A stretch of DNA of 64,000 bases from Actinocorallia herbida. Its GTDB lineage: Bacteria > Actinomycetota > Actinomycetes > Streptosporangiales > Streptosporangiaceae. Of the stretch, positions 1 to 64,000 are shown one piece after another. Position numbers and translations under genes: made by a program. Numbering within the stretch: the stretch's first letter is position 1; every line of letters starts with the position of its first letter. Under the pieces are notes generated by a model. That model searched no databases, was not told the DNA's origin, and was given only the letters and a program-made list of their open reading frames with translations. Location of the stretch: positions 1,054,001 to 1,118,000 of the forward strand of contig NZ_RJKE01000001.1 of NCBI RefSeq assembly GCF_003751225.1. Reading direction: 5' to 3'.

Positions 1-396
1 CTGCTGCGGCTGCTGGAACTGCGTGCCGTAGGCGGGGCGGCCGGTCGGCTGCGCGTACGGGGAGTCCGGCGGGAGCACGTACTGGCCCCCCGGCTGCCCC
101 GGCTCCTGCGACGGCCTGGGCGACCCCGCCACGGGCACGTCGAAGAACGTCGCGGGAGGCGCCTCGTTCTGCGGAGCCTTCACGGAGTCCGCGACGGTCT
201 GCTGGACGTCGAAGACGGTCTCCGGCGGGGCCGGAGGCTCGGCGGGGGTCTCGGGCGGGGGAGGGGGCGAAGGGAGCGGCACGGGAACGGTCTTGTCGGA
301 ATCCTGCCCTTCGGGGGCGGTTCCGCCACCCTGGCCGGGCGCCGCTTTCCCCGGAAGCGGGGTGTCGCTCCTGGTCTCGTACGGGTCGGTCGCCAT
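1..396 (-). CDS. Proline/glutamine-rich hypothetical protein, C-terminus cut by window edge
   Basis: The reading frame is open from an ATG at 394-396 to the window edge, giving 132 codons with no stop. The visible part is disordered: an N-terminus beginning MATDPYETRSD, then a long Pro/Glu/Thr-rich stretch and a Gln/Pro/Gly/Tyr-rich stretch (PYAQPTGRPAYGTQFQQ). Such tails commonly precede a membrane or DUF domain in actinomycete envelope proteins, but no domain is visible here. An AAGGG ribosome site sits about 6 nt before the start, and a TAGGTT -10-like element (plus 428-433) lies about 30 nt upstream. No function can be assigned. Confidence 0.7.
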   Translation of the reverse strand, partial: MATDPYETRSDTPLPGKAAPGQGGGTAPEGQDSDKTVPVPLPSPPPPPETPAEPPAPPETVFDVQQTVADSVKAPQNEAPPATFFDVPVAGSPRPSQEPGQPGGQYVLPPDSPYAQPTGRPAYGTQFQQPQQ

Positions 397-582
397 CGTC
401 ACGCCCTTCGTCTGGATCGCCGTGAAGAACCTATATCGGGGGCGGCCTCTCGGCAGCCCGTCCTAGTCCCTTAGGGGGGTCCATGAACTAGATGCGGCGA
501 TGGCGCTTGCGGGTTCGCGCCCGCGCCGGAATCCTGTGCGAGGTCGGGCCACGCGATTCTGTGTGGAAAGTGAGCTACGGGA

Positions 583-885
583 ATGCCTGACACCACGGGG
601 ACGACCGCGTCGACGCAGACGCGGCTCGCATATCTGGAGAAGCTCGGCGACGAACTCGTCGGGCGTGGTCTGCGGGTGAGGTTGACGGTGCCGCTGGGCA
701 CCCAGCCGAGCCTTCATGTGATGAACCCTGCCGCCTCGGCTCTCACGGAGAACATCCTTGCGGAGCAGGGCGCGGACGGGTGGTGGTTCTGGTGGTCGTG
801 GGCCGAGCGCATCGCGCAGGCCGACGACGTGCCCGCCGCCGCGGAAAGGGTCGCCCAGGTGCTCTCGGCCGATCAAGGCCAGTGA
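583..885 (+). CDS. Small conserved-looking hypothetical protein (100 aa)
   Basis: A 100-aa soluble protein beginning MPDTTGTTASTQTRL. The middle holds a basic strand (RGLRVRLTVPLG) and a tryptophan cluster (GWWFWWSWAERIA) near residues 66-78, then an Ala-rich helix. Codon use shows strong GC3 bias in this frame, which supports real coding. The gene is monocistronic and is followed at once by a strong hairpin at 893-923. No signal peptide or membrane segment is visible. I do not recognise the family; the Trp cluster next to an acidic Ala-rich helix suggests a protein-binding partner rather than an enzyme, which is only a guess. Confidence 0.6.
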   Translation: MPDTTGTTASTQTRLAYLEKLGDELVGRGLRVRLTVPLGTQPSLHVMNPAASALTENILAEQGADGWWFWWSWAERIAQADDVPAAAERVAQVLSADQGQ

Positions 886-892
886 AATCAAG

Positions 893-923
893 GCGGTGTT
901 CCACACACAAGGTGGAACACCGC
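893..923 (+). terminator. Intrinsic-type hairpin terminator
   Basis: A perfect 12-bp inverted repeat (893-904 with 912-923) encloses a 7-nt loop, directly after the stop of the 100-aa gene. There is no long T-run, as is usual for high-GC actinomycetes. It also faces the end of the convergent acyl-CoA dehydrogenase gene, so it may work in both directions. Confidence 0.75.
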
Positions 924-970
924 TCTTCGGAAAGGCCCCGGGCCGGTGGTGGTGCTCCCGGTGCAGGGGG

Positions 971-2113
971 CTAGCGGGGGAGCCCGAGGGTGCGTTCGGC
1001 GATGATGTTGCGCTGGATCTCGCTGGAGCCGGCGTAGATGGTGTCGGAGCGGCTGAAGAGGCCGATGCGCTGGAGTTCGGAGAGGTCGTAGGGGGCGTCC
1101 TCGGCCAGGAGGCCGGCGGGGCCGGCGGCGTCGAGGGCGATCTCGCCGAGGCGGCGGTGCCATTCGGACCAGAACAGCTTGGCGACGGCGACTTCGGGGC
1201 CGGGCTCGCCCGCGCCGAGTGAGCGCATCGTGCGCAGGGCGTTGAGGCGCATCAGTTCGAGCTCGCTCCAGGAGCGCACCAGGCGGTCGCGCAGCTCCGG
1301 GAGGGTGCCGTGGGCTCGGGCGACGGCGACGACGGCCTCGAACTCGCGCCGGAAGCCGATCTGCTGGCCCAGGGTGGACGCGCCGCGCTCGTAGCCGAGG
1401 GTGGCCATGGCGACCCGCCAGCCTTCGCCGGGCGCACCGATGATGTTCGAGGCGGAGGTGCGTGCGCCGTCGAAGAAGACCTCGTTGAACTCGCTGGTGC
1501 CGGTCGGCTGGATGATCGGCCGGACCTCGATCCCGTCCTGGTGCATGGGGACGAGCAGGTACGAAAGGCCCTTGTGGCGCTGGGAGCCCGGTTCGGTGCG
1601 GCAGACCACGAAGCACCAGTCGGCGACGTGCGCGAGGGACGTCCACACCTTCTGCCCGGTGACGATCCAGTCGTCGCCGTCGCGGACGGCCCTGGTCTGC
1701 ACGTTGGCGAGGTCGGATCCCGCGTCGGGTTCGGAGTAGCCCTGGCACCAGAGTTCGTCTCCGCGGACGATGGGCGGCAGGAAGCGCGCGCGCTGCTCGT
1801 CGGTGCCGTAGTCGATGATGGTCGGGCCGATGAGGCCCTCGCCTATGTGCCCGAGCCTGTGCGGCGCGTGGGCCTTGGCGTACTCCTCGAAGAAGACGAC
1901 CTGCTCGGCGAGGGTCGCCTCACGTCCGCCGTGCTCCTTCGGCCAGCCGAGGCAGGTCCAGCCGTTCGCCCCGAGGTGCTTCTCCCAGGCGAGCCTGATG
2001 TCGAAGCCCTCGTGCTCGCGCCCCGGCCCGCCGAGGCCGCGCGCCTCGCGGAAGTCGCCTTCCAGGCTCGCGGTGAGGAAGTCGCGCACCTCGGCGCGGA
2101 ACGCGTCGCTCAT
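971..2113 (-). CDS. Acyl-CoA dehydrogenase family protein (FadE-like)
   Basis: This 380-aa flavoprotein has full acyl-CoA dehydrogenase length. Visible family motifs are QGYSEPDAGSDLA (FAD/substrate region, near residues 124-136), the WIVTGQKVWTS strand, and the C-terminal IYAGSSEIQRNIIAER block. The family removes alpha,beta hydrogens from acyl-CoA thioesters and passes electrons to ETF. In MCAD-type enzymes the catalytic Glu lies in a YEG motif at the last block; here it reads YAG, so the base must come from elsewhere, as in isovaleryl-CoA-type and several actinobacterial steroid-pathway enzymes. The gene follows the flavin reductase by 4 nt and so belongs to its operon, under the palindrome at 2663-2680. 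The substrate is unknown; a branched or ring-derived acyl-CoA is a reasonable inference from the neighbours. Confidence 0.9.
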   Translation of the reverse strand: MSDAFRAEVRDFLTASLEGDFREARGLGGPGREHEGFDIRLAWEKHLGANGWTCLGWPKEHGGREATLAEQVVFFEEYAKAHAPHRLGHIGEGLIGPTIIDYGTDEQRARFLPPIVRGDELWCQGYSEPDAGSDLANVQTRAVRDGDDWIVTGQKVWTSLAHVADWCFVVCRTEPGSQRHKGLSYLLVPMHQDGIEVRPIIQPTGTSEFNEVFFDGARTSASNIIGAPGEGWRVAMATLGYERGASTLGQQIGFRREFEAVVAVARAHGTLPELRDRLVRSWSELELMRLNALRTMRSLGAGEPGPEVAVAKLFWSEWHRRLGEIALDAAGPAGLLAEDAPYDLSELQRIGLFSRSDTIYAGSSEIQRNIIAERTLGLPR

Positions 2114-2117
2114 CGGC

Positions 2118-2618
2118 TCAGCCCTCGAAGCGGCCGTAGCGGCCCTGGTAGAAGACCAGCGGTTCGCCGTCGTGGTGGATGTCGAGGTGGTTGACGCGCG
2201 CGACGACGATGTCGTGGTCGCCCGCCCGGTGCTCGGCCTCCACCGAGACCTCCAGCCACGCCAGCGCGCCGTCCAGAACCGGCGTCCCCGACGGTGAGGC
2301 GCCCCAGGCGACCCCGGCGAACTTGTCGCCGCCCTTGACCGCGAGCTGGCGGCACACGGCCGTCTGTGGCTCGCTGAGGACGTTGACGCACAGATGCGCG
2401 GCCCGGCGCAGCAGCGGCCACGTGGAACTCGTGTGCGCGACGCAGAAGGCGACGAGCGGCGGGTCGAGGGAGACCGACGTGAAGGAGTTGGCGGCGAGGC
2501 CGGTGGGAAGCCCGGTGGCCGGGTCGATCGCGGTGATCGCGACGACGCCCGTGGCGAAGTGCCCGAGGACGTCCCGGAGCCGGCGGGCGTTGAGATCGCT
2601 CACGGATGCGGTGGTCAT
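2118..2618 (-). CDS. Flavin reductase (HpaC/HsaB-like) of a two-component monooxygenase
   Basis: A 166-aa protein of the flavin-reductase-like split-barrel family. Markers are FATGVVAITA near the start, GLAANSFTSVSLDPPLVAFCV, and a C-terminal YQGRYGRF. These enzymes use NAD(P)H to reduce free FMN or FAD for a partner monooxygenase. I chose the ATG at 2618 (MTTASVSD), because the longer frame to 2714 would run through the operator and -10 region. The gene leads the operon with the acyl-CoA dehydrogenase. A plausible client is the luciferase-like monooxygenase at 6955-8019, which carries the same upstream operator; that link is inference. Confidence 0.88.
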   Translation of the reverse strand: MTTASVSDLNARRLRDVLGHFATGVVAITAIDPATGLPTGLAANSFTSVSLDPPLVAFCVAHTSSTWPLLRRAAHLCVNVLSEPQTAVCRQLAVKGGDKFAGVAWGASPSGTPVLDGALAWLEVSVEAEHRAGDHDIVVARVNHLDIHHDGEPLVFYQGRYGRFEG

Positions 2619-2656
2619 CGTGCGCAGCCTCCGGTCGGTGGTTTCGGAAGAACCAT

Positions 2657-2680
2657 CTATTAGCCAAGCGCTTGCTTGCT
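2657..2680 (-). promoter_or_regulatory. Operator plus -10 for the flavin reductase operon
   Basis: Read on the minus strand, the 18-mer AGCAAGCAAGCGCTTGGC (2663-2680) is followed at once by TAATAG (2657-2662), a -10-like hexamer. The same layout recurs at 2722-2745 and 8039-8062. Palindromic arms CAAGC/GCTTG are typical of a TetR-family dimer site. Covering the -35/-10 spacer suggests repression. Confidence 0.72.
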
Positions 2681-2721
2681 TAAGAATGTAGAAGCCTTGC
2701 GTCCCGGCTGTCAACTAGCCA

Positions 2722-2745
2722 GCCAAGCGCTTGCTCGGTTAATCT
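2722..2745 (+). promoter_or_regulatory. Operator plus -10 for the thiolase/DUF35 operon
   Basis: GCCAAGCGCTTGCTCGGT (2722-2739) is followed directly by TAATCT (2740-2745), which fits the TANNNT -10 form. The GTG start of the thiolase-like gene is only 7 nt further, so the mRNA is probably leaderless. Same site and spacing as at 2657-2680 and 8039-8062. Confidence 0.75.
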
Positions 2746-2752
2746 CGACGGC

Positions 2753-3895
2753 GTGACCTTCCGCGACAAGACAGCCCTAGCCGGAGTGGGTTACACCCCG
2801 TTCAGCAAGAACTCCGGGGTGTCCACGCTGACCCTCGCCATGGAGGCGGTCCTCGCCGCGCTCGACGACGCGGGCCTCACCCTCGACGACGTCGACGGCC
2901 TGGCCACCCACCGCGTCGGAGACTCCACCCCGCCCTGGGTGGTCGCCCCCGCCCTCGGCCTCACCAATGTGTCCTGGTACCTCGACCAGTTCGGCGGAGG
3001 CAGCGTCTCGCATTCCGTCATCGGACAGGCCGCGATGGCGGTGGCCTCGGGCGTCGCCCGTACCGTCGTCGTCTACCGGGCCATCAACGCGCGCAGCGAG
3101 TTCCGCATGGGCGGGACGGGCAGGGGCGCCGCGCCGATCTTCGACTCGCAGTACCAGGCGCCGTACGGGTACTTCGCTCCGCCGCAGCAGTTCGCCATGT
3201 ACGCGCGTGCGCACATGAACGCATACGGCACCACGCACGAGCAGCTCGGCGCGATCTCCGTACGACAGCGCGCCTACGCGGTGAAGAACGCGCGCGCGCT
3301 CAAGCGCGACCCCATCACCCTCGACGACTACCTCGCCTCCCGCTGGATAGCCGAGCCGTTCAGGCTGCTCGACTGCTGCCTGGAGACCGACGGGGCGTGT
3401 GCCGTCGTCGTCACCTCCGCGGAACGGGCCCGCGACCTCGCCCACCCCACCGTGCTCATCTCCGGGGCGGCCTGGGGAGGCGGCGACTCGTTCTTCTCGG
3501 GCGTCCCCACCGACTTCACCACCACCGAGGCGGCCCGGATGGCGCCCCGCCTGTACGCGATGGCCGGAGTCGGCCCGGGGGACGTCGACGTGGCCGAACT
3601 GTACGACTGCTTCACCTACTCCGTCCTCGTGCAACTGGAGGACTACGGCTTCTGCGCCAAGGGAGAGGGCGGCCCGTACGTCGAGTCAGGGGAGGGGCCC
3701 GCGGTGAACACCCATGGAGGGTTCCTGTCCGAGGGCTACGTCCACGGCATCAACCATGTCGCCGAGGCCGTCGCGCAACTGCGCGGCACCGCGGGCGACC
3801 GCCAGGTCGAGGGCGCCGAGGTGGCTCTGTCGACCGCCCAGCCCGGCTACGTGCTGGCCGGCACGTCGGCCCTGATCCTGCGAGGCGAGCGATGA
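2753..3895 (+). CDS. Thiolase-fold lipid-transfer-type protein lacking thiolase cysteines; likely retro-aldolase subunit
   Basis: A 380-aa thiolase-superfamily protein of the SCP-x/Ltp branch. The usual nucleophile Cys near residue 90 is absent: the region reads GGGSVSHSVIGQAAMAV (residues 81-97). The C-terminal CxG motif is also replaced, by QPGYVLAGTSA. Retained family blocks are ETDGACAVVV (about 211-220), AELYDCFT (Tyr284) and NTHGGFLSEGYVHG (His321, Tyr329). This resembles Ltp2, which with a DUF35 partner cleaves 17-hydroxy-3-oxo-4-pregnene-20-carboxyl-CoA by retro-aldol chemistry using tyrosines instead of cysteine. The next gene is a DUF35 protein overlapping by 4 nt, which strengthens the comparison. 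The start is GTG, 7 nt after a -10 element, so translation is probably leaderless. The substrate is unknown. Confidence 0.88.
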   Translation: MTFRDKTALAGVGYTPFSKNSGVSTLTLAMEAVLAALDDAGLTLDDVDGLATHRVGDSTPPWVVAPALGLTNVSWYLDQFGGGSVSHSVIGQAAMAVASGVARTVVVYRAINARSEFRMGGTGRGAAPIFDSQYQAPYGYFAPPQQFAMYARAHMNAYGTTHEQLGAISVRQRAYAVKNARALKRDPITLDDYLASRWIAEPFRLLDCCLETDGACAVVVTSAERARDLAHPTVLISGAAWGGGDSFFSGVPTDFTTTEAARMAPRLYAMAGVGPGDVDVAELYDCFTYSVLVQLEDYGFCAKGEGGPYVESGEGPAVNTHGGFLSEGYVHGINHVAEAVAQLRGTAGDRQVEGAEVALSTAQPGYVLAGTSALILRGER

Positions 3896-4278
3896 CGGCG
3901 AACCGGCTCGACCCCGACCGCGACTCCGCGCCCTGGTGGGAGGCGGTCGACCGCGGCGAACTGCTGCTCCAGCGCTGCGCCGGGTGCGGCACGCCCCGCT
4001 TCCCCGCCCGCGCCCTGTGCAACCGGTGCAGGTCGCGTGACAGCGACTGGATCCCGGCGCGAGGCACGGGCGCGGTCTACAGCTGGATCGTGAACCACCA
4101 GAGGTTCATGCCGGACGTGCCCGTGCCGTTCGCGGTCGTGTGCGTGCGGCTGGACGAGGGCGAGGACATCCTCATGTACGGCAACCTGCTCAACGCCGAC
4201 CCTTCGGAGCTCGCCCCCGGCCTCCGCCTGCGCGCCGTCATCAAGGACGGCCTTGTGCAGTGGACTCCCGAGGAGTAG
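3892..4278 (+). CDS. DUF35 OB-fold protein with zinc ribbon
   Basis: A 128-aa protein. Residues 22-50 form a four-cysteine zinc ribbon (Cys29, Cys32, Cys43, Cys46: CAGC ... CNRC), followed by an OB-fold (GTGAVYSWIV, VPVPFAVVCVRLDEG, LRLRAVIKDG). DUF35 proteins bind acyl-CoA and act with thiolase-fold partners; in steroid degraders the DUF35 domain of ChsH2 is required for the Ltp2 aldolase. The start ATG overlaps the stop of the thiolase-like gene in an ATGA, so the two are translationally coupled and probably form a complex. The gene is convergent with the ligase at 4284, with only 5 nt between stops. Confidence 0.9.
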   Translation: MTANRLDPDRDSAPWWEAVDRGELLLQRCAGCGTPRFPARALCNRCRSRDSDWIPARGTGAVYSWIVNHQRFMPDVPVPFAVVCVRLDEGEDILMYGNLLNADPSELAPGLRLRAVIKDGLVQWTPEE

Positions 4279-4283
4279 GCCGC

Positions 4284-5822
4284 CTACGAAGCGGACGCCC
4301 GTAGGGAGATCTTGTCCACCTTGCCGTTGACGTTCAGCGGAAGTGCCTCGACGGGGACGACCCGCCGGGGCACCTTGTAGTTGGACATGTTCGCCTTGGC
4401 CCAGGTCCTGACCTCCTCGGGCGAGGCGCTTCCGATGACGAACGCGCAGGCCGCCTCGCCCATCGCCGCGTCGGGGATCCCCACGACGGCCACCTGGGTG
4501 ACGCCCGGACAGCGCAGGAGCAGGGCCTCGATCTCCGCCGGGTAGCCGTTGAACCCGTTGGCGATGAACATCTCCTTCTTGCGGTCCACGATGGCGAGGT
4601 TGCCCGCTTCGTCCAGGGTGCCGATGTCGCCGGTGTGCAGCCAGCCGTCGGCGTCGACGGCCTCGGCGGTCCGCTCGGGGTCCCGCCAGTAGCCGGGCAT
4701 GACGCCGTAGCCCCCGACCAGGATCTCCCCGCGCTCGCCGGAGGGCAGGTCCTTGCCTTCGTCGTCCACGATGCGCAGCTCCACGCCGGGCACCGCGCGT
4801 CCGGTGGTGCCCGCGATGACGTCGATGGGGTCGCCGGGCCTGGTCATGGACACCACGGTGCCCTCCATGAGGCCGTAGGCGTTGATCATCCGCTCCACCC
4901 CGGCCTCGGCGAGCATCCGCCGGATGAGTTCCGACGGCACCGCGGCGGCCCCGCAGATCGCGACGCGGAGCGAGGAGACGTCCCGGCCGGGCAGTTCGTC
5001 CAGCAGCTTGAAGAACATCGCGGGCGCCCCGGCGATGACGCTGACGCGCCGGGTCTCGATGAGGTCGAGCAGCGCGTCGGGCTGGAAGAGCGCGATCGGC
5101 ATCATCGTGGCGGCGCGCAGCACGCAGGCCAGCAGCCCGGCGTTGATGCCGAAGCCGTGCGAGAACGGCGCGATGATCGGGTACCTGTCGCCCTCGCGGA
5201 CCGTCACCAGCTCGGCCCAGTCCCAGTACCCGCGCAGGAGCTGCCAGTGCTGGAGCATGACGCCCTTGGGCGCGCCCGTCGTGCCGGACGTCGCCATGAT
5301 CTCCGCGAGCCCGTCCGGCCGTACGGCCAGAGCGCGTTCTTCCGCGGCCTCCGGCGAGACGGACTCGCCGAGCGCAAGGAACTCCGCCCAGGCGTCGCCG
5401 CCGTAGGGGACGACGGTCTTGAGGTCGGGCAGGTCCGCGCCTTCGAGCATCGCCAGGTAGGACGTGTCCATGAAGCCCTCGGCGACGAACAGCGCCTTCG
5501 CCCCGGTCTTGCGCAGCACCTCCGCCGCCTCGATGCCGCGGAAGCGGGTGGACAGAGGCGCGACGGCGGCTCCCGCGTCCCACAACCCGTAGCAGGTGAC
5601 GACCCAGTCGGGGGTGTTGGGCGCCCACACGGCCACCCGGTCCCCGGGTTCGACGCCCACGGCGATGAGGCTCCGGGCCACTTGCGCGGCCCGGTCTCTC
5701 AGCTCCTCCAGCGTCAGCGTCACGTCCTCGGTGGACACGACCTCCACCGCGCCGTGCGTGCGCGCGCGGTCGCGCAGCATGCGCGGGATCGTGCCCCAGT
5801 CCGGTACCGGCGCCACTTCCAT
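4284..5822 (-). CDS. Acyl-CoA ligase (AMP-forming, FadD3-like)
   Basis: A 512-aa complete ANL-superfamily ligase. Seen in order: the P-loop ATSGTTGAPKG (about residue 178), the PFSHGFGINAGLL block, INAYGLMEGT (A5), GWLHTGDIG (A7), IVDRKKEMFIANGFNGYPAEIE (A8) and the C-terminal catalytic Lys in NVNGKVDK. It would activate a carboxylic acid to its CoA ester. The middle resembles FadD3, the ligase for the steroid C/D-ring propionate, more than generic fatty acid ligases, but residues alone cannot fix the substrate. The ATG at 5822 (MEVAPVPDW) is used; the longer frame runs through the neighbouring gene's shadow. It lies third in the operon led by the luciferase-like gene, 95 nt after the PaaK-like gene. 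Confidence 0.9.
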   Translation of the reverse strand: MEVAPVPDWGTIPRMLRDRARTHGAVEVVSTEDVTLTLEELRDRAAQVARSLIAVGVEPGDRVAVWAPNTPDWVVTCYGLWDAGAAVAPLSTRFRGIEAAEVLRKTGAKALFVAEGFMDTSYLAMLEGADLPDLKTVVPYGGDAWAEFLALGESVSPEAAEERALAVRPDGLAEIMATSGTTGAPKGVMLQHWQLLRGYWDWAELVTVREGDRYPIIAPFSHGFGINAGLLACVLRAATMMPIALFQPDALLDLIETRRVSVIAGAPAMFFKLLDELPGRDVSSLRVAICGAAAVPSELIRRMLAEAGVERMINAYGLMEGTVVSMTRPGDPIDVIAGTTGRAVPGVELRIVDDEGKDLPSGERGEILVGGYGVMPGYWRDPERTAEAVDADGWLHTGDIGTLDEAGNLAIVDRKKEMFIANGFNGYPAEIEALLLRCPGVTQVAVVGIPDAAMGEAACAFVIGSASPEEVRTWAKANMSNYKVPRRVVPVEALPLNVNGKVDKISLRASAS

Positions 5823-5888
5823 GACAGCTCCTCGGGCTCGCGGGGCCGGGAGCCCGCCAGGAGGTCCCGGCCGGGGGTGGGACGGGCG

Positions 5889-5909
5889 GGGCCCCGGAAG
5901 CCGGGGCCC
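5889..5909 (-). other. Hairpin inside the ligase operon
   Basis: A 9-bp perfect stem (5889-5897 with 5901-5909, loop AAG) lies in the 95-nt gap between the PaaK-like gene and the ligase. In a cotranscribed operon this would act as a partial terminator or a processing/stability element. No T-run follows. Confidence 0.4.
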
Positions 5910-5917
5910 GTCGCGGT

Positions 5918-6958
5918 CTACAGGGAAGCGCGGTCGCGGCCCAGGTGGTGGCCGCGCAGATCGGTCACGATCGGCGGGACGTGCGCCTCCACGGCCTCGG
6001 GCGCCACGGCCACCTCGATGGAGACCGGGGTGACGCCGACGAGCGCCTGAGAGATCCGGCCCGACCACATCGGGTTCCGGACGAGGCTGTCGCGGGCGAA
6101 CGTCACCCGCAGGACGGCCCGGTCGAGGGTGCCGTCGCGGGAGACCTCCAGGTTCCAGTGGCTGATCCCGTCGATGCGCGAGAGCACGTCGGTGACGCGC
6201 GGCAGCGACAGCCAGCGGCCCCGCACGACGAGGTGCTCGCCGGCGGTGTGCACGGGCTGTGCCGCGCCGCCCCCGGTGAACCAGCCGGTGCGCAGGTGCG
6301 CGCCGCCGAGCGTCGAGTGCCAGGTGGGCGTGACGACGATCTCGGCGGGTCCCGCGTGGTCGGCGACGAGCTCGTCCTTGGCGGGCGGCGCGAGCCCGAG
6401 CAGACCGGGCCGGACGGGGGTGAGCCCGGGTCCGTGCGCGATCGGCACCCCGAAGTACGGGTCGGCGAAGAGCTGGACGACGTCGGCCTCGAACTCGGTC
6501 TCGAGCTGCCGCAGCCAGTTCTTCGACGGGATCTCGCCGACCAGCAGGATCCGGTCGAGCTCGAGGTCGAGCGGGTCGAGCAGGAACTCCAGGTGCAGCC
6601 GGGCGAGGAAGTCCATCGCGCCCGACGGCGTGGTGACGAGCACGTTCGCCCGGGTCTGCTCAAGCGCGCGGTGCAGCCGCAGCCTTCCGCGCGGCCCGAC
6701 CGAGGCGGCCGCCGACGCGAGCGGCAGCGCCGCCTCGGCCAGCGACGATCCCTGGAGCTCGCCGTCGTTGTTCAGCGCCACGATGAGCCGGTCCGCGGCG
6801 CGCACGCCCGCCGCGGCGAGCGTCTCCGCGGTCAGCTCCAGCGCCGCCGCCCGGTCCTCGGGCGCGAGCGGCACGACGGTGTCGGCGTCGGGGGAGAGCA
6901 GGAGGAGGCCCTTCGCGGAGGCTCCTCCCGAGAGGTCCTGGCGGGTCGGCCAGCTCAC
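5918..6958 (-). CDS. Degenerate phenylacetate-CoA ligase-like (ANL fold) protein without P-loop
   Basis: A 346-aa protein whose core follows PaaK-type ligases: a helix matching the AAGVRAADRLIVALNNDG region, SVGPRGRLRLHRALEQTRANVLVTTPS, then LVGEIPSKNW and a VVQLFADPYFG block where PaaK has its YGLTE motif. The ATP-binding P-loop (SSGTTGxPT) that should precede the first block is missing; that position reads SPDADTVVPLAPED. The A5 Tyr-Gly-Leu-Thr-Glu is also not conserved. It therefore probably cannot form an adenylate by the normal route, and may be a substrate-binding or regulatory partner of the neighbouring ligase. GTG start overlaps the upstream stop by 4 nt (GTGA). Confidence 0.7.
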   Translation of the reverse strand: MSWPTRQDLSGGASAKGLLLLSPDADTVVPLAPEDRAAALELTAETLAAAGVRAADRLIVALNNDGELQGSSLAEAALPLASAAASVGPRGRLRLHRALEQTRANVLVTTPSGAMDFLARLHLEFLLDPLDLELDRILLVGEIPSKNWLRQLETEFEADVVQLFADPYFGVPIAHGPGLTPVRPGLLGLAPPAKDELVADHAGPAEIVVTPTWHSTLGGAHLRTGWFTGGGAAQPVHTAGEHLVVRGRWLSLPRVTDVLSRIDGISHWNLEVSRDGTLDRAVLRVTFARDSLVRNPMWSGRISQALVGVTPVSIEVAVAPEAVEAHVPPIVTDLRGHHLGRDRASL

Positions 6959-8019
6959 TTCATCACCTCGTTCATGAAGCGGCGCATCGAGTCGGTGACG
7001 TGGTCGTGGGCGAGTCCGCCGACCTGGGCCTGGAGGATCAGGTCGGTCGCGCCCGCGGCCTCGAGGCGCTCGATGGCCTTGCGCGAGCCCTCGACGTCGT
7101 CGATGACGACCATCAGGTTGTCGCGCAGGATGTCCATAGCCTCTTCCGGCGGCATGGCGACGGCCTGCTGCCCGAGGACGCGGTGGGTGGCGTGCCGGGC
7201 GTCGGTGTAGCTCGGCGGCGCCACGAGGTTGACCTGACGGCGCAGGTACCACAGGACCGGGTCGGACGCGGTCTCGACGGCCTCGGCCCGGGTCTCCCCG
7301 ACGTACCACGGGATCATGATCGCGATCCGCCGGCTCTCGGGGTCGAACCCGTTCTCGGCGAGGCAGGCCTTGTAGGCGGCGATGTCCTCGGCGACGTCGT
7401 CGATGCCCTTGAGCATCGTCATGCCGAGCAGGTTGTAGCCCTGCTTGCCCGCGGCGAGGAAGCCCTCCAGCGAGGTGGAGGCGACCCAGACGGGCGGGTG
7501 CGGCGTCTGGGTGGGCCGCGGGTAGACCGCGACGTTGGGGATCTCGAAGTACTCGCTGCTGCGGGTGATGGGCTGCCCGTCGGCGTTCCAGATGGCCAGG
7601 ACGGCCTCCAGGGACTCCTCCCACAGCTGCCGCGACTGCTCGAACGGCCGTTGGAAGGCCTGGTACTCCAGCGGGGACGCGCCCCGCCCGGTGCCGAACT
7701 CCACGCGTCCGCCCGACAGCACGTCGAGGGTGGCGACGCGCTCCGCGGTGCGGATCGGGGACTGGAACGGCAGTAGCACCACGCCGAGCCCGAGGTGGAT
7801 GTTGCTGGTCCGCTGGGACGCCGCCGCGAGCACGAGGTCGGGCGCCGAGGAGTGGGAGAACCCACGGGTGAAGTGGTGCTCGACGAACCAGGCGGTGTCC
7901 ATCCCCAGCTCATCGGCGAGGACCACCTGGTCGAGCACGTTCCGGAACGCCCGGCTCTCGACCTCGCGGCTGCGTCCGCGCACTTCCAGCTCGTACCCGA
8001 CGCTGATCCGAAGGGTCAT
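6955..8019 (-). CDS. LLM-class (luciferase-like) flavin-dependent monooxygenase
   Basis: A 354-aa TIM-barrel protein of the bacterial luciferase-like family. Visible are DTAWFVEHHF and SGGRVEFGTGRGASPLEYQAF (FMN phosphate region), and VYPRPTQTPHPPVWVASTS. Members use reduced FMN and oxygen to hydroxylate or Baeyer-Villiger oxidise substrates, or use F420. The flavin reductase at 2118-2618 shares the same operator, which favours the FMN/monooxygenase reading. The start is the ATG at 8019 (MTLRIS), with GGAGG 8 nt upstream; the in-frame ATG at 8049 falls inside the operator. It leads a three-gene operon with the PaaK-like protein and the ligase. Confidence 0.87.
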   Translation of the reverse strand: MTLRISVGYELEVRGRSREVESRAFRNVLDQVVLADELGMDTAWFVEHHFTRGFSHSSAPDLVLAAASQRTSNIHLGLGVVLLPFQSPIRTAERVATLDVLSGGRVEFGTGRGASPLEYQAFQRPFEQSRQLWEESLEAVLAIWNADGQPITRSSEYFEIPNVAVYPRPTQTPHPPVWVASTSLEGFLAAGKQGYNLLGMTMLKGIDDVAEDIAAYKACLAENGFDPESRRIAIMIPWYVGETRAEAVETASDPVLWYLRRQVNLVAPPSYTDARHATHRVLGQQAVAMPPEEAMDILRDNLMVVIDDVEGSRKAIERLEAAGATDLILQAQVGGLAHDHVTDSMRRFMNEVMK

Positions 8020-8038
8020 GCCCCGCCTCCGCTCTCTT

Positions 8039-8062
8039 GTGTTAACCAAGCGCTCGCTTGGT
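8039..8062 (-). promoter_or_regulatory. Operator plus -10 for the luciferase-like operon
   Basis: ACCAAGCGAGCGCTTGGT on the minus strand (8045-8062) is a near-perfect palindrome with 8-bp arms. It is followed directly by TAACAC (8039-8044). This is the third copy of the operator/-10 arrangement and the most symmetric one. Confidence 0.75.
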
Positions 8063-8156
8063 AGACTAGCAGCGGCCGTCCGGTCCGAACAAGTCGCGCG
8101 GCGGGGAGTGCGATAGCCGGTTATTCATGTCGATTAACTAGGTAAGGTGCTGCCCC

Positions 8157-9686
8157 ATGCGGTCGATCACGGTGATGTCCGGAATATTGGCGCCCGTCCT
8201 CTGCGCGACGGCTGTGTCCGCCGCTCCAGTCCCCGATGGGCCGGGGAAAGATTCCGTCCCCGCTTACGTGGGCGCGCCCGCGACGCCCAAGGCCATCCCA
8301 GGCTCCCCGGTGCCTTCCAACCCGCACATGGCGCGGCCCGGCACCGCGGCGATGCACGCCGACAGCTGGGCCTCCGACACCTACCCGTTCCTCGGCCCCC
8401 TCGGCCGGAACCCCAAGGTGGTCTCCACCGCCAAGGCGGGTGGCCTGCCCGCGCTCTGCTCGACCGTCAACTACGCGGCGCGCACGCACCTCATCGTCGC
8501 GCAGTGCACCAACGTCGGCACCTTCACGCTGCGCCTGATCGACCCGAAGACGCTGAAGGACCTCGCCACCTTCAAGCTGCCCGCGCGGCCCTCCACCGTC
8601 ACCGCCGTCACCGGCCTCGACGTCGACGCCGTCCTCACCGACACCTCCGGTGGGGCGTACTACTACCTCGACGACAAGGACAGGGCCGTCCTCGCCGACT
8701 CCAACTTCCACGTCCGCCGCTTCGCGCACGTGCGCGACGGCGAAGGCTGGAAGTTCAAGGTGACCGACGACTGGAACCTCAAGAAGTACGTCCCGCACTC
8801 CTGCCCGACCTGGAGCGAGCCCGAGCCGAAGGGCGTCTGCGACCCCGTCACCTCGGTCCAGCCGGACTGGAAGGGCGACATCTGGTGGGTGACCCGCAAG
8901 GGACGGGTCGGGACGATCGATCCGAAGACCGGCAGGGTCAAGGTCGTCAAGCTCAAGGGAGAGCAGATCCAGAACTCGTTCGCCGCGAGCAGGGACGGCG
9001 TCTCGGTCGTCAGCGACCACGCCCTCTACAAGTTCAGGGCCGACGCCCAGGGCCGCCCCAAGGCGGTGTGGCGCAAGCCCTACGACCGGGGCACCCGCAG
9101 GAAGTCCGGCCAGCTCGACCAGGGCTCGGGCACCACCCCCACGATCCTCCAGGGCGGCCTCGTCGCGATCACCGACAACGCCGAGCCCCGGATGAACGTG
9201 CTCGTCCACCGGATGAGCGACGGCGAGCTCCTGTGCAAGGTGCCGGTCTTCAAGCCCGGGAAGTCCGCCACCGACAACTCCCTCATCGGGTTCGGCCGCA
9301 GCCTGGTCGTCGAGAACAACTCCGGCTACCGGAACTTCATCGAACTCGCCTCCGGCGCCTCCTCCCACGGCGGGCTGTCCCGGATCGACATCACGGACTC
9401 CGGTTGCCGGACCGTGTGGACGAGCAAGGAGCGGAGCCCGTCGACCGTCGCGAAGGCGAGTGTCCCGGGCGGCCTCGTGTACGCCTACACCAAGGAGCCG
9501 CGCAAGGACGGCGTCGACGCCTGGTACCTGACGGCGATCGACTTCCACACCGGGAAGACCGTCTTCAAGGTCCTCGCCGGCACGGGCAAGCTGTTCGACA
9601 ACAACTGGGCGCCCGTCACCCTCACCCCCGACGGAGCCGCCCACGTCGGCGTCGTCGGCGGTCTCGTCACGGTCCGCGACAGCTAG
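8157..9686 (+). CDS. Secreted beta-propeller-like hypothetical protein
   Basis: A 509-aa exported protein. Residues 1-22 form a Sec signal peptide (MRSITVMSGILAP, cleavage near VSA-AP). The mature part shows repeated four-stranded blades with GD/DG turns, such as GDIWWVTRKGRVGTIDPKTG, DGVSVVSDHALYKF and DAWYLTAIDFHTGKTVFKV, like PQQ-type propellers. Five or more blades are likely. Several cysteines suggest disulphides outside the cell. It stands alone, with an AT-richer promoter region just upstream (TAAGGT at 8141-8146). Role unknown; no catalytic residues recognised. Confidence 0.8.
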   Translation: MRSITVMSGILAPVLCATAVSAAPVPDGPGKDSVPAYVGAPATPKAIPGSPVPSNPHMARPGTAAMHADSWASDTYPFLGPLGRNPKVVSTAKAGGLPALCSTVNYAARTHLIVAQCTNVGTFTLRLIDPKTLKDLATFKLPARPSTVTAVTGLDVDAVLTDTSGGAYYYLDDKDRAVLADSNFHVRRFAHVRDGEGWKFKVTDDWNLKKYVPHSCPTWSEPEPKGVCDPVTSVQPDWKGDIWWVTRKGRVGTIDPKTGRVKVVKLKGEQIQNSFAASRDGVSVVSDHALYKFRADAQGRPKAVWRKPYDRGTRRKSGQLDQGSGTTPTILQGGLVAITDNAEPRMNVLVHRMSDGELLCKVPVFKPGKSATDNSLIGFGRSLVVENNSGYRNFIELASGASSHGGLSRIDITDSGCRTVWTSKERSPSTVAKASVPGGLVYAYTKEPRKDGVDAWYLTAIDFHTGKTVFKVLAGTGKLFDNNWAPVTLTPDGAAHVGVVGGLVTVRDS

Positions 9687-9712
9687 CTTCGGAGGTTCCC
9701 TAGAATTCTCCG

Positions 9713-10771
9713 GTGAGCAAGCAGCGTTACGGAGCCCTCATCCTCCCCTCCGCGAACCGTGTGTACGCCGATGCCTCGATCAGCCTGATGTCGGCTGAGA
9801 TGGGTGTCCTGGACCGAGAGATCCTCGGCGGCAGGATCAGTGATCTCGCCGCCGAGACCTTGGGGGGCGTGCCCTATCTGACCTTCACGCTCGGCGACCC
9901 GACCGAGCGGGAGATCGCGTTCCTGTCGAACCTCTCGGCGCTGTACGCGCTGTTCCGCCTGGCGGACGACGGCGGCCTGCACCCGGTCGCCGTCGCCCCC
10001 CTCGACCGGCTCGACGACGATCTGCTCACCATCCAGAAGTACGCGGGCAAGACCAACGAGCAGTTCACCAAGATGCTGCTCAACGTCACGGTCTGGGCGT
10101 CGGCGTCCGGCGGGGACATGACCGGTCCGGGCGGCCGGGGCCGCACCCTGCGGATCTTCGACCCGATGTGCGGCCGCGGCACCACCCTCAACCAGGCGCT
10201 GATGTACGGCTTCAACGCCGACGGCATGGACATCGACACCAAGGACTTCGAGGCGTACGCGGGGTTCCTCAAGACCTGGCTGAAGCGCAAGCGCCTCAAG
10301 CACACGCTGGAACTGGTCCCGGTCCGCCGCGAGCGCAGGCTCGTCGGCCGCAAGATCGACCTCACCCTCGGCCTGTCCAAGGACGACTACAAGTCCGGCG
10401 ACAGGCGCCGCCTCACCGTCGTGAACGCCGACACCGTCCGAGCCCCCGAGTTCTACGCCGCGAACTCCTTCGACGCCATCGTCACCGACGCCCCCTACGG
10501 CGTCCAGCACGGCGCCCGAGTCCAGACCTCGCTCTCCCGCAGCCCCTCGGACCTACTTCGCGCCGCGGTCCCCGGCTGGACCCGGCTCCTCAAGCCCGGC
10601 GGCACCCTCGGCATCGCCTGGAACACCCACGTCACCCCACGGTCCGACGCCCTGGACATCCTCTCCTCCGCCGGTCTCGCCCCCCTCGACGATGGCCCCT
10701 ACCGAGACTTCACCCACCGCGTGGACCAGGCCATCCTCCGCGACATCGTCATCGCCAGAAAGCCCGCCTGA
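9713..10771 (+). CDS. TRM11-family SAM-dependent RNA/DNA methyltransferase
   Basis: A 352-aa Rossmann methyltransferase. Motif I is DPMCGRGT at residues 150-157, motif IV is TDAPYG at 258-263 (an N-methyltransferase [DNS]PPY-type motif), and GLDID-like strand 2 is GMDIDTKDF. The first 130 residues form an N-terminal domain in the position of the THUMP/ferredoxin-like part of TRM11 and UPF0020 proteins. It should methylate an exocyclic amine of guanine or adenine in RNA, most likely tRNA or rRNA. GTG start, 27 nt after the preceding gene. Substrate not determinable from sequence. Confidence 0.82.
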
Positions 10772-10857
10772 CCTGCGGCGCTCCCGACCTCTGGCAAAAG
10801 CTCGTCAAGATCGGGAAGATCCCGCCGAGTCCGGATTGGCCGACGGTGATCTTGGTG

Positions 10858-11952
10858 ATGTCTCCCGCCATGATCAAGAAAATGCTGATGGGCGCCTCCG
10901 TCGCCTCCTTCGTCGCGCTCGGGTCCCTGGCGGTTCCGGCCGGCGCGGCCGAGGCCGACGCCGCGCCCAGGCAGTGCAACCGCGCCGACGAGGACTGCCT
11001 CGACCGGCTCGGCAAGCGCGCGAAGTCCGGCAAGCGCCATCAATCGGTCAAGCACCACGGGTCCGCCGAGCACATCAAGGCCATCAAGGCGATCAAGGGC
11101 GACGGGTCCGTAAAAACAGTCAAGGACGTCAAAGCCGTAAAAGCCGTGAAAGCCATCAAGGCCGACGGGCCCGATGAGCGCGACGAGCACGGCAGGGACG
11201 AGCACGACGGCAGGGACGAGTACGACGGCAGGGGCGGCCGCGACGACCGCGACGAGAGGGACGGCCCCGCTGGTCGCGGCGAGCACGGTGAGCACGACGA
11301 GGGCGGCCGGGACGACGGGCCGGGCGGGCACGAGGAGGGAGGGCCGCACGAGGAGGGCGGCCCCGGCGGACGCGGCGGGCACGACGGCCCGGAAGGGCGG
11401 CACGAGGAGGGCGGGCCCGGCGACCACGACCGTCCGGACAAGTACGTACCCGGCGACTTCGGGTGGCTCGGCGGCCTGCCCGGGGCCTCGGGTCCCGCGG
11501 GACCGCAAGGCCAGCCGGGTCCGTCGGGGCCTGCGGGCCCGGCCGGCGCGGCGGGCCCCGCCGGACCTGCGGGAGTGGCGGGCCCCGCGGGCGTGCAGGG
11601 CGTGCAGGGAGAGCAGGGCGAACAAGGGGAGCAAGGGGAACAGGGCGAGCAGGGCGAGCAGGGCGAGACCGGCCCGGCCGGCCCGACCCTCGAGCCCAAG
11701 TTCGTCACGGGCGTCGCCGTGACGCTCCCGAGCGACGACAGCGAGGTCATCGCCGTAGGCGGGCAGTGCGGCGCCGGCTACTTCCCGATCGGCGCCTCCT
11801 GGACGACCGCGGGCACCGACGTCCGTCCGATCTTCGTGAACAGCGCCGCGGACGGAGACACCTGGAAGGTCGTGGTCAGGGACTTCAGCCAGAGCGGGTC
11901 GGGGATCAACACGATCACCCTGACCACGGTGTGCGAGTTCGCGAGCGAGTGA
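10858..11952 (+). CDS. Secreted collagen-like (Gly-X-Y) protein
   Basis: A 364-aa protein in four parts: a signal peptide ([21 protein letters not shown] ... GAAEA), a Lys-rich stretch with repeated [11 protein letters not shown] units (about residues 70-100), a very hydrophilic Asp/Glu/Gly/His/Arg-rich stretch (about 105-200), and 24 uninterrupted Gly-X-Y triplets (11473-11688) including six consecutive GEQ. A C-terminal globular domain of about 85 residues with two Cys follows, plausibly the trimerisation or jelly-roll-like head. The layout recalls BclA-like bacterial collagens. No LPXTG or other cell-wall sorting signal is visible. Two close starts exist (10858 and 10870), neither with a strong ribosome site. 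Role unknown; surface structure or adhesion is inference. Confidence 0.82.
11473..11688 (+). repeat. Collagen triplet repeat within coding sequence
   Basis: Twenty-four Gly-X-Y codon triplets (9-nt period). Between about 11608 and 11664 the DNA itself is nearly identical from unit to unit (GGCGAGCAG and GGGGAACAA variants), a sign of slippage-driven expansion. This tract is likely to vary in copy number between strains. Confidence 0.9.
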
Positions 11953-11958
11953 CACCGG

Positions 11959-11988
11959 CCGCGCGGGGCGCCGGCGCGCCCCGCGCGG
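11959..11988. terminator. GC-rich hairpin between convergent genes
   Basis: A 13-bp perfect stem (11959-11971 with 11976-11988) and 4-nt loop immediately after the collagen-like gene. It can terminate that gene and also shield the convergent gene. Confidence 0.75.
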
Positions 11989-12003
11989 AACCGTCGGATC
12001 AGC

Positions 12004-12037
12004 GGGCCGGTGGCCGTCAGCCGGCGGCCACCGGCCC
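12004..12037 (-). terminator. Hairpin overlapping the end of the convergent gene
   Basis: A 13-bp perfect stem (12004-12016 with 12025-12037) that includes the last codons and stop of the minus-strand gene. With the hairpin at 11959-11988 it makes a double terminator between convergent genes. Confidence 0.55.
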
Positions 12038-12676
12038 GTAGCCGGTGAGCTCGAGGAGGGGGTCGAGGGAGGCCGTGTCGTAGGCGGGGTTCATGCGCAG
12101 GGCTAGCGCGGGGGTGAGGGGGTGGCCGTCGAAGACGGCGCGGACGGCCTCCACGTCGGGGGGAGCGCCGTGGACGTTCGTCGCCCAGGACGCGTAGAGC
12201 TCGGGGGAGCAGCCCAGGAGGCCGCGGAAGAGCCAGCCCGCGCCGTCCCCGTCCTCGGGGTAGGAGATCGGGCCGGCGCCCCAGGCCGTGGAGCCCGGGG
12301 TGCGCCAGAGGCAGAGCGTCGCGCACAGGACGCCGTCCTCGACGAACCGGGGGTCCTCCGCCCAGCGCACCAGTTCGGGAGGCAGGCCGAGGAGCAGCCC
12401 CGGCCAGAGGGCCTGGGAACCGTTCCCGTACGGGTTCATCTCGGACTCGTGGTCGAAGCCGATCACCAGGGCGCCCTCGTCGGCGAACACGATCGAGTAC
12501 TCGTTGCCGCTCCCGTCGGCCATCGAGGCGAGTGCCGCGCCCTCCCGCCACCCCGCGTCGAAGGAGTACCGGGGATGGTCCCCGCCGGTCACGCCCTCCA
12601 GCACCGCGAGCACCACGCTCCGCCTCCGCACCTCGCTGATCCCCGGCAGCATCCGGGCGAGTTCCGCACTGTTCAT
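12017..12676 (-). CDS. Hypothetical protein (219 aa)
   Basis: A soluble 219-aa protein with no signal peptide. It begins with a short helix (MNSAELARMLPG, ISEVRRRSVVLAVLEGV), then strands and loops rich in Trp, Gly and Pro (SIVFADEGALVIGFDHESEMNPYG, LCATLCLWRTPGS, AGWLFRGLLGCSPELYASWA). The style resembles actinomycete SMI1-like or immunity-like proteins, but I cannot assign a family. I chose the ATG at 12676; an in-frame ATG exists at 12715, adding 13 residues. It is monocistronic, convergent with the collagen-like gene. The 200 nt upstream (12677-12886) are lower in GC and hold no other gene I can support. Confidence 0.6.
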   Translation of the reverse strand: MNSAELARMLPGISEVRRRSVVLAVLEGVTGGDHPRYSFDAGWREGAALASMADGSGNEYSIVFADEGALVIGFDHESEMNPYGNGSQALWPGLLLGLPPELVRWAEDPRFVEDGVLCATLCLWRTPGSTAWGAGPISYPEDGDGAGWLFRGLLGCSPELYASWATNVHGAPPDVEAVRAVFDGHPLTPALALRMNPAYDTASLDPLLELTGYGPVAAG

Positions 12677-12886
12677 GCCGGACTTTCTACCGCATCCCAC
12701 CGACACTTCGCCCACTTCCTCCTGAGTCTTATAACCCTCTTCAAGATGATTGATCCCTGCGGACTTGTTTCCGATCCGAGGAGGAAACCGCGAAATACAG
12801 ACCCGCGATCCCCTGCCTCGGTAGAAAGGGCGCGAACGGCAATTCTCCGCCGTTCCCCGTGAGAGTTACGAGGCCGGGAGGAACCG

Positions 12887-13613
12887 TGCCCCTCCCCTGC
12901 AGCGCGCGCCCCCGGATCCCCGTGTCTCCCAGTGGCACTGGCTCTCCTTCGAGCTCCGCCGCCTGCGCGAAGCCCACGGCCACACCCTCGAACAGGTCGG
13001 CCGCGTCATCGGCGCAGCCCGCAGCACCGTCTCCGACATCGAGGCCGGCAGGCGCAGGATCGACCAGCGCCAGGCCCATAAACTCGATGGTCTCTACGAC
13101 ACCGGTCTGACCCTCCAGCTCCTCGTCCACTACGCGAGCTCCGGCCACGATCCGGAATGGCAGCGGAAATTCCTCGACCTGGAGCTGATCGCCCCGACCA
13201 TCAAGGTGTACTCCGGATCGCTGATCCCGCTTCCGTTCCAGACCGAGAGGTATGCCCTGCCCTTATCCGCGGCAGCCTCCTCGAACGGGAAGAGGTGCGC
13301 GCCAGGCGCACGGCCAGGCAGGAGGCGATGCTCGCAAGGGATCCTGCTCCGTCGATCTTCGTGCTTCTGGACGAAGCGGCGCTGGAGATCGAGGTCGGTG
13401 GCAGGGAGGCCATGCGGGAACAGCTCGAGGCACTGCTCGACCTGTGGGAACGGCACCCGCTCGCGTCGATCCGCATCGTTGCGAAGAACAGCGGTAGCCA
13501 TCCGGCCTGGATGGAGCCTTCCCTCTGCTCACCGTTGACCGGTTCAGGGACGTCGCCTACGCCGGCGCGCACACAGCGGCCCGTATCGTCCGGCAGATCG
13601 GGAATTCTCATGA
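12887..13613 (+). pseudogene. XRE-family regulator with DUF5753-like C-terminus, frameshifted three times
   Basis: A GTG at 12887 follows a good ribosome site (GGGAGGAACC). The helix-turn-helix reads clearly in another frame: SQWHWLSFELRRLRE, EQVGRVIGAARSTVSDIEAG. The DUF5753-like part continues as FQTERYA, then shifts frame to LIRGSLLEREEV, IFVLLDEAALEIEVGG and SIRIVAKNSG, and shifts again to LLTVDRFRDVAYAGAHTA. Three -1 shifts are needed, near 12910-12915, 13258-13264 and 13517-13524. Each is repaired by adding one C to a C-containing run. The C-terminus also stops earlier than usual for the family, at the ATGA that starts the DUF397 gene. Either a decaying gene or base-call errors in C-runs. 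Confidence 0.75.
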
Positions 13614-13789
13614 ACATCGTCTGGCGCAGGAGTTCGCACTCCGGAGGGGTGAACAACGAACTCTGCGTGGAACTGGCCGACCTGGGGCATGGTGTCGGCG
13701 TCCGCGACTCCAAGAACCCGGGTCTGGGCCATCCGTCCATCGGAGCCCGCCAGTTCGGCCGTCTCGTGGAAGCCGTGAAGAGGCACTAG
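13610..13789 (+). CDS. DUF397 domain protein
   Basis: A 59-aa protein that is essentially one DUF397 domain: VWRRSSHSGGVNNELCVELAD, then GVGVRDSKNPG, then the RQFGRLVEAVK tail. DUF397 genes sit directly downstream of XRE/DUF5753 regulators throughout actinomycetes and are thought to act with them, as with the BldB/AbaA-orf families in Streptomyces. Its ATG overlaps the presumed end of the broken regulator. This partner is intact although the regulator is not. Confidence 0.88.
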   Translation: MNIVWRRSSHSGGVNNELCVELADLGHGVGVRDSKNPGLGHPSIGARQFGRLVEAVKRH

Positions 13790-13802
13790 CGCTGCGGGCG
13801 GA

Positions 13803-14228
13803 TCAGGCGTCCGGTTCGAGTGCGGCGGGGTCGAGGCCGGGGAACGCGTTGGCCGGGGCGGTGCGGGACCAGCGGACGTGCACGTTCATGGCGTCCTGCA
13901 TGGCGGTGGCCGCATAGGCGCGCAGCGCCTTGGGGACGGCTCCCGCGAGTGGGAGATAGGCCGTGAGGACGTCGGATTCGACGGCGGCGCCCAGTTCGGC
14001 GGGGGTCTTCCCGTCCGGGACGGGGTAGGCGGCCTCGGACGTCACGGGCTCGGCGTCACGGGCGCGGAGGAACCCGATGAGGTCGTCGCGGCGGAGTTTG
14101 TGGCGCTCCCACAGCTTGGTGACGCGGGGCTTGGCGGGGTGTGCGGACCGCGCGCCGATGACGCCGTAGAGGTAGACGGCGCGGTGCTCGGCGGCCAAGG
14201 CGGCCTGGAGGGCGGTGACGGCGCTCAT
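13803..14228 (-). CDS. DUF4439 ferritin-like protein
   Basis: A 141-aa helical protein. Its first helix carries the DUF4439 signature (LQAALAAEHRAVYLYGVIGA), with Glu and His of a ferritin-like diiron type site. Later helices are WERHKLRRDDLIGFL and AYAATAMQDAMNVHVRW. The start ATG overlaps the stop of the preceding lipoprotein gene in ATGA, so both are made together. Iron or oxidative-stress handling is the family-level guess; not all diiron ligands can be placed by eye. Confidence 0.85.
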   Translation of the reverse strand: MSAVTALQAALAAEHRAVYLYGVIGARSAHPAKPRVTKLWERHKLRRDDLIGFLRARDAEPVTSEAAYPVPDGKTPAELGAAVESDVLTAYLPLAGAVPKALRAYAATAMQDAMNVHVRWSRTAPANAFPGLDPAALEPDA

Positions 14229-14716
14229 GCGAGGGACAGGGCGGTCGCGTGGCCCGTCTCGCAGGCGGCGATGCTGGCGAGGAGCTGGGACATGCCGGGG
14301 GAGACCGCGGCGATGTCCTTCAGCCGGGTCGTGGCCGAGGTCTTCTCCGTGCGGCGCAGCAGGGCCAGCGCGGCGGACCGGTCGGCGGGCGGCTCGGCCG
14401 GGGCGGGGGAGGAGACCGCCGTCGGGGTCGCGGTGACGCCTCCGGTGCCGGGCAGGTAGTGCTTGCGCAGGACCGTCAGGTGCTCGCGGTGGTGGGCCAG
14501 CGCCTTGGCGCACGACTCCGGCAGATCCGGGTGGGCGGAAGCGGTCTTCTCGTACAGGGAGATCAGATTCTCCTCGTCGGCGATCGCGCCGAGCAGGACG
14601 GCGACGTCCGGCTCGGGGGTGAGATCGGGGGCGCCGCAGGCCGTCAGCGTCGTGAGCCCCGCGGTCGTCAGCCCGGCTGCGGCCAGCAGTGACCTGCGGG
14701 ACAGGGGGACGGGCAC
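14225..14716 (-). CDS. Tat-type lipoprotein, ferritin-like
   Basis: A 163-aa exported protein. The N-terminus has a twin-arginine (SRRSLLAAAGL) and an LTAC lipobox, so Cys near residue 24 should be lipidated. The mature part is helical with EENLISLYEKTA, HHREHLTVLRKH and CETGHATAL, placed as in ferritin-like folds. GTG start at 14716 with GAGGAG 6 nt upstream; the ATG at 14779 would give a poor signal peptide. A Thr/Pro/Ala linker (about residues 85-105) splits the helices. Membrane-anchored partner of the DUF4439 protein encoded next (inference). Confidence 0.8.
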   Translation of the reverse strand: MPVPLSRRSLLAAAGLTTAGLTTLTACGAPDLTPEPDVAVLLGAIADEENLISLYEKTASAHPDLPESCAKALAHHREHLTVLRKHYLPGTGGVTATPTAVSSPAPAEPPADRSAALALLRRTEKTSATTRLKDIAAVSPGMSQLLASIAACETGHATALSLA

Positions 14717-14901
14717 GCGGTGCTCCTCGTGAGGGCGCCGGAAAGGGCGGCGAGATGCGGCTGGAGTGCCTGCAAGCATGCCACACGGGGGGTCCCCGGG
14801 TGCGAATACGCACTCGGGGCTCCGGCTGTCGATAGTCTTGTCTGGTCAGAGCGTAGGCATAGCTACCGATAGAGCCCATAAGTAGAGCCGAGGAGGGTCC
14901 C

Positions 14902-15483
14902 GTGAGCGCAGGAGCGCGCGACGGGCGCGTTCGAGGGGACCGCCAGAAGGCCGCGCTGGTCGAGCTGCTTGAGCCCGTGGTGGGCGAATCCGGCCACGAT
15001 CTGGAGGACGTCTCCGTCAGCCAGGCGGGCAGGCGCCGGGTCGTCCGCGTGATCGTGGACGCCGACGGCGGAGTGAGCCTCGACGACATCGCGACCGTGA
15101 GCCGCGCCGTGTCCGCGGCGCTGGACGAGACCGACGTCCTGGGCGGGAGCCCGTATGTGCTGGAAGTCACCTCGCCCGGGGTGGACCGGCCGCTGACCGC
15201 GCCCCGCCACTGGCGGCGAGCCGCGGGCCGGCTGGTGAAGGTCGCCTTCACGGCCGAAGGGCAGCCGGAGGAATCCGTCGAAGGGCGCGTCATCGCCGCC
15301 GACGACGAGAAGGTCCGGATCGAGGTGGCCGGGACGGACAGGGAGTTCCCCCTGGCCGGGCTCGGGCCGGGCAGGGTCCAGGTGGAGTTCCGCCGGATCG
15401 AGACGGAAGACGACGACCCGCTCCACGACGACGAGCAGATCCACGACGACGAGGAAGGGGACGGGGAGTCTCATGGACATTGA
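14902..15483 (+). CDS. rimP: Ribosome maturation factor RimP
   Basis: A 193-aa protein of the RimP family, needed for 30S subunit maturation. The N-terminal domain ([53 protein letters not shown]) and the [20 protein letters not shown] motif are clear. A 30-residue acidic His-containing tail ([19 protein letters not shown]) extends beyond the usual end. GTG start with a GAGGAGGG ribosome site. First gene of the rimP-nusA-ylxR-infB cluster; it overlaps nusA by 11 nt. Confidence 0.95.
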
Positions 15484-16486
15484 CATCAACGTACTGCGCA
15501 GCCTGGAGCGCGAGAAGGACATCTCGTTCGACCTGGTCGTCAGGGCGATCGAGGAAGCCCTCCTGATCGCTTATCACCGCACGGAGGGCGCCGCCCCCAA
15601 GGCCCGCGTGCAACTGGACAAGCAGTCCGGCCACGTGACGGTCTGGGCCACGGAGGTCGACGAGGAGGGCGGAAGCGCCCGGGAGTACGACGACACCCCC
15701 GACGACTTCAGCCGCATCGCCGCGACGACGGCCCGTCAGGTGATCCTGCAGAAGCTGCGGGACGCCGAGGACGAGCTGACGTTCGGCGAGTACGCGGGAC
15801 GCGAGGGCGACATCGTCACCGGTGTCATCCAGCAGGGCAAGGACCCGCGCAACGTGCAGGTCGACCTCGGCAAGCTCGAGGCCGTGCTGCCGCCGCAGGA
15901 GCAGGTGCCGGGCGAGCGCTACGAGCACGGCGAGCGGATCAAGGCCTACATCGTGCAGGTCCGCAAGGGCCACCGCGGTCCGTCGGTCATGCTCAGCCGC
16001 ACCCACCCGAACCTCGTGCGCAAGCTGTTCGCGCTGGAGGTCCCGGAGATCCTCGACGGCAGCGTCGAGATCGCGGCGATCGCGCGCGAGGCGGGGCACC
16101 GCACCAAGATCGCGGTCCGCTCCCGCAAGAGCGGGGTCAACGCCAAGGGCGCGTGCATCGGCCCGCTGGGCAGCCGGGTCCGCAACGTGATGACCGAGCT
16201 GCACGGCGAGAAGATAGACATCGTCGACTGGTCGGATGATCCCGCCACGTTCGTCGGGAATGCCCTGTCGCCCGCGCGCGTTAACGCCGTCGAGGTGATC
16301 GACGCCGAACAGCGGGTCGCCCGCGTCATCGTCCCGGATTACCAGCTCTCGCTGGCGATCGGCAAAGAGGGGCAGAACGCGCGGCTCGCGGCACGGCTCA
16401 CGGGGTGGCGGATCGACATCCGTCCGGACACCCCTGCCGGGCCCGGTGACGAGACCCCAGACACCGCCGACGCTTCGGCGGGGTAG
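15473..16486 (+). CDS. nusA: Transcription termination/antitermination factor NusA
   Basis: A 337-aa NusA of the short actinobacterial type: N-terminal RNA polymerase-binding domain (1-125), S1 domain ([11 protein letters not shown] to VMLSRTHPN, about 130-200), and two KH domains with [15 protein letters not shown] and [19 protein letters not shown]. There are no acidic C-terminal repeats, as expected for the phylum. It controls pausing, termination and rRNA antitermination. Overlap with rimP indicates cotranslation. Confidence 0.97.
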
Positions 16487-16535
16487 ACTGGTCGATGGTG
16501 GCCATTCGGCACCGCGGACCACGGCACGGCGAGGC

Positions 16536-16853
16536 ATGACCCGGCGAGGTATGAACCAGCACGGCAGCGACCGGCAAGGTGCAGCCCAGCAGGGTGTGAA
16601 GCAGCAGCGCACGTGTGTGGGCTGCCGGAGCCGTGCGGCCCGTGCGGACTTGTTGAGAGTCGTCGCGGTGGGGGGCGTGATCGTCCCCGATCCGCGCAAG
16701 CGGCTCCCGGGACGGGGTGCGTCACTGCATCCCGACTCCGGATGCCTGGAGCAGGCGATCCGTCGTCGGGCGTTCTCCCGGGCCTTGCGCCTGGAGGCTT
16801 CGCCCGATAGTTCTGTTCTGCTTCGGTATGTACAGGGAAGCGAAGAAACGTAA
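16536..16853 (+). CDS. ylxR: YlxR family RNA-binding protein
   Basis: The conserved domain begins RTCVGCRSRAARADLLRVVA and continues VIVPDPRKRLPGRGA and GCLEQAIRRRAFSRAL, the YlxR/DUF448 fold with its GRGA motif. It is always found between nusA and infB and binds RNA (in some bacteria it affects RNase P). The start is uncertain: ATG at 16536 gives 105 aa, ATG at 16551 and a GTG near 16595 give shorter forms, and the frame is open back to 16446. The 26-residue Gln/Arg/Gly-rich leader may therefore be partly untranslated. Confidence 0.85.
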   Translation: MTRRGMNQHGSDRQGAAQQGVKQQRTCVGCRSRAARADLLRVVAVGGVIVPDPRKRLPGRGASLHPDSGCLEQAIRRRAFSRALRLEASPDSSVLLRYVQGSEET

Positions 16854-16962
16854 GACATCTAGTCGGAAGCAGGTCGAGATTGCTATGAGCGCTCGATGAG
16901 CAGTTGGCGATGACTGGTTAGCGACGGCCCGGAGACACGCCCCGGGCCAGATTGGGAGTGCA

Positions 16963-19900
16963 GTGGCCAAGGTCCGGGTATACGAACTCGCCAAAGAGTT
17001 CGGTGTTGAGAGCAAGGTCGTCATGGCCAAGCTCCAGGAAATGGGCGAGTTCGTCCGGTCGGCGTCTTCGACCATCGAAGCGCCAGTAGTTCGTCGGCTC
17101 ACCGAAGCGTTCGGTAAGTCTCCCTCGGGCCGCGGTGGCGGCCCCCGTCCCGCCGCGCCGCGTCCCGGGCCCAAGCCCGCCGTCGGCGGCGCGCCCAAGC
17201 CGGGCCCCGCGCCCCGTCCGGGACCGGCACCGCGTCCCGGGCCGCGTCCGGGTCCGCGTCCGCCCGCGACCGAGGTTCCGCCGGTGGCGCCCGCCGCTCC
17301 GGTGGCGCCCGCAGCGGCAGCCCCCGCGGCGCCCCAGGTTCCGCAGGTCCCGCAGGTTCCCCAGGCTCCGGCCGCCCCGCGTCCGCCGGTTCCCCCGGCG
17401 CCGCAGCAGGGCTCGCCCTCTCCGGCGTCCGGCGGTTCCCGTCCGGGCCCCGGCGGCGGCGGTCCCCGTCCGGCCGGTCCCGGCCCGCGTCCGGGTCCGC
17501 GTCCCGCTCCGCAGGAGCGCGGCCAGCGCCCCGGTGGCGGTGGCGGCGCCCGTCCGGGCGGTCCGCGTCCGGGCAACAACCCGTTCAGCTCCACCAACAC
17601 CGGCATGGGCGCGCCCAAGCCCGGTCCGCGTCCCGGCCCCCGGCCGGCCGGTCCGGCGCAGGGCGGCGGCCAGCGTGACGGCGACCGCCCCGGCGGTCCG
17701 CGTCCCGCCGCGCCGCGTCCCGGCGGCCAGGGCGGCGACCGTCCCGGCGGTCCGCGTCCGGCCGCGCCGCGTCCCGGTGGTGGCGGCGGCGACCGTCCCG
17801 GCGGTCCGCGTCCCTCCCCGATGAACATGCCTTCGCGTCCGCCCCAGCAGGGTGCGCGTCCCGGCGGCCCCGGCGGTCCCCGCCCGGGTGGCGGCGGTGG
17901 CGGAGCCGGTCGTCCCGGTGGCGGCGGCGGTGGCGGCGGCTTCGCCCGTCCCGGTGGCGGCGGTGGCCGTCCCGGTGGCGGGGGCGGCGGTTTCGCCCGT
18001 CCCGGCGGCGGTGGCCCCGGTGGCGGTGGCGGTGCCGGTCGTCCCGGTGGCGGCTTCGGCGGCGGCGGTGGCCGTCCCGGCCCCGGCGGTCGTGGCCGCG
18101 GTGGCACGGCGGGTGCCTTCGGGCGTCCCGGCGGTCGTCCGGCGCGTGGCCGCAAGTCCAAGAAGCAGCGGCGTCAAGAGTTCGACAACATGCAGGCGCC
18201 CGCCATCGGCGGCGTCAACGCGCCCCGGGGCAACGGCAGGGTCATCCGGCTCGCCCAGGGCTCCACGCTGACGGACTTCGCCGAGAAGATCGGCGCCAAC
18301 CCGGCGTCGCTCGTGGCGATCATGATGCACCTCGGCGAGATGGTCACGGCCACTCAGTCGGTCAGCGAGGAGTCGCTCCAGACGCTGGGCGCCGAGCTGG
18401 ACTTCAACGTCCAGGTCGTCAGCCCGGAGGACGAGGACCGCGAGCTGCTCGAGTCGTTCGACCTGGAGTTCGGTGAGGACGAGGGAGGCGAGGAGACCCT
18501 GGTCGCCCGCCCGCCGGTCGTCACCGTCATGGGTCACGTCGACCACGGTAAGACCAAGCTGCTCGACGCGATCCGCAACGCCAACGTGGTCGCCGGTGAG
18601 GCGGGTGGCATCACCCAGCACATCGGCGCCTACCAGGTGGCCACCGAGGTCGACGGCAACGAGCGCAAGATCACCTTCATCGACACCCCGGGTCACGAGG
18701 CGTTCTCCGCCATGCGTGCCCGTGGCGCCGAGACCACCGACCTGGTGGTCCTGGTGGTCGCCGCGGACGACGGCGTCAAGCCGCAGACCACCGAGGCGAT
18801 CGACCACGCGACGGCGGCCGGCGTGCCGATCGTCGTGGCGGTCAACAAGATCGACAAGGAGGGCGCGGACCCGACCAAGGTGCGGGCCCAGCTCACCGAG
18901 TACGGCCTGGTGGCCGAGGAGTTCGGTGGCCAGACCCTGTTCGTGGACGTGTCCGCGAAGCAGGGCCTGAACATCGACGGTCTGCTCGAGGCGGTCGTCC
19001 TGACCGCCGACGCCGAGCTCGACCTGCGGGCCAACCCCGATCAGGACGCCCAGGGCGTCGCGATCGAGGCCCACCTCGACAAGGGCCGCGGCCCGGTGGC
19101 GACCGTGCTGGTCCAGCGCGGCACGCTCCGGATCGGCGACTCGATCGTCGCGGGCGGCGCGCACGGACGTGTCCGGGCGATGCTCGACGAGAACGGCGAG
19201 AACGTGCAGGAGGCGACCCCGTCGCGTCCGGTGCTCGTGCTCGGTCTGACCGCGGTGCCGGGAGCCGGCGACAGCTTCCTGGTCGTCGAGGACGACCGGA
19301 TGGCGCGCCAGATCGCCGACAAGCGGGCCGCGCGCAAGCGCAACGCCGAGCTGCTGCGGAGCCGTCCGAAGTTCTCGCTCGAGGACATGTTCAAGGAGCT
19401 CGAGCGGGGCGAGCGGCAGGAACTGCTGCTCATCCTCAAGGGCGACGTGTCCGGCTCGGTCGAGGCCCTGGAAGACTCGCTGCTCAAGATCGACGTGGGC
19501 GACGAGGTCAACCTGCGGATCATCCGCCGCGGCGTCGGCGCGATCACCCAGGACGACGTCAACCTCGCGGTGGCGTCCGAGGGCGCGGTCATCATCGGCT
19601 TCAACGTCCGGCCCGAGCGCAACGCGCAGGAGCTGTCGGACCGCGAAGGCATCGACATCCGCTACTACTCGGTCATCTACCAGGCGATCGAAGAGGTCGA
19701 GGCGGCCCTCAAGGGCATGCTCAAGCCCGAGTTCGAAGAGGCCCAGCTCGGCACCGCGCAGGTCCGCGCGATCTTCAAGGTGCCGAAGATCGGCAACATC
19801 GCGGGTTGCATGGTCCAGTCCGGCACGGTCAACCGCAACAGCAAGGCGCGGCTGGTCCGGCAGGGCGTGGTCATCGCCGACAACCTCACGGTCTCCTCGC

Positions 19901-20031
19901 TTCGCCGCGAGAAGGACGACGTCACCGAGGTCCGCGAGGGCTTCGAGTGCGGTATCGGGGTCGGCTACCAGGACCTGAAGCTCGACGACATCATCGAGAC
20001 CTTCGAGATGCGGGAGAAGCCCCGCGCCTAA
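16963..20031 (+). CDS. infB: Translation initiation factor IF-2
   Basis: A 1022-aa IF-2, which places fMet-tRNA on the 30S subunit. Residues 1-50 are the first IF2_N module ([25 protein letters not shown]). Residues about 50-390 are a Pro/Gly/Arg-rich disordered linker. A second IF2_N follows (about 425-475). The GTPase domain has GHVDHGKTK (G1, about 523-531), DTPGHEAF (G3) and NKID (G4), and domains II-IV complete the length. GTG start at 16963 with GGGAG upstream. The linker is unusually long and almost pure Gly/Pro/Arg in its second half. Confidence 0.98.
17130..18150 (+). repeat. Low-complexity Gly/Pro/Arg linker repeats in infB
   Basis: About 1 kb of in-frame degenerate units built on CGTCCCGGCGGT and GGTGGCGGCGG, coding RPGG, RPGP and GGGG runs. 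It is expected to be disordered and slippage-prone. The opposite strand is accidentally open because of this composition. Confidence 0.85.
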
Positions 20032-20040
20032 GAGGCTCAA

Positions 20041-20077
20041 GGAACGCCCCGGGAAAGGGACTTTCCCGGGGCGTTCC
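20041..20077 (+). terminator. Strong hairpin after infB
   Basis: A 17-bp perfect stem (20041-20057 with 20061-20077) with a 3-nt loop, 9 nt after the infB stop. No T-run follows, as in many actinobacterial terminators. It separates infB from the DUF503-rbfA-truB genes, so these probably have their own promoter or depend on read-through. Confidence 0.85.
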
Positions 20078-20152
20078 CCATGTCGCCTACCGTTGAAGGC
20101 AGCGGCCCGGGGCTGCGGACGGCAGGTATTCCCTAGACACACCGGGGTCTTG

Positions 20153-20449
20153 ATGTTCGTTGGAGCATTGACGCTCGACCTTCTGCTCGGCGATGTGCAT
20201 TCGCTGAAGGAGAAGCGCGGGGTCGTCCGGCCGATCATCGCCGAGGTGCAGAAGCGCTTTCCGGCGGTGGCCGTGGCCGAGACCGGCTACCTGGACCTGC
20301 ACCGCAGGGCCGAGATAGGGATCGCGGTGGTGTCGGCGACCGCCGGGAACTGCCGCGACGTGATGGAGCAGTGCGAGCGGCTTGTCGCGGGCCGCCCTGA
20401 GATCGATCTGCTGTCGGCAAGGCAGCGGATCTACGACGACGAGGAGTGA
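20153..20449 (+). CDS. DUF503 (YlxP-like) protein
   Basis: A 98-aa protein with the DUF503 signature: MFVGALTLDLLLGDVHSLKEKRGVVRPI and VAVAETGYLDLHRRAEIGIAVVS. It sits just before rbfA as in most Gram-positives, and the homologue YlxP is linked with ribosome assembly. ATG at 20153; the in-frame TTG three bases earlier cannot be excluded. Three nt separate it from rbfA, so they form one operon. Confidence 0.9.
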   Translation: MFVGALTLDLLLGDVHSLKEKRGVVRPIIAEVQKRFPAVAVAETGYLDLHRRAEIGIAVVSATAGNCRDVMEQCERLVAGRPEIDLLSARQRIYDDEE

Positions 20450-20452
20450 GCC

Positions 20453-20959
20453 ATGGTGGATGCGGCGCGGGCGCGCAAGCTCGCCGACCGGATTCAGCAG
20501 ATCGTGGCGGAGATGCTGGAGCGGCGGGTCAAGGACCCCCGGCTGGGCTTTGTGACGATCACTGACGCCAAGCTGACGAACGACCTCCGCGAGGCGACCG
20601 TGTTCTACACGGTGTACGGGACGGACGAGGAGAGGGCGGGGTCCGCCGCGGCGCTGGAGAGCGCCAAGGGGATCATCCGGACCGAGGTCGGCCGCAAGAC
20701 CGGCATCCGGCACACGCCGTCGCTGGCGTTCGAGCTCGACGGGGTCATGGAGAACGCGCACCACATCGAGCAGCTGCTGGCCAAGGCCAAGGAGCTGGAC
20801 GCCGAGGTGGCGGCGAAGGCCGTCGGCGCGACCCACGCGGGTGACGCCAACCCCTACAAGTCCGATGACGAGGACGACGAGGACGAGGACTTCGAAGACG
20901 AGGACGACGACCTCGACGAGGAGATCGCCGACCTCGAGGACGAGGACGAGCGCAAGTGA
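20453..20959 (+). CDS. rbfA: 30S ribosome-binding factor RbfA
   Basis: A 168-aa RbfA, a cold-shock and 30S maturation factor. The KH-like core covers residues 1-115 (ARARKLADRIQQIVAEMLERRVKDPRLGFVTITDAKLTNDLREATVFYTVYG). Residues about 131-168 are an extremely acidic tail, with some 28 Asp/Glu among 38 residues. The tail is longer than the usual actinobacterial RbfA end. Overlaps truB by 4 nt. Confidence 0.95.
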   Translation: MVDAARARKLADRIQQIVAEMLERRVKDPRLGFVTITDAKLTNDLREATVFYTVYGTDEERAGSAAALESAKGIIRTEVGRKTGIRHTPSLAFELDGVMENAHHIEQLLAKAKELDAEVAAKAVGATHAGDANPYKSDDEDDEDEDFEDEDDDLDEEIADLEDEDERK

Positions 20960-21834
20960 GTCCCGCCTCCGGCCTGGTCATCGTGGACAAGCCCGCCGGG
21001 TGGACGTCGCACGACGTCGTCGCCCGGATGCGCCGCCTGGCGGGCACCCGCAGGGTCGGCCACGCCGGGACGCTCGACCCGATGGCGACGGGCGTGCTCG
21101 TCGTCGGGGTCGAGAAGGCCACGCGCCTGCTCGGCCATCTGGCCCTGACGAGCAAGGTCTACGCCGGCACGATCCGGCTCGGCATGACCACCAACACCGA
21201 CGACGCCGAAGGCGAGCCCACCGGGACGACCCCGGCAGGGCACGTCGCGGACGCCGAGATCGCGGTGGGGATCAAGGCCCTGACGGGGCTGATCCAGCAG
21301 GTTCCGCCGCAGGTGAGCGCGATCAAGGTGAACGGTGAGCGCGCCTACAAGCGGGCCCGCCAGGGCGAGGAGGTCGAGCTCAAGGCGCGTCCGGTGACGA
21401 TCCACGCCTTCGAGATCGCGGAGATCCGCCGGGTCGGCGACTTCGTCGACGTGGACGTCTCGGTGACGTGCTCGTCGGGGACCTACATCCGGGCGCTGGC
21501 CCGCGACCTGGGGACGGCACTGGGCGTCGGAGGGCATCTGACCGCCCTGCGCAGGACCGCGGTCGGCCCGTACGGCCTGGACCTGGCCCGGACGCTGGAG
21601 CAGCTCGCCGAGGATTGCGTGATCATCCCGATCGCCGACGCGGTCTCGGCGGCGTTCCCGCGCAGGGACGTCACCGAGGAGGAGGCGGCCCTGGTGCGGC
21701 ACGGGGGCAGGCTCCCGGCGCTGGGCCTGGGCGAGGGCCCCATCGGCGTTTTCGCGCCCGACGGGACCCTGCTCTCCCTGGTGGAGGAGGCGGGCGGGAA
21801 GGCCAAGCCCCTGGCGGTGTTCGCGGCCGAGTGA
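20956..21834 (+). CDS. truB: tRNA pseudouridine(55) synthase TruB
   Basis: A 292-aa TruB that makes pseudouridine 55 in the T-loop of tRNAs. Motif I is GLVIVDKPAGWTSHDVV, motif II with the catalytic Asp is GHAGTLDPMATGVL, and RVGDFVDVDVSVTCSSGTYIRALARDLG follows. The C-terminal PUA-like domain is present. GTG start overlapping the rbfA stop (GTGA). Confidence 0.96.
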   Translation: MSPASGLVIVDKPAGWTSHDVVARMRRLAGTRRVGHAGTLDPMATGVLVVGVEKATRLLGHLALTSKVYAGTIRLGMTTNTDDAEGEPTGTTPAGHVADAEIAVGIKALTGLIQQVPPQVSAIKVNGERAYKRARQGEEVELKARPVTIHAFEIAEIRRVGDFVDVDVSVTCSSGTYIRALARDLGTALGVGGHLTALRRTAVGPYGLDLARTLEQLAEDCVIIPIADAVSAAFPRRDVTEEEAALVRHGGRLPALGLGEGPIGVFAPDGTLLSLVEEAGGKAKPLAVFAAE

Positions 21835-21874
21835 CCAAGGTCCCTGGGTGAAGGGCCCGGTGCGGCTTCCGACC

Positions 21875-21898
21875 TAACCTACGATCGCGTAACCTACG
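21875..21898 (+). promoter_or_regulatory. Direct repeats upstream of the hemolysin III-like gene
   Basis: TAACCTACG occurs twice (21875-21883 and 21890-21898), with a 15-bp period, followed by TACGGGTACGTAG. The short gap to the next gene and the A/T content above local average suggest an activator-binding promoter region. Confidence 0.45.
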
Positions 21899-21958
21899 GG
21901 TACGTAGCTTGGGCGGCGGGTCCGCCCGGGCGGTTCACCTTGGAGAGGTCGACGGAGC

Positions 21959-22621
21959 ATGGTCGCCACGTTGGAGCGCGTAGTCCCGCCACTGAAGCCG
22001 CACCTGCGCGGCTGGCTCCATCTCGGCGCCTTCCCGGCGGCGCTCATCGGCGGCCTCGTCCTGGTGACCTTCGGGCCGACCCTGCAGTCGCGCATCGGCG
22101 CCGCCGTCTACGCGGTGACGTCCTGCCTGCTCTTCGGCATCTCCGCGACCTACCACCGCAACCGGTTCGGGCCGCGCGGAGAGGCGGCCATGCGCCGCTT
22201 CGACCACGCGAACATCTTCCTGATCATCGCGGGCACCTACACGCCGTTCGCGCTGCTGGCGCTGGACGGCACGATCCGGATCGTCATCCTCGCCGGGGTG
22301 TGGTCCGGCGCGCTCCTCGGCGTGATCTTCCGCACGTGCTGGCTCGGCGCGCCGCGCTGGCTGTCCACCGCCGCCTACATCGCGCTCGGCTGGTTCGCGG
22401 TCCTCGCCCTCCCGGACTTCCTGTCCGGCGCGGGGATCCTCGCGAGCGTCCTGATCGTCGCCGGGGGAGCCCTGTACAGTGCCGGAGGCGTCGTCTACGC
22501 GATGAAGCGGCCCGACCCGTCGCCCCGCTGGTTCGGCTTCCACGAGGTCTTCCACGCCTTCACCATCGCCGCCTACCTCTGCCACTACGTGGCGGTTTCC
22601 CTGGTCGTCTACCGCGCCTAG
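21959..22621 (+). CDS. Hemolysin III / PAQR-family membrane protein
   Basis: A 220-aa protein with seven predicted membrane helices. The family metal site is visible: SATYHRN (Ser/His after helix 2), FDHANIF with Asp, and FHEVFHAFTIAAYLCHY with two further His. Members of the HlyIII/YqfA branch affect membrane homeostasis; hemolysis is not an established general role. Stands alone between truB and ribF. Confidence 0.9.
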   Translation: MVATLERVVPPLKPHLRGWLHLGAFPAALIGGLVLVTFGPTLQSRIGAAVYAVTSCLLFGISATYHRNRFGPRGEAAMRRFDHANIFLIIAGTYTPFALLALDGTIRIVILAGVWSGALLGVIFRTCWLGAPRWLSTAAYIALGWFAVLALPDFLSGAGILASVLIVAGGALYSAGGVVYAMKRPDPSPRWFGFHEVFHAFTIAAYLCHYVAVSLVVYRA

Positions 22622-22744
22622 GTCCCGCGTCCGGGTCCTGCGGTCGGTAGAGTCTCGGGACAGGGGGTGCGGGGTGCAGGCCGCCGGGCGGCCCATGGCA
22701 GGCTTGTCCGGTGAACGGGCTCAACAGACTGAGGGAGCGAGCAG

Positions 22745-23686
22745 GTGCGGCGCTGGTACGGCCTTGACGAGGTCCCCCGTGACTGGGGCAGATCGGTCGT
22801 CACCATCGGGGTGTTCGACGGCGTCCACCGGGGACACCAGGCGGTCGTCGGACGGGCGGCGCGGCTCGCCGCGGAGCTCGGCCTGCCCAGTGTGGTGATC
22901 ACCTTCGATCCCCATCCCGACGAGGTCGTGCGCCCCGGCAGCCATCCGCCGCTGCTGGCGTCGGGCACCCGCCGGGCCGCGCTGCTCGGCGACCTGGGCG
23001 TGGACGCGGTCATGGTGCTCCCGTTCACCCTGGAGCTGTCCCGGATGGGCCCCGACGAGTTCGTCCAGTCCGTCCTGGTCGACCGGCTGCACGCGGCCCG
23101 GGTGATCGTGGGCGAGGACTTCAGGTTCGGCCACAAGGCCAAGGGAGACGTCCCGCTCCTGCGTGAGCTGGGCGAAAAATACGATTTCGAGGCGGAGGGC
23201 GTTCCTTTGCTGGCTGATGGGGACACGATCTCCTCCACCGCGATCCGGGCCGCGCTGGCCGACGGACGCGTCGAGGACGCCGCGCACGAGCTGGGCCGCC
23301 CGCACCGGGTGGAAGGCGTCGTGGTGCGCGGCCACCAGAGGGGCCGCGGGCTCGGCTTCCCGACCGCGAACGTCGAGTCGGTGCCGCACACCGCGATCCC
23401 GGCGGACGGCGTGTACGCGGGCTTCCTGGTCTGCGACTCCGAGCGCTACCCGGACGCCCGCTGGCCCGCGGCGATCTCGATCGGCACGAACCCGACGTTC
23501 GAGGGCGTCGCCCGGACCGTCGAGGCGTACGCGCTGGACCGTGACGATCTCGACCTCTACGGCGAGCACGTCGCGGTGGACTTCACGGCGCGGATCCGCG
23601 GCATGCTCAAGTTCGACTCGATCGAGGACCTCATCGAGGAGATGAACCACGACGTAGAGGTCGCCCGCGAGGCGACCTCCGGCTGA
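22745..23686 (+). CDS. ribF: Bifunctional riboflavin kinase / FAD synthetase RibF
   Basis: A 313-aa enzyme. The N-terminal FMN adenylyltransferase domain has [13 protein letters not shown] (HxGH motif near residue 28) and [13 protein letters not shown]. The C-terminal kinase domain has [12 protein letters not shown] and TNPTFEG. It converts riboflavin to FMN and FAD. GTG start. Found between truB and rpsO as in most actinomycetes. A 7-bp hairpin at 23714-23732 follows. Confidence 0.96.
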
Positions 23687-23713
23687 GGCCGGGCCGTCGC
23701 GGCGCCGAGAAGT

Positions 23714-23732
23714 CGGGGGTCATCCACCCCCG
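23714..23732 (+). terminator. Short hairpin after ribF
   Basis: A 7-bp stem (23714-23720 with 23726-23732), five G:C pairs closed by CG and TA. Weak but well placed, 28 nt after the ribF stop. Confidence 0.5.
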
Positions 23733-23743
23733 GATCGCCGTGA

Positions 23744-23807
23744 TACGGTAAGTAGTCACCGGGACCGCGGTCCCGGCGCTGCCCGCTGCGCCCTCATAGC
23801 GGCGGGC
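23744..23807 (+). promoter_or_regulatory. Probable rpsO promoter and structured leader
   Basis: TACGGT at 23744-23749 fits a TANNNT -10, leaving a leader of about 140 nt. It contains a perfect palindrome GGGACCGCGGTCCC (23761-23774) and a second hairpin pairing 23781-23789 with 23799-23807 with one mismatch. S15 represses its own mRNA through leader structures in several bacteria; whether this is such a leader is unproven. Confidence 0.4.
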
Positions 23808-23897
23808 CTCATAGAGAACGCACACTGCGGCCGACCCGGGTCCTTGCGGGGGCCTTCGGGTAGAGGCTGCGGGTGTCGAGCACATCTAAGGAGTCAC

Positions 23898-24167
23898 GTG
23901 TCCCTGGACACCGCCGTCAAGAACCAGATCATCGCCGAATATGCGACCGTTGAGGGTGACACCGGATCGCCGGAGGTCCAGGTCGCGCTGCTGACCCGGC
24001 GGATCAACGACCTGACCGAGCACCTCAAGGCGCACAAGCACGACCACCACAGCCGCCGCGGGCTGCTGCTGCTGGTCGGCCGCCGCCGCCGGCTGCTCAA
24101 GTACCTGCAGAACAAGGACATCAGCCGCTACCGCGCGCTGATCGAGCGCCTCGGTCTGCGCCGCTAG
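23898..24167 (+). CDS. rpsO: 30S ribosomal protein S15
   Basis: An 89-aa S15 of standard length. Motifs [36 protein letters not shown] and [22 protein letters not shown] are canonical. It binds the 16S central domain. GTG start at 23898, with AAGGAG 7 nt upstream. Confidence 0.98.
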
Positions 24168-24174
24168 TGCCAGG

Positions 24175-24205
24175 AGGGAGTGACCCGCCCCGCGGGTCAC
24201 TCCCT
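24175..24205 (+). terminator. rpsO terminator
   Basis: A 13-bp perfect stem (24175-24187 with 24193-24205) around a 5-nt loop, starting 8 nt after the rpsO stop, followed by TCC. Read-through into pnp is likely, as in the conserved rpsO-pnp pair. Confidence 0.8.
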
Positions 24206-24237
24206 TCCTGCTAGAACGCCACAAGTAAAGAACAAGC

Positions 24238-24316
24238 AAGCCCGCGAACGTTCTTCCGACGCATTCGAGGGCCGGTCCTCGGTAGTGGCCATCGGATTCA
24301 TGTGATCCGCGGGCTT
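24238..24316 (+). promoter_or_regulatory. Long-range stem closing a 79-nt domain ahead of pnp
   Basis: AAGCCCGCG (24238-24246) pairs perfectly with CGCGGGCTT (24308-24316). Inside lies at least one smaller hairpin (CGAGG...CCTCG near 24267-24282). In E. coli and Streptomyces the rpsO-pnp intercistronic stem is cut by RNase III for PNPase autoregulation; this element is in the matching place. Confidence 0.5.
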
Positions 24317-24388
24317 CGATCGAAGACCGGCAGGGAATCTCGGGCGAGGAGACGTGGAGCGGGGAACGACGAAACCAGGAGGTTTCCC

Positions 24389-26737
24389 GTGTCAGATGCC
24401 GTACGCATCGACGGAGCGCACAGCTCCGAAGCCGTGATCGACAACGGTTCCTTCGGCGTCCGCAAGCTGCGTTTCGAGACCGGCCGTCTCGCGCGCCAGG
24501 CCGGCGGCTCCGCCGTCGTCTACCTGGACGACGACACCATGGTCCTGTCCGCCACGTCCGCCTCCAAGCGGCCGAAGGACAACCTCGACTTCTTCCCCCT
24601 GACGGTGGACGTCGAGGAGCGCATGTACGCCGCGGGCCGGATCCCCGGCTCGTTCTTCCGCCGTGAGGGCCGCCCGTCCGAGGACGCCGTCCTCACGTGC
24701 CGCCTCATCGACCGCCCGCTGCGCCCGTCCTTCGTCAAGGGACTGCGCAACGAGATCCAGGTCGTCGTCACGGTCATGGCGCTCAACCCCGAGCACCTGT
24801 ACGACGTCGCCGCGATCAACGCCGCGTCGATGTCCACCCAGCTCGCGGGGCTGCCCTTCTCCGGCCCGATCGGCGGCGTCCGCGTCGCGCTGATCGACGG
24901 CCAGTGGGTCGCGTTCCCGACCCACCCCGAGCTGGAGCGCGCCACCTTCGACATGGTGGTCGCCGGCCGCACCCTGGCCGACGGCGACGTCGCGATCATG
25001 ATGGTCGAGGCCGAGTCCACCACCGGCACCCTGAACCTGGTCGCCGAAGGCGCCGTGGGCCCGACGGAGGAGACCGTCGCCCAGGGCCTCGAGGCCGCCA
25101 AGCCCTTCATCAAGGAGCTGTGCCGGGCCCAGGTCGAGCTGGCCGAGATCGCCGCCAAGGAGACCGCCGAGTACCCCGTCTTCCTCGACTACGAGGCCGA
25201 CGCGCTCGAGGCCGTCACCGCCGAGGTCTCCGCCGACCTCGCCCAGGCGCTGACCATCGCGGGCAAGCAGGAGCGCGAAGAGCGCCTCGCGGAGATCCAG
25301 GCCGTCGCCGTCGAGAAGCTCGCCGAGCGTTTCGAGGGCCGCGAGAAGGAGATCCCCGCCGCGATCCGCTCGCTCACCAAGAAGCTGATCCGCGAGCGCA
25401 TCATCAGCGAGGGCGTCCGCATCGACGGCCGCGGCGTCAAGGACATCCGCCAGCTGTCCGCCGAGGCCCACGTGGTCCCGCGCGTGCACGGCTCGGCGCT
25501 GTTCGAGCGCGGCGAGACCCAGATCCTGGGCGTGACCACGCTGAACATGCTCCGCATGGAGCAGACGATCGACACGCTCAACCCCGAGCGCACCAAGCGC
25601 TACATGCACAACTACAACTTCCCGCCGTACTCGGTCGGTGAGACCGGCCGCGTGGGCTCGCCCAAGCGTCGCGAGATCGGCCACGGCGCGCTCGCCGAGC
25701 GGGCCCTGCTGCCGGTGCTGCCGACCCGCGAGGAGTTCCCCTACGCGATCCGCCAGGTGTCGGAGGCGCTGGGCTCGAACGGCTCGACCTCGATGGGCTC
25801 GGTCTGCGCGTCCACGATGTCGCTGCTGGACGCGGGCGTGCCGCTGAAGGCGCCGGTCGCGGGCATCGCGATGGGCCTCATCCACGAGGGCGGCGAGTAC
25901 GTCACCCTGACCGACATCCTCGGCGCCGAGGACGCGTTCGGCGACATGGACTTCAAGGTCGCCGGTACCAAGGAGCTCATCACCGCGCTCCAGCTCGACA
26001 CCAAGCTCGACGGCATCCCCGCCGAGGTTCTGGCCGCCGCGCTGCGCCAGGCCCGGGGCGCCCGCCTCGCGATCCTCGACGTCATGGAGGACGCGATCGA
26101 GGGCACCGCCGAGATGAGCGAGTACGCGCCGCGGATCATCACCATCAAGGTGCCCGTGGACAAGATCGGCGAGGTCATCGGCCCGAAGGGCAAGATGATC
26201 AACTCGATCCAGGCGGACACCGGTGCCGAGATCACCATCGAGGACGACGGCACCATCTACGTCGGCGCGACGAACGGCCCCTCCGCCGAGGCCGCGCGCC
26301 AGGCGATCAACTCGATCGCCAACCCGCACATGCCGGAGATCGGCGAGCGCTACCTGGGCACGGTCGTCAAGACCACCACCTTCGGCGCGTTCGTCTCCCT
26401 CATGCCGGGCAAGGACGGCCTGCTGCACGTCTCCCAGCTGCGCAAGCTGCACGGCGGCGTCCGGATCGAGAACGTCGAGGACTTCATCAAGGTCGGCGAG
26501 AAGATCCAGGTCGAGGTCACCGAGATCGACCCACGCGGCAAGCTGTCGCTGGTCCCGGTCGAGGTCATCGAGAAGGAGGCCGCGGGCGCGGCGTCCGGTG
26601 ACGCGCCGGCCGCCGAGCAGGCCGCGGGCGAGTCGGCCGAGGGCGGGGACTCCCGTCCGCCGCGCCGCACCCGCACCCGTCGTCCGGCCTCGGACCGGGG
26701 CGGCGACCGCGGCGGCGAGCGCGACCGCAACTCCTGA
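24389..26737 (+). CDS. pnp: Polynucleotide phosphorylase
   Basis: A 782-aa PNPase: two RNase PH domains (about 10-225 and 335-560) with [31 protein letters not shown] and [21 protein letters not shown]-type motifs, then a KH domain ([25 protein letters not shown]) and an S1 domain ([28 protein letters not shown]). The last 40 residues are Arg/Gly/Ala-rich. It degrades RNA 3'-5' with phosphate and can add tails. I use the GTG at 24389 after AGGAGG; the frame is open further upstream but that part is leader. Confidence 0.97.
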
Positions 26738-26766
26738 TCCCGCCTTACGGGCACATGCCTCAGCTG

Positions 26767-26801
26767 ACCGGCCGGTTCCGCCCCACGGCGGACCGGTCGG
26801 T
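26767..26801 (+). terminator. Hairpin between pnp and the M16 peptidase gene
   Basis: A 15-bp stem with one bulge (26767-26782 with 26787-26801), loop CCAC. It lies 30 nt after the pnp stop. Confidence 0.6.
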
Positions 26802-26864
26802 TCGCGCTTGGCCCCCCGGCCGCCGACGCGGCCACCGCATCCGGCGAACGGAAAGAGAACAGAG

Positions 26865-28193
26865 TTGAGCATCTCAGCCGTCGAGCAGGAGCCCGGCAGC
26901 ACCGTCATCCTTCACCCCGGCGCCGACGGGGTCGGCGTGGTCCAGCGGACCGTGCTGCCCGGCGGCCTGCGGGTCGTCACCGAGACCATGCCGACGGTCC
27001 GGTCGGTGGCGTTCGGAATCTGGGCCGGGATCGGCTCGCGCGACGAGGACCTCGCCGACGCGGGCGCCACCCACTACCTCGAGCACCTGCTGTTCAAGGG
27101 GACCTCCCGCCGGTCGGCGCTGGAGATCTCCGCCACGATGGACGCGGTCGGCGGCGACCTCAACGCGTTCACCGCCAAGGAGTACACCTGCTACTACGCG
27201 CGGGTGCTGGACTCCGACCTGCCTCTCGCGGTGGACGTGGTGTCGGACATGCTGACCTCCTCGCTCATCGAAGAGGCCGACGTGGAGGCCGAGCGCGGGG
27301 TCATCCTCGAAGAGATCTCGATGCGGGACGACGACCCGTCGGACCTCATCCACGACGAGTTCTCCATCGCCCTGTACGGCGACGCGCCGCTGGGCCGGCC
27401 GATCCTCGGCACCGTGGAGACGATCAACGCGCTCCAGCGGGACGGCATCGCGCGGTACTACCACTCGCACTACAACGCGCCGAACCTCGTCGTCGCGGTC
27501 GCCGGCAACGTCGACCACGCCAAGGTCGTCGCGCTGGTGGAGAAGGCCTTCGCGGGCCGCCTCAGCGGGTCGGACCAGCCGACCCCGGCGCGGATCGGCG
27601 GTGAGCCGACCCCGACGCTGGGCGGCGGCACCCGCCTGATCGTGGACGACACCGAGCAGGCCCATCTGGTCCTCGGCGTCCCGGCGCTGGCCCGCACCGA
27701 CGAGCGGCGGTTCGCGCTCGGCGTGCTGAACGCGGCGTTCGGCGGCGGGATGTCCTCGCGGATCTTCCAGGAGGTCAGGGAGAAGAGGGGCCTGGCCTAC
27801 TCGGTCTACAGCTACACCTCCCAGCACGCCGACACCGGCTCGTTCGGCCTGTACGCGGGCTGCCAGCCCGCCAAGGTCGACGAGGTGCTGAAGATCTGCC
27901 GGGAGGAGCTCGCCAAGGCCGCCTCGGGCGGCCTGACGGCGGAGGAGCTCGCGCGCGGCAAGGGTCAGCTGCGCGGCTCGACGGTGCTGGGCCTGGAGGA
28001 CACGGGGTCGCGGATGAGCCGGATCGGCAAGGCCGAGCTGGTGTACGACAGGCTGATGTCGGTGGACGAGATGCTGTCGCGCATCGACGCGGTCACCCTG
28101 GACGAGGTCAACGCCCTGGCGGCCGAGCTGCTGGACCAGCGCCCGACCCTGACGGTGATCGGCCCGTTCGAGGGCAGGGAGTTCCCCGTCTGA
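26865..28193 (+). CDS. M16-family zinc metallopeptidase
   Basis: A 442-aa insulinase-type peptidase, half-size as in bacteria. The inverted zinc motif HxxEH is HYLEH (about residue 67), with the downstream Glu in the EEADVEAERGVILEEI block. The C-terminal half has the RGLAYSVYSYTSQHADTGSF strand pair. Such enzymes clear peptides; in actinomycetes this gene always follows pnp. The start appears to be TTG at 26865 (MSISAVEQEPG) behind GAAAGAG; no ATG or GTG fits nearby. Confidence 0.9.
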   Translation: MSISAVEQEPGSTVILHPGADGVGVVQRTVLPGGLRVVTETMPTVRSVAFGIWAGIGSRDEDLADAGATHYLEHLLFKGTSRRSALEISATMDAVGGDLNAFTAKEYTCYYARVLDSDLPLAVDVVSDMLTSSLIEEADVEAERGVILEEISMRDDDPSDLIHDEFSIALYGDAPLGRPILGTVETINALQRDGIARYYHSHYNAPNLVVAVAGNVDHAKVVALVEKAFAGRLSGSDQPTPARIGGEPTPTLGGGTRLIVDDTEQAHLVLGVPALARTDERRFALGVLNAAFGGGMSSRIFQEVREKRGLAYSVYSYTSQHADTGSFGLYAGCQPAKVDEVLKICREELAKAASGGLTAEELARGKGQLRGSTVLGLEDTGSRMSRIGKAELVYDRLMSVDEMLSRIDAVTLDEVNALAAELLDQRPTLTVIGPFEGREFPV

Positions 28194-28202
28194 CGGGAGA
28201 GT

Positions 28203-28238
28203 GCGGGAGCCGGGTCGGCGCGTTGACCCGGTTCCCGC
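28203..28238 (+). terminator. Hairpin after the M16 peptidase gene
   Basis: A 14-bp stem with one G-U pair (28203-28216 with 28225-28238) and 8-nt loop, 10 nt after the stop. The AT-rich stretch after it (CACTTTTTGCGAGATTTGTAAAG) holds the likely dapB promoter. Confidence 0.75.
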
Positions 28239-28247
28239 TCGTAGTAA

Positions 28248-29614
<1,367 letters not shown>

Positions 29615-29632
29615 CGATCGGCCCACCGGGCT

Positions 29633-30361
29633 TTACGGGGCCTGGAAGCCGTACTTGTGGAACAGCGCCCGCGCCTCGTCGCCGGCGAGCCACTCGACGA
29701 AGGCCGTGGCCTCCGGCAGGTGGTCGGACTCGGCGACGGGAGCGACGGGGAACTCGGCCTTGACGTTGAAGACCGCCGGGATGGCGACGCTGCTCGCCGC
29801 CGCCCCGGCGGTCTTCATGTCGGTGAGGTAGACCAGCCCCGCGTCGGCCCGGCCCGACCTGACGAGGTCGAGCACGTCCCGGGAGTCGACCTCCTCGGAC
29901 TTCAGCGCCAGGGGCACCCCGGCCTTGGTGAGGACCTGCTGGGAGTAGCGGCCGAGCGGCCCCACCGAGGTGCCGAGCACGATCCGCAGCTTCTTGCGCT
30001 CCAGTGACCGGACACCGGTGAGGCCGAGCGGGTTGCCGGGGGCGACCGCGATGGTCAGGGAGTCCGCGGCGACGACGTACGGGGTGCCGAGGTCGTCGCG
30101 GATGTCGTCCAGCGCGCCGACGTCGCCCGCCGCGACGACGTCGGCCCGGTCGACCTCGTCGGGCAGTTCCTGGGCGCCGCGGAATTCAAGTCGGAAGCGG
30201 ACATGCGGGACATGCTGGTGATAGACGGCGGTGAGGTCGGACAGGACCTCGGTCATCGAGGAGCCCGCGAGCATCCGCAGGGTCACCGGGCCGTCGGAAC
30301 CTGCGGCGCACCCGGTGGACGCGAGCAGCACGAGGGCGATCACCAGGGCACGCATGGGCAT
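29633..30361 (-). CDS. ModA-like periplasmic substrate-binding lipoprotein
   Basis: A 242-aa protein with a lipoprotein signal (ALVIALVLLASTGC, Cys at about residue 18). The body matches the molybdate-binding ModA fold: LRMLAGSSMTEVLSDL, FRGAQELPDEVDRADVVAAGD, VLGTSVGPLGRYSQQVL and SGRADAGLVYLTDM. No modB or modC permease genes are near, so the partner transporter must lie elsewhere or the protein acts alone. Two starts are possible (30361 and 30355). Ligand (molybdate or tungstate) is inferred from fold. Confidence 0.87.
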   Translation of the reverse strand: MPMRALVIALVLLASTGCAAGSDGPVTLRMLAGSSMTEVLSDLTAVYHQHVPHVRFRLEFRGAQELPDEVDRADVVAAGDVGALDDIRDDLGTPYVVAADSLTIAVAPGNPLGLTGVRSLERKKLRIVLGTSVGPLGRYSQQVLTKAGVPLALKSEEVDSRDVLDLVRSGRADAGLVYLTDMKTAGAAASSVAIPAVFNVKAEFPVAPVAESDHLPEATAFVEWLAGDEARALFHKYGFQAP

Positions 30362-30453
30362 GACGATAACGGGATCAAGTGCGCCCGGCGTCCGGTAGCC
30401 CCAGATACGCCGTAAGGCCGCGTTCTGTCGGTGGGGGTGGCTAGGGTCGGCGC

Positions 30454-31113
30454 ATGGACTTGATCGAGCAGCTTCCGGGGGACTGGCGCGACGCCATGGA
30501 CCTCGATCCCCTCGCCACCGCCGCCCTGGGCTCCTTCGTCGAGGGCGAGTACACCGCGGGCACCGTCTACCCGCCGCGCGAAGACCTCCTCAACGCCTTC
30601 CGGCACACCACGCTCGCCGACGCGCGGGTGCTCATCCTCGGCCAGGACCCCTACCACGGCCCAGGCCAGGCGCACGGGCTCAGCTTCAGCGTCCGCGAAG
30701 GCGTGAAGCTGCCCCCGTCGCTGCGCAACATCTACAAGGAGCTGGCCACCGACCTCGGCGTCGCGCCGGCCGCGAGCGGCGATCTCACCCGCTGGGCCGA
30801 CCAGGGCGTCCTGCTGCTCAACGCGGTTCTGACGGTCCGGGCGAGCGAGGCGGGCTCGCACGCCAAGAAGGGCTGGGAGGAGTTCACCGACGCCGCGATC
30901 CGCGCCCTGAACGCCAAGTCCGAGCGCGTCGTGTTCATCCTGTGGGGCGCCTACGCCCGCAAGAAGGCCGCCCTGGTGACGAACCCGCAGCACTTCGTGC
31001 ACGAGTCCGCCCACCCGAGCCCGCTCAGCGCCCGCACCTTCTTCGGCACCCAGCCGTTCAGCAAGGCCAACAAGGCGCTCGCCGACTCCGGCCAGCCGGA
31101 GATCACCTGGTGA
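30454..31113 (+). CDS. ung: Uracil-DNA glycosylase
   Basis: A 219-aa family 1 UDG that removes uracil from DNA. Motif A with the catalytic Asp is GQDPYHGPGQAHG (about residue 64); motif B is HPSPLSARTFFG with His near residue 187. SLRNIYKEL and VLLLNAVLTVR are the other family blocks. Its 3' end overlaps the convergent kinase gene by 11 nt. Confidence 0.96.
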   Translation: MDLIEQLPGDWRDAMDLDPLATAALGSFVEGEYTAGTVYPPREDLLNAFRHTTLADARVLILGQDPYHGPGQAHGLSFSVREGVKLPPSLRNIYKELATDLGVAPAASGDLTRWADQGVLLLNAVLTVRASEAGSHAKKGWEEFTDAAIRALNAKSERVVFILWGAYARKKAALVTNPQHFVHESAHPSPLSARTFFGTQPFSKANKALADSGQPEITW

Positions 31114-32850
31114 GCGTGCCCACCGCGGTGGCCGCGCCGTCGTTGAGGCCGTAGACCAGTTCGGATCCGGTGAGCGACAGGGTGACCGGAACCGCGCCCG
31201 CGCAGCCGGCTCCGCTCCCGCTCTCCAGGACGAGGATCTGCACGGCGTCGGCCTCGGTGAGGGTGAGGTCCTTGGTGCAGGCGGGCCCGGCGTGCTCGCT
31301 GGTGCCCACCTTGTCGCCGAGCCCTCCACCGGTGAGCGTGATCGTCAGCTTCTGCCCGGCGCCCTTGTCCCCGGCCCGCACGACCCGCCCCTGCCAGGTG
31401 CCCAGGAAGCCCTCGGGCACCGACAGCGGGCTCTTCGCCTGGGGCGCGGTGGTTCCGCCGTCGGCGTCCGCGCCGTCGGTGAGCGCCCACAGCAGCACGG
31501 CGAGCAGGGGGACGATCAGGAGCCCGGCGACCACCCCGACGACCATCCCGGTGCGCAGCCCGATCCGGGCCTGGACCGTCCCGCCGAGGGAGACCTCGGA
31601 CTCGGCGGAGGCGGCCACGGGATCGGGGCGGACGGGGTCGGCGGCCCCGGGTCCGGTCGGCTCGTCGTCCTTCGCGCGGGCGGGGGACACCGTCGGCGCG
31701 GGAGGAGTCGAGGGGGACGCCGGGAGCGGCCCGATCAGGGGCGCGTCGCCCTCCTCCGGGACGACCGCGACGAAGGGCGATCCGTCGACGCCGCGCTTGG
31801 CCGGGGCGGTGCCGCGCGGCGGCGCGGGAGCCTCGGGGGCGGGCGCGGGGATCGCCTCGATGGAGGCGATCGTGTTGGCGGAGGAATCGGGCACGCCGGT
31901 GAACGCCGCCAGCAGGTCCGCGGTCGTCGGGCGGCGGCGCGGATCCTTGTCCAGGGCCCGGGAGACCAACGGCAGCAGGGCGCGGTCCAGGCCGGTGAGC
32001 CGGGGAGGGTCGTGCGCGATCCGGTAGAGGATCTCCGGCATGGTGCCGCCCTCGAACGGGCCGCGGCCGGTGCCGGCGAACGCGATGACGCAGCCCCAGG
32101 AGAAGACGTCGGACGCCGCCGACGGCTCGCCGCCTTTGACGATCTCGGGCGCCATGTAGGACGGCGTGCCGATGAGCTGCCCCGCCCGGGTGACGCCTCC
32201 GCCGGAGTCCAGCGCGCGGGCGATGCCGAAGTCGATGACGCGGGGCCCGAACGCCGACAGCAGCACGTTGGAGGGCTTGAGGTCGCGGTGGACCAGCCCC
32301 GCGTCGTGGATCGCCGCGAGGGCCGTCGCGGTCCCCACCGCCAGCGCCTCGAGGTCGGCCCCGGGCAGGGCTCCGTTCCGGCCGACCGCCTCCTCCAGCG
32401 TCGGGCCCGCCACATGCTCGGTGACGATGTAGAAGGGCGCGGACTCGACCGAGGCGTCCAGGACGGGCGCGGTGCAGAAGCGGCGGACGAGCCGCGCGGC
32501 CTCGACCTCGCGGCGGAACCGCGTCTGGAACTGCGGGTCGCCCGCCGCGTCCGGGTTGATCACCTTCACCGCGACGGGCCGCCCGTCGCCGTCGGCGCCG
32601 AGGAACACCGTGCCCATGCCGCCGGCCCCCAGCCTGCCGGTCAGGCGGTAGGGCCCGACGGTCGCCGGATCTTCCGGCCGGAGGGACGCGTTCATGACCG
32701 GACCTTTACCCAGCGAGCCCGGCGCAAAGCGGACCTGTTCTCGGCCGACGTCGCGGTGTGGGCGAAGCCACATCGGTCTTCGGGGACGACCGAAGCCCGT
32801 CCGCGGCCGGGAGAAGGAAGCGCGGCCTCCCCCGGCCGGAGATCACCTGG
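31095..32850. repeat. 16-bp direct repeat flanking kinase copy 1
   Basis: GCCGGAGATCACCTGG occurs at 31095-31110 (end of ung and stop of kinase 1) and again at 32835-32850 (just after the stop of kinase 2). The second copy looks like a remnant of the ung 3' end. It marks the probable breakpoints of the tandem duplication that made the two kinases. Confidence 0.6.
31103..32695 (-). CDS. Transmembrane Ser/Thr protein kinase (copy 1)
   Basis: A 530-aa Hanks-type kinase. Kinase domain residues 16-270: glycine loop LGAGGMGTVF, Lys44, HRDLKPSN (136-143), DFG (155-157) and MAPE (181-184). A Pro/Ala-rich linker follows, one membrane helix at about 383-406, and an extracellular domain of about 100 residues beginning FLGTWQGRV with two Cys (473 and 498). 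The outside domain probably senses a ligand; substrates are unknown. ATG at 32695. It lies downstream of its paralogue on the same strand, with a 164-nt gap, and is convergent with ung. Confidence 0.92.
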   Translation of the reverse strand: MNASLRPEDPATVGPYRLTGRLGAGGMGTVFLGADGDGRPVAVKVINPDAAGDPQFQTRFRREVEAARLVRRFCTAPVLDASVESAPFYIVTEHVAGPTLEEAVGRNGALPGADLEALAVGTATALAAIHDAGLVHRDLKPSNVLLSAFGPRVIDFGIARALDSGGGVTRAGQLIGTPSYMAPEIVKGGEPSAASDVFSWGCVIAFAGTGRGPFEGGTMPEILYRIAHDPPRLTGLDRALLPLVSRALDKDPRRRPTTADLLAAFTGVPDSSANTIASIEAIPAPAPEAPAPPRGTAPAKRGVDGSPFVAVVPEEGDAPLIGPLPASPSTPPAPTVSPARAKDDEPTGPGAADPVRPDPVAASAESEVSLGGTVQARIGLRTGMVVGVVAGLLIVPLLAVLLWALTDGADADGGTTAPQAKSPLSVPEGFLGTWQGRVVRAGDKGAGQKLTITLTGGGLGDKVGTSEHAGPACTKDLTLTEADAVQILVLESGSGAGCAGAVPVTLSLTGSELVYGLNDGAATAVGTLTR

Positions 32851-32859
32851 CGATCGGGA

Positions 32860-34512
32860 TCACGCCTTGATCAGGGTGCCGTAGACGTTCCCGAGCTGGT
32901 CCATGACCACCAGGCCCTCGTCGGTGAGCTTGACGACGAGCGTGAGCGACCCGGCGCACAGGCCCGATTCGCTGCGCTGGACCAGCTCCAGGGTCTGCGC
33001 CGAGGCGCTGACCAGGGTGTAGGTCGTGTCGCAGTCGTACTTGGCGATGAAGCCGCGGCCGACGGTCCCGCCGGTGAGGCCGCCGGTTATCTCCACGGAG
33101 GACAGGTGGGTGCTCCCGTCAGCCTCGGTGATCATGCCCTGCCAGGTGCCCAGGAACGCCTCGGGCACGTCACCGGAGGCGTCCACGGCGCCCGCGGCCT
33201 CCTCCTGCTCCTCCTGCTCCTCCTCCGGGGTGGCGCCCGGGGTCGGCGCGGCGCCGTCCGTCGTGCCGTTCCCGGCGGCGGAGATCGCCACGGGCGGCCG
33301 TTCTGCCGTGGTGTCGTCGCCGGCCCGGCTCAGCGCGAAGGCTCCGGCCGCCACGAGGGCGACCACCGCGACCCCGGCGAGCGCGCCGAGGACCAGGGCC
33401 CCCGGCCCGCTCTTCCTGGCGGCCGGGGGCACCGTCCAAGGCGCCGCGGGAGGATAGGGCGGCTGGGTGACGGGCTGCGGCCCCAGGCCCTGAGCGTGCG
33501 GATAGGGCGCGGGGACGGGCGTGGGCCCTCCCACGGGGATCTGCTGCGCGAACGGCTGCGGCGCCGGGGCGGGCTGCGGGGACGGCCGGCTCGGCTCCGG
33601 GTGCCCGGCGGCCTCCTCCGTCGAGGGGCCGGGCGGGAGGGTTCCGCCCCCGGCGGGCCGGGCGAAGGAGGGGACGGCGACCGCGGGCGGCTGCTCGGGG
33701 GGCTCGGCCCGGCCGGTGAGCGCGGTCAGCAGGGCGGGCACGGTCGGGCGGCGGGCGGGGTCCTTGTCGAGAGCGCGCACGAGCAGGTCGGTGAGGGCGG
33801 GGTCGAGCCCGTCCAGCCGGGGCGGCTCGTTGACGACCCGGTAGAGGACCTGCGGGACGCTGTCGCCGTCGAAGGGGCCGGCCCCGGTGGCGGCGAAGGC
33901 GACCGTGCAGGCCCAGGAGAAGACATCGGACGCCGGTCCGATGGAGCCGCCGGTGATGAGTTCGGGGGCCATGTAGGCGGGGGTCCCGATGAGCTGGCCG
34001 GTGTGCGTGACGCCGGTGCCGGTGTCGGCGGCGCGGGCGATGCCGAAGTCGATGACGCGGGGCCCGACCGCGGACAGCAGGACGTTGGCGGGTTTGAGGT
34101 CGCGGTGCACGAGGTCTGCGTCATGGATGGCGGAAAGGGCCGTGGCGATGCCGACGGCGAGCCCTTCCAGATCGGCCCCGCGCAGGGGCCCGTCCCGCCG
34201 GATCGCCTCATCCAGCGAGGGACCGGCGACGTATTCGGTGACGATGTAGAAGGGCGCCTCGTCGACCGCGGCGTCCAGGACGGGGGCGGTGCAGAAGCGG
34301 CGGACCCGCCGGGCCGTATCGACCTCGCGGCGGAATCGTGCGTGGAATGCGGTGTCCTCGGCCAGTGGCGCGTTGATCACCTTGACGGCGACCTTCGCCC
34401 CGTCCGGGGAGTCGGCCAGGAAGACGGTGCCCATTCCGCCACTGCCCAGCCGCCCGACGAGCACATAGGGACCGAGCGACTCCGGATCGCCCGCCCTGAG
34501 GGGTTCAGTCAT
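32860..34512 (-). CDS. Transmembrane Ser/Thr protein kinase (copy 2)
   Basis: A 550-aa paralogue of the next gene. Lys44, HRDLKPAN at 136-143 and DFG at 155-157 sit at identical positions. The kinase domain is active by motif. The linker differs (Pro/Gln-rich), with one membrane helix at about 370-393, a Glu-rich stretch (about 429-438), and the same extracellular FLGTWQGMI domain with two Cys (494 and 519). Being the first gene of the pair, it probably drives transcription of both. Tandem duplication with diverged linkers suggests two related signals. Confidence 0.92.
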   Translation of the reverse strand: MTEPLRAGDPESLGPYVLVGRLGSGGMGTVFLADSPDGAKVAVKVINAPLAEDTAFHARFRREVDTARRVRRFCTAPVLDAAVDEAPFYIVTEYVAGPSLDEAIRRDGPLRGADLEGLAVGIATALSAIHDADLVHRDLKPANVLLSAVGPRVIDFGIARAADTGTGVTHTGQLIGTPAYMAPELITGGSIGPASDVFSWACTVAFAATGAGPFDGDSVPQVLYRVVNEPPRLDGLDPALTDLLVRALDKDPARRPTVPALLTALTGRAEPPEQPPAVAVPSFARPAGGGTLPPGPSTEEAAGHPEPSRPSPQPAPAPQPFAQQIPVGGPTPVPAPYPHAQGLGPQPVTQPPYPPAAPWTVPPAARKSGPGALVLGALAGVAVVALVAAGAFALSRAGDDTTAERPPVAISAAGNGTTDGAAPTPGATPEEEQEEQEEAAGAVDASGDVPEAFLGTWQGMITEADGSTHLSSVEITGGLTGGTVGRGFIAKYDCDTTYTLVSASAQTLELVQRSESGLCAGSLTLVVKLTDEGLVVMDQLGNVYGTLIKA

Positions 34513-34582
34513 GATCCAGAAGATAGAACACCAAGCGGCGATTAGGCGGTTAAAACCCCTTTAGTCGAAATATCCGGAGGTG

Positions 34583-34620
34583 CGGTCTTTCCGGCGTCCC
34601 GAGGGACGCCGGAAAGACCG
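34583..34620 (-). terminator. Strong hairpin after rnj
   Basis: An 18-nt inverted repeat (34583-34600 with 34603-34620) just after the rnj stop at 34625. The central bases form a small loop. It separates rnj from the kinase pair, which is transcribed the same way. Confidence 0.85.
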
Positions 34621-34624
34621 TGGA

Positions 34625-36313
34625 TCAGGCCTCGATGACGACCGGGACGATCATCGGGCGGCGGCGGTAGGACTCGCTCACCCACTTGCCGACGGTCCGG
34701 CGCATCTTCTGCCGGAGCTGGTGCACGTCGGCGCCGCCCTCGGCCGCGGACTCCGCGATGGCGGCGTCGATGCGGTTCAGGACCTCCTGGAAGTCCTGGT
34801 CGCCGATGCCCGCGCCGCGGGCGTGGATCTCCGGCCCGGCGATGACCTTGCCGGTGGAGGAGTCGACGACCACGACGACCGAGACGAAACCCTCTTCGCC
34901 CAGTATGCGGCGGTCCTTCAAGGAGGTCTCGGTGATCTCGCCGACGCTGGAGCCGTCCACGTAGACGTATCCGGCCGGGACCGCGCCGGTGATCTGCGCG
35001 TGCCCGTCGATGAGGTCGACGACGACGCCGTCCTCGGCGATGACGATGTTCTCGTCCGGCACGCCGGTCAGCGACGCCAGCTTGGCGTGGGCGCGCAGGT
35101 GCCGCCACTCGCCGTGCACCGGCATGAAGTTCGACGGCTTGGTCAGGTTGAGCAGGAACAGCAGCTCGCCCGCCGAGGAGTGGCCCGAGACGTGGACGAG
35201 GGCGTTGCCCTTGTGCACGACCCGCGCGCCCCACCGGGTGAGGCCGTTGATCACCCGGTTGACCGAGTTCTCGTTGCCCGGGATCAGCGACGACGCGAGC
35301 ATCACGGTGTCGCGCTCGGTGATCCGGATCTGGTGGTGGTCGCGGTTGGCCATCCGGGACAGCGCCGACATCGGCTCGCCCTGCGAACCCGTGCAGACCA
35401 GCACGATCTTCTCGGGCGGCAGCTCGTCCAGCGCCTTCGGGTCCACCAGCAGGCCCTCGGGAACCTCCAGGTAGCCCAGCTCACGGGCGACGCCCATGTT
35501 GCGGACCATTGAGCGGCCCACGAAGGCGACCTTGCGCCCGGCCTTCACCGCGGCGTTCAGCACCTGCTGGACGCGGTGCACGTGCGAGGCGAAGCACGCG
35601 ACGATGATCCGCTCCTCCGCGGTGCGGAACACGTTGTCGATCGCGCCGGAGATGTCGCGCTCGCTGGTGACGAACCCGGGGACCTCGGCGTTGGTCGAGT
35701 CCGACATCAGCAGGTCGATGCCCTCCGACCCGAGGCGCGCGAACGTGCCGAGGTCGGTGAGCCGCCCGTCGAGGGGGAGCTGGTCCATCTTGAAGTCGCC
35801 GGTGTGCACCACGAGCCCGGCCGGGGTCCGGACGCCCACCGCCATCGCGTCGGGGATGGAGTGGTTGACCGCGAGGAACTCGCAGTCGAACGGTCCGAAC
35901 GAGCAGCGCTCGCCGTCGGCGACGACCTGGAGCCGCGGTTTGATCCGGTGCTCCGCCAGCTTGGCCTCGACCAGCGCCAGCGTCAGCCGGGAGCCGACGA
36001 GGGGGATGTCGGGCCGCTCGCGCAGCAGGTAGGGGACCGCGCCGATGTGGTCCTCGTGCCCGTGCGTGAGGACCACGGCCTCGATCAGGTCGAGCCTGTC
36101 CCGGATGTAGTCGAAGTCCGGCAGGATCAGGTCGACTCCCGGCTGCTCTTCCTCCGGGAAGAGCACGCCGCAGTCGACGATCAGCAGGCGTCCGTCGTAT
36201 TCGAACACGGCCATGTTGCGGCCGATCTCACCGAGTCCGCCCAGCGCGACGATCCGCAGGGCTCCCTGCGGAAGGGCGGGCGGCAGGCCCAGTTCGGGAT
36301 GCGGATGGCTCAT
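34625..36313 (-). CDS. rnj: Ribonuclease J
   Basis: A 562-aa metallo-beta-lactamase/beta-CASP nuclease. The metal motif is THGHEDHIG (about residue 80), with SRLTLALVEAKL, VHTGDFKMD and HVSGHSSAGELLFLLNLTKP (beta-CASP motifs). RNase J matures rRNA and degrades mRNA with 5'-exo and endo activity. It sits 26 nt downstream of dapA, as in Streptomyces and mycobacteria. Confidence 0.96.
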   Translation of the reverse strand: MSHPHPELGLPPALPQGALRIVALGGLGEIGRNMAVFEYDGRLLIVDCGVLFPEEEQPGVDLILPDFDYIRDRLDLIEAVVLTHGHEDHIGAVPYLLRERPDIPLVGSRLTLALVEAKLAEHRIKPRLQVVADGERCSFGPFDCEFLAVNHSIPDAMAVGVRTPAGLVVHTGDFKMDQLPLDGRLTDLGTFARLGSEGIDLLMSDSTNAEVPGFVTSERDISGAIDNVFRTAEERIIVACFASHVHRVQQVLNAAVKAGRKVAFVGRSMVRNMGVARELGYLEVPEGLLVDPKALDELPPEKIVLVCTGSQGEPMSALSRMANRDHHQIRITERDTVMLASSLIPGNENSVNRVINGLTRWGARVVHKGNALVHVSGHSSAGELLFLLNLTKPSNFMPVHGEWRHLRAHAKLASLTGVPDENIVIAEDGVVVDLIDGHAQITGAVPAGYVYVDGSSVGEITETSLKDRRILGEEGFVSVVVVVDSSTGKVIAGPEIHARGAGIGDQDFQEVLNRIDAAIAESAAEGGADVHQLRQKMRRTVGKWVSESYRRRPMIVPVVIEA

Positions 36314-36338
36314 ACGGCGCCCTCGGTAACGGTAAAAC

Positions 36339-37256
36339 TCACTCAGCGGCCTCCACTTTGATACCCCCTGTGATCAAGTCTTCGCGCAATTGCGCCGTGA
36401 ACTCCGGCGTCGCGTCCACCAGCGGGGCGCGCACTGTCCCGCTGGGCAAGCCCTGGAGGGCGAGCGCGGCCTTGACCGCGATGACCCCCTGTGTCCTGGT
36501 CATGATCGCGGCGACGACGGGGAGCAGCCGGCGGTGGATCGCCAGCGCCCCGGTGACGTCACCGGACCTGTAGAGGTCAATCATCTCATGCAGTTCGGTG
36601 CCCGCCACGTGGCCCACGACGCTGACGAACCCGGCGGCCCCCTGGGACAGCCAGGCGAGGTTCAGGTTGTCGTCGCCCGAGTAGTAGGCGAGGTCGGTGG
36701 CCGCCATCACCTGGGAGGAGGCGAAGAGGTCGGCCTTGGCGTCCTTGACCGCGACGATCCGGTCGTGGTCGGCCAGCCGGATCAGGGTGTCGCTCGCGAT
36801 GGGCACGCCCGCCCGGCCCGGGATGTCATAGAGCATCACGGGGAGGCCGGTGGAGTCGGCGATCGCCGTCATGTGACGGTAGATACCCTCCTGCGGCGGC
36901 TTGTTGTAGTACGGACATACGGTGAGCAGTCCGTCGGCGCCGGCCCCCTCGGCCATTTTCGCCAGATGGATGCTGTGCCGGGTGTCGTTGCTGCCGGCCC
37001 CGAACACGATGGAGGCCCGGTCTCCGACGGCCTCCACGACCGCGCGCAGGACGCGCTCTTTCTCCGCGTCGTCGGTGGTGGGGGACTCACCGGTGGTTCC
37101 GTTGATCACCAGGCCGTCGTGGCGGCGCTCGTCCACCAGGCGGACGGCGAGCTCGGCGGCGCCGTCGGCGTCCACGGAGCCGTCGGCGTGCATCGGGGTG
37201 ATCATCGCGGTGAGCATCCGGCCGAACGGGGCGTCGGGTGTTGTGCTGGGTGCCAT
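36339..37256 (-). CDS. dapA: 4-hydroxy-tetrahydrodipicolinate synthase
   Basis: A 305-aa DapA. Motifs: NGTTGESPT (residues about 51-59), CPYYNKPPQEGIY with the catalytic Tyr, YDIPGRAGVPI, and the Schiff-base Lys in RIVAVKDAKAD. It condenses pyruvate and aspartate semialdehyde. ATG at 37256 (MAPSTTPDAPFG); the frame is open to 37367 but that part crosses the promoter region. Confidence 0.96.
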   Translation of the reverse strand: MAPSTTPDAPFGRMLTAMITPMHADGSVDADGAAELAVRLVDERRHDGLVINGTTGESPTTDDAEKERVLRAVVEAVGDRASIVFGAGSNDTRHSIHLAKMAEGAGADGLLTVCPYYNKPPQEGIYRHMTAIADSTGLPVMLYDIPGRAGVPIASDTLIRLADHDRIVAVKDAKADLFASSQVMAATDLAYYSGDDNLNLAWLSQGAAGFVSVVGHVAGTELHEMIDLYRSGDVTGALAIHRRLLPVVAAIMTRTQGVIAVKAALALQGLPSGTVRAPLVDATPEFTAQLREDLITGGIKVEAAE

Positions 37257-37327
37257 GCACCGAACCGTACCCCGCGCCGCACCCCACAATGAGCCTGAGC
37301 CCGTCGCCGGAGCCCTCCCGAAAAGGG

Positions 37328-37377
37328 AGACGCCGTCTTGATCCACGCTCGGGGGTACGCGGATCAAGACGGCGTCT
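37328..37377 (-). terminator. Hairpin between GNAT gene and dapA
   Basis: A 17-bp perfect stem (37328-37344 with 37361-37377) with a 16-nt loop. It lies 88 nt after the stop of the GNAT gene and about 70 nt before dapA. It contains the GATCAAGACGGCGTC element. Confidence 0.75.
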
Positions 37378-37464
37378 ACCCGGCTATCGCCCTTGCTGAA
37401 TCGGGCGTTACGCCGATCCGGCCGGATCTTCGGTCACAGGTAGGAAACGGTGTTCTCCGGGCCG

Positions 37465-37992
37465 TCACACGAGTGACGTGTGCAGCCGGACCATCTCGAC
37501 GGGGCTGCCGAGGTCGAGGGTGCGGGTGGCGCCGTCGGGGGCCCATCCGGCGGGCTCCAGGAAGGCGCGCAGGCCCGCGTCGGCGGCGAAGACCCAGGTC
37601 ACGGCGGTCGTGAACGACAGTTCGCGCAGCTGGTCGGCGACCGCGGACAGCAGGCGGCTGCCGTGCCCCTCGCGGACGCGCGCCGGATCGACCGCGACGG
37701 TGATCAGCTCGGCGGCGTCGGCGTCCTGGTCGGGGTCCTCGGCCGGAGCGAAGGCGGCGAAGCCGACCACTACCCCGTCGGCGACCGCGGTGAGCACCCG
37801 GTGCCTTCCGGAGGGCGGCGCGGTCACCGCCTCGGCCCATCGCGCGCGCCACGGCTCGGCCGACGCGGTCATCTCCGCCAGCGGCTCCGCGGGCATGAAG
37901 CCCCGGTAGGCGGCCTGCCAGGCCCTCACCTGGATCTCGGCCACCGCGGGGGTGTCACCGAGCCTTGCGTCCCTGACTCCGACGTCCGTCAT
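37465..37992 (-). CDS. GNAT-family N-acetyltransferase
   Basis: A 175-aa GNAT protein. Motif A (acetyl-CoA) is ELITVAVDPARVREGHGSRLLSAV, with the VREGHGSR pyrophosphate loop; the end has AFLEPAGWAPDG. The acceptor is unknown. ATG at 37992, 11 nt after the MocR regulator gene, so the two are cotranscribed. Confidence 0.88.
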   Translation of the reverse strand: MTDVGVRDARLGDTPAVAEIQVRAWQAAYRGFMPAEPLAEMTASAEPWRARWAEAVTAPPSGRHRVLTAVADGVVVGFAAFAPAEDPDQDADAAELITVAVDPARVREGHGSRLLSAVADQLRELSFTTAVTWVFAADAGLRAFLEPAGWAPDGATRTLDLGSPVEMVRLHTSLV

Positions 37993-38003
37993 GGGCGGTC
38001 ACG

Positions 38004-39395
38004 CTACCGCGTCGCCCGCAGGGCGGCGGCCAGGCGTCGGACGCCCTCGGGAAGGGCGTCGATGTCCGGGGCGGCGCTGTAGCTGAGGCGCAGATGCGCG
38101 GCGGGAGGCTCGGCGGGGAAGTACGGCCTGCCGGGGGCGATGGCGACGCCGTGGGCCCAAGCCGCCTGGGCGAGGGCGACGTCGTCCACGCCCTCGGGCA
38201 GGCGGCCCCACAGGTACAGGCCGCCGGAGGGCAGTGAAGGGATCTCCAAGTCGGGGAGGTGCTCGGCGAGCGCGGCGGCCAGCACGTCGCGGCGGCGCCT
38301 CAGCTCCGCGGACACGGCCCGCAGATGGCGCGGCCAGGCGGGGGAGGAGACGAACTCCAGAGCCGTCTCCTGGAGGGGCCGGGCGGGGAAGAACGTCTCG
38401 ACGAGCTGGGCCGCCCGGATCCGCTCCGCGACGGGCCCTCGCGCGACGATCCCGGAGATCCGCAGGGACGGCGCGGTGACCTTGGTCAGGGACGCGATGT
38501 GCACGACGGTCCCGGCGGCGTCCCCGGAGACCAGGGGGGCGGGGGCGGCGCCCATGGACAGGTGCCTGGCGAAGTCGTCCTCGATGAGGAACGCCCCGGC
38601 CGCGCGGGCCGCCTCCAGGACCCCGGTCCTGCGCGCGGGCGACAGCACGGCGCCCGTCGGGTTGTGGAAGGTCGGCTGGCAGAAGAACGCGCGGGCGCCG
38701 GTGCGGGCGAACGCCTCGGCGAGGAGCGCGGGGTCCACGCCTTCGTCGTCGACGGGTACCGGGACGGGCACGAGGCCCGCCGCGCGGGCGGCGGCGATCG
38801 CGCCGGGGTAGGTCGGCGACTCCACGAGGACGGGCCCGCCCGGCGGCACGATGGCCCGCAAAGCGAGCCACAGGGCGGCCTGGCCGCCTCCGGCGATGAG
38901 GACGTCCTCGGGGGCGCAGCCGGTGAGCCCGGCGAACCAGGCGCGCAGCTCGGGCAGCCCCTCCTGCGGGGGCGCCGCCCAGGCCTGGGGCCGCCTGCCG
39001 GCCCGCGCGCTAGCCGCGGCCAGCGCGCGGGCCGGCCGCAGCCCTTCCGGCAGGTAGCCGCCGACGAGGGGGATCACCCCGTCGGGGACCGGGATGAGCC
39101 CGAGGGCGACCCCTTCGGCGTCGACCCTGCGGTCGCCGAGCGCGGTGTTCTGCCAGCTCCGGTCGGCGGCGCCGTGCGAGGCCCTGCGCTCGGCCACGAA
39201 GGTGCCGCTTCCGGGCTTGGTCACCACGACGCCCTCGGCGACGAGCAGTGCCAGCGCCCGGGACACCGTTACCGGGCTGACGCGGTAGCGCTCGGTCAGC
39301 GCTCGGCTCGACGGCATGCGGGTACCCGCCCTCAGGTCAGTGGCTTCGCGCCGCAGCCTGGTGGCGAGGGCGGCCACACTGCTATCGTTGTTCAT
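38004..39395 (-). CDS. MocR/PdxR-type GntR regulator with aminotransferase domain
   Basis: A 463-aa fusion: winged helix GntR domain (residues 4-75, MPSSRALTERYRVSPVTVSRALALL, then GSGTFV) and a fold-type I aminotransferase-like domain with VESPTYPGAIAAARAAG, FCQPTFHNPTGAVLSPARR, EDDFARHL and IASLTKVTAPSLRISG. The Lys of SLTKV binds PLP. Such proteins regulate B6, GABA or amino acid export genes. The start codon shares a CATG with the divergent exporter gene, so the exporter is its probable target. Confidence 0.92.
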   Translation of the reverse strand: MNNDSSVAALATRLRREATDLRAGTRMPSSRALTERYRVSPVTVSRALALLVAEGVVVTKPGSGTFVAERRASHGAADRSWQNTALGDRRVDAEGVALGLIPVPDGVIPLVGGYLPEGLRPARALAAASARAGRRPQAWAAPPQEGLPELRAWFAGLTGCAPEDVLIAGGGQAALWLALRAIVPPGGPVLVESPTYPGAIAAARAAGLVPVPVPVDDEGVDPALLAEAFARTGARAFFCQPTFHNPTGAVLSPARRTGVLEAARAAGAFLIEDDFARHLSMGAAPAPLVSGDAAGTVVHIASLTKVTAPSLRISGIVARGPVAERIRAAQLVETFFPARPLQETALEFVSSPAWPRHLRAVSAELRRRRDVLAAALAEHLPDLEIPSLPSGGLYLWGRLPEGVDDVALAQAAWAHGVAIAPGRPYFPAEPPAAHLRLSYSAAPDIDALPEGVRRLAAALRATR

Positions 39396-39411
39396 GAGAG
39401 ATAACGATAGC
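39381..39411. promoter_or_regulatory. Palindrome with two face-to-face leaderless promoters
   Basis: GCTATCGTT (39381-39389) and AACGATAGC (39403-39411) form a perfect inverted repeat with a 13-bp spacer. Each arm contains TATCGT, a TANNNT -10, pointing inwards. The two ATG codons overlap in one CATG between the arms, 5 nt (plus) and 8 nt (minus) from their -10. Both mRNAs are therefore probably leaderless, and one bound regulator would cover both start sites. Confidence 0.65.
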
Positions 39412-40374
39412 GCTACTGCCCTCGATCCGATAGCGCTCCTCCTCGCCTTCGGGGGAGTCCTCTCCTTCTCCTTCACCTTCCCGGCCACCGTCTTCGCGCT
39501 CGAAGGGCTCGACCCCTACCTGATCGGCATAGGCCGGGCCGCGTTCGTCGCCGTCCCCGCCGCGATCGCCCTGGCGTGCGCGCGGGCCCGCCTCCCACGC
39601 GAGCCCCGCGGCCTCCTGCTCGCGGGCCTCGGCACCATCGTCGGCTTCCCCGTCCTGTCTTCGGTCGCCCTCGGGCTCGGCGCCTCGGCCTCGCACAGCG
39701 CGGTCGTCATCGGCCTGCTGCCCGCGGCGACCGCCGTGGCCGCGGTCCTCTTCGCCGGGGAAAGGCCCGCGCCCGGCTTCTGGCGGGCGGCGCTCGCGGG
39801 CGCCGCGTGCGTGACGGTGTTCACCCTGTGGCAGGGCGGCGGCTCCTTCGCCCCCGCCGACCTCCTGCTCGTCGGGGCGCTCCTCCTCGGCGCCGTCGGA
39901 TACGCCGAAGGCGCCCGCCTCGCCCGCTCCCGGCCCGCATGGCAGGTCGTCTGCTGGGCGCTGGTGCTGTACACGCCCCTGACGGTCCCCGTCACCGCCT
40001 ACCTCCTCGCCACCACCTCTCCGGAGTGGACACCCCGCGCCCTCGGCGGCTTCGCTTACGTCTCCCTCTTCTCGATGTTCCTCGGCTTCTTCGCCTGGTA
40101 CGCGGGCCTCGCCAGGGCCGGTATCGCCAAGGCCGGGCAGATCCAGCTCCTTCAGCCGCTCCTCACCCTCGGCTGGGCCGCCCTGTTCCTCGACGACCCC
40201 TTCGACCCGCTCACCGCGGTCGCCGCCTTGGCCGTCCTCGGGTGCGTCGCGTGGACCCAGCGGGCCTCCCGCGCCCCCCGCACGGTGACCCCTCGCGGCC
40301 CTTCCAGAAGCCGGACCTGGGGCCGGGTCCCCAGGTCCGGAAACCTCGAGGGCTACCGGCAGCCCCTCGCCTGA
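39394..40374 (+). CDS. EamA/DMT-family exporter
   Basis: A 326-aa membrane protein with ten predicted helices in two EamA halves: LLLAFGGVLSFSFTFPATVFALEGL to the LFAGERPAPGFW charge cluster, and FAPADLLLVGALLLGAVGYAEG to the final SLFSMFLGFFAWYAGLARAG and VAALAVLG. The family exports amino acids, metabolites or drugs. Divergent from the MocR regulator with a shared CATG. The ATG at 39394 is the only reasonable start. A C-terminal Arg-rich tail faces the cytosol. Confidence 0.88.
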   Translation: MRDNDSATALDPIALLLAFGGVLSFSFTFPATVFALEGLDPYLIGIGRAAFVAVPAAIALACARARLPREPRGLLLAGLGTIVGFPVLSSVALGLGASASHSAVVIGLLPAATAVAAVLFAGERPAPGFWRAALAGAACVTVFTLWQGGGSFAPADLLLVGALLLGAVGYAEGARLARSRPAWQVVCWALVLYTPLTVPVTAYLLATTSPEWTPRALGGFAYVSLFSMFLGFFAWYAGLARAGIAKAGQIQLLQPLLTLGWAALFLDDPFDPLTAVAALAVLGCVAWTQRASRAPRTVTPRGPSRSRTWGRVPRSGNLEGYRQPLA

Positions 40375-40383
40375 CCAGCGCGC

Positions 40384-40415
40384 ACGGCCCCCGTACCGCC
40401 CGGGGAGGGGGCCGT
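40384..40415 (+). terminator. Hairpin after the EamA gene
   Basis: A 9-bp perfect stem (40384-40392 with 40407-40415), 10 nt after the stop. The 14-nt loop may add two more pairs. Confidence 0.65.
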
Positions 40416-40481
40416 TCGGGACGATCCGGAGGCGGGAATAGGCTGGGGCCGCATCTGTCACCACCACCAGCGAAGACCGGG

Positions 40482-42044
40482 ATGAGCATGAGCGCGCCGA
40501 GCACCGCCGACCCCCGACAAGAGGCGGCCGCACCGCCCGGCGGGAAGGGCCGCTGGCTCGGCCTCGCGGTCATCAGCCTCGCGGTGTCGCTCATCGTGGT
40601 GGACGCCACGATCGTCAGCGTCCTGCTGCCGAGCGTCGTCGACGAGATCGGGCTGCGCGCGACCCAGGCCGAGTGGCTGACCTCGATCTACTCGCTCGTC
40701 TTCGCCGCGCTGATGATCACCTTCGGCCGCCTGTCGGACGTCTACGGCCGCCGCCTGATGTTCGTCCTCGGCACGCTGGTCTTCGTCGTCGCGAGCCTCG
40801 CCGTGGCGGCCTCGGGCAGCGCGACCGAGCTGATCGGCGCTCGCGCCCTCCAGGGCGTCGGCGCCGCGATGATCATGCCCGCCACGCTGTCCACGGTGAA
40901 CAGCCTCTTCCACGGCCGTGACCGCGCCATCGCCTTCGGCGTCTGGGGCTCGATGATCGGCGGCATGACCGCCGTCGGCCCCCTGCTCGGCGGCTGGCTG
41001 GCCACCTCGCACGGCTGGCAGTGGGCGTTCACCATCAACCTCCCGCTCGGCGCGCTGCTCATCGCCGGAGTGCTCAAGTACGTCCCCGAGACCCGTGACG
41101 CGTCCGGGCCCCGCGGCATCGACTGGAAGGGCGGCGTGCTGTCGGCGCTCGGCCTCGGCGCGCTGGTCTTCGGCCTGATCGAGGGCCAGACCTACGGCTG
41201 GTGGCAGGCCTCCGGCGAACTGCCCGGGTGGCCGATCTCCCCGGTCCCGCTGGCCCTCGGCGCGGCGGTGCTCCTGCTCGTCACCTTCGTGCTCGTCGAG
41301 CGGGCCCGCGCCCGCGCCGGGCGCCCCGTCATGCTCGACCTGCGGCTGTTCCGGATCGCCAACTTCCGGCGCGGCAACGCCGCCGCCTCGCTCATCAGCG
41401 TCGGCGAACTCGGCCTGCTGTTCATCCTCCCGCTGTTCCTCCAAGGAGCCCACGGCGACTCTCCCCTTCAGATCTGCGTGGCGATCCTGCCGCTGGCGAT
41501 CGGCTCGTTCCTGTCCGGCGGCACCGCGGCCCGCCTCGGCCGCCGGGTCGGCGCCGCCAGGGTCGTCCAGTACGGCATGGCGATGGAGTTCGCCGCGGTC
41601 CTGGCGATCGGGCTGACGACCCACGCGGGCACCACCGGCTACGGGCTCGCCCCCTGGATGCTGCTCTACGGACTCGGCCTCGGCATGACCTCCGCGCAGC
41701 TCACCAACATCTCCCTCGCCGACGTGCCCAGAGGGCAGTCCGGCCAGGCGTCCGGCACCCAGTCCACCTCCCGTCAGGTGGGCAGCGCCCTGGGCATCGC
41801 CTGCATCGGCACCGTCTTCGCGACCAGCCTCGGCCACGCCATGCAGGCGCGCACCGGCGACGCCGAGGCCGCCGCCGCGCTCCAGGGCAGCGTCGGCACC
41901 GGGATCTCCGCCCTCGACCCCGAGCAGGCGCGCGCCGCCATCGAGAGCCTCGCCACGGCCACCGGCCACGCCGCCCTCGTGACGGCCGGTATCCTCGCCG
42001 TCGGACTGATCATGACCCTGCGGCTGCGCGGAAAAGAGCTATGA
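40482..42044 (+). CDS. MFS transporter, DHA2 (14-helix) drug efflux type
   Basis: A 520-aa transporter. Motif A is GRLSDVYGRR after helix 2, motif C-like GVGAAMIMPATLSTVN and GPLLGGWL follow, and the length and two extra central helices fit the 14-TM DHA2 group with EmrB/QacA. It would export drugs by proton antiport. ATG at 40482; a second ATG is two codons later. Its stop overlaps menA by 4 nt, an unusual pairing for this family. Confidence 0.92.
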   Translation: MSMSAPSTADPRQEAAAPPGGKGRWLGLAVISLAVSLIVVDATIVSVLLPSVVDEIGLRATQAEWLTSIYSLVFAALMITFGRLSDVYGRRLMFVLGTLVFVVASLAVAASGSATELIGARALQGVGAAMIMPATLSTVNSLFHGRDRAIAFGVWGSMIGGMTAVGPLLGGWLATSHGWQWAFTINLPLGALLIAGVLKYVPETRDASGPRGIDWKGGVLSALGLGALVFGLIEGQTYGWWQASGELPGWPISPVPLALGAAVLLLVTFVLVERARARAGRPVMLDLRLFRIANFRRGNAAASLISVGELGLLFILPLFLQGAHGDSPLQICVAILPLAIGSFLSGGTAARLGRRVGAARVVQYGMAMEFAAVLAIGLTTHAGTTGYGLAPWMLLYGLGLGMTSAQLTNISLADVPRGQSGQASGTQSTSRQVGSALGIACIGTVFATSLGHAMQARTGDAEAAAALQGSVGTGISALDPEQARAAIESLATATGHAALVTAGILAVGLIMTLRLRGKEL

Positions 42045-42898
42045 ACCTGTGGATCGCCGGCGCCCGCCCCAGGACGCTGCCCTCCGCCGTCGTGCCCGTG
42101 GCCGTCGGCACCGGCCTGGCCATCGGTGAGGGCCACTTCGTGTGGTGGCGGGCGGCGCTGGCGCTGCTCGTCTCCCTCGCCCTCCAGGTCGGCGTGAACT
42201 ACGCCAACGACTACAGCGACGGCGTCAAGGGCACCGACGCGGACAGGGTCGGCCCGCTGCGGCTGACCGGCTCCGGCGCCAAGCCGGCCGCGCACGTCCT
42301 CGCCGCCGCCCTGCTCAGCTTCGCCGTCGGCGGGATCGCCGGGCTCGTCCTGGTGGCCGTCACGTCCTGGTGGCTGCTCCTGGTCGGCGCCGCCGCGATC
42401 GCCGCCGCCTGGTTCTACACCGGAGGCTCCCGCCCGTACGGGTACCGCGCCTTGGGCGAGCTGTCCGTCTTCGTCTTCTTCGGCCTCGTCGCCGTCGTCG
42501 GGACCGTGTACGTCCAGCTGGAGTACGTGCCCTGGACGGCCTGGGCCGCGGCCATCCCGGTCGGGCTGCTGTCGTGCGCGGTGCTCGTGGTCAACAACGT
42601 CCGCGACCTCGACACCGACGCCATGACGGGCAAGCGCACCCTCGCCGTCGTGCTCGGCGACACCATGTCCCGGGTGCTGTTCGCGCTCTGCCTGTCGGTG
42701 CCCTACATCTTCGTGATCGGTCTCGGCGCGGCCCGACCGTGGGCGCTCATCGCGCTGCTCTCCGCGCCGCTGACGCTCGCCCCGTCCCGTCGCGTCCTCC
42801 AGGGCGCGCAGGGCGCGGAGCTGGTCGAGGTGCTCGGCGAGGCCGGGAAGGTGCAGCTCGTGTTCGGCGTGCTCCTCGCGGTCGGCCTGGCGCTCTGA
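42041..42898 (+). CDS. menA: 1,4-dihydroxy-2-naphthoate polyprenyltransferase MenA
   Basis: A 285-aa UbiA-superfamily membrane prenyltransferase. The first Asp motif is [14 protein letters not shown] (about residues 48-61), the second [18 protein letters not shown] (about 186-203). It attaches the isoprenoid chain to DHNA in menaquinone synthesis. Translation is coupled to the MFS gene through an ATGA. No other men genes are in the window. Confidence 0.95.
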
Positions 42899-42978
42899 GG
42901 CGCGTTTCGCGGGTCTCCCCCGGCAATTTCCTTACAGAGAAGGGATCACGCGGGGGGAATCCGTAGTCAAATGAGACC

Positions 42979-43662
42979 ATGACCCCCGTCGAACCCCCCC
43001 GACCGGAGAATTTCTGGAGCAGCCTCGACGCTCCCGCGCGCGAGGCGCTCCTGCGCGGCGGCCGCGTGCGCTCCTACCCGACCGGGGCGCACCTGCTGCT
43101 CCAGGGCGAGCGGCCCGATCAGGTCCTGATCATCCAGAACGGCTGGGCGAAGGTCGCGGTCGGCGACCTGGAGGGCCGCGAGGTCGTGATCGCCGTGCGC
43201 GGCCCCGGCGAACTCGTCGGCGAGACCGGGCTGCTGAACGACTCGCCCCGCACCGCGACCCTCACCGCGCTGCACGCGGTCGCGGCCCTGTCGGTGACCC
43301 GCGCCAGGTTCGCCGCGTTCCTGAACGACCACCCGCAGGCGTGGCCGCTCATCTACAAGACCGCGAGCCGCAGGCTCGCCCAGTCCGACGGCAGGATCGT
43401 CGCGCTGGGCAGCCTCGACGGGGCGGCGCGGCTCGCCCGCCTCCTGCTCACCCTGGCCGAGGAGAGCGGCACCCCGGACGAAGGCGGCGTCCGCCTGCCG
43501 CCGCTGTCCCAGGAGGAGCTGGGGAGCTGCGTGGACGCCTCCCGCGAGACCGTCGCCCGCGCGCTGCGCGAATGGCGCCAGAAGGCCCTCATCCGGACCA
43601 GGTGGCGCAAGATCGTGCTGCTGGAGCCCGACGGCCTGCGCAGCCTCCTCGAGGAGGCCTGA
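42979..43662 (+). CDS. Crp/Fnr-family transcriptional regulator
   Basis: A 227-aa regulator: cyclic-nucleotide fold (residues 20-135) with the phosphate cassette GPGELVGETGLLNDSPRTATL, then a winged helix (LSQEELGSCVDASRETVARALREWRQKALI). The Arg-Thr-Ala-Thr of the cassette fits cAMP binding. No Fnr-type cysteine cluster. Monocistronic, between menA and ftsK. Confidence 0.9.
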   Translation: MTPVEPPRPENFWSSLDAPAREALLRGGRVRSYPTGAHLLLQGERPDQVLIIQNGWAKVAVGDLEGREVVIAVRGPGELVGETGLLNDSPRTATLTALHAVAALSVTRARFAAFLNDHPQAWPLIYKTASRRLAQSDGRIVALGSLDGAARLARLLLTLAEESGTPDEGGVRLPPLSQEELGSCVDASRETVARALREWRQKALIRTRWRKIVLLEPDGLRSLLEEA

Positions 43663-43753
43663 CCCCTCTCGGGGGCCGCCCGGGGGCGGTAGGGGGCGAC
43701 ACGCGCCCGTTTTGTTCTTGGTTGCTCTTGTGCCTCGGGTTACGCTCAGCGGC

Positions 43754-46345
43754 ATGGCCCCACGTGCGTCCGGAGGTACGCGGAACTCCTCGCGTGGCGG
43801 GTCCTCCGGGCCTGCCGGCAAAACGACCCCCGCACCACGCCGCCGCACCGCGAAGGCGCCCCACAAGGGCGGGCAGCAGGCGCCCCGCAGAAGGGCGCCC
43901 GAGCCCCGGCGCAGCGGTCCGGGGCCGATCAGCAGGCTCTTCCTCGGCTTCTTCCGGATGCTCGCCTCATTCTGGATGCTGGTCGCCAGGGGGGTCGGCT
44001 CCATGTTCCGAGCCTACGGAGACGGAGCGCGCGAACTGGAACCCGAACACCGCAGGGACGGGGCGGGCCTCAGCCTGCTCGGCGTCGCCATCGTCTTCGC
44101 ATCGGTGACCTGGTGGACCCCGCACGGCTGGTTCACCGAGGTCCTGGAAATGCTCACGCGCGGCGGACTCGGCAAGTTCGCGATGGCCCTGCCGCTCCTG
44201 CTCGCGTTCCTCGCCTGGAGCACCCTGCGCCACCCGGAGCGGCACGAGGACGCGGGCCGCATCGCCATCGGGTGCAGCGCGCTGTTCCTCGGCGTCGCCG
44301 GAGTCGTCCACATCGCCTCGGGCAGCCCCGCCCCTTCGGACATGGAACACGTGCGCAAGGCCGGGGGCGTCCTCGGCTGGCTGGTGTCGGCGCCGCTGGA
44401 GACCCTGCTGTCGGCGTGGGTCGCGGTGCCGCTGCTGCTGCTCATCTCCTTCTTCGGCCTCCTCGTCGTCACCAAGACCCCGGTGCACCGCATCCCGGAC
44501 CGTTTCGACGAGCTGATGCGCCTCACCTTCCTGCGCGACCGCGGCGCCGCGGACCCCGACGGTCCCGGCGCGGACAAGGACGGCAAGAAGGGCAAGAGCG
44601 AAGGGGGCGGCCGCCGGAGGCGCAAGAAGGACCGGGAGCAGGAGGGCGAGTTCGAGGTCGGGCAGCACACCCGGCCCTACGACACCCCGGTCGTCGAGCC
44701 GGAGAAGCCGGCGAAGCCGGGCAAGCGCCCGCCGCTGTCGGACGAGATCTTCGGCGACGACGAGGCCCCGGAACCGCCGCTCGCCGACGCCTTTCCCGAC
44801 GCCGCGACGGCCGAGGCCCCGGCCGTCCCCGACCCGACCCCGGCCCCCGCGCAGACCGAGCAGCTCAAGATCGGCCCGTCCGGCGACGGCTACCAGCTGC
44901 CCGAGCCCGGCCTGCTGAAGGCGGGCTCGGCGATCAAGCCGCGCACCAAGGCCAACGACATCGTCGTGAACGCCCTCACCGGGGTGCTCGAGCAGTTCGA
45001 CGTGGACGCCCAGGTCACCGGCTTCACCCGCGGCCCGACGATCACCCGCTACGAGATCGAGCTCGGCCCGGCCGTCAAGGTCGAGAAGGTCATCGCGCTC
45101 ACCAAGAACATCTCTTACGCGGTCAAGAGCCAGGACGTCCGGATCATCTCCCCGATCCCCGGCAAGTCGGCCATCGGCGTGGAGATCCCCAACACCGACA
45201 AGGACCTCGTGTCCCTCGGCGACGTGCTGCGCTCCCAGGTCGCCGCCGCCGACCAGCACTCGATGCTGGTGGGCCTCGGCAAGGACGTCGAGGGCCGCAC
45301 GGTCGTCGCCAACCTCGCCAAGATGCCGCACATCCTCATCGCGGGCGCGACCGGCGCGGGCAAGTCGACCTGCATCAACGGCCTGATCACCTCGATCCTC
45401 ATGCGGGCCACGCCCGACGAGGTCCGGTTGATCCTCGTCGACCCCAAACGGGTGGAACTCTCGGCGTACGCGGGAATCCCCCACCTGATCACCCCGATCA
45501 TCACCAACCCGAAGAGGGCCGCCGAGGCGCTCGGCTGGGTCGTCGGCGAGATGGACCGGCGCTACGACGACCTCGCGGCCTCCGGCTTCCGGCACATCGA
45601 CGACTTCAACAAGGTGGTCCGCGCGGGAAGGCTCTCCGCGCCCCCCGGCAGCGAACGCGTCTACACGCCGTACCCGTACCTCCTCGTCATCGTCGACGAG
45701 CTGGCCGACCTCATGATGGTCGCCCCCCGTGACGTGGAGGACCACGTCGTGCGGATCACCCAGCTCGCCCGTGCCGCGGGCATCCACCTGGTGCTGGCCA
45801 CCCAGCGGCCGTCCGTCGACGTCGTCACCGGCCTGATCAAGGCCAACGTGCCGTCGCGGCTGGCGTTCGCCACGTCCTCACTCGCCGACTCCCGGGTCAT
45901 CCTCGACCAGCCGGGCGCCGAGAAGCTCGTCGGGCAGGGTGACGCCCTGTTCCTGCCCATGGGCGCGTCAAAGCCGATGCGGCTCCAGAACGCCTACGTT
46001 TCCGAGAAGGAGATCGCGGGCATCGTCGCTCACTGCAAGGCCCAGATGGAGGCCGAGTACGCCACCGACGTACAGGCCGAAGCGGGACCCCGCAAGGAGA
46101 TCGACGAGGAGATCGGCGATGACCTTCAGTTGCTCGTGCAGGCGATCGAACTCGTCGTGTCGACGCAGTTCGGCTCGACCTCGATGCTCCAGCGCAAGCT
46201 CCGCGTCGGCTTCGCCAAGGCGGGCCGGCTCATGGACCTGATGGAGAGCCGGGGCATCGTCGGACCGTCCGAGGGCTCGAAGGCGCGTGACGTGCTCGTC
46301 AAGCCCGATGGACTCGCCGAAGTGCTGGCCTTGCTCAATTCGTGA
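43754..46345 (+). CDS. ftsK: DNA translocase FtsK
   Basis: An 863-aa FtsK/SpoIIIE. A basic Arg/Pro/Ala-rich N-terminus (1-70), four membrane helices (about 100-265), an acidic/Lys-rich linker, then the motor: Walker A GATGAGKST (about 537), Walker B LLVIVDELADLM, and the gamma winged helix GSTSMLQRKLRVGFAKAGRLMDLMESRGIVG. It pumps DNA at division septa. ATG at 43754 is preferred; an in-frame TTG at 43712 lies in the promoter-like stretch. No clear ribosome site before the ATG. Confidence 0.96.
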   Translation: MAPRASGGTRNSSRGGSSGPAGKTTPAPRRRTAKAPHKGGQQAPRRRAPEPRRSGPGPISRLFLGFFRMLASFWMLVARGVGSMFRAYGDGARELEPEHRRDGAGLSLLGVAIVFASVTWWTPHGWFTEVLEMLTRGGLGKFAMALPLLLAFLAWSTLRHPERHEDAGRIAIGCSALFLGVAGVVHIASGSPAPSDMEHVRKAGGVLGWLVSAPLETLLSAWVAVPLLLLISFFGLLVVTKTPVHRIPDRFDELMRLTFLRDRGAADPDGPGADKDGKKGKSEGGGRRRRKKDREQEGEFEVGQHTRPYDTPVVEPEKPAKPGKRPPLSDEIFGDDEAPEPPLADAFPDAATAEAPAVPDPTPAPAQTEQLKIGPSGDGYQLPEPGLLKAGSAIKPRTKANDIVVNALTGVLEQFDVDAQVTGFTRGPTITRYEIELGPAVKVEKVIALTKNISYAVKSQDVRIISPIPGKSAIGVEIPNTDKDLVSLGDVLRSQVAAADQHSMLVGLGKDVEGRTVVANLAKMPHILIAGATGAGKSTCINGLITSILMRATPDEVRLILVDPKRVELSAYAGIPHLITPIITNPKRAAEALGWVVGEMDRRYDDLAASGFRHIDDFNKVVRAGRLSAPPGSERVYTPYPYLLVIVDELADLMMVAPRDVEDHVVRITQLARAAGIHLVLATQRPSVDVVTGLIKANVPSRLAFATSSLADSRVILDQPGAEKLVGQGDALFLPMGASKPMRLQNAYVSEKEIAGIVAHCKAQMEAEYATDVQAEAGPRKEIDEEIGDDLQLLVQAIELVVSTQFGSTSMLQRKLRVGFAKAGRLMDLMESRGIVGPSEGSKARDVLVKPDGLAEVLALLNS

Positions 46346-46430
46346 CTCGGAAACGGGGCCGATCCTTACGGAACGGCTTAGATCACGGTCCTAGACTGAT
46401 CATGACAGCGTTCGCGGTGGAGGTTCTTTC

Positions 46431-47186
46431 ATGAGCATCGGTGAAGTCCTGAGTCAGGCACGGCGTGATTCGGGCCTCACCGTCATGCACGTCGCCGAAC
46501 GGACCAGGATCCGGGAGACCGTGATCCGCGGCATCGAGCAGGACGACTACTCGATGTGCGGGGGCAACTTCTACGCCCGCGGCCACATCCGCAGCATCGC
46601 CCGGGTGCTCGGCGTGGACGCCGACCCGCTGATCCGCGAGTACGACGACACCCATGGCGGCGCGCCCGGCGTGCAGGTGAGCGCGGCGGCGGCGTTCGAG
46701 CCCGAGACGCCCCTGAAGTTCAAGGAGCGGCGCCAGACCAACTGGAGCGCCGCGATGGCCGCGGTGCTCGCCCTGGTGGCGGTCTGGGGCATCGTGCAGT
46801 TCTTCAGCGGTGGCCAGGGCGAGAAGGTCACCCCCGTCGTCGCCAAGGACACCGTGACGGCCACGGCCGCGCCCGCCGCCGAGCAGACCCCCGGCCCCGA
46901 CGCGGTGGCCGCCGTGCCGCCGGTCAAGAAGGGCCATGTGCTCGTCCAGATCCGCGCGACCGCCCAGTCCTGGGTGCGCGTCGAGCCGGTCGAGGGCGAC
47001 AAGCTGTTCATGGGGACCCTCGCCAAGGGCAAGACCGGGAGCTGGACGGGCAAGAAGATCGGGATCACGCTCGGCAACGCCGGGGGAGTCGTCCTGACCG
47101 TCAACGGCAAGGACCTGGGCGTGCCCGGCAAGGACGGCCAGGTCGTCCGGTTGTTCTTCGACGGGGACAAGCTCGGCGCCTCCTGA
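46431..47186 (+). CDS. rodZ: RodZ-like helix-turn-helix membrane protein
   Basis: A 251-aa protein: N-terminal HTH_25 ([37 protein letters not shown]) up to residue 70, a basic juxtamembrane region ([10 protein letters not shown]), one helix at about 105-123, a Pro/Ala/Thr linker and a C-terminal DUF4115 domain ([15 protein letters not shown]). RodZ links MreB-type cell-shape machinery in rods; in actinomycetes the homologue sits before rimO/pgsA. Good ribosome site GGAGG upstream. Confidence 0.9.
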
Positions 47187-47224
47187 GTCACGGGCGGGGT
47201 GCGGGGCCCACTACCTTTAGAGGC

Positions 47225-48658
47225 ATGCCCGAGCCCCGTACCGTCTCGCTGGTCACCCTCGGTTGTGCCCGCAACGAGACAGACTCCGAAGAACTCGCCG
47301 CCCGCCTCGAGGCGTCCGGCTGGAAGCTCCAGGAGGGGTCCGAGAGCGCCGACGTCGTCCTGGTGAACACCTGCGGGTTCATCGACGCGGCCAAGAAGGA
47401 CTCGATCGACACCCTGCTCGCCGCGCACGACACCGGCGCCAAGGTCGTGGCGGCCGGGTGCATGGCCGAGCGGTACGGCGCGGAGCTGGCCGACGCGCTG
47501 CCCGAGGCCAACGCGGTGATCGGCTTCGACGACTACGCCTCGATCGGCGAGCGCCTCGACGACGTCGTCGCGGGCCGCTCGTTGACCGCGCACAAGCCAC
47601 GCGACCGCCGCACCCTGCTGCCGATCACCCCGGTGGCCCGATCCGCCGCGCACGCGCACGTGCCGGGGCACGGCGAGCAGGCCGTCGAACTGCCCGAAGG
47701 GCTGGCGCCCGCCTCCGGCCCGCGGGTGCTGCGCAAGCGCCTGGGCGGCGGCCCGGTCGCCCCGCTGAAGCTCGCGTCCGGCTGCGACCGCCGGTGCACC
47801 TTCTGCGCCATTCCCGCCTTCCGCGGCTCGTACGTCTCGCGGAAGCCCGCGGAGATCCTCGCCGAGGCCGAGTGGCTCGCCTCCCACGACGTCCGCGAGA
47901 TCGTCCTGGTGAGCGAGAACTCCACCTCCTACGGCAAGGACCTGGGCGACCTGCGGTCGCTGGAGAAGCTGCTGCCCCAGCTGACCCAGGTGATGGACAT
48001 CGTCCGCGTCAGCTACCTCCAGCCCGCCGAACTGCGGCCCGGCCTCCTCGAAGTCATCGCGGGCACCCCCGGCGTCGTGCCCTACTTCGACCTGTCCTTC
48101 CAGCACGCGTCCGGCCCGGTCCTGCGCCGGATGCGCCGCTTCGGCGACCCGGCCAGGTTCCTCGACCTGCTCGCCCAGATCCGCGCGCTGGCCCCCGAGG
48201 CCGGCGTCCGGTCGAACTTCATCGTCGGGTTCCCCGGCGAGACCGAGGCCGAGTTCGCGGAGCTGACCGGCTTCCTGGAGGCCGCGCGCCTCGACGCGAT
48301 CGGTGTCTTCGGCTACTCCGACGAGGACGGCACCGAGGCCGCGAACCTGGACGGCAAGCTCGACTCCGAGGAGATCGACGCGCGCCTCGCCGAGGCGAGC
48401 GCGCTCGCCGAGGAGCTGACCTCCCAGCGCGCCGAGGAGCGGATCGGCACCGAGATCGCGGTCCTGGTCGAGCGGGAGATCGAGCCGGGCGTCTGGGAGG
48501 GCCGCGGATTCCACCAGGCCCCCGAGGTCGACGGCGCCACCACCGTGCGCGGCGCGGGCCTGGCCGTCGGCGACCTCGTCACCGCGGTGATCACCGACGC
48601 GGAGGGCGTCGACCTGTACGGCGACGCCGTCCCGGGCGCAGAGGGTCCGCGTCCGTGA
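47225..48658 (+). CDS. rimO: Ribosomal protein S12 methylthiotransferase RimO
   Basis: A 477-aa radical-SAM MTTase. The N-terminal UPF0004 domain has the three cluster Cys in [18 protein letters not shown] and AGCMAERYG. The radical SAM motif CxxxCxxC is CDRRCTFC (about residue 190), and a TRAM domain ends the protein. It thiomethylates Asp of S12. A roughly 35-residue His/Gly/Pro-rich insert sits between the first two domains, usual for actinobacteria. Overlaps pgsA by 4 nt. Confidence 0.95.
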
Positions 48659-49212
48659 CCTCACCGCAGGACCGGCGGGTGAGCACGCTGAACCCCGCCA
48701 ACGTGCTGACGGTGCTGCGCATCGCGCTCGTCCCCCCGTTCTTCGCCATCCTCGTGCTCACCGAGGGGACCGCCTGGCGGCTCACCGCGCTCGCCCTGTT
48801 CGTCTTCGCGGCGTTCACCGACTACGCCGACGGCAGGATCGCGCGCAGCCGCAAGGAGATCACCACCTTCGGCAAGATCGTCGACCCGATCGCCGACAAG
48901 CTGCTCACCGGCGCCGCCCTCGTCGGGCTGTCCATGAACGACGAGCTGACCTGGTGGGCGACCTGGATCATCCTCGCCCGCGAGGTCCCGGTCACCGTCC
49001 ACCGGCTGTTCCTGCTGCGCGACGACGTCGTCGTGGCGGCGGAGAAGCTCGGCAAGTACAAGGCGGCGATCCAGATGCTGGCGATCGTCGTCTACCTGCT
49101 GCCGGTGCGGCTCGACCCGCTCAACGGGATCCTCATGACGATCGCCGTGGTCATGACCGTCGTCTCGGGGCTGGAGTACCTCAACGCAAGGCGGCGCGCG
49201 GCACTAGGGTGA
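48655..49212 (+). CDS. pgsA: CDP-alcohol phosphatidyltransferase (PgsA-type)
   Basis: A 185-aa membrane enzyme. The CDP-alcohol signature is complete: Asp-x2-Asp-Gly-x2-Ala-Arg-x8-Gly-x3-Asp-x3-Asp in [13 protein letters not shown] to IVDPIADK (about residues 56-83). Most likely CDP-diacylglycerol-glycerol-3-phosphate phosphatidyltransferase, making phosphatidylglycerol phosphate. GTG start overlapping rimO, and a 4-nt overlap with cinA. Confidence 0.93.
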
Positions 49213-50495
49213 AGCACGTGCGCGTGGAACTGCTGACCGTCGGGGACGAACTGCTCATCGGCGACATCGTCAACGGGAACGCCGCGTGGATGGGCGAGGA
49301 GCTCACCCGCGCGGGGGTCCAGGTGGTCCGCTCGACCGTGGTCGGCGACACCCTCGAGGCGATCGGGGAGGCCGTCGCGGCGGCGCTCGACCGGGCCGAC
49401 GGCCTGATCGTCACCGGTGGGCTCGGGCCCACCTACGACGACCTCACGCGCGACGCGCTCGCCCTGCTGGCCGGGGTGAAGCTGATCCGCGATCCCGAGA
49501 CCGAGGCGGCCATCCGCGAGCGCAGCACCCGGTACGGGGTGCGGCTGCGCGCCTCAGCCCTGCGCATGGCGGACCTCCCCGAGGGCTCGGTGAAGCTGCC
49601 CAACCCCGCGGGGACCGCGCCCGGCATCCGGATGGAGCTGGCGGGCAAACCGGTCTACGCGCTGCCCGGGGTGCCGTTCGAGATGCGCGCGATCATGACC
49701 GAGACCGTCCTGCCGGAACTGCGCGGCCCGTCCGCCCCCGCCGTGCTGACCCTGCGCACCGCGGGCGTCTGGGAGACGGTGCTGGCCGGTCGGCTCGCCC
49801 CCGTGGAGCGGATGGACGGGGTGGCGCTCGCCTACCTGCCCGATCCCGCCCGGGTCGACGTGCGGATCACCGCGGAGTCGGCGGAGACGTTGCGGCGCGC
49901 GGTGGACAAGGCGCGCGGGCTGCTCGGGCAGGCCGTCTACGCCGAAGGGCGGGTCACGACCCTCGGCGCCGCGGTGCTCGACCTGCTGCGTGAGCGGGAC
50001 GAGACCGTCGCGGTCGCCGAGAGCCTCACCGGCGGCCTCCTGGGCGCCGAGCTGACCACCCCGGCAGGGTCCTCCGCGGTCTTCCGCGGCGGCGTGACGG
50101 CCTATGCCACCCCGCTGAAGGCCGCGCTCCTGGGCGTCCCGGAAGACCTCCTCGCCGAGCGCGGCGCGGTCGACCCGGACGTCGCGATCGCGATGGCCGA
50201 AGGCGCGCGGGAGAGGCTCGGAGCGACCCGGGGCCTTGCCGTCACGGGCGTCGCGGGGCCCGACCCGCAGGATGGAAAACCGGTCGGAACGGTACATATC
50301 GGTGTGTGCGGTCCGGAGGGTTCCCGATCCTTCACACCGACCCTTACTTTGCCTTCGGATGGGTCACGAGCCCGTTCCTTGGTCCGCGAGATGACGGTGG
50401 TTCACGCACTCGACCTGCTTCGACACGAAGTCTTGAGGGTTGCGATGATCCGGGAATGGGAACAGGATCAGGAAGATCTGGAAGGTTTGAGCTGA
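49209..50495 (+). CDS. cinA: CinA-family competence/damage protein (MoCF plus PncC domains)
   Basis: A 428-aa two-domain protein. The N-terminal MoCF-like domain (1-170) has TVGDELLIGDIVNGNAAWMG and VTGGLGPTYDDLTRDA; the C-terminal PncC domain (about 265-415) has VAESLTGGLLGAELTTPAGSSAVFRGG and LAVTGVAGPDPQDGKPVGTVHIGV. PncC deamidates NMN; the first domain may have ADP-ribose pyrophosphatase activity. The pgsA-cinA-clgR order is conserved in the phylum. GTG start. Confidence 0.95.
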   Translation: MKHVRVELLTVGDELLIGDIVNGNAAWMGEELTRAGVQVVRSTVVGDTLEAIGEAVAAALDRADGLIVTGGLGPTYDDLTRDALALLAGVKLIRDPETEAAIRERSTRYGVRLRASALRMADLPEGSVKLPNPAGTAPGIRMELAGKPVYALPGVPFEMRAIMTETVLPELRGPSAPAVLTLRTAGVWETVLAGRLAPVERMDGVALAYLPDPARVDVRITAESAETLRRAVDKARGLLGQAVYAEGRVTTLGAAVLDLLRERDETVAVAESLTGGLLGAELTTPAGSSAVFRGGVTAYATPLKAALLGVPEDLLAERGAVDPDVAIAMAEGARERLGATRGLAVTGVAGPDPQDGKPVGTVHIGVCGPEGSRSFTPTLTLPSDGSRARSLVREMTVVHALDLLRHEVLRVAMIREWEQDQEDLEGLS

Positions 50496-50507
50496 ATAAG
50501 GCGTTAC

Positions 50508-50520
50508 GTTCGCAGCGAAC
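50508..50520 (+). promoter_or_regulatory. GTTCGC-A-GCGAAC palindrome upstream of clgR
   Basis: A perfect 6-bp inverted repeat with 1-nt spacer, 87 nt before the clgR start. ClgR operators contain CGC/GCG half-sites and the gene is usually autoregulated, so this is a candidate site, but published ClgR boxes have a wider spacer. The GAAC/GTTC order is opposite to LexA boxes. Confidence 0.4.
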
Positions 50521-50606
50521 ACGATTTCCCGGCTCTGCCAAGCTCAGGTCGGAGACGGGTACGGTGGAACAGTCAGATGGTCCGCACGATGGGGAGGGAG
50601 CGAGCG

Positions 50607-50975
50607 ATGGTCCTGCTTCGCCAGCTGCTGGGTGACGTTCTGCGGCAGCTCCGGCTGCGCCAGGGTCGCACCCTCCGCGAGGTGTCCGCCGCGGCCCGGG
50701 TGTCGTTGGGATATCTCTCTGAGGTGGAGCGCGGTCAGAAGGAAGCCTCTTCTGAGCTGCTCGCGGCGATCTGCAAGGCGCTGGGTGTGCCGTTGTCTCA
50801 TGTCCTACGAGAAGTGTCCGATCTACTTGCGCTCGCCGAACTGCAGGCGGAGCCGGTCATGGCCGGTGCTCCGCAGCGGGAGCGCATCTCCGAGACCATC
50901 CCGGCCTCACCGGTACCCGATTCGCCCGAAGCGATCGCCGGAGACGCCTTCCGGGGGGACATGGTCGCGGCCTGA
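50607..50975 (+). CDS. clgR: ClgR-type XRE regulator
   Basis: A 122-aa helix-turn-helix protein: [61 protein letters not shown] is the ClgR DNA-binding domain. ClgR activates clp protease and stress genes. Its place after pgsA and cinA matches mycobacteria and Streptomyces. The ATG at 50607 after GGGAGGGAG is chosen over ATGs at 50577 and 50589. The C-terminal 45 residues are disordered and end in Ala-Ala, which would fit Clp-mediated turnover as known for Streptomyces ClgR. Confidence 0.88.
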
Positions 50976-51047
50976 CGCGACTGAGCATCGCGCGGCCGCG
51001 TGCCGCGCCCGACTGCTGGATCATCAGCGCCCTCGGCGCTGGGACGA

Positions 51048-51082
51048 CGGTGGGCCCCGCGGGCATACGAGGGGGCCCACCG
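51048..51082 (+). terminator. Hairpin between clgR and dps
   Basis: An 11-bp perfect stem (51048-51058 with 51072-51082) and 13-nt loop, 73 nt after the clgR stop. It could terminate clgR or act in the dps leader. Confidence 0.6.
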
Positions 51083-51128
51083 GTGTTGTAGAGATCAAAT
51101 GAAGTCTCTGCACCACGGGAGGATCCAG

Positions 51129-51593
51129 ATGGCCGTCGTGAGCAGTCCGCTGTCCGAAGCAGTCCAGCGTGCTGCCGGCCAGGCCCTGCAAGGGGCGCTG
51201 GTCGACCTCATCGACCTGTCTCTGACCGCCAAGCAAGCCCACTGGAACGTCACGGGACGCACCTTCAAGACCGTCCACGAGCATCTCGACGAGGTCGTCG
51301 CCACCGTGCGTGAGGCGTCCGACTCCGTCGCCGAGCGCGCCATGATGATCGGGGTCCACCCCGACGGGCGCGTGCGGACCGTCGCCGACGGCACGGTCCT
51401 CGCCGAACTCCCGCCCGGCGCCGTCCCCGAGGACAAGGCGGTCTCCTCGATCACCGAGGCCCTCGCCGTCGTGATCGCGCGCTTCCGCGACCGGATCGCC
51501 GCGACCGAGGACGAGCCGGTCACCCAGGATCTGCTCATCGGCATCACCGCGGAGTTGGAGAAGCACCACTGGATGTTCGCCGTCCAGCGTTAG
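51129..51593 (+). CDS. dps: Dps-family ferritin-like DNA-binding protein
   Basis: A 154-aa Dps. The ferroxidase ligands are visible: His/Trp in LTAKQAHWNVTG and His-Glu-His-x-Asp in TVHEHLDEVVATV, plus SVAERAMMIGVHPDG and the end ELEKHHWMF. It stores iron using hydrogen peroxide and may protect DNA. No Lys-rich tail is present, so direct DNA binding is doubtful. ATG at 51129 with GGGAGG 6 nt upstream. Confidence 0.93.
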   Translation: MAVVSSPLSEAVQRAAGQALQGALVDLIDLSLTAKQAHWNVTGRTFKTVHEHLDEVVATVREASDSVAERAMMIGVHPDGRVRTVADGTVLAELPPGAVPEDKAVSSITEALAVVIARFRDRIAATEDEPVTQDLLIGITAELEKHHWMFAVQR

Positions 51594-51640
51594 CCATCCC
51601 GATAGCCCCGCACCGGAGGTTGCGCAGCACCTCCGACAGG

Positions 51641-51675
51641 GCCGCGCCCCGTCTCCCGACGGGGCGCGGCTTTTT
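51641..51675 (+). terminator. dps terminator, with T-run
   Basis: A 13-bp perfect stem (51641-51653 with 51658-51670) followed by TTTTT. The clearest classical intrinsic terminator in the window. It also faces the convergent DUF1990 gene. Confidence 0.93.
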
Positions 51676-51692
51676 CGTCCCCAGGGGGCCGC

Positions 51693-52187
51693 TCAGGGCC
51701 GCACGATGCCGCGGAGTACCCCGGCGCACCTGAGGGCGTACAAGCGCTGGAGGGGCGGGATGAGCGGCTGGAACGGGCGCAGCAGCGGGAGGGCGGCCCG
51801 GCTGAACGCCGTCACCGTGAGCGTGACGGTGTCGTCGTCGTGGTGCTCGACGACGAAGGACTCCTCGCCGCACTCGGGATGACCGGGCAGCGTGCCGTAG
51901 GCCCACCCGGTGCGGCGCGCGTCCTCGACCGTCCAGACGATCCGGCAGGGCGCCTTGACGAACCCCGCGAGCGTCACCGTCACGGCGACGCCCTCGGCGG
52001 CGCGGGGGGCCTCGGCGGCGACCCCGACCGGGATGCGCCGGTGCATGGCGAAGGTCATCAGGGCCTCCCCGGCGGTCCGGTGGGCCTGCGCGCCGCGTCC
52101 GATCTTCCGTCTGACATACAGGTGGGAGTAGCCGGAAGGCGGCCGCTCCGCTCGGGTGGCGCCGACCTCGGCGTAGGTGAAGGTCAT
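51693..52187 (-). CDS. DUF1990 (UPF0548) protein
   Basis: A 164-aa soluble protein of the DUF1990 family: GYSHLYVRRKIGRGAQAHRTAGEALMTFAMHRRIPVGV, then GFVKAPCRIVWTVEDARRTGWAYGTLPGHPECGEESFVV and the LRPFQPLIPPLQRLYALRC tail. Function unknown; the fold is SRPBCC-like. Its start overlaps the stop of the YndJ-like gene in ATGA, so both are coexpressed. Confidence 0.9.
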   Translation of the reverse strand: MTFTYAEVGATRAERPPSGYSHLYVRRKIGRGAQAHRTAGEALMTFAMHRRIPVGVAAEAPRAAEGVAVTVTLAGFVKAPCRIVWTVEDARRTGWAYGTLPGHPECGEESFVVEHHDDDTVTLTVTAFSRAALPLLRPFQPLIPPLQRLYALRCAGVLRGIVRP

Positions 52188-52963
52188 GAGGGGTCCTTTC
52201 GGGTGAGGCGCCAGCCGAGCACGCCGCAGAGGCCGAAGCCGAGCGCGTTGGCGACGCCGTGGGTGGCCGTCATCCAGCCGAGTCCCGGGTGGGGGATCCC
52301 GGACGCCTCGCCCAGCGCGTACCAGAGGGCGAGCAGCATGGTCGGGACCAGGACGGCCCCCGCAAGACGGGCCGCGGCCCTGCCCGTCCGCCAGCAGAGC
52401 AGCCCTGTGAGCCACATGCCCGCGGTGAGCACGACGGCTCCGGCGAACTCCGCCCACTGCCCGGCGAAGTATCCGGCGAGAACGGCGAGCGTCCCCACCG
52501 GGACCGTGACGGCGGCCCAGCGGCCCGCCCGCCCGGACTCGGGACGGCAGGCGAGGCCCGCGACGAGGGCCGCGGCGAACCCGGCGAAGTGGAAGTGCGC
52601 GACCGTGAGCGCCAGCAGCTCCGGGGAGTAGCCGAGCAGAGGGTGTCCGGCCCGTTCCGCGACCAGGGCGAGCGCGGCGACCGAGGGTGAGGCCAGCGCG
52701 GTGGCGAAGGCCGCCTGCCGAGGGTCGCGCAGCGCGCGGGGGAGCCGCCGGACGGCTTCGGCCAGGAGCACGGCCGCGGCCAGCGCGTACAGAACGGCGA
52801 GGAAGGCCGCGGGCTTGCCTACGGGCAGGAACAGGCTGACCGCGCCGGGGACCGCCCCGGCGCACCAGAGCGGCCTCAGCGACCCGGCGCCGGCCAGCCC
52901 GAGGCCGAGCGGGACGACGGCGAGCATCCCGAGGCAGACCAGCAGGTCCACGAGCAAGCCCAT
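52184..52963 (-). CDS. YndJ-like multi-pass membrane protein
   Basis: A 259-aa protein with about nine membrane helices (MGLLVDLLVCLGMLAVVPLGLGLAG, AAFLAVLYALAAAVLLAEA, VAHFHFAGFAAALVAGLA, and so on). The HFHFAGF motif and MTATHGVANALGFG are the YndJ signature. YndJ/DUF1990 pairs recur in actinomycetes. Histidines in helices may bind metal. First gene of the operon, under the two-operator promoter at 52979-53036. Confidence 0.85.
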   Translation of the reverse strand: MGLLVDLLVCLGMLAVVPLGLGLAGAGSLRPLWCAGAVPGAVSLFLPVGKPAAFLAVLYALAAAVLLAEAVRRLPRALRDPRQAAFATALASPSVAALALVAERAGHPLLGYSPELLALTVAHFHFAGFAAALVAGLACRPESGRAGRWAAVTVPVGTLAVLAGYFAGQWAEFAGAVVLTAGMWLTGLLCWRTGRAAARLAGAVLVPTMLLALWYALGEASGIPHPGLGWMTATHGVANALGFGLCGVLGWRLTRKDPS

Positions 52964-52978
52964 GGCGTCCGCCCTTCG

Positions 52979-53036
52979 TTGAACGTGTTCAAGAGATGTG
53001 CGGCTTTACCGTATCCGGATGTTTGAACGCGTTCAA
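52979..53036 (-). promoter_or_regulatory. Two-operator repressible promoter for the YndJ/DUF1990 operon
   Basis: On the minus strand: -35 TTGAAC (53031-53036), 17-bp spacer, -10 TACGGT (53008-53013). The palindrome TTGAACGCGTTCAA (53023-53036) covers the -35, and a second copy TTGAACACGTTCAA (52979-52992) lies between the -10 and the start. Two 14-bp palindromes around a consensus-like promoter indicate a repressor, probably TetR or LacI type. The regulator is not adjacent. Confidence 0.82.
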
Positions 53037-53049
53037 CGGCGGGGTGAGC

Positions 53050-53077
53050 AAAACCCCCGCCAGCGTGCTGACGGGGG
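53050..53077 (-). terminator. rrf2 terminator
   Basis: An 11-bp stem with one G-T pair (53054-53064 with 53067-53077), with TTTT after it on the minus strand (53050-53053). It ends the Rrf2-regulator transcript before the YndJ promoter. Confidence 0.8.
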
Positions 53078-53151
53078 CTGTGAAGACCGAAGGCGGCCAC
53101 TATCCGTGGCGGGCCCCGGGTGACGCACGTGGCCCGCGTGACGGAGGTGGC

Positions 53152-53631
53152 TCAGGAGAAGGTCGGGCTGTTCCAGGCCGCGGGGTCGGACGTGAGCCGC
53201 TGGACCATCTCGGGGAGCCGGCCCGAGGCGATGTGCTCCAGCGTCACCTCCTCCAGAATGGCCCGCTCGCTGGCGCGCAGCGCGATCCACACTTCCTGGA
53301 GCCCGCGGGCGGCGCCGCTGTAGCCGACGTCCTCGGGCCGCTCGCCGCGCACGCCGAGCAGCGGGCCGTCGATGGCGCGGATGATGTCGGCGAGCGCGAT
53401 CTGAGAGGCGGGTTTGGCCAGCCAGTAGCCGCCATCCGGACCGCGCTGGCTCCGAATGATGCCGGAGCGGCGCAATTGCCCCAGAATGTTCTCAAGGAAC
53501 TTGGGCGGGATGGCCTGGGTCTCGGCGAGCTGGACGGCCGTCACCGGGTGCCCCCCCGTCGAGGACTCGGCCGCGGCGGCCAGCTCTGAGGCGGCGCGCA
53601 GCGCGTAATCAACCCTGGCAGACAGTCGCAT
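53152..53631 (-). CDS. Rrf2-family regulator without cysteines
   Basis: A 159-aa Rrf2 protein: winged helix VDYALRAASELA to AIPPKFLENILGQLRRSGIIRSQRGPDGGYWLAKPASQIALADIIRAIDGPL. IscR, NsrR and RsrR need three Cys to hold an iron-sulphur cluster; this protein has none in 159 residues. It therefore works like CymR-type members, by protein or metabolite contact. Monocistronic, with its own terminator. Confidence 0.9.
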   Translation of the reverse strand: MRLSARVDYALRAASELAAAAESSTGGHPVTAVQLAETQAIPPKFLENILGQLRRSGIIRSQRGPDGGYWLAKPASQIALADIIRAIDGPLLGVRGERPEDVGYSGAARGLQEVWIALRASERAILEEVTLEHIASGRLPEMVQRLTSDPAAWNSPTFS

Positions 53632-53644
53632 GTGACCAAGTATC

Positions 53645-53657
53645 CCCTGTGACAGGG
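53645..53657 (-). promoter_or_regulatory. CCCTGT-G-ACAGGG palindrome at the rrf2 promoter
   Basis: A perfect 6-bp inverted repeat 14 nt upstream of the rrf2 start codon, next to a GATACT -10-like element on the minus strand. Likely autoregulatory site of the Rrf2 protein. Confidence 0.5.
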
Positions 53658-53842
53658 ACAGGTTTCACCACCACCCCGGTAGAGCAGCCTTGAAAGACCG
53701 ATTTGAGCGGAGAACTAGATCCGGTCATCGCACCGCGCACGAACCGTGATCGGGTCGAGATCATTTCCGTGTTCCGGCTGCGGGAGGCTTGATCGTCGGC
53801 GCTGGAGGGCCGCGGCGCTGGCGGGCCCGCGCCCCGCGTCGG

Positions 53843-53864
53843 TAAACTAGTAACAAACTTTACT
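53843..53864 (+). promoter_or_regulatory. ROK gene -10 and operator
   Basis: TAAACT (53843-53848) is a TANNNT -10. It is followed by the inverted repeat AGTAA-N6-TTACT (53849-53864), nested with GTAAA...TTTAC (53842-53863). A/T-rich repeats of this kind are known for ROK/NagC-type repressors; autoregulation is likely. Between this and the rrf2 promoter (53658-53842) I see nothing else. Confidence 0.55.
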
Positions 53865-53904
53865 GATGTGATCGGCGCGGACCGTGGATGACGAGGTGGG
53901 CCTG

Positions 53905-55098
53905 ATGGCTAGACGGCCGGGTACCCCCCGCCTGCTGCGCGAACTCAACGACCGGGCCGCGCTGGAGCTCCTCATCGGGGAAGGGCCGCTGACCCGCGCC
54001 CAGATCGGCGACCGCACCGGTCTGTCGAAGGTCACCGCCTCCCAGCTCCTCGGCAGGCTCGAGGAACGCGGCCTCGTCGAGGTCGTCGGCGAGCAGGCAG
54101 GAGGGCGGGGGCCCAACGCCGCGCTCTACGCGGTGGTGCCCTCCGCGGCGTTCGTCGCGGGCATCGAAGTCGGGCCTGATGCGGTCATCGCGGGCATCGC
54201 CGACATCACCGGAGCGGAACGGTCCCGCGCCACGGTCGCCCTCGACGACGGCGCCGACCCCGTCCAGAGCGTGCACGCCGCCGTCGCGAAGGCCTGCCGC
54301 ACGGCGAAGGTGCCCGTGACGGGCCTGCGCGCCTTCGTCATAGGGACCCCCGGCGTCGTCGATCCCCGGACCGGAGACGTCCGCTTCGCCTTCGACCTGC
54401 CCGCGTGGCACGAAGGCGTCCTCGACGCCCTGCGGCGCGACCTCGGCCGTCCCGTCATCATCGAGAACGACGTCAACCTCGTCGCGGTCGCCGAACGCGA
54501 GCACGGCGCGGCCAGAGGCGTCGCGGACTTCGCGCTGGTGTGGATCGACCGCGGCCTCGGGCTCGCGGTGATGATGGGGGACCGGCTCCACCGGGGCGTC
54601 TCCGGCGGCGCGGGCGAGATCGGCTACCTGCCCGTGCCGGGCGCGGCCCTGCCGGAGGGCGTCACCGAGTCCGTCACCTATGGTCAGCCGGCCCTCGCCG
54701 GCGGCTTCGGTTCGCTCGTCGGCGCCGACGCCGTCGCCGCCCTCGCCGCCGAGCACGGCCTCACCGGAAAGTCCGCGCTGGAGGCGGTCGCCGACGCCGC
54801 CGCCCTCGACGAGGGCCCCGCCGCCGCCTTCCTCGACGCCCTGGCCACCCGCCTGGCCTTGGGCGTGGCCGCCGTCAACATAGTCCTGGACCTCGGCCTC
54901 GTCGTCGTCACCGGCGCCCTGGGCGCCGCGGGCGGCACCCCCCTGTCCCGCCGCATCGAACAGGCCGCCGCCCGTATCTCCCCCACCCGCCCACGCGTGG
55001 TCCCCGGCCGCATCACTCGCACCCCCGTCCTCCAGGGAGCCCTCCACACCGCCGTGACCCACGCCAGGGAAGAAGTCTTCTCCACCACCACCGACTGA
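53905..55098 (+). CDS. ROK-family (NagC/Mlc-like) transcriptional regulator
   Basis: A 397-aa protein: winged helix (residues 8-70, GPLTRAQIGDRTGLSKVTASQLLGRLEERGLV), then a sugar kinase-like ROK domain. Catalytic-type Asp189 is kept in IENDVNLVAVAE. The zinc site of NagC/Mlc (ExGHxxV and CxCGxxGCxE) is lost: GEIGYLPV has Tyr for His and no Cys motif follows. It may still bind a sugar. No sugar transport or kinase genes are adjacent. ATG at 53905 behind GAGGTGGG; a GTG at 53884 is possible. Confidence 0.88.
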   Translation: MARRPGTPRLLRELNDRAALELLIGEGPLTRAQIGDRTGLSKVTASQLLGRLEERGLVEVVGEQAGGRGPNAALYAVVPSAAFVAGIEVGPDAVIAGIADITGAERSRATVALDDGADPVQSVHAAVAKACRTAKVPVTGLRAFVIGTPGVVDPRTGDVRFAFDLPAWHEGVLDALRRDLGRPVIIENDVNLVAVAEREHGAARGVADFALVWIDRGLGLAVMMGDRLHRGVSGGAGEIGYLPVPGAALPEGVTESVTYGQPALAGGFGSLVGADAVAALAAEHGLTGKSALEAVADAAALDEGPAAAFLDALATRLALGVAAVNIVLDLGLVVVTGALGAAGGTPLSRRIEQAAARISPTRPRVVPGRITRTPVLQGALHTAVTHAREEVFSTTTD

Positions 55099-55167
55099 TT
55101 CCTCCCACGACCACCTGGGCCGCCGGCGCTCTCGGCGGTGCCGGTGCTCGGGTCCGCCGGAGACGGC

Positions 55168-55198
55168 GAAGGCCGTCCGCGGAGGGCGGACGGCCTTC
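55168..55198. terminator. Bidirectional hairpin between the ROK gene and the 51-aa gene
   Basis: A 13-bp perfect stem (55168-55180 with 55186-55198) and 5-nt loop, between two convergent genes. Confidence 0.75.
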
Positions 55199-55212
55199 TG
55201 AGATCGGGCTGA

Positions 55213-55368
55213 TCAGGCGTTCTGGGGCACCGGCCGGTCGGCGGAGGCGGGCGCGGAGGCCGCGGCCTCCGTCCGGCGCGGGTCGGTCTGGGCGCGGTCG
55301 CGGACGGTCCGGGAGATGGTGCGGAGCCTGCGGCGCCGGGCCTCGGCCCAGCGAGCGGTCGGTGTCAT
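55213..55368 (-). CDS. Small Arg/Ala-rich protein (51 aa)
   Basis: Too short for most gene callers. ATG at 55368 follows a very good ribosome site (GGGAGG, 5 nt spacing) and the frame closes at 55213 just before a strong hairpin. The product begins MTPTARWAEARRRRLRTISRTV and is basic at the N-terminus with a Pro/Ala-rich tail. No signal or membrane helix. The start, the ribosome site and the terminator together make it likely real; no function is recognisable. Confidence 0.6.
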   Translation of the reverse strand: MTPTARWAEARRRRLRTISRTVRDRAQTDPRRTEAAASAPASADRPVPQNA

Positions 55369-55690
55369 GCCGCCTCCCCGTTTCTTCGGCCGGACGGGAT
55401 ACCGCCCGGAGATCTTCTACCCCTACCAGTTCACAGTGACAGAATCCCGCGTCCGTCTCATCAACCGGGAGAACGATTCCGCCGTCCCTCCGGCGGATGA
55501 TCCGCCCTGCCACCTGAAGAGGAAAACACTCCCTCCCCAACGCAGATTCCCAGCCACTGCCCCCAAAGTCGACCGATTTTCCACCCCCGCCCCACCCACC
55601 CCATCGCGCCGGTACCCGCCCCTCAGCGCGCTGAGGGGCAGCGGCACAACGGGCGAGTGGGGGATACCCGGTGGGGGGAGCGGGCGGGGG
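55369..55690. other. Gene-free region with polypyrimidine tract and palindrome
   Basis: About 320 bases without a supportable gene. The first 150 bases hold an upstream region for the 51-aa gene. Bases 55510-55616 are a C/A-rich, nearly G-free tract on the plus strand. A 22-bp palindrome (55618-55639) follows. Confidence 0.6.
55618..55639 (-). terminator. Perfect 22-bp palindrome after lhr
   Basis: Bases 55618-55639 read the same on both strands (core CCTCAGCGCGCTGAGG). It lies 52 nt past the lhr stop, so it is probably a terminator; a dimer-binding site is the alternative. Confidence 0.55.
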
Positions 55691-58600
55691 TCAGCGGCGC
55701 AGGCGGTAGCCGCGGGGGGTGGGGACGAAGCCTTCGGCTTCCAGGACGTCGGCCAGGGGGGACTCCTGGACGGCGGTTCCGTCGGCGCGTTCGACGGTGA
55801 GGGAGCCCAGGGAGCCGGTGCGGATCTCGGTGGCCAGGGCGGCCACGGCGGTGGGGAGGGCAGCGGGGTTCCAGGTGAGCAGGGTGCGGCCGCCGCGCTC
55901 GGCGTAGAGGGTGAGCGCGCCGTCCACGATGACCACGAGGGCGCCGGCTTTACGGCCGGGGCGGTGACCGCCCGGGGGCTCGGGCCAGGGCAGGGCCGCG
56001 CCGTACGGGTTGGCGGGGTCGGCCGCGGCGAGCACGTCGGCGCGCGGGCCCCCGGACGGGGAATCGGACGCGGCGGCGCGGAGCGAGCGGAGCCTGTCGA
56101 CCGCGCCCGGCAGCGCGAACTGGGCGGCGCCGAGCCCCTCCACGAAGTACCCGCGCCGGCACCGGGCGGACTCCTCGAACGCGCGCAGCACCGGATAGAC
56201 CGCGGCGAACCCTCCCGGGGTGTGCTCGGCCGCCACGGCGCCCCGCAGGACGACCCCGTAGCGGTCCAGGAGCGTCTCGGCGAGGGCGTGTGCCCGACGG
56301 GTCGGATCCGGCGCGGAGGCGGGGGGCAGCCACCACCGGCCCGCCGCGGTCGGCGGACCCGTGCGGCTGGGCAGCACCGGCCTGCCCCGGCGCGCGGTCG
56401 GCGCCCGGTGCGCGGGACGGCCGCCGCCGAGCGCCGCGCGCAGCGGCGCGAGGGTGTCGTTGGTGAGGCGCCCGGCCCAGACGAGATCCCACAGCACCTG
56501 GACGAGTTCGCGGTCGTCGATCCGCGCGCTCGCCGCGGGCTCCGGGGCCTCGGGACCGGAGCGCCCCGGTGGTCGGCCGGGCGTGTTGAGGCGGTCGGAG
56601 AGCGTGCGGAAGAAGGGCGCGGATCCGTCGCCGAGCAGGTCGAGCACCGCTTCGTGGGCGGGGGTGAGGGTCATCTCCAGCGGCGGGGGCAGCAGCAGGG
56701 GGGCGGTGTCGGCGAGGTAGAGGGAGATCCAGCCGTCGCCGCCGGGCAGGGAGCCCCGGCCGGTCCACAGCACCTCGCCCGACGAGGTCAGCTCGTCCAG
56801 CAGTGCCGGGCCGTATCCGCGGACGCGGGACGGCAGGATCAGGGTCTCCAGCGCCGAGGCGGGCACCGCGGAGCCTTGGAGGCGTTCGATCGCGCCGACG
56901 AGGGTGTCGAGCCCGGAGTGCCGCGCGCCGACGCCCTGCCAGCGCGGCAGGAACCGGGCCAGTGCCTCCGGCGGCGACGGCTCGACCTCCGCGCGCAGCC
57001 GGGCGAGCGACCTGCGGCGCAGCATCCGCAGCACCTCGGCGTCCACCCACTCGGTACCCGAGACGTCCGGCGTGAACTCGCCCTCGACGAGCTGCGGCAG
57101 CCTGCGCAGCGTCTCGGCGACGACCGCGGAGCCGAGCCCGTACCGCACCGCCGCCGACGCCGCCGTGAACGGCACGTGCGTGCGGGCGTGCCGCAGCAGC
57201 AGCCCGCCGAGCGGATCGTCCGACGGCTCGAGGAACGCCTCGGGAATCCCCACCGGCAACGGAGTCCCCAGGGCGTCCCGGAGCCTCCCGGCGTCCTCGA
57301 CCGCCGCCCACCGTTCCTCCCCGCCGACCCGCACCCGAATGACCCGCCGCTCGCCCTCCAGCTCCGCGAGCCACGCACCCGCGAGCCGCCGGGCCTCGAC
57401 GAGCCGCGCCAGGTCCTCCCCGCTCCCGTCGCCGGCCCTCCCCGGTACGTCAGGGGAAGGCCCGGCGTCCTCCGGCCGGACACCTTGAGGGGGGCCGCTC
57501 CCCCCGATGCCTTCTCCGCCTCCGGCCGCTTCGACGGCGGGCCCGGGTCCGCCTTGCTCGTCGGATTCGCCCTGCGGCGTGTCCTGTGGGTCGGTGGGGA
57601 GGCGGATGCGGCGGGCGGCCTCTTCGGTGGTGAGGGGGCCCACGGCGCGGAGGAGGTCGGTGAGGGTGTCGGTGTCGCGGGCGCGGCGGGAAGGGGTGCG
57701 GCGCTGGAGTTCGGCGGCGGCCTCGGCGAGGACCTCGGGGTCGAGGAGCTCGCGGAGGTCGGCCTGGCCGAGGAGGTCGGCGAGGAGGGAGGAGTCCAGG
57801 GAGAGGGCCTGGGCCTTGCGCTCGGCGAGGGGGGAGTCGCCTTCGTACATGAACGCGGCGATGTAGCGGAAGAGCAGGGACTGGGCGTAGGGGGAGGCCG
57901 TGGGGGTCTCCACCTCGGTGACGCGGACGCGCCGCGCGGCGACGTCCTTCATCAGCGCGACCAGGCCCGGCACGTCGAAGACGTCCTGGAGGCACTCGCG
58001 CACGGTCTCCAGGATGATCGGGAAGGTCTCGTACTTGGCCGCGACGGCCAGCAGCTGCGCCGCGCGCTGGCGCTGCTGCCACAGCGGCATCCGCCGGTCG
58101 GGGCGGTGCCGCGGCAGCAGCAGAGAGCGGGCCGCGCACTCGCGGAACCGGGCCGCGAACAGCGCCGACGACCCCAGCTCGGCGACCACGATCCGCTCGA
58201 TCTCGGCGGGGTCGAACACGCACAGCTCGGCCGAGGGCGGCTCGTCGGTGTCGGGCACCCGCAGCACGATGCCGTCGTCGGCGTGCATCGCCTGGGCGTC
58301 GCCGCCGTAGCGTTCGCGCAGGCGGGCGGCGATGGCCAGCGCCCAGGGCCCGTGCACCAGCGCGCCGTAAGGCGAGTGCACGACGAGACGCCAGTCGCCC
58401 AGCTCGTCCCGGAACCTCTCGACGACCAGGGTGCGATCGTCGGGGACCCGGCCCGTGGCCTCCTTCTGCTCGGCCAGATAGGACACGAGGTTGTCGGCCG
58501 CCCAAGGATCGAGCCCCGCTTCGGCGGCGCGTTCCAGGGCCCGTTCCGGTGGCAGCGCCGCCAGCTCCCGGGTGAACCCGCCCAGCGCCCGGCCGAGCTC

Positions 58601-60736
58601 CGCAGGACGGCCCGGGGAGTCGCCGTGCCAGAACGGCAGCTTGCCCGGACGGCCGGGGGCCGGTGAGACCAGCACCCGGTCGGGCGTGATGTCCTCGATC
58701 CGCCACGAGCTGGCGCCGAGCACGAACACGTCGCCGACGCGCGACTCGTACACCATCTCCTCGTCCAGCTCGCCCACCCGCGAGGACTTCTCGCCGACGA
58801 GGAACACCCCGAACAGCCCCCGGTCCGGGATGGTGCCGCCGCTCACCACCGCGAGGCGCTGCGCGCCGCGGCGGCCCCGCAGGACGCCCGCCACCCGGTC
58901 CCACACCAGGCGGGGGCGCAGCTCGCCGAACTCCTCGCTCGGGTAGCGGCCCGCGAGCATGTCCAGGGTCGCCTCGTACACGCTGCGGGTGAGCCCGGCG
59001 AAGGGCGCCGCGCGCTTGACGACGGCCTCCAGCTCGTCGACGTCCCATTCGTCCATCGCGACCATGGCGACGATCTGCTGGGCGAGGACGTCCAGGGGGT
59101 TGCGCGGGTACCGCAGGGCCTCGATCGCGCCCGCGCGCATCCGCTCGGCGACCACGGCGGTCTGCACCAGATCGCCCCGGTACTTGGGGAAGATGACGCC
59201 GCGGGAGACCGCCCCTACCTGGTGCCCGGCCCTGCCGACGCGCTGGAGCCCGCCGGCCACCGAAGGCGGCGACTCCACCTGGACGACGAGGTCGACCGCG
59301 CCCATGTCGATGCCCAGCTCCAGGCTGGAGGTGGCCACCACCGCAGGCAGCCTTCCGCCCTTGAGGGCGTCTTCGATGGCGGCCCGCTCCTCCTTCGACA
59401 CCGACCCGTGGTGCGCCCGCGCGACCTCCACCGCGCCGTTGTGCGCGACCCGCCTGACCAGGGTGTCGAGCCGCCGGGTCTGCTCGGGGTCGGCCGGGCC
59501 GCCGCCGAGCTCCACGCCCGCGAAATCGACCCTGCGCAGGCCCTCCGGGCCGCCCGTTTCGTCGGCCACCCACCGGCCGTCGTCTTCTGGCCCTTCGTCT
59601 TCACCCGAGGCCTCCGAGGAGTCTTCGACGCACTCAGGCCGAGGCCGCTTCCGTTCGTCGGACGGGCCCGTCTCTTCTTCGGGGCCGTTCGCGGCGTCGA
59701 ACGGGAGCGTCCAGAGGTCCTCCAGATCGGCGGGGGAGGGGCGGCCCTTGGTGGATCCGGCCTGGGCCATCATCGCGGCGGGGGAGTGGTCCTCCTCCAG
59801 CGGGCCGTACAGATGCTCGGTGGCGAGCTCGTTCAAGCGCGCGCACAGGCGCTCGGCGAGGCGGCGGCTGTTGGCGAAGACGATCGTTGAGCGGTGGGCC
59901 GCGATGAGATCGAGGACCTCCTGCTCCACATGCGGCCAGATCGAGCGCTGCCGCGGGTCCTCCCCGGACTGCGGCACCTCGCCCATGTCCTCGACGGGGA
60001 CGACGACGCGCAGATCGAAGGTCTTCTCACTCGGCGGCTGCACCACGGTCGCGGGGCGGGCGCCGCCGAGGAAGGCCGCGACCTCACTCGGCGGCCGTAC
60101 CGTCGCCGAAAGGCCGATCCGCTGGGCGGGGTGCGGCAGCAGCGCGTCAAGGCGCTCCAGGGAGAGCGCGAGATGGGCGCCGCGCTTGGTGGCGGCGACC
60201 GCGTGCACCTCATCGATGATCACCGTCTCGACACCCCGCAGCGTCTCGCGCGCCCGCGAGGTGAGCATGAGGAACAGCGACTCCGGTGTGGTGATCAGGA
60301 TGTCGGGCGGGCGGGTGAGCAGGCGGCGCCGCTCGTCGGTGGGCGTGTCGCCGGAGCGGATCGCGGCTTTGACGTCGGGCTCCGGCAGGCCCAGGCGGCG
60401 CGCGGCGTGCCGGATGCCGGTGAGCGGGGCCCGGAGGTTGCGTTCGACGTCGACCGCGAGGGCCTTCAGCGGCGAGACATAGAGCACCCGGCAGCGGGCC
60501 TTGGGATCCTCCGGCGGCGGCGCGGCCGCCAGCTTGTCCAGCGACCACAGGAACGCCGCGAGGGTCTTGCCGGAGCCGGTGGGCGCGACGACGAGGGTGT
60601 TCTCCCCGCGCGAGATCGCCCGCCAGGCCCCTTCCTGGGCGGCGGTCGGCCCGCTGAAGGCCCCGGCGAACCACTCCCGCGTGGCCGCCGAGAACCCCGT
60701 GCCCGATCCCCCCCGGGCCTCCCCCTGCTCGGTCAT
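55691..60736 (-). CDS. lhr: Large ATP-dependent helicase Lhr
   Basis: A 1681-aa superfamily 2 helicase. Walker A is APTGSGKT (51-58), motif II is DEVH (near 173), VVATSSLELGIDMGAVDLV is motif V, and QRVGRAGHQVG is motif VI. Winged-helix and Lhr-specific C-terminal domains fill residues 700-1680. Lhr translocates 3'-5' on ssDNA and is part of a damage-induced set in mycobacteria. It is longer than typical Lhr (about 1500) because of two disordered inserts, an acidic one (about residues 340-400) splitting the helicase core and a Gly/Pro/Glu one (about 1065-1125). Confidence 0.95.
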   Translation of the reverse strand: MTEQGEARGGSGTGFSAATREWFAGAFSGPTAAQEGAWRAISRGENTLVVAPTGSGKTLAAFLWSLDKLAAAPPPEDPKARCRVLYVSPLKALAVDVERNLRAPLTGIRHAARRLGLPEPDVKAAIRSGDTPTDERRRLLTRPPDILITTPESLFLMLTSRARETLRGVETVIIDEVHAVAATKRGAHLALSLERLDALLPHPAQRIGLSATVRPPSEVAAFLGGARPATVVQPPSEKTFDLRVVVPVEDMGEVPQSGEDPRQRSIWPHVEQEVLDLIAAHRSTIVFANSRRLAERLCARLNELATEHLYGPLEEDHSPAAMMAQAGSTKGRPSPADLEDLWTLPFDAANGPEEETGPSDERKRPRPECVEDSSEASGEDEGPEDDGRWVADETGGPEGLRRVDFAGVELGGGPADPEQTRRLDTLVRRVAHNGAVEVARAHHGSVSKEERAAIEDALKGGRLPAVVATSSLELGIDMGAVDLVVQVESPPSVAGGLQRVGRAGHQVGAVSRGVIFPKYRGDLVQTAVVAERMRAGAIEALRYPRNPLDVLAQQIVAMVAMDEWDVDELEAVVKRAAPFAGLTRSVYEATLDMLAGRYPSEEFGELRPRLVWDRVAGVLRGRRGAQRLAVVSGGTIPDRGLFGVFLVGEKSSRVGELDEEMVYESRVGDVFVLGASSWRIEDITPDRVLVSPAPGRPGKLPFWHGDSPGRPAELGRALGGFTRELAALPPERALERAAEAGLDPWAADNLVSYLAEQKEATGRVPDDRTLVVERFRDELGDWRLVVHSPYGALVHGPWALAIAARLRERYGGDAQAMHADDGIVLRVPDTDEPPSAELCVFDPAEIERIVVAELGSSALFAARFRECAARSLLLPRHRPDRRMPLWQQRQRAAQLLAVAAKYETFPIILETVRECLQDVFDVPGLVALMKDVAARRVRVTEVETPTASPYAQSLLFRYIAAFMYEGDSPLAERKAQALSLDSSLLADLLGQADLRELLDPEVLAEAAAELQRRTPSRRARDTDTLTDLLRAVGPLTTEEAARRIRLPTDPQDTPQGESDEQGGPGPAVEAAGGGEGIGGSGPPQGVRPEDAGPSPDVPGRAGDGSGEDLARLVEARRLAGAWLAELEGERRVIRVRVGGEERWAAVEDAGRLRDALGTPLPVGIPEAFLEPSDDPLGGLLLRHARTHVPFTAASAAVRYGLGSAVVAETLRRLPQLVEGEFTPDVSGTEWVDAEVLRMLRRRSLARLRAEVEPSPPEALARFLPRWQGVGARHSGLDTLVGAIERLQGSAVPASALETLILPSRVRGYGPALLDELTSSGEVLWTGRGSLPGGDGWISLYLADTAPLLLPPPLEMTLTPAHEAVLDLLGDGSAPFFRTLSDRLNTPGRPPGRSGPEAPEPAASARIDDRELVQVLWDLVWAGRLTNDTLAPLRAALGGGRPAHRAPTARRGRPVLPSRTGPPTAAGRWWLPPASAPDPTRRAHALAETLLDRYGVVLRGAVAAEHTPGGFAAVYPVLRAFEESARCRRGYFVEGLGAAQFALPGAVDRLRSLRAAASDSPSGGPRADVLAAADPANPYGAALPWPEPPGGHRPGRKAGALVVIVDGALTLYAERGGRTLLTWNPAALPTAVAALATEIRTGSLGSLTVERADGTAVQESPLADVLEAEGFVPTPRGYRLRR

Positions 60737-60790
60737 GCCCCCATCCTGCCCCGGCCCGCCGACAAAAACGCCGATGGGCCGGTCAGGGCC

Positions 60791-61879
60791 TCAGCGCACG
60801 CCGGTCAGGAAGCGGATCACGCTGTTGGATCCGTAGTCATCGCCTGCGGTGGCGTAGAGCCGGCCCGAGGGGGTGGGGCTCAGGTGGTCGACCCGGGTGA
60901 CGCCCTTCGGCAGAGCCACCTTGGTCAGTTCACCGTCCCTGAACCGGAGCAGTCGTTCGGGGTCGTCGATGTCGACTGCCCAGAAGCCGCCCTTCCCATC
61001 GGGTGTGACCCTTCCTGCGTAGTACTTCCAGACATGTCCGACAATGCTCCACTTCTTGCCGTTCCAGCGCAGGACCCTGGTGGACGGCGTCGGCCCGGTG
61101 TAATTGACGAGGAGAAGCACGTTCTTGGGCCCGTTCACGACGAGTTCCGTCGGCTCGCCCACCGGGCACTCGGAGCGGGGCAGGCCGGGCCAGAGCCGCA
61201 GGCACTCCGCGGTGGCGATCCGCAGGAGCGAAAGCGGCGGCTGCTGGCGCCGCCACCGGTCGCCGACCCGCCGGTAGACATCGTTCTCGTCCTTGTCGAC
61301 CTTCCCGCCCAGCGCCCATGAGTACGGCTTGCCGGACTGCGCGACGGTGCCGAGGCTGAGTCCCTTGACCGTCTTGCCGGTCCAGGCGCCCTTGCGATAG
61401 GTGAGAATGCGCGCGCCGTTCTTGCCGTACACCGAGGTCTGCGCGGCGCCTCCGCCGAGCGCGACGACATCCGACGCCCCGTGCTCGCCGAACGTCCGGA
61501 CGGTCGACCAGCGGGTGCCGTCCCAGTGGATGATCGCGTTGACGGTGTCCGCTCTGTCCCATTCCTTGCCGACGGTCGCCCAGACGTCGTCGGGCGCCGC
61601 CGAATCGGCGAACTCGATCCAGCCGCCCGGCAGAGGCAGCGGCACCGTGCGCCACTTCGTGCCGTTCCAGTGGCGCGCGACGGTCTTGGCGCCCCCGGCC
61701 CCGTCGGTGACCGACAGGAAGGCCCACAGGCTCCGGTTCCCCGTGGCGTGCAGGTGCTGGACCCATTCGATGGACGGGTCCTTCAGGATCGTCGTCCACT
61801 TGGGGGCGGCCTCGGCGGCCCCGGCGGGCAGCACGAGCAGGGTCGCGGCGGTGAGCGCGAGCGCGGCGCGGATTCTCAT
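60791..61879 (-). CDS. Secreted WNGxxW-repeat propeller-like protein (copy 2)
   Basis: A 362-aa exported protein with a Sec signal peptide (MRIRAALALTAATLLVLPAGAAEA). Repeats with the pattern W-[ND]-G-x-x-W mark blade ends: HWNGTKW, HWDGTRW, RWNGKKW. This is typical of secreted actinomycete beta-propellers of unknown role. Two Cys near residues 210-220 could form a disulphide. Overlaps the upstream paralogue by 4 nt. Confidence 0.82.
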   Translation of the reverse strand: MRIRAALALTAATLLVLPAGAAEAAPKWTTILKDPSIEWVQHLHATGNRSLWAFLSVTDGAGGAKTVARHWNGTKWRTVPLPLPGGWIEFADSAAPDDVWATVGKEWDRADTVNAIIHWDGTRWSTVRTFGEHGASDVVALGGGAAQTSVYGKNGARILTYRKGAWTGKTVKGLSLGTVAQSGKPYSWALGGKVDKDENDVYRRVGDRWRRQQPPLSLLRIATAECLRLWPGLPRSECPVGEPTELVVNGPKNVLLLVNYTGPTPSTRVLRWNGKKWSIVGHVWKYYAGRVTPDGKGGFWAVDIDDPERLLRFRDGELTKVALPKGVTRVDHLSPTPSGRLYATAGDDYGSNSVIRFLTGVR

Positions 61880-63063
61880 CGGGTGAGCCTCCAGACGTAG
61901 GAGGTGTAGCCGTCGCCCTCACGGTCTCCGGAGACGAAGACGGTGCCGGAAGGGCTGACCGACAGGCTGCCGAGGTAGATGTCCTTCGCCGGGGACGCGT
62001 ACTCGACGACCCGGCCCTTGCCCGTGACATGGACGACGTGGTTACCGGTGGCGTCGGAGACGACCGACCAGAGGCCGCCCGTCCCGTCGTCCACGGCGTG
62101 GCCGACGACGCCCTTGTAGGTGCCGGTCAGCTTGCTCCAGCTCCGGCCGTTCCAGCGCACCACGCGCCAGCGTTCGGTGGGCCATTCCTCGGTGGTGGTG
62201 ACGGCGAGGACGCGGCGGGAGGACTGGGCGAGCGTCTGCGTCGGGATCAGCGTGCCGGAGCAGGAGAAGGACTTGTTCGGCCGCTCCTTCAGGCAGGGCG
62301 CGGGATCGATCTTCAGCGGCGCGCCGATCGAGCCGGCCTTCCAGCGGCCGCCGTCGAACCGGTAGACCTTCGGGTTCCCCCAGCCGCCGATGGCCCACAG
62401 ATCGCCGGGCGAGACGCCGGAGGCGCCGTACACCTCCCGGTCGGCGCGGCTCTCCCGCCAGGTCCCGCCGTCGTAGAGCCAAAGCCGCTGCCCGAAGAAG
62501 CCTGCGGCCTTGCCGGACTTGAAGGGCAGGACGGGTCCGGCCGCGTAGGAGGAGTACTTCGGCAGCACCTTGGAGATCTTCCAGGTCTTGCCGTTCCAGT
62601 GCAGGAACGTCGCATAGCCGTAGGAATCGACGCCGCTGTTGAGGCTCACCCAGACGTCGCGGGGCGAAGAGGCCGCAGGGCGCTCCACCGCGCCCTTCGC
62701 CTTCTTGGGCAGCGCGGACTTGCGCCAGGTCTTCCCGTCCCAGTGCCAGGCCAGGGGGGTGATGTACCCGCCGTCCGGATACCTGCCGGAGAACCGCCAG
62801 AGGTCCTTGTCCCCCGCGGCCAGCAGCGTGGACGAGGACGAGCCCGTGTGCAGCTTCGTCCACCGGTAGCCGGAGGCCTGCTCGATGGCCCGCTCCGGCT
62901 CGCCGCCGCTCCCGGCCGCCTGCGCCACCGAGCCCGCGCTCGCCGTCCCCACGAGGAGCACTCCGGCGAGACCCGCCGCCGCAGCCCGGCGGACCCGCCC
63001 GCCCCGACTCTGTCTTCCCACCCGGCAGCTCCCGGACTCGATCGCCAAATGCCGACGGATCAT
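61876..63063 (-). CDS. Secreted WNGxxW-repeat propeller-like protein (copy 1)
   Basis: A 395-aa paralogue of the next gene with HWDGKTW, HWNGKTW and RWNGRSW repeats. The N-terminus is long: from the ATG at 63063 the export helix (AAAAGLAGVLLVGTASAGSVAQAAG) begins at about residue 27, while a GTG at 63021 with GGGAG upstream would give a normal signal peptide. The GTG may be the true start. Coupled to copy 2 by an ATGA. No neighbour hints at function. Confidence 0.8.
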   Translation of the reverse strand: MIRRHLAIESGSCRVGRQSRGGRVRRAAAAGLAGVLLVGTASAGSVAQAAGSGGEPERAIEQASGYRWTKLHTGSSSSTLLAAGDKDLWRFSGRYPDGGYITPLAWHWDGKTWRKSALPKKAKGAVERPAASSPRDVWVSLNSGVDSYGYATFLHWNGKTWKISKVLPKYSSYAAGPVLPFKSGKAAGFFGQRLWLYDGGTWRESRADREVYGASGVSPGDLWAIGGWGNPKVYRFDGGRWKAGSIGAPLKIDPAPCLKERPNKSFSCSGTLIPTQTLAQSSRRVLAVTTTEEWPTERWRVVRWNGRSWSKLTGTYKGVVGHAVDDGTGGLWSVVSDATGNHVVHVTGKGRVVEYASPAKDIYLGSLSVSPSGTVFVSGDREGDGYTSYVWRLTR

Positions 63064-63136
63064 GCCATGCGCAACCTCCAGGCGATAGACATTCCACGAA
63101 CTTTCCGACTCTTCGGTCGGGCATGGACGCCCAGGG

Positions 63137-63700
63137 CTATACCGGGAAGTCTGAATCGTCCAGGTCGGGGTCGTCGTTGGGGAAGGGCTCGGCGTTGAGG
63201 GCCTCCCGGACGATCCCGTAGGCGAGCCCGGGGGAGTAGCCCTTGCGGGCGAGCATGGAGACGAGGCGGCGGGTGCGTTTGGCGGGGTCGAGGCCCGCGG
63301 TGGAGGGGAGCTTGCGGGCCACCAGGGCGCGGGCGGCGGTTTCCAGGTCCTCGGGCTGGAGGTCGGCGACGGCCTCCTTCACCAGCTCCTCGTCCACGCC
63401 CTTGCGGCGCAGTTCGGCGGACAGGGCGCGCGGTGCCAGGCCCTTGCCCGCGTGACGGGAGCGGACCCACGCCTGGGCGAACGCCTCGTCGTCGATGAGG
63501 CCGACCTCGGTGAACCTGCCCAGGACGCGCTCGGCGACCTCGGCGGGAATCGCCTTGCGCGCCAGCGCCTCGGCCAGCTGCGCCCGTGTCTTCGGCGCCA
63601 GCGTCAACTGCCGCAGGCAGATCTCCCGCGCCGCCGCCTCCGGATTCTTCGGCGGCTCCACCTCGCCGTCCCCCGCCCCGAACCTCCTGCGATAAGCCAC
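63137..63700 (-). CDS. recX: Regulatory protein RecX
   Basis: A 187-aa RecX: CLRQLTLAPKTRAQLAEALARKAIP, LIDDEAFAQAWVRSRH, KGLAPRALSAELRRKGVDEELVKEAV and the third tandem three-helix repeat RTRRLVSMLARKGYSPGLAYGIVREAL. It inhibits RecA filaments. GTG start. recA is expected just beyond the right edge, upstream on this strand. Confidence 0.93.
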   Translation of the reverse strand: MAYRRRFGAGDGEVEPPKNPEAAAREICLRQLTLAPKTRAQLAEALARKAIPAEVAERVLGRFTEVGLIDDEAFAQAWVRSRHAGKGLAPRALSAELRRKGVDEELVKEAVADLQPEDLETAARALVARKLPSTAGLDPAKRTRRLVSMLARKGYSPGLAYGIVREALNAEPFPNDDPDLDDSDFPV

Positions 63701-63877
63701 AAGACCACCTCCCTTTCCTCATCCCACGACTTCACAACACAAAGCCCCACACCACGGCCCCACGCCGCGCGACCTCACCCCTCCCGACCCGGCACCCACC
63801 ACACGGGGTCCCGCAACACAGCGGCGCCCAAGGCACTTCATCACGCGAAGTCCCGCCACGAGAAACCCCGCAGGCAC

Positions 63878-64000
63878 AGTGCCCTGCAGCACAGGTCCCG
63901 GCGAAGCGGTGCCCTGCAGCGGAGAGCCCGGCAACACAAGCCTTCGGGCGCAGAGCCTGAGATGCGGTGCCCTGCAGCGGTGCCCTGCGACGCAGTGCCC
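63878..64000. repeat. Degenerate GTGCCCTGCAGCG repeats at the window edge
   Basis: GTGCCCTGCAGC occurs at 63879-63890, 63909-63920 and 63967-63978; the variant GTGCCCTGCGACG follows at 63980-63992 and a partial copy ends the window. Spacing is irregular. From 63701 to 63877 there is only C/A-rich sequence with no convincing gene; the region probably separates recX from recA. Confidence 0.65.

Follow-up and report, generated by a model that had tools for sequence, protein, structure and literature searches.

The closest described system is that of KstR2 (Rv3557c / MSMEG_6009 / ro04598), a TetR-family repressor reported to have three instances of its motif in each genome and to control a regulon of 15 genes (PMC3068626). 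The locus considered here, a window of 64,000 nucleotides of the genome of the soil actinobacterium Actinocorallia herbida, and the gene cluster around it resemble this system in the TetR family of the regulator, the operator sequence, the divergent promoters, the presence of a site in the regulator's own promoter, and the acyl-CoA ligase, acyl-CoA dehydrogenase, IpdABC, and EchA20-type genes (PMC3068626). They differ in that the regulator, denoted KstR2-A, falls in a paralogous rather than an orthologous clade, in that the operator core is found exactly at no fewer than 16 places of the genome compared to three motif instances (PMC3068626), and in that LLM monooxygenases, hydantoinase-type proteins, an ABC transporter, and the protein P6 belong to the predicted regulon. 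Sequence comparison suggests, with a probability of about 0.86, that three sites in the window are operators of one TetR repressor, the KstR2 paralogue KstR2-A, controlling a catabolic regulon. The protein acting on this switch is very probably a cousin of KstR2, which represses part of steroid breakdown.

The three sites are real and lie where the initial annotation had placed them, at 2660-2678 (minus strand), 2724-2742 (plus strand), and 8042-8060 (minus strand), each with 0 mismatches to its consensus CAAGCNNNNGCTYGGYTAA. At up to three mismatches, the window contains eight matches to CAAGCNNNNGCTYGGYTAA, compared to a mean of 2.17 and a largest value of 7 in 100 dinucleotide shuffles, and seven of the eight fall on the same three places in a shifted or reversed register. 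The bare dyad at up to two mismatches, with four window matches against a shuffle mean of 2.81, is not significant in the window; the strength of the site evidence lies instead in the full pattern and its conservation. An order-3 Markov model puts the expected number of consensus matches at 6e-6 for the window and 0.001 for the genome, figures that serve as a guide rather than a test, since the consensus was itself built from the three sites. Hundreds of equal matches genome-wide had been named as the outcome that would speak against the original reading, and only three exact matches were found, with nine match rows within one mismatch and 57 (26 + 31) within two. The pattern read backwards is a poor control, as it outnumbers the pattern itself in many genomes, the present one included, and we have relied instead on regulator-negative relatives, the Markov expectation, and coding windows.

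Common to all three sites is a 16-bp dyad, CCAAGC-N4-GCTTGG, which contains the 15-letter core CCAAGCNNNNGCTTG. Operator 2 is of the KstR2 type, being identical at 16/16 bases to the kstR2 operator of M. tuberculosis, a published KstR2 site that is positive in EMSA. The motif CAAG-NN-CTTG had been recognized in two of the sites and not in the third, which holds for the exact string (sites 1 and 2 carry it, while site 3 is off by one mismatch); read as the 16-bp dyad, however, site 3 fits KstR2 as well. All nine published KstR2 sites fit the dyad within two mismatches. The findings suggest a 16-bp dyad as the better reading of the operator; against this, CAAGnnCTTG, the core given in the KstR2 publication, is matched exactly by 8/9 of the published sites, and the 16-bp frame is therefore ours and not that of the publication. 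Judged by sequence, the hint of KstR2 is better founded than was first thought.

Table 1. Predicted operators, probable −10 element, and genes of the island (window coordinates).
Feature	Position	Strand	Remarks
operator 1 (CCAAGCGCTTGCTTGC on +)	2664..2679	-	promoter of flavin reductase / acyl-CoA dehydrogenase unit (unit 1)
operator 2 (CCAAGCGCTTGCTCGG)	2723..2738	+	promoter of Ltp / DUF35 unit (unit 2)
probable −10 (TAATCT)	2740..2745	+	7 nt before GTG start of gene at 2753
operator 3 (CCAAGCGAGCGCTTGG, transcription direction)	8046..8061	-	perfect outer dyad; promoter of LLM / P6 / FadD-like unit (unit 3)
acyl-CoA dehydrogenase	971..2113	-	unit 1
flavin reductase, HsaB-like	2118..2618	-	unit 1; 177.5 bits, HsaB cut-off 230 not reached
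thiolase-like lipid-transfer protein (Ltp)	2753..3895	+	unit 2; best solved relative 6ok1 'Lipid-transfer protein', E 1e-80
DUF35 / ChsH2-like partner (OB fold + zinc ribbon)	3892..4278	+	unit 2
acyl-CoA ligase, FadD3-like	4284..5822	-	unit 3; 580.7 bits, family cut-off 657 not reached
P6, island marker	5918..6958	-	unit 3; in 30/120 family genomes
luciferase-like (LLM) flavin monooxygenase	6955..8019	-	unit 3

The original count, three units with seven genes in all, is correct. The Ltp and DUF35 pair resembles that of 6ok1, which we take to be the Ltp2-ChsH2 aldolase, but sits in a different operon. For P6, neither a Pfam match nor, in a profile search, a solved relative was found, a weak PaaK hint being all that emerged, and its structure model is of low confidence (mean pLDDT 52.9).

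The palindrome had also been described as running directly into a TAA-type −10 at all three promoters. YTAA does follow the palindrome directly at each of the three sites, but the canonical actinobacterial −10 consensus is TANNNT, and by eye this is present only at site 2, the corresponding hexamers being TAATAG at site 1 and TAACAC at site 3. A fixed TANNNT module at all sites was therefore dropped, as sites 1 and 3 do not show it. At site 2, the position of the element relative to the start codon indicates a promoter that is probably leaderless, and Actinocorallia sp. API 0066 has TAACCT at the same place. The TTAA after operator 3 is kept in 10/24 further genomes (LLM promoters; our own count). 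Among 43 gene-directed sites, the commonest offset of TANNNT is directly after the 16-mer (7/43). The arrangement TANNNT-N5-8-start codon occurs in 9/54 directions, in 132/3713 upstream control windows (Fisher P 1.4e-4 for the excess), and in 14/20000 random positions.

Control of seven genes by the repressor, as originally proposed, proved too narrow; the predicted regulon is far larger, with CCAAGCNNNNGCTTG exact at at least 16 places genome-wide, of which eight fall in a stretch of 70 kb (binomial P 8e-14). The sites recur where promoters are expected in this 70-kb catabolic cluster, and also close to catabolic genes in distal parts of the genome. The 16-bp frame is found within one mismatch in 21/27 places of the genome, the 27 having been chosen by that same frame, and the core of the published KstR2 consensus, AnCAAGnnCTTGnT, is exact in 9/27. 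This survey sets aside four two-mismatch matches that fall within genes in the region of the cluster (961741, 966595, 992661, 1075119), further two-mismatch matches within genes in distal stretches, and a one-mismatch place at 78547, and it follows some of the one-mismatch core rows listed. Some distal places, such as 7118974, have only a weak metabolic context, which counts against the reading.

The operator precedes the LLM orthologue in 24/24 further genomes (23 exact, one with one mismatch), compared to 0/192 control windows, which are coding rather than intergenic. In Actinocorallia sp. API 0066, operators 1 and 2 match at 31/32 bases and the rest of the intergenic region at 54/94; the same island units adjoin the operators in this strain and in genomes G232, G131, G259, and G151. 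Exact core rows number 10-20 in 6/13 regulator-positive family genomes, while 13/15 regulator-negative ones have none and 2/15 have one. P6 is present in 30/71 regulator-positive and 0/49 regulator-negative family genomes (P 6e-9), and in 24/30 of the genomes with both it lies on one contig with the regulator within 60 kb, the two being on different contigs in 6/30. Against the proposed role of KstR2-A, 7/13 regulator-positive family genomes have only 0-1 exact core sites and P6 is missing from 41/71, and the regulator therefore also occurs without the large regulon.

The regulator was said to be absent here, which is true of the window but not of the genome: the candidate gene, that of KstR2-A, belongs to the same cluster and lies outside the window, 26 kb to its left (G000:C1:1027628-1028290). 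The promoter of this TetR gene itself holds two CAAG-type sites (L064:7548-7563 and 7596-7605), both imperfect by eye in the 16-bp frame. Its best three PDB matches are 2ibd and the KstR2 structures 4w1u and 4w97 (E 3e-53 to 8e-49; phmmer gives 3e-53 for 2ibd, 6e-49 for 4w1u), and among solved TetR proteins it is closest in sequence to KstR2. The entry 2ibd, titled 'Possible transcriptional regulator', is presumably Rhodococcus ro04598. The recognition helix ILSGSLYHHF is identical in KstR2-A, 4w97, and 2ibd. There is good support for a single repressor acting on all three units: a KstR2-like gene lies in the cluster, and operator, island, and regulator co-occur across the family and are usually linked.

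A second, KstR2-clade copy (B) is found in some family genomes and in the f18 genomes, which we read as Streptomyces-like. It belongs to the same protein family as copy A and adjoins EchA20/IpdABC, but differs in its operator, CTAACAAANGTTTGG, and in its helix, which reads LAGS or LGGS where copy A has LSGS. Family genomes with copy B use the G-to-A variant operator at that copy, and this variant goes along with a single residue of the recognition helix, Ser vs Ala/Gly. A tentative reading, to which we give slightly less than even odds, is that KstR2 comprises two paralogous lines in this actinobacterial family, A with CAAGC and an undescribed regulon of flavin monooxygenases and CoA-thioester ring degradation, and B with ipdABC/echA20 and a CAAAC-type operator, the choice being set by Ser vs Ala/Gly in a change that apparently arose twice. 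In this reading, the regulon of line A might extend as far as the riboflavin operon. At the promoter of IpdF/EchA20, hybrid operators (CCTAAC-GCTT-GCTTGG) were considered as a record of a hand-over from B to A, an idea that was dropped because such hybrids also occur in genomes still having B (L124, L126) and in L149.

An alternative that we regard as unlikely takes the regulator for an orthologue, KstR2 itself, and assigns the island to ordinary steroid (HIP) catabolism. In its favour, operator and recognition helix are the same, and IpdC/IpdB/IpdA/EchA20/IpdF-type genes lie in the cluster at 1044.9-1050.1 kb with a two-mismatch site, where three family models exceed their cut-offs: PRK07938, PRK07856, and PRK07791, which we equate with Rv3550, Rv3549c, and Rv3548c. 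The genome has no second EchA20 copy at E <= 1e-30, its next KstR2-like paralogue shares 28% identity, two KshA_C matches lie elsewhere in it, and in G131, which likewise has a single copy, the same Ipd/EchA20 block stands beside the A regulator. However, a 43-row unrooted tree separates the KstR2-A clade (split 99/99) from that of the solved KstR2 proteins (100/99), with other rows between them; KstR2-A lies outside the characterised clade and is, by this tree, a paralogue, and its effector therefore need not be HIP-CoA. Moreover, EchA20 and IpdABC stand beside copy B in 7/7 two-copy family genomes read, and the ligase and flavin reductase of the window score below the FadD3 and HsaB model cut-offs.

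Considerably less probable is repression by another TetR protein, such as the TetR_C_31 gene within the same cluster (G000:C1:1012589-1013191). All 150 scored of 485 candidates in the genome give TetR_N matches, but no place within two mismatches lies near this gene (the nearest are 1005872 and 1020821), the operators and P6 track KstR2-A instead, and it is KstR2-A that carries the helix of known CAAG-reading proteins. The sites are short palindromes, and at the distal place 1464909 rpe is closely followed by a longer, perfect palindrome that could be a hairpin; that the sites are hairpins, repeats, or chance matches rather than operators is nonetheless hardly credible. The numbers expected from the Markov model are far lower and the sites occupy promoter positions, and the idea is already contradicted by the retention in all further genomes compared to none of the coding controls and by the near-absence in regulator-negative relatives.

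With KstR2-A as the repressor, its dimer would read the 16-bp dyad and block RNA polymerase, as suggested by the distance of the dyad from the LLM starts (11-55 bp) and by its abutting or overlapping −10-like elements at several promoters. A CoA thioester of the pathway would release the protein, much as HIP-CoA releases KstR2, inducing together the acyl-CoA ligases, the flavin-dependent monooxygenases with their flavin reductase, and the acyl-CoA dehydrogenases, with Ltp/DUF35 and the IpdABC/EchA20-type enzymes switched on in the same release. The induced enzymes would then degrade what is probably a polycyclic carboxylate. In relatives with both copies, the G-to-A half-site difference would keep the two repressors apart.

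This reading would provide a large, so far uncharacterised catabolic cluster with a regulator and place it in a conserved regulon. KstR2-type control, published with three sites per genome, would thereby extend to a paralogous regulon whose exact places number at least 16. The A/B pair would constitute a natural experiment on how duplicated repressors avoid cross-talk, involving one residue and one base pair. The conserved operator would also provide a handle on the substrate, as a derepressing compound would point to the pathway.

The initial annotation had placed three operators sharing the consensus CAAGCNNNNGCTYGGYTAA in the window and proposed a genome-wide scan for them. All three are found at the positions and on the strands claimed, and on the 9.80-Mb contig the exact pattern is confined to these places, with 9 rows at ≤1 mismatch and 57 at ≤2. 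An order-3 Markov model from 399 kb of the same genome gives 6e-6 expected matches per 64 kb, a guide only, because the consensus was derived from the sites themselves. Pfam and NCBIfam scans bear out the genes implied for the three units, namely acyl-CoA dehydrogenase and flavin reductase (−), Ltp thiolase-like and DUF35 proteins (+), and an LLM monooxygenase, the marker protein P6 and a FadD-like ligase (−).

For scoring, the motif was framed as CCAAGC-N4-GCTTGG (16 bp), with CCAAGCNNNNGCTTG as the exact core. The core occurs exactly at 16 distinct places in the genome, including window sites 1 and 3, and site 2 differs from it by one mismatch. Eight of the 16 fall within 992.8-1062.1 kb (binomial P 8e-14), a 70-kb stretch that begins 61 kb to the left of the window and ends 8 kb within it. 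A working set of 27 places, weaker matches included, comprises 13 in this cluster (four 2-mismatch matches inside genes being excluded) and 14 outside, picked from genome pattern scans and a 2-mismatch scan of fetched stretches. The 16-bp frame is matched within one mismatch at 21 of the 27 and the published KstR2 core CAAGnnCTTG exactly at 9, a comparison that favors the longer frame, by which the set was selected. All nine sites listed in Table 3 of the KstR2 study (PMC3068626; 7 different sequences) also match this frame with 0-2 mismatches, eight of them having the exact CAAGnnCTTG core. In the longer frame, therefore, the third window site, described earlier as departing from the KstR2-type core, no longer stands out. 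Site 2 (CCAAGCGCTTGCTCGG) has the same sequence as the M. tuberculosis kstR2 operator, which was EMSA-positive in that study (PMC3068626).

The proposal that each palindrome runs into a TAA-type −10 holds for the letters at the three sites. As a −10 element it holds at site 2 only: TANNNT is absent after the operator at sites 1 and 3, and just 10 of 24 further LLM promoters have TTAA directly behind the operator. The genes downstream of sites 1 and 3 have, by eye, a GGAGG-type leader. In our own set the commonest TANNNT offset is directly after the 16-mer (7/43 gene-directed sites), and a leaderless layout, in which 5-8 nt separate TANNNT from a start codon, is seen in 9/54 directions vs 132/3713 control windows. 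Judging from the operator positions, the repressor would cover the −10 or the start region and so repress.

The regulator, noted as absent in the initial annotation, is very probably a TetR protein encoded outside the window. Its gene, at 1027739, emerged when the genome was scanned with Pfam TetR_N and 150 of 485 candidates were scored, and the gene's own promoter carries ACAAGCGCTTGCTCAG and CAAGCACTTG, followed by CATAAT six bases ahead of the GTG start (by eye). The closest solved structures to this protein, KstR2-A, are 2ibd (E 3e-53) and then KstR2 itself (4w1u, E 6e-49; 4w97, E 8e-49), and its nearest other paralogue in the genome is 28% identical. Relatives at E ≤ 1e-40 are present in 68/296 genomes of the class. 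Seven genomes of the family (G055, G087, G151, G215, G232, G241, G259) have two copies, one 66-73% and the other (copy B) 42-45% identical. An unrooted tree was built from 43 proteins: the own regulator, 40 loci and two PDB stretches. In it the clade of KstR2-A is supported 99/99 and stands apart from a clade of 23 (100/99) that includes the solved KstR2 proteins, copy B and rows from f4, f26 and f18, which we read as Mycobacterium, Nocardioides and Streptomyces, respectively. By this phylogeny, the regulator is a paralogue of KstR2, not an orthologue. The sole row of its clade from outside the family, L144, has a very long branch and its placement is unsure.

Proposed operators, the island and its probable regulator in the own genome and its relatives (G and L numbers: compared genomes and fetched loci)
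Feature	Position	Strand	Remark
Consensus CAAGCNNNNGCTYGGYTAA, site 1	2660-2678	−	0 mismatches
Consensus CAAGCNNNNGCTYGGYTAA, site 2	2724-2742	+	0 mismatches
Consensus CAAGCNNNNGCTYGGYTAA, site 3	8042-8060	−	0 mismatches
Site 2 promoter	GTG at 2753	+	TAATCT, then GTG; leaderless-type arrangement
KstR2-A gene	L064:7628-8290 = 1027628-1028290	+	TetR_N match; 26 kb left of window
KstR2-A promoter site ACAAGCGCTTGCTCAG	L064:7548-7563		read by eye
KstR2-A promoter site CAAGCACTTG	L064:7596-7605		read by eye
LLM-P6-FadD unit			exact operator in own, API 0066, G232, G131, G259, G151
Divergent FlavR/ACAD + Ltp/DUF35 pair			two operators in own, API 0066, G131, G259, G151; one in G232
Second LLM-FadD unit	g1026009-g1024467		one operator in G232, G131, G259, G151
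TauD-type dioxygenase			operator in G232, G131, G259, G151
Aldehyde dehydrogenase			operator in G131, G259, G151
LAGS/LGGS loci, copy B	L116, L120, L122, L125, L127, L129, L132
LAGS/LGGS loci, f18	L145, L146, L147

Exact CCAAGCNNNNGCTTG rows were counted in 28 family genomes, 13 with regulator A and 15 without. Six of the 13 have many (own 20, G055 18, G151 16, G131 14, G259 14, G232 10) and the remaining seven 0 or 1, so the regulator is able to occur without a large regulon. Among the genomes without it, 13/15 have zero rows and 2/15 one, and no many-site genome lacking regulator A was seen among the 28. The operators of individual units are conserved as listed in the table, the comparison with API 0066 (G355) being limited to 17.8 kb around P6.

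P6 is present in 30 of 120 family genomes, and KstR2-A in all 30 (P 6e-9); at ≥60% identity the regulator occurs in 71/120, and in ten of the remaining 49 a less similar copy is present (40-56%). The two genes lie on one contig less than 60 kb apart in 24/30 genomes and on separate contigs in 6/30. Further LLM promoters were taken from 24 of the 30 (17 genera), the other six being own, G131, G232, G259 and G151, already examined, and G055, which has an exact site at C18:142719, 1.2 kb ahead of P6. In all 24 an operator is found no more than 200 bp from the start of the LLM gene, at a distance of 11-55 bp; 23 of these operators are exact and the other has a single mismatch. Of the coding control windows, 0/192 have one at ≤2 mismatches. 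This set includes G355, already examined, and G356, G366, G376 and G387, congeneric with genomes already examined.

Copies A and B differ in the operators found with them. No CCAAGC-frame site at ≤1 mismatch is present at copy B loci or the three f18 loci, most of which have CTAACAAANGTTTGG, a G-to-A half-site variant (A-type), ahead of EchA20. Counted across 31 genomes, CTAACAAANGTTTGG occurs once each in 5/7 two-copy genomes (not in G087 and G241), in 3/3 f18 genomes and once in G291, a genome lacking any relative at E ≤ 1e-40; the own genome has 0 matches. The recognition helix reads LSGS in 30 of the 40 loci and LAGS or LGGS in ten. Within fetched stretches of up to 20 kb, a CAAGC-type site (≤1 mismatch) accompanies 19/30 LSGS loci (none in 11/30), three of the 30 having a sequence that scores as A-type; at LAGS/LGGS loci, CAAGC-type sites number 0/10 and A-type (CTAAC...GTTTGG-type) 9/10. 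An accompanying His/Tyr covariation is broken at L116 (LAGSIYHHF, A-type) and L144 (LSGSLYYYF, CAAGC-type), both on long branches. The pattern points to the Ser position as what tracks operator type, a correlation over few independent changes.

Among the cluster genes selected for Pfam and NCBIfam scanning are six LLM monooxygenases, several SDRs and acyl-CoA dehydrogenases, acyl-CoA ligases, a hydantoinase A/B pair, an amidase, two DUF35 proteins, a branched-chain-type ABC transporter and an IpdC/IpdB/IpdA/EchA20/IpdF-like block, named from family matches and gene order. Distal sites neighbor P450s, CoA-transferase III, thiolase and SDR, aldehyde dehydrogenase, TauD, PhyH, a ligase and another Ltp/DUF35 pair. 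P6 adjoins the LLM gene in the islands examined. Neither a Pfam match nor a solved relative turned up for it; a weak match to PaaK is a hint that it may be a degenerate ligase. The operator at 1029630-1029645 lies 144 bp ahead of a solute-binding protein gene, downstream of which come permease-, glycosidase- and LacI-like genes (by eye), and 243 bp ahead of a thiolase-like gene on the opposite side.

Searches by title and abstract opening, in literature mostly outside subscription journals, found no description of a KstR2-A regulon, and nothing for KstR2 combined with Actinomadura or luciferase-like monooxygenase. The IpdABC/EchA20-type block suggests a polycyclic, CoA-activated substrate. It adjoins regulator A in the one-copy genome G131, as in the own genome; in 7/7 two-copy genomes EchA20 and IpdABC adjoin copy B, so the island is not assigned to steroid catabolism. 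Two KshA_C matches lie in other parts of the own genome. Each of the f18 genomes read (3/3) has a KstR2-like gene with an IpdABC/EchA20/IpdF block. The operator at 1005872 is followed by genes for two acyl-CoA dehydrogenases, hydantoinase A/B and an LLM protein, all in head-to-tail order (1005904-1012578), which look like one regulon unit; the presence of hydantoinases, together with an amidase close by (1013284), hints that the substrate contains nitrogen.

Some 200 bp ahead of the FMN riboswitch that precedes ribE-ribBA is a perfect operator (L066:8909-8924, contig position 1464909), which might instead be a hairpin following rpe. G151 has an exact site (L211:5712-5727) 94 bp ahead of an FMN riboswitch, and a ribE relative 1.3 kb further on. 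As an operator, the site near the riboswitch may link flavin supply to the flavin-monooxygenase regulon.
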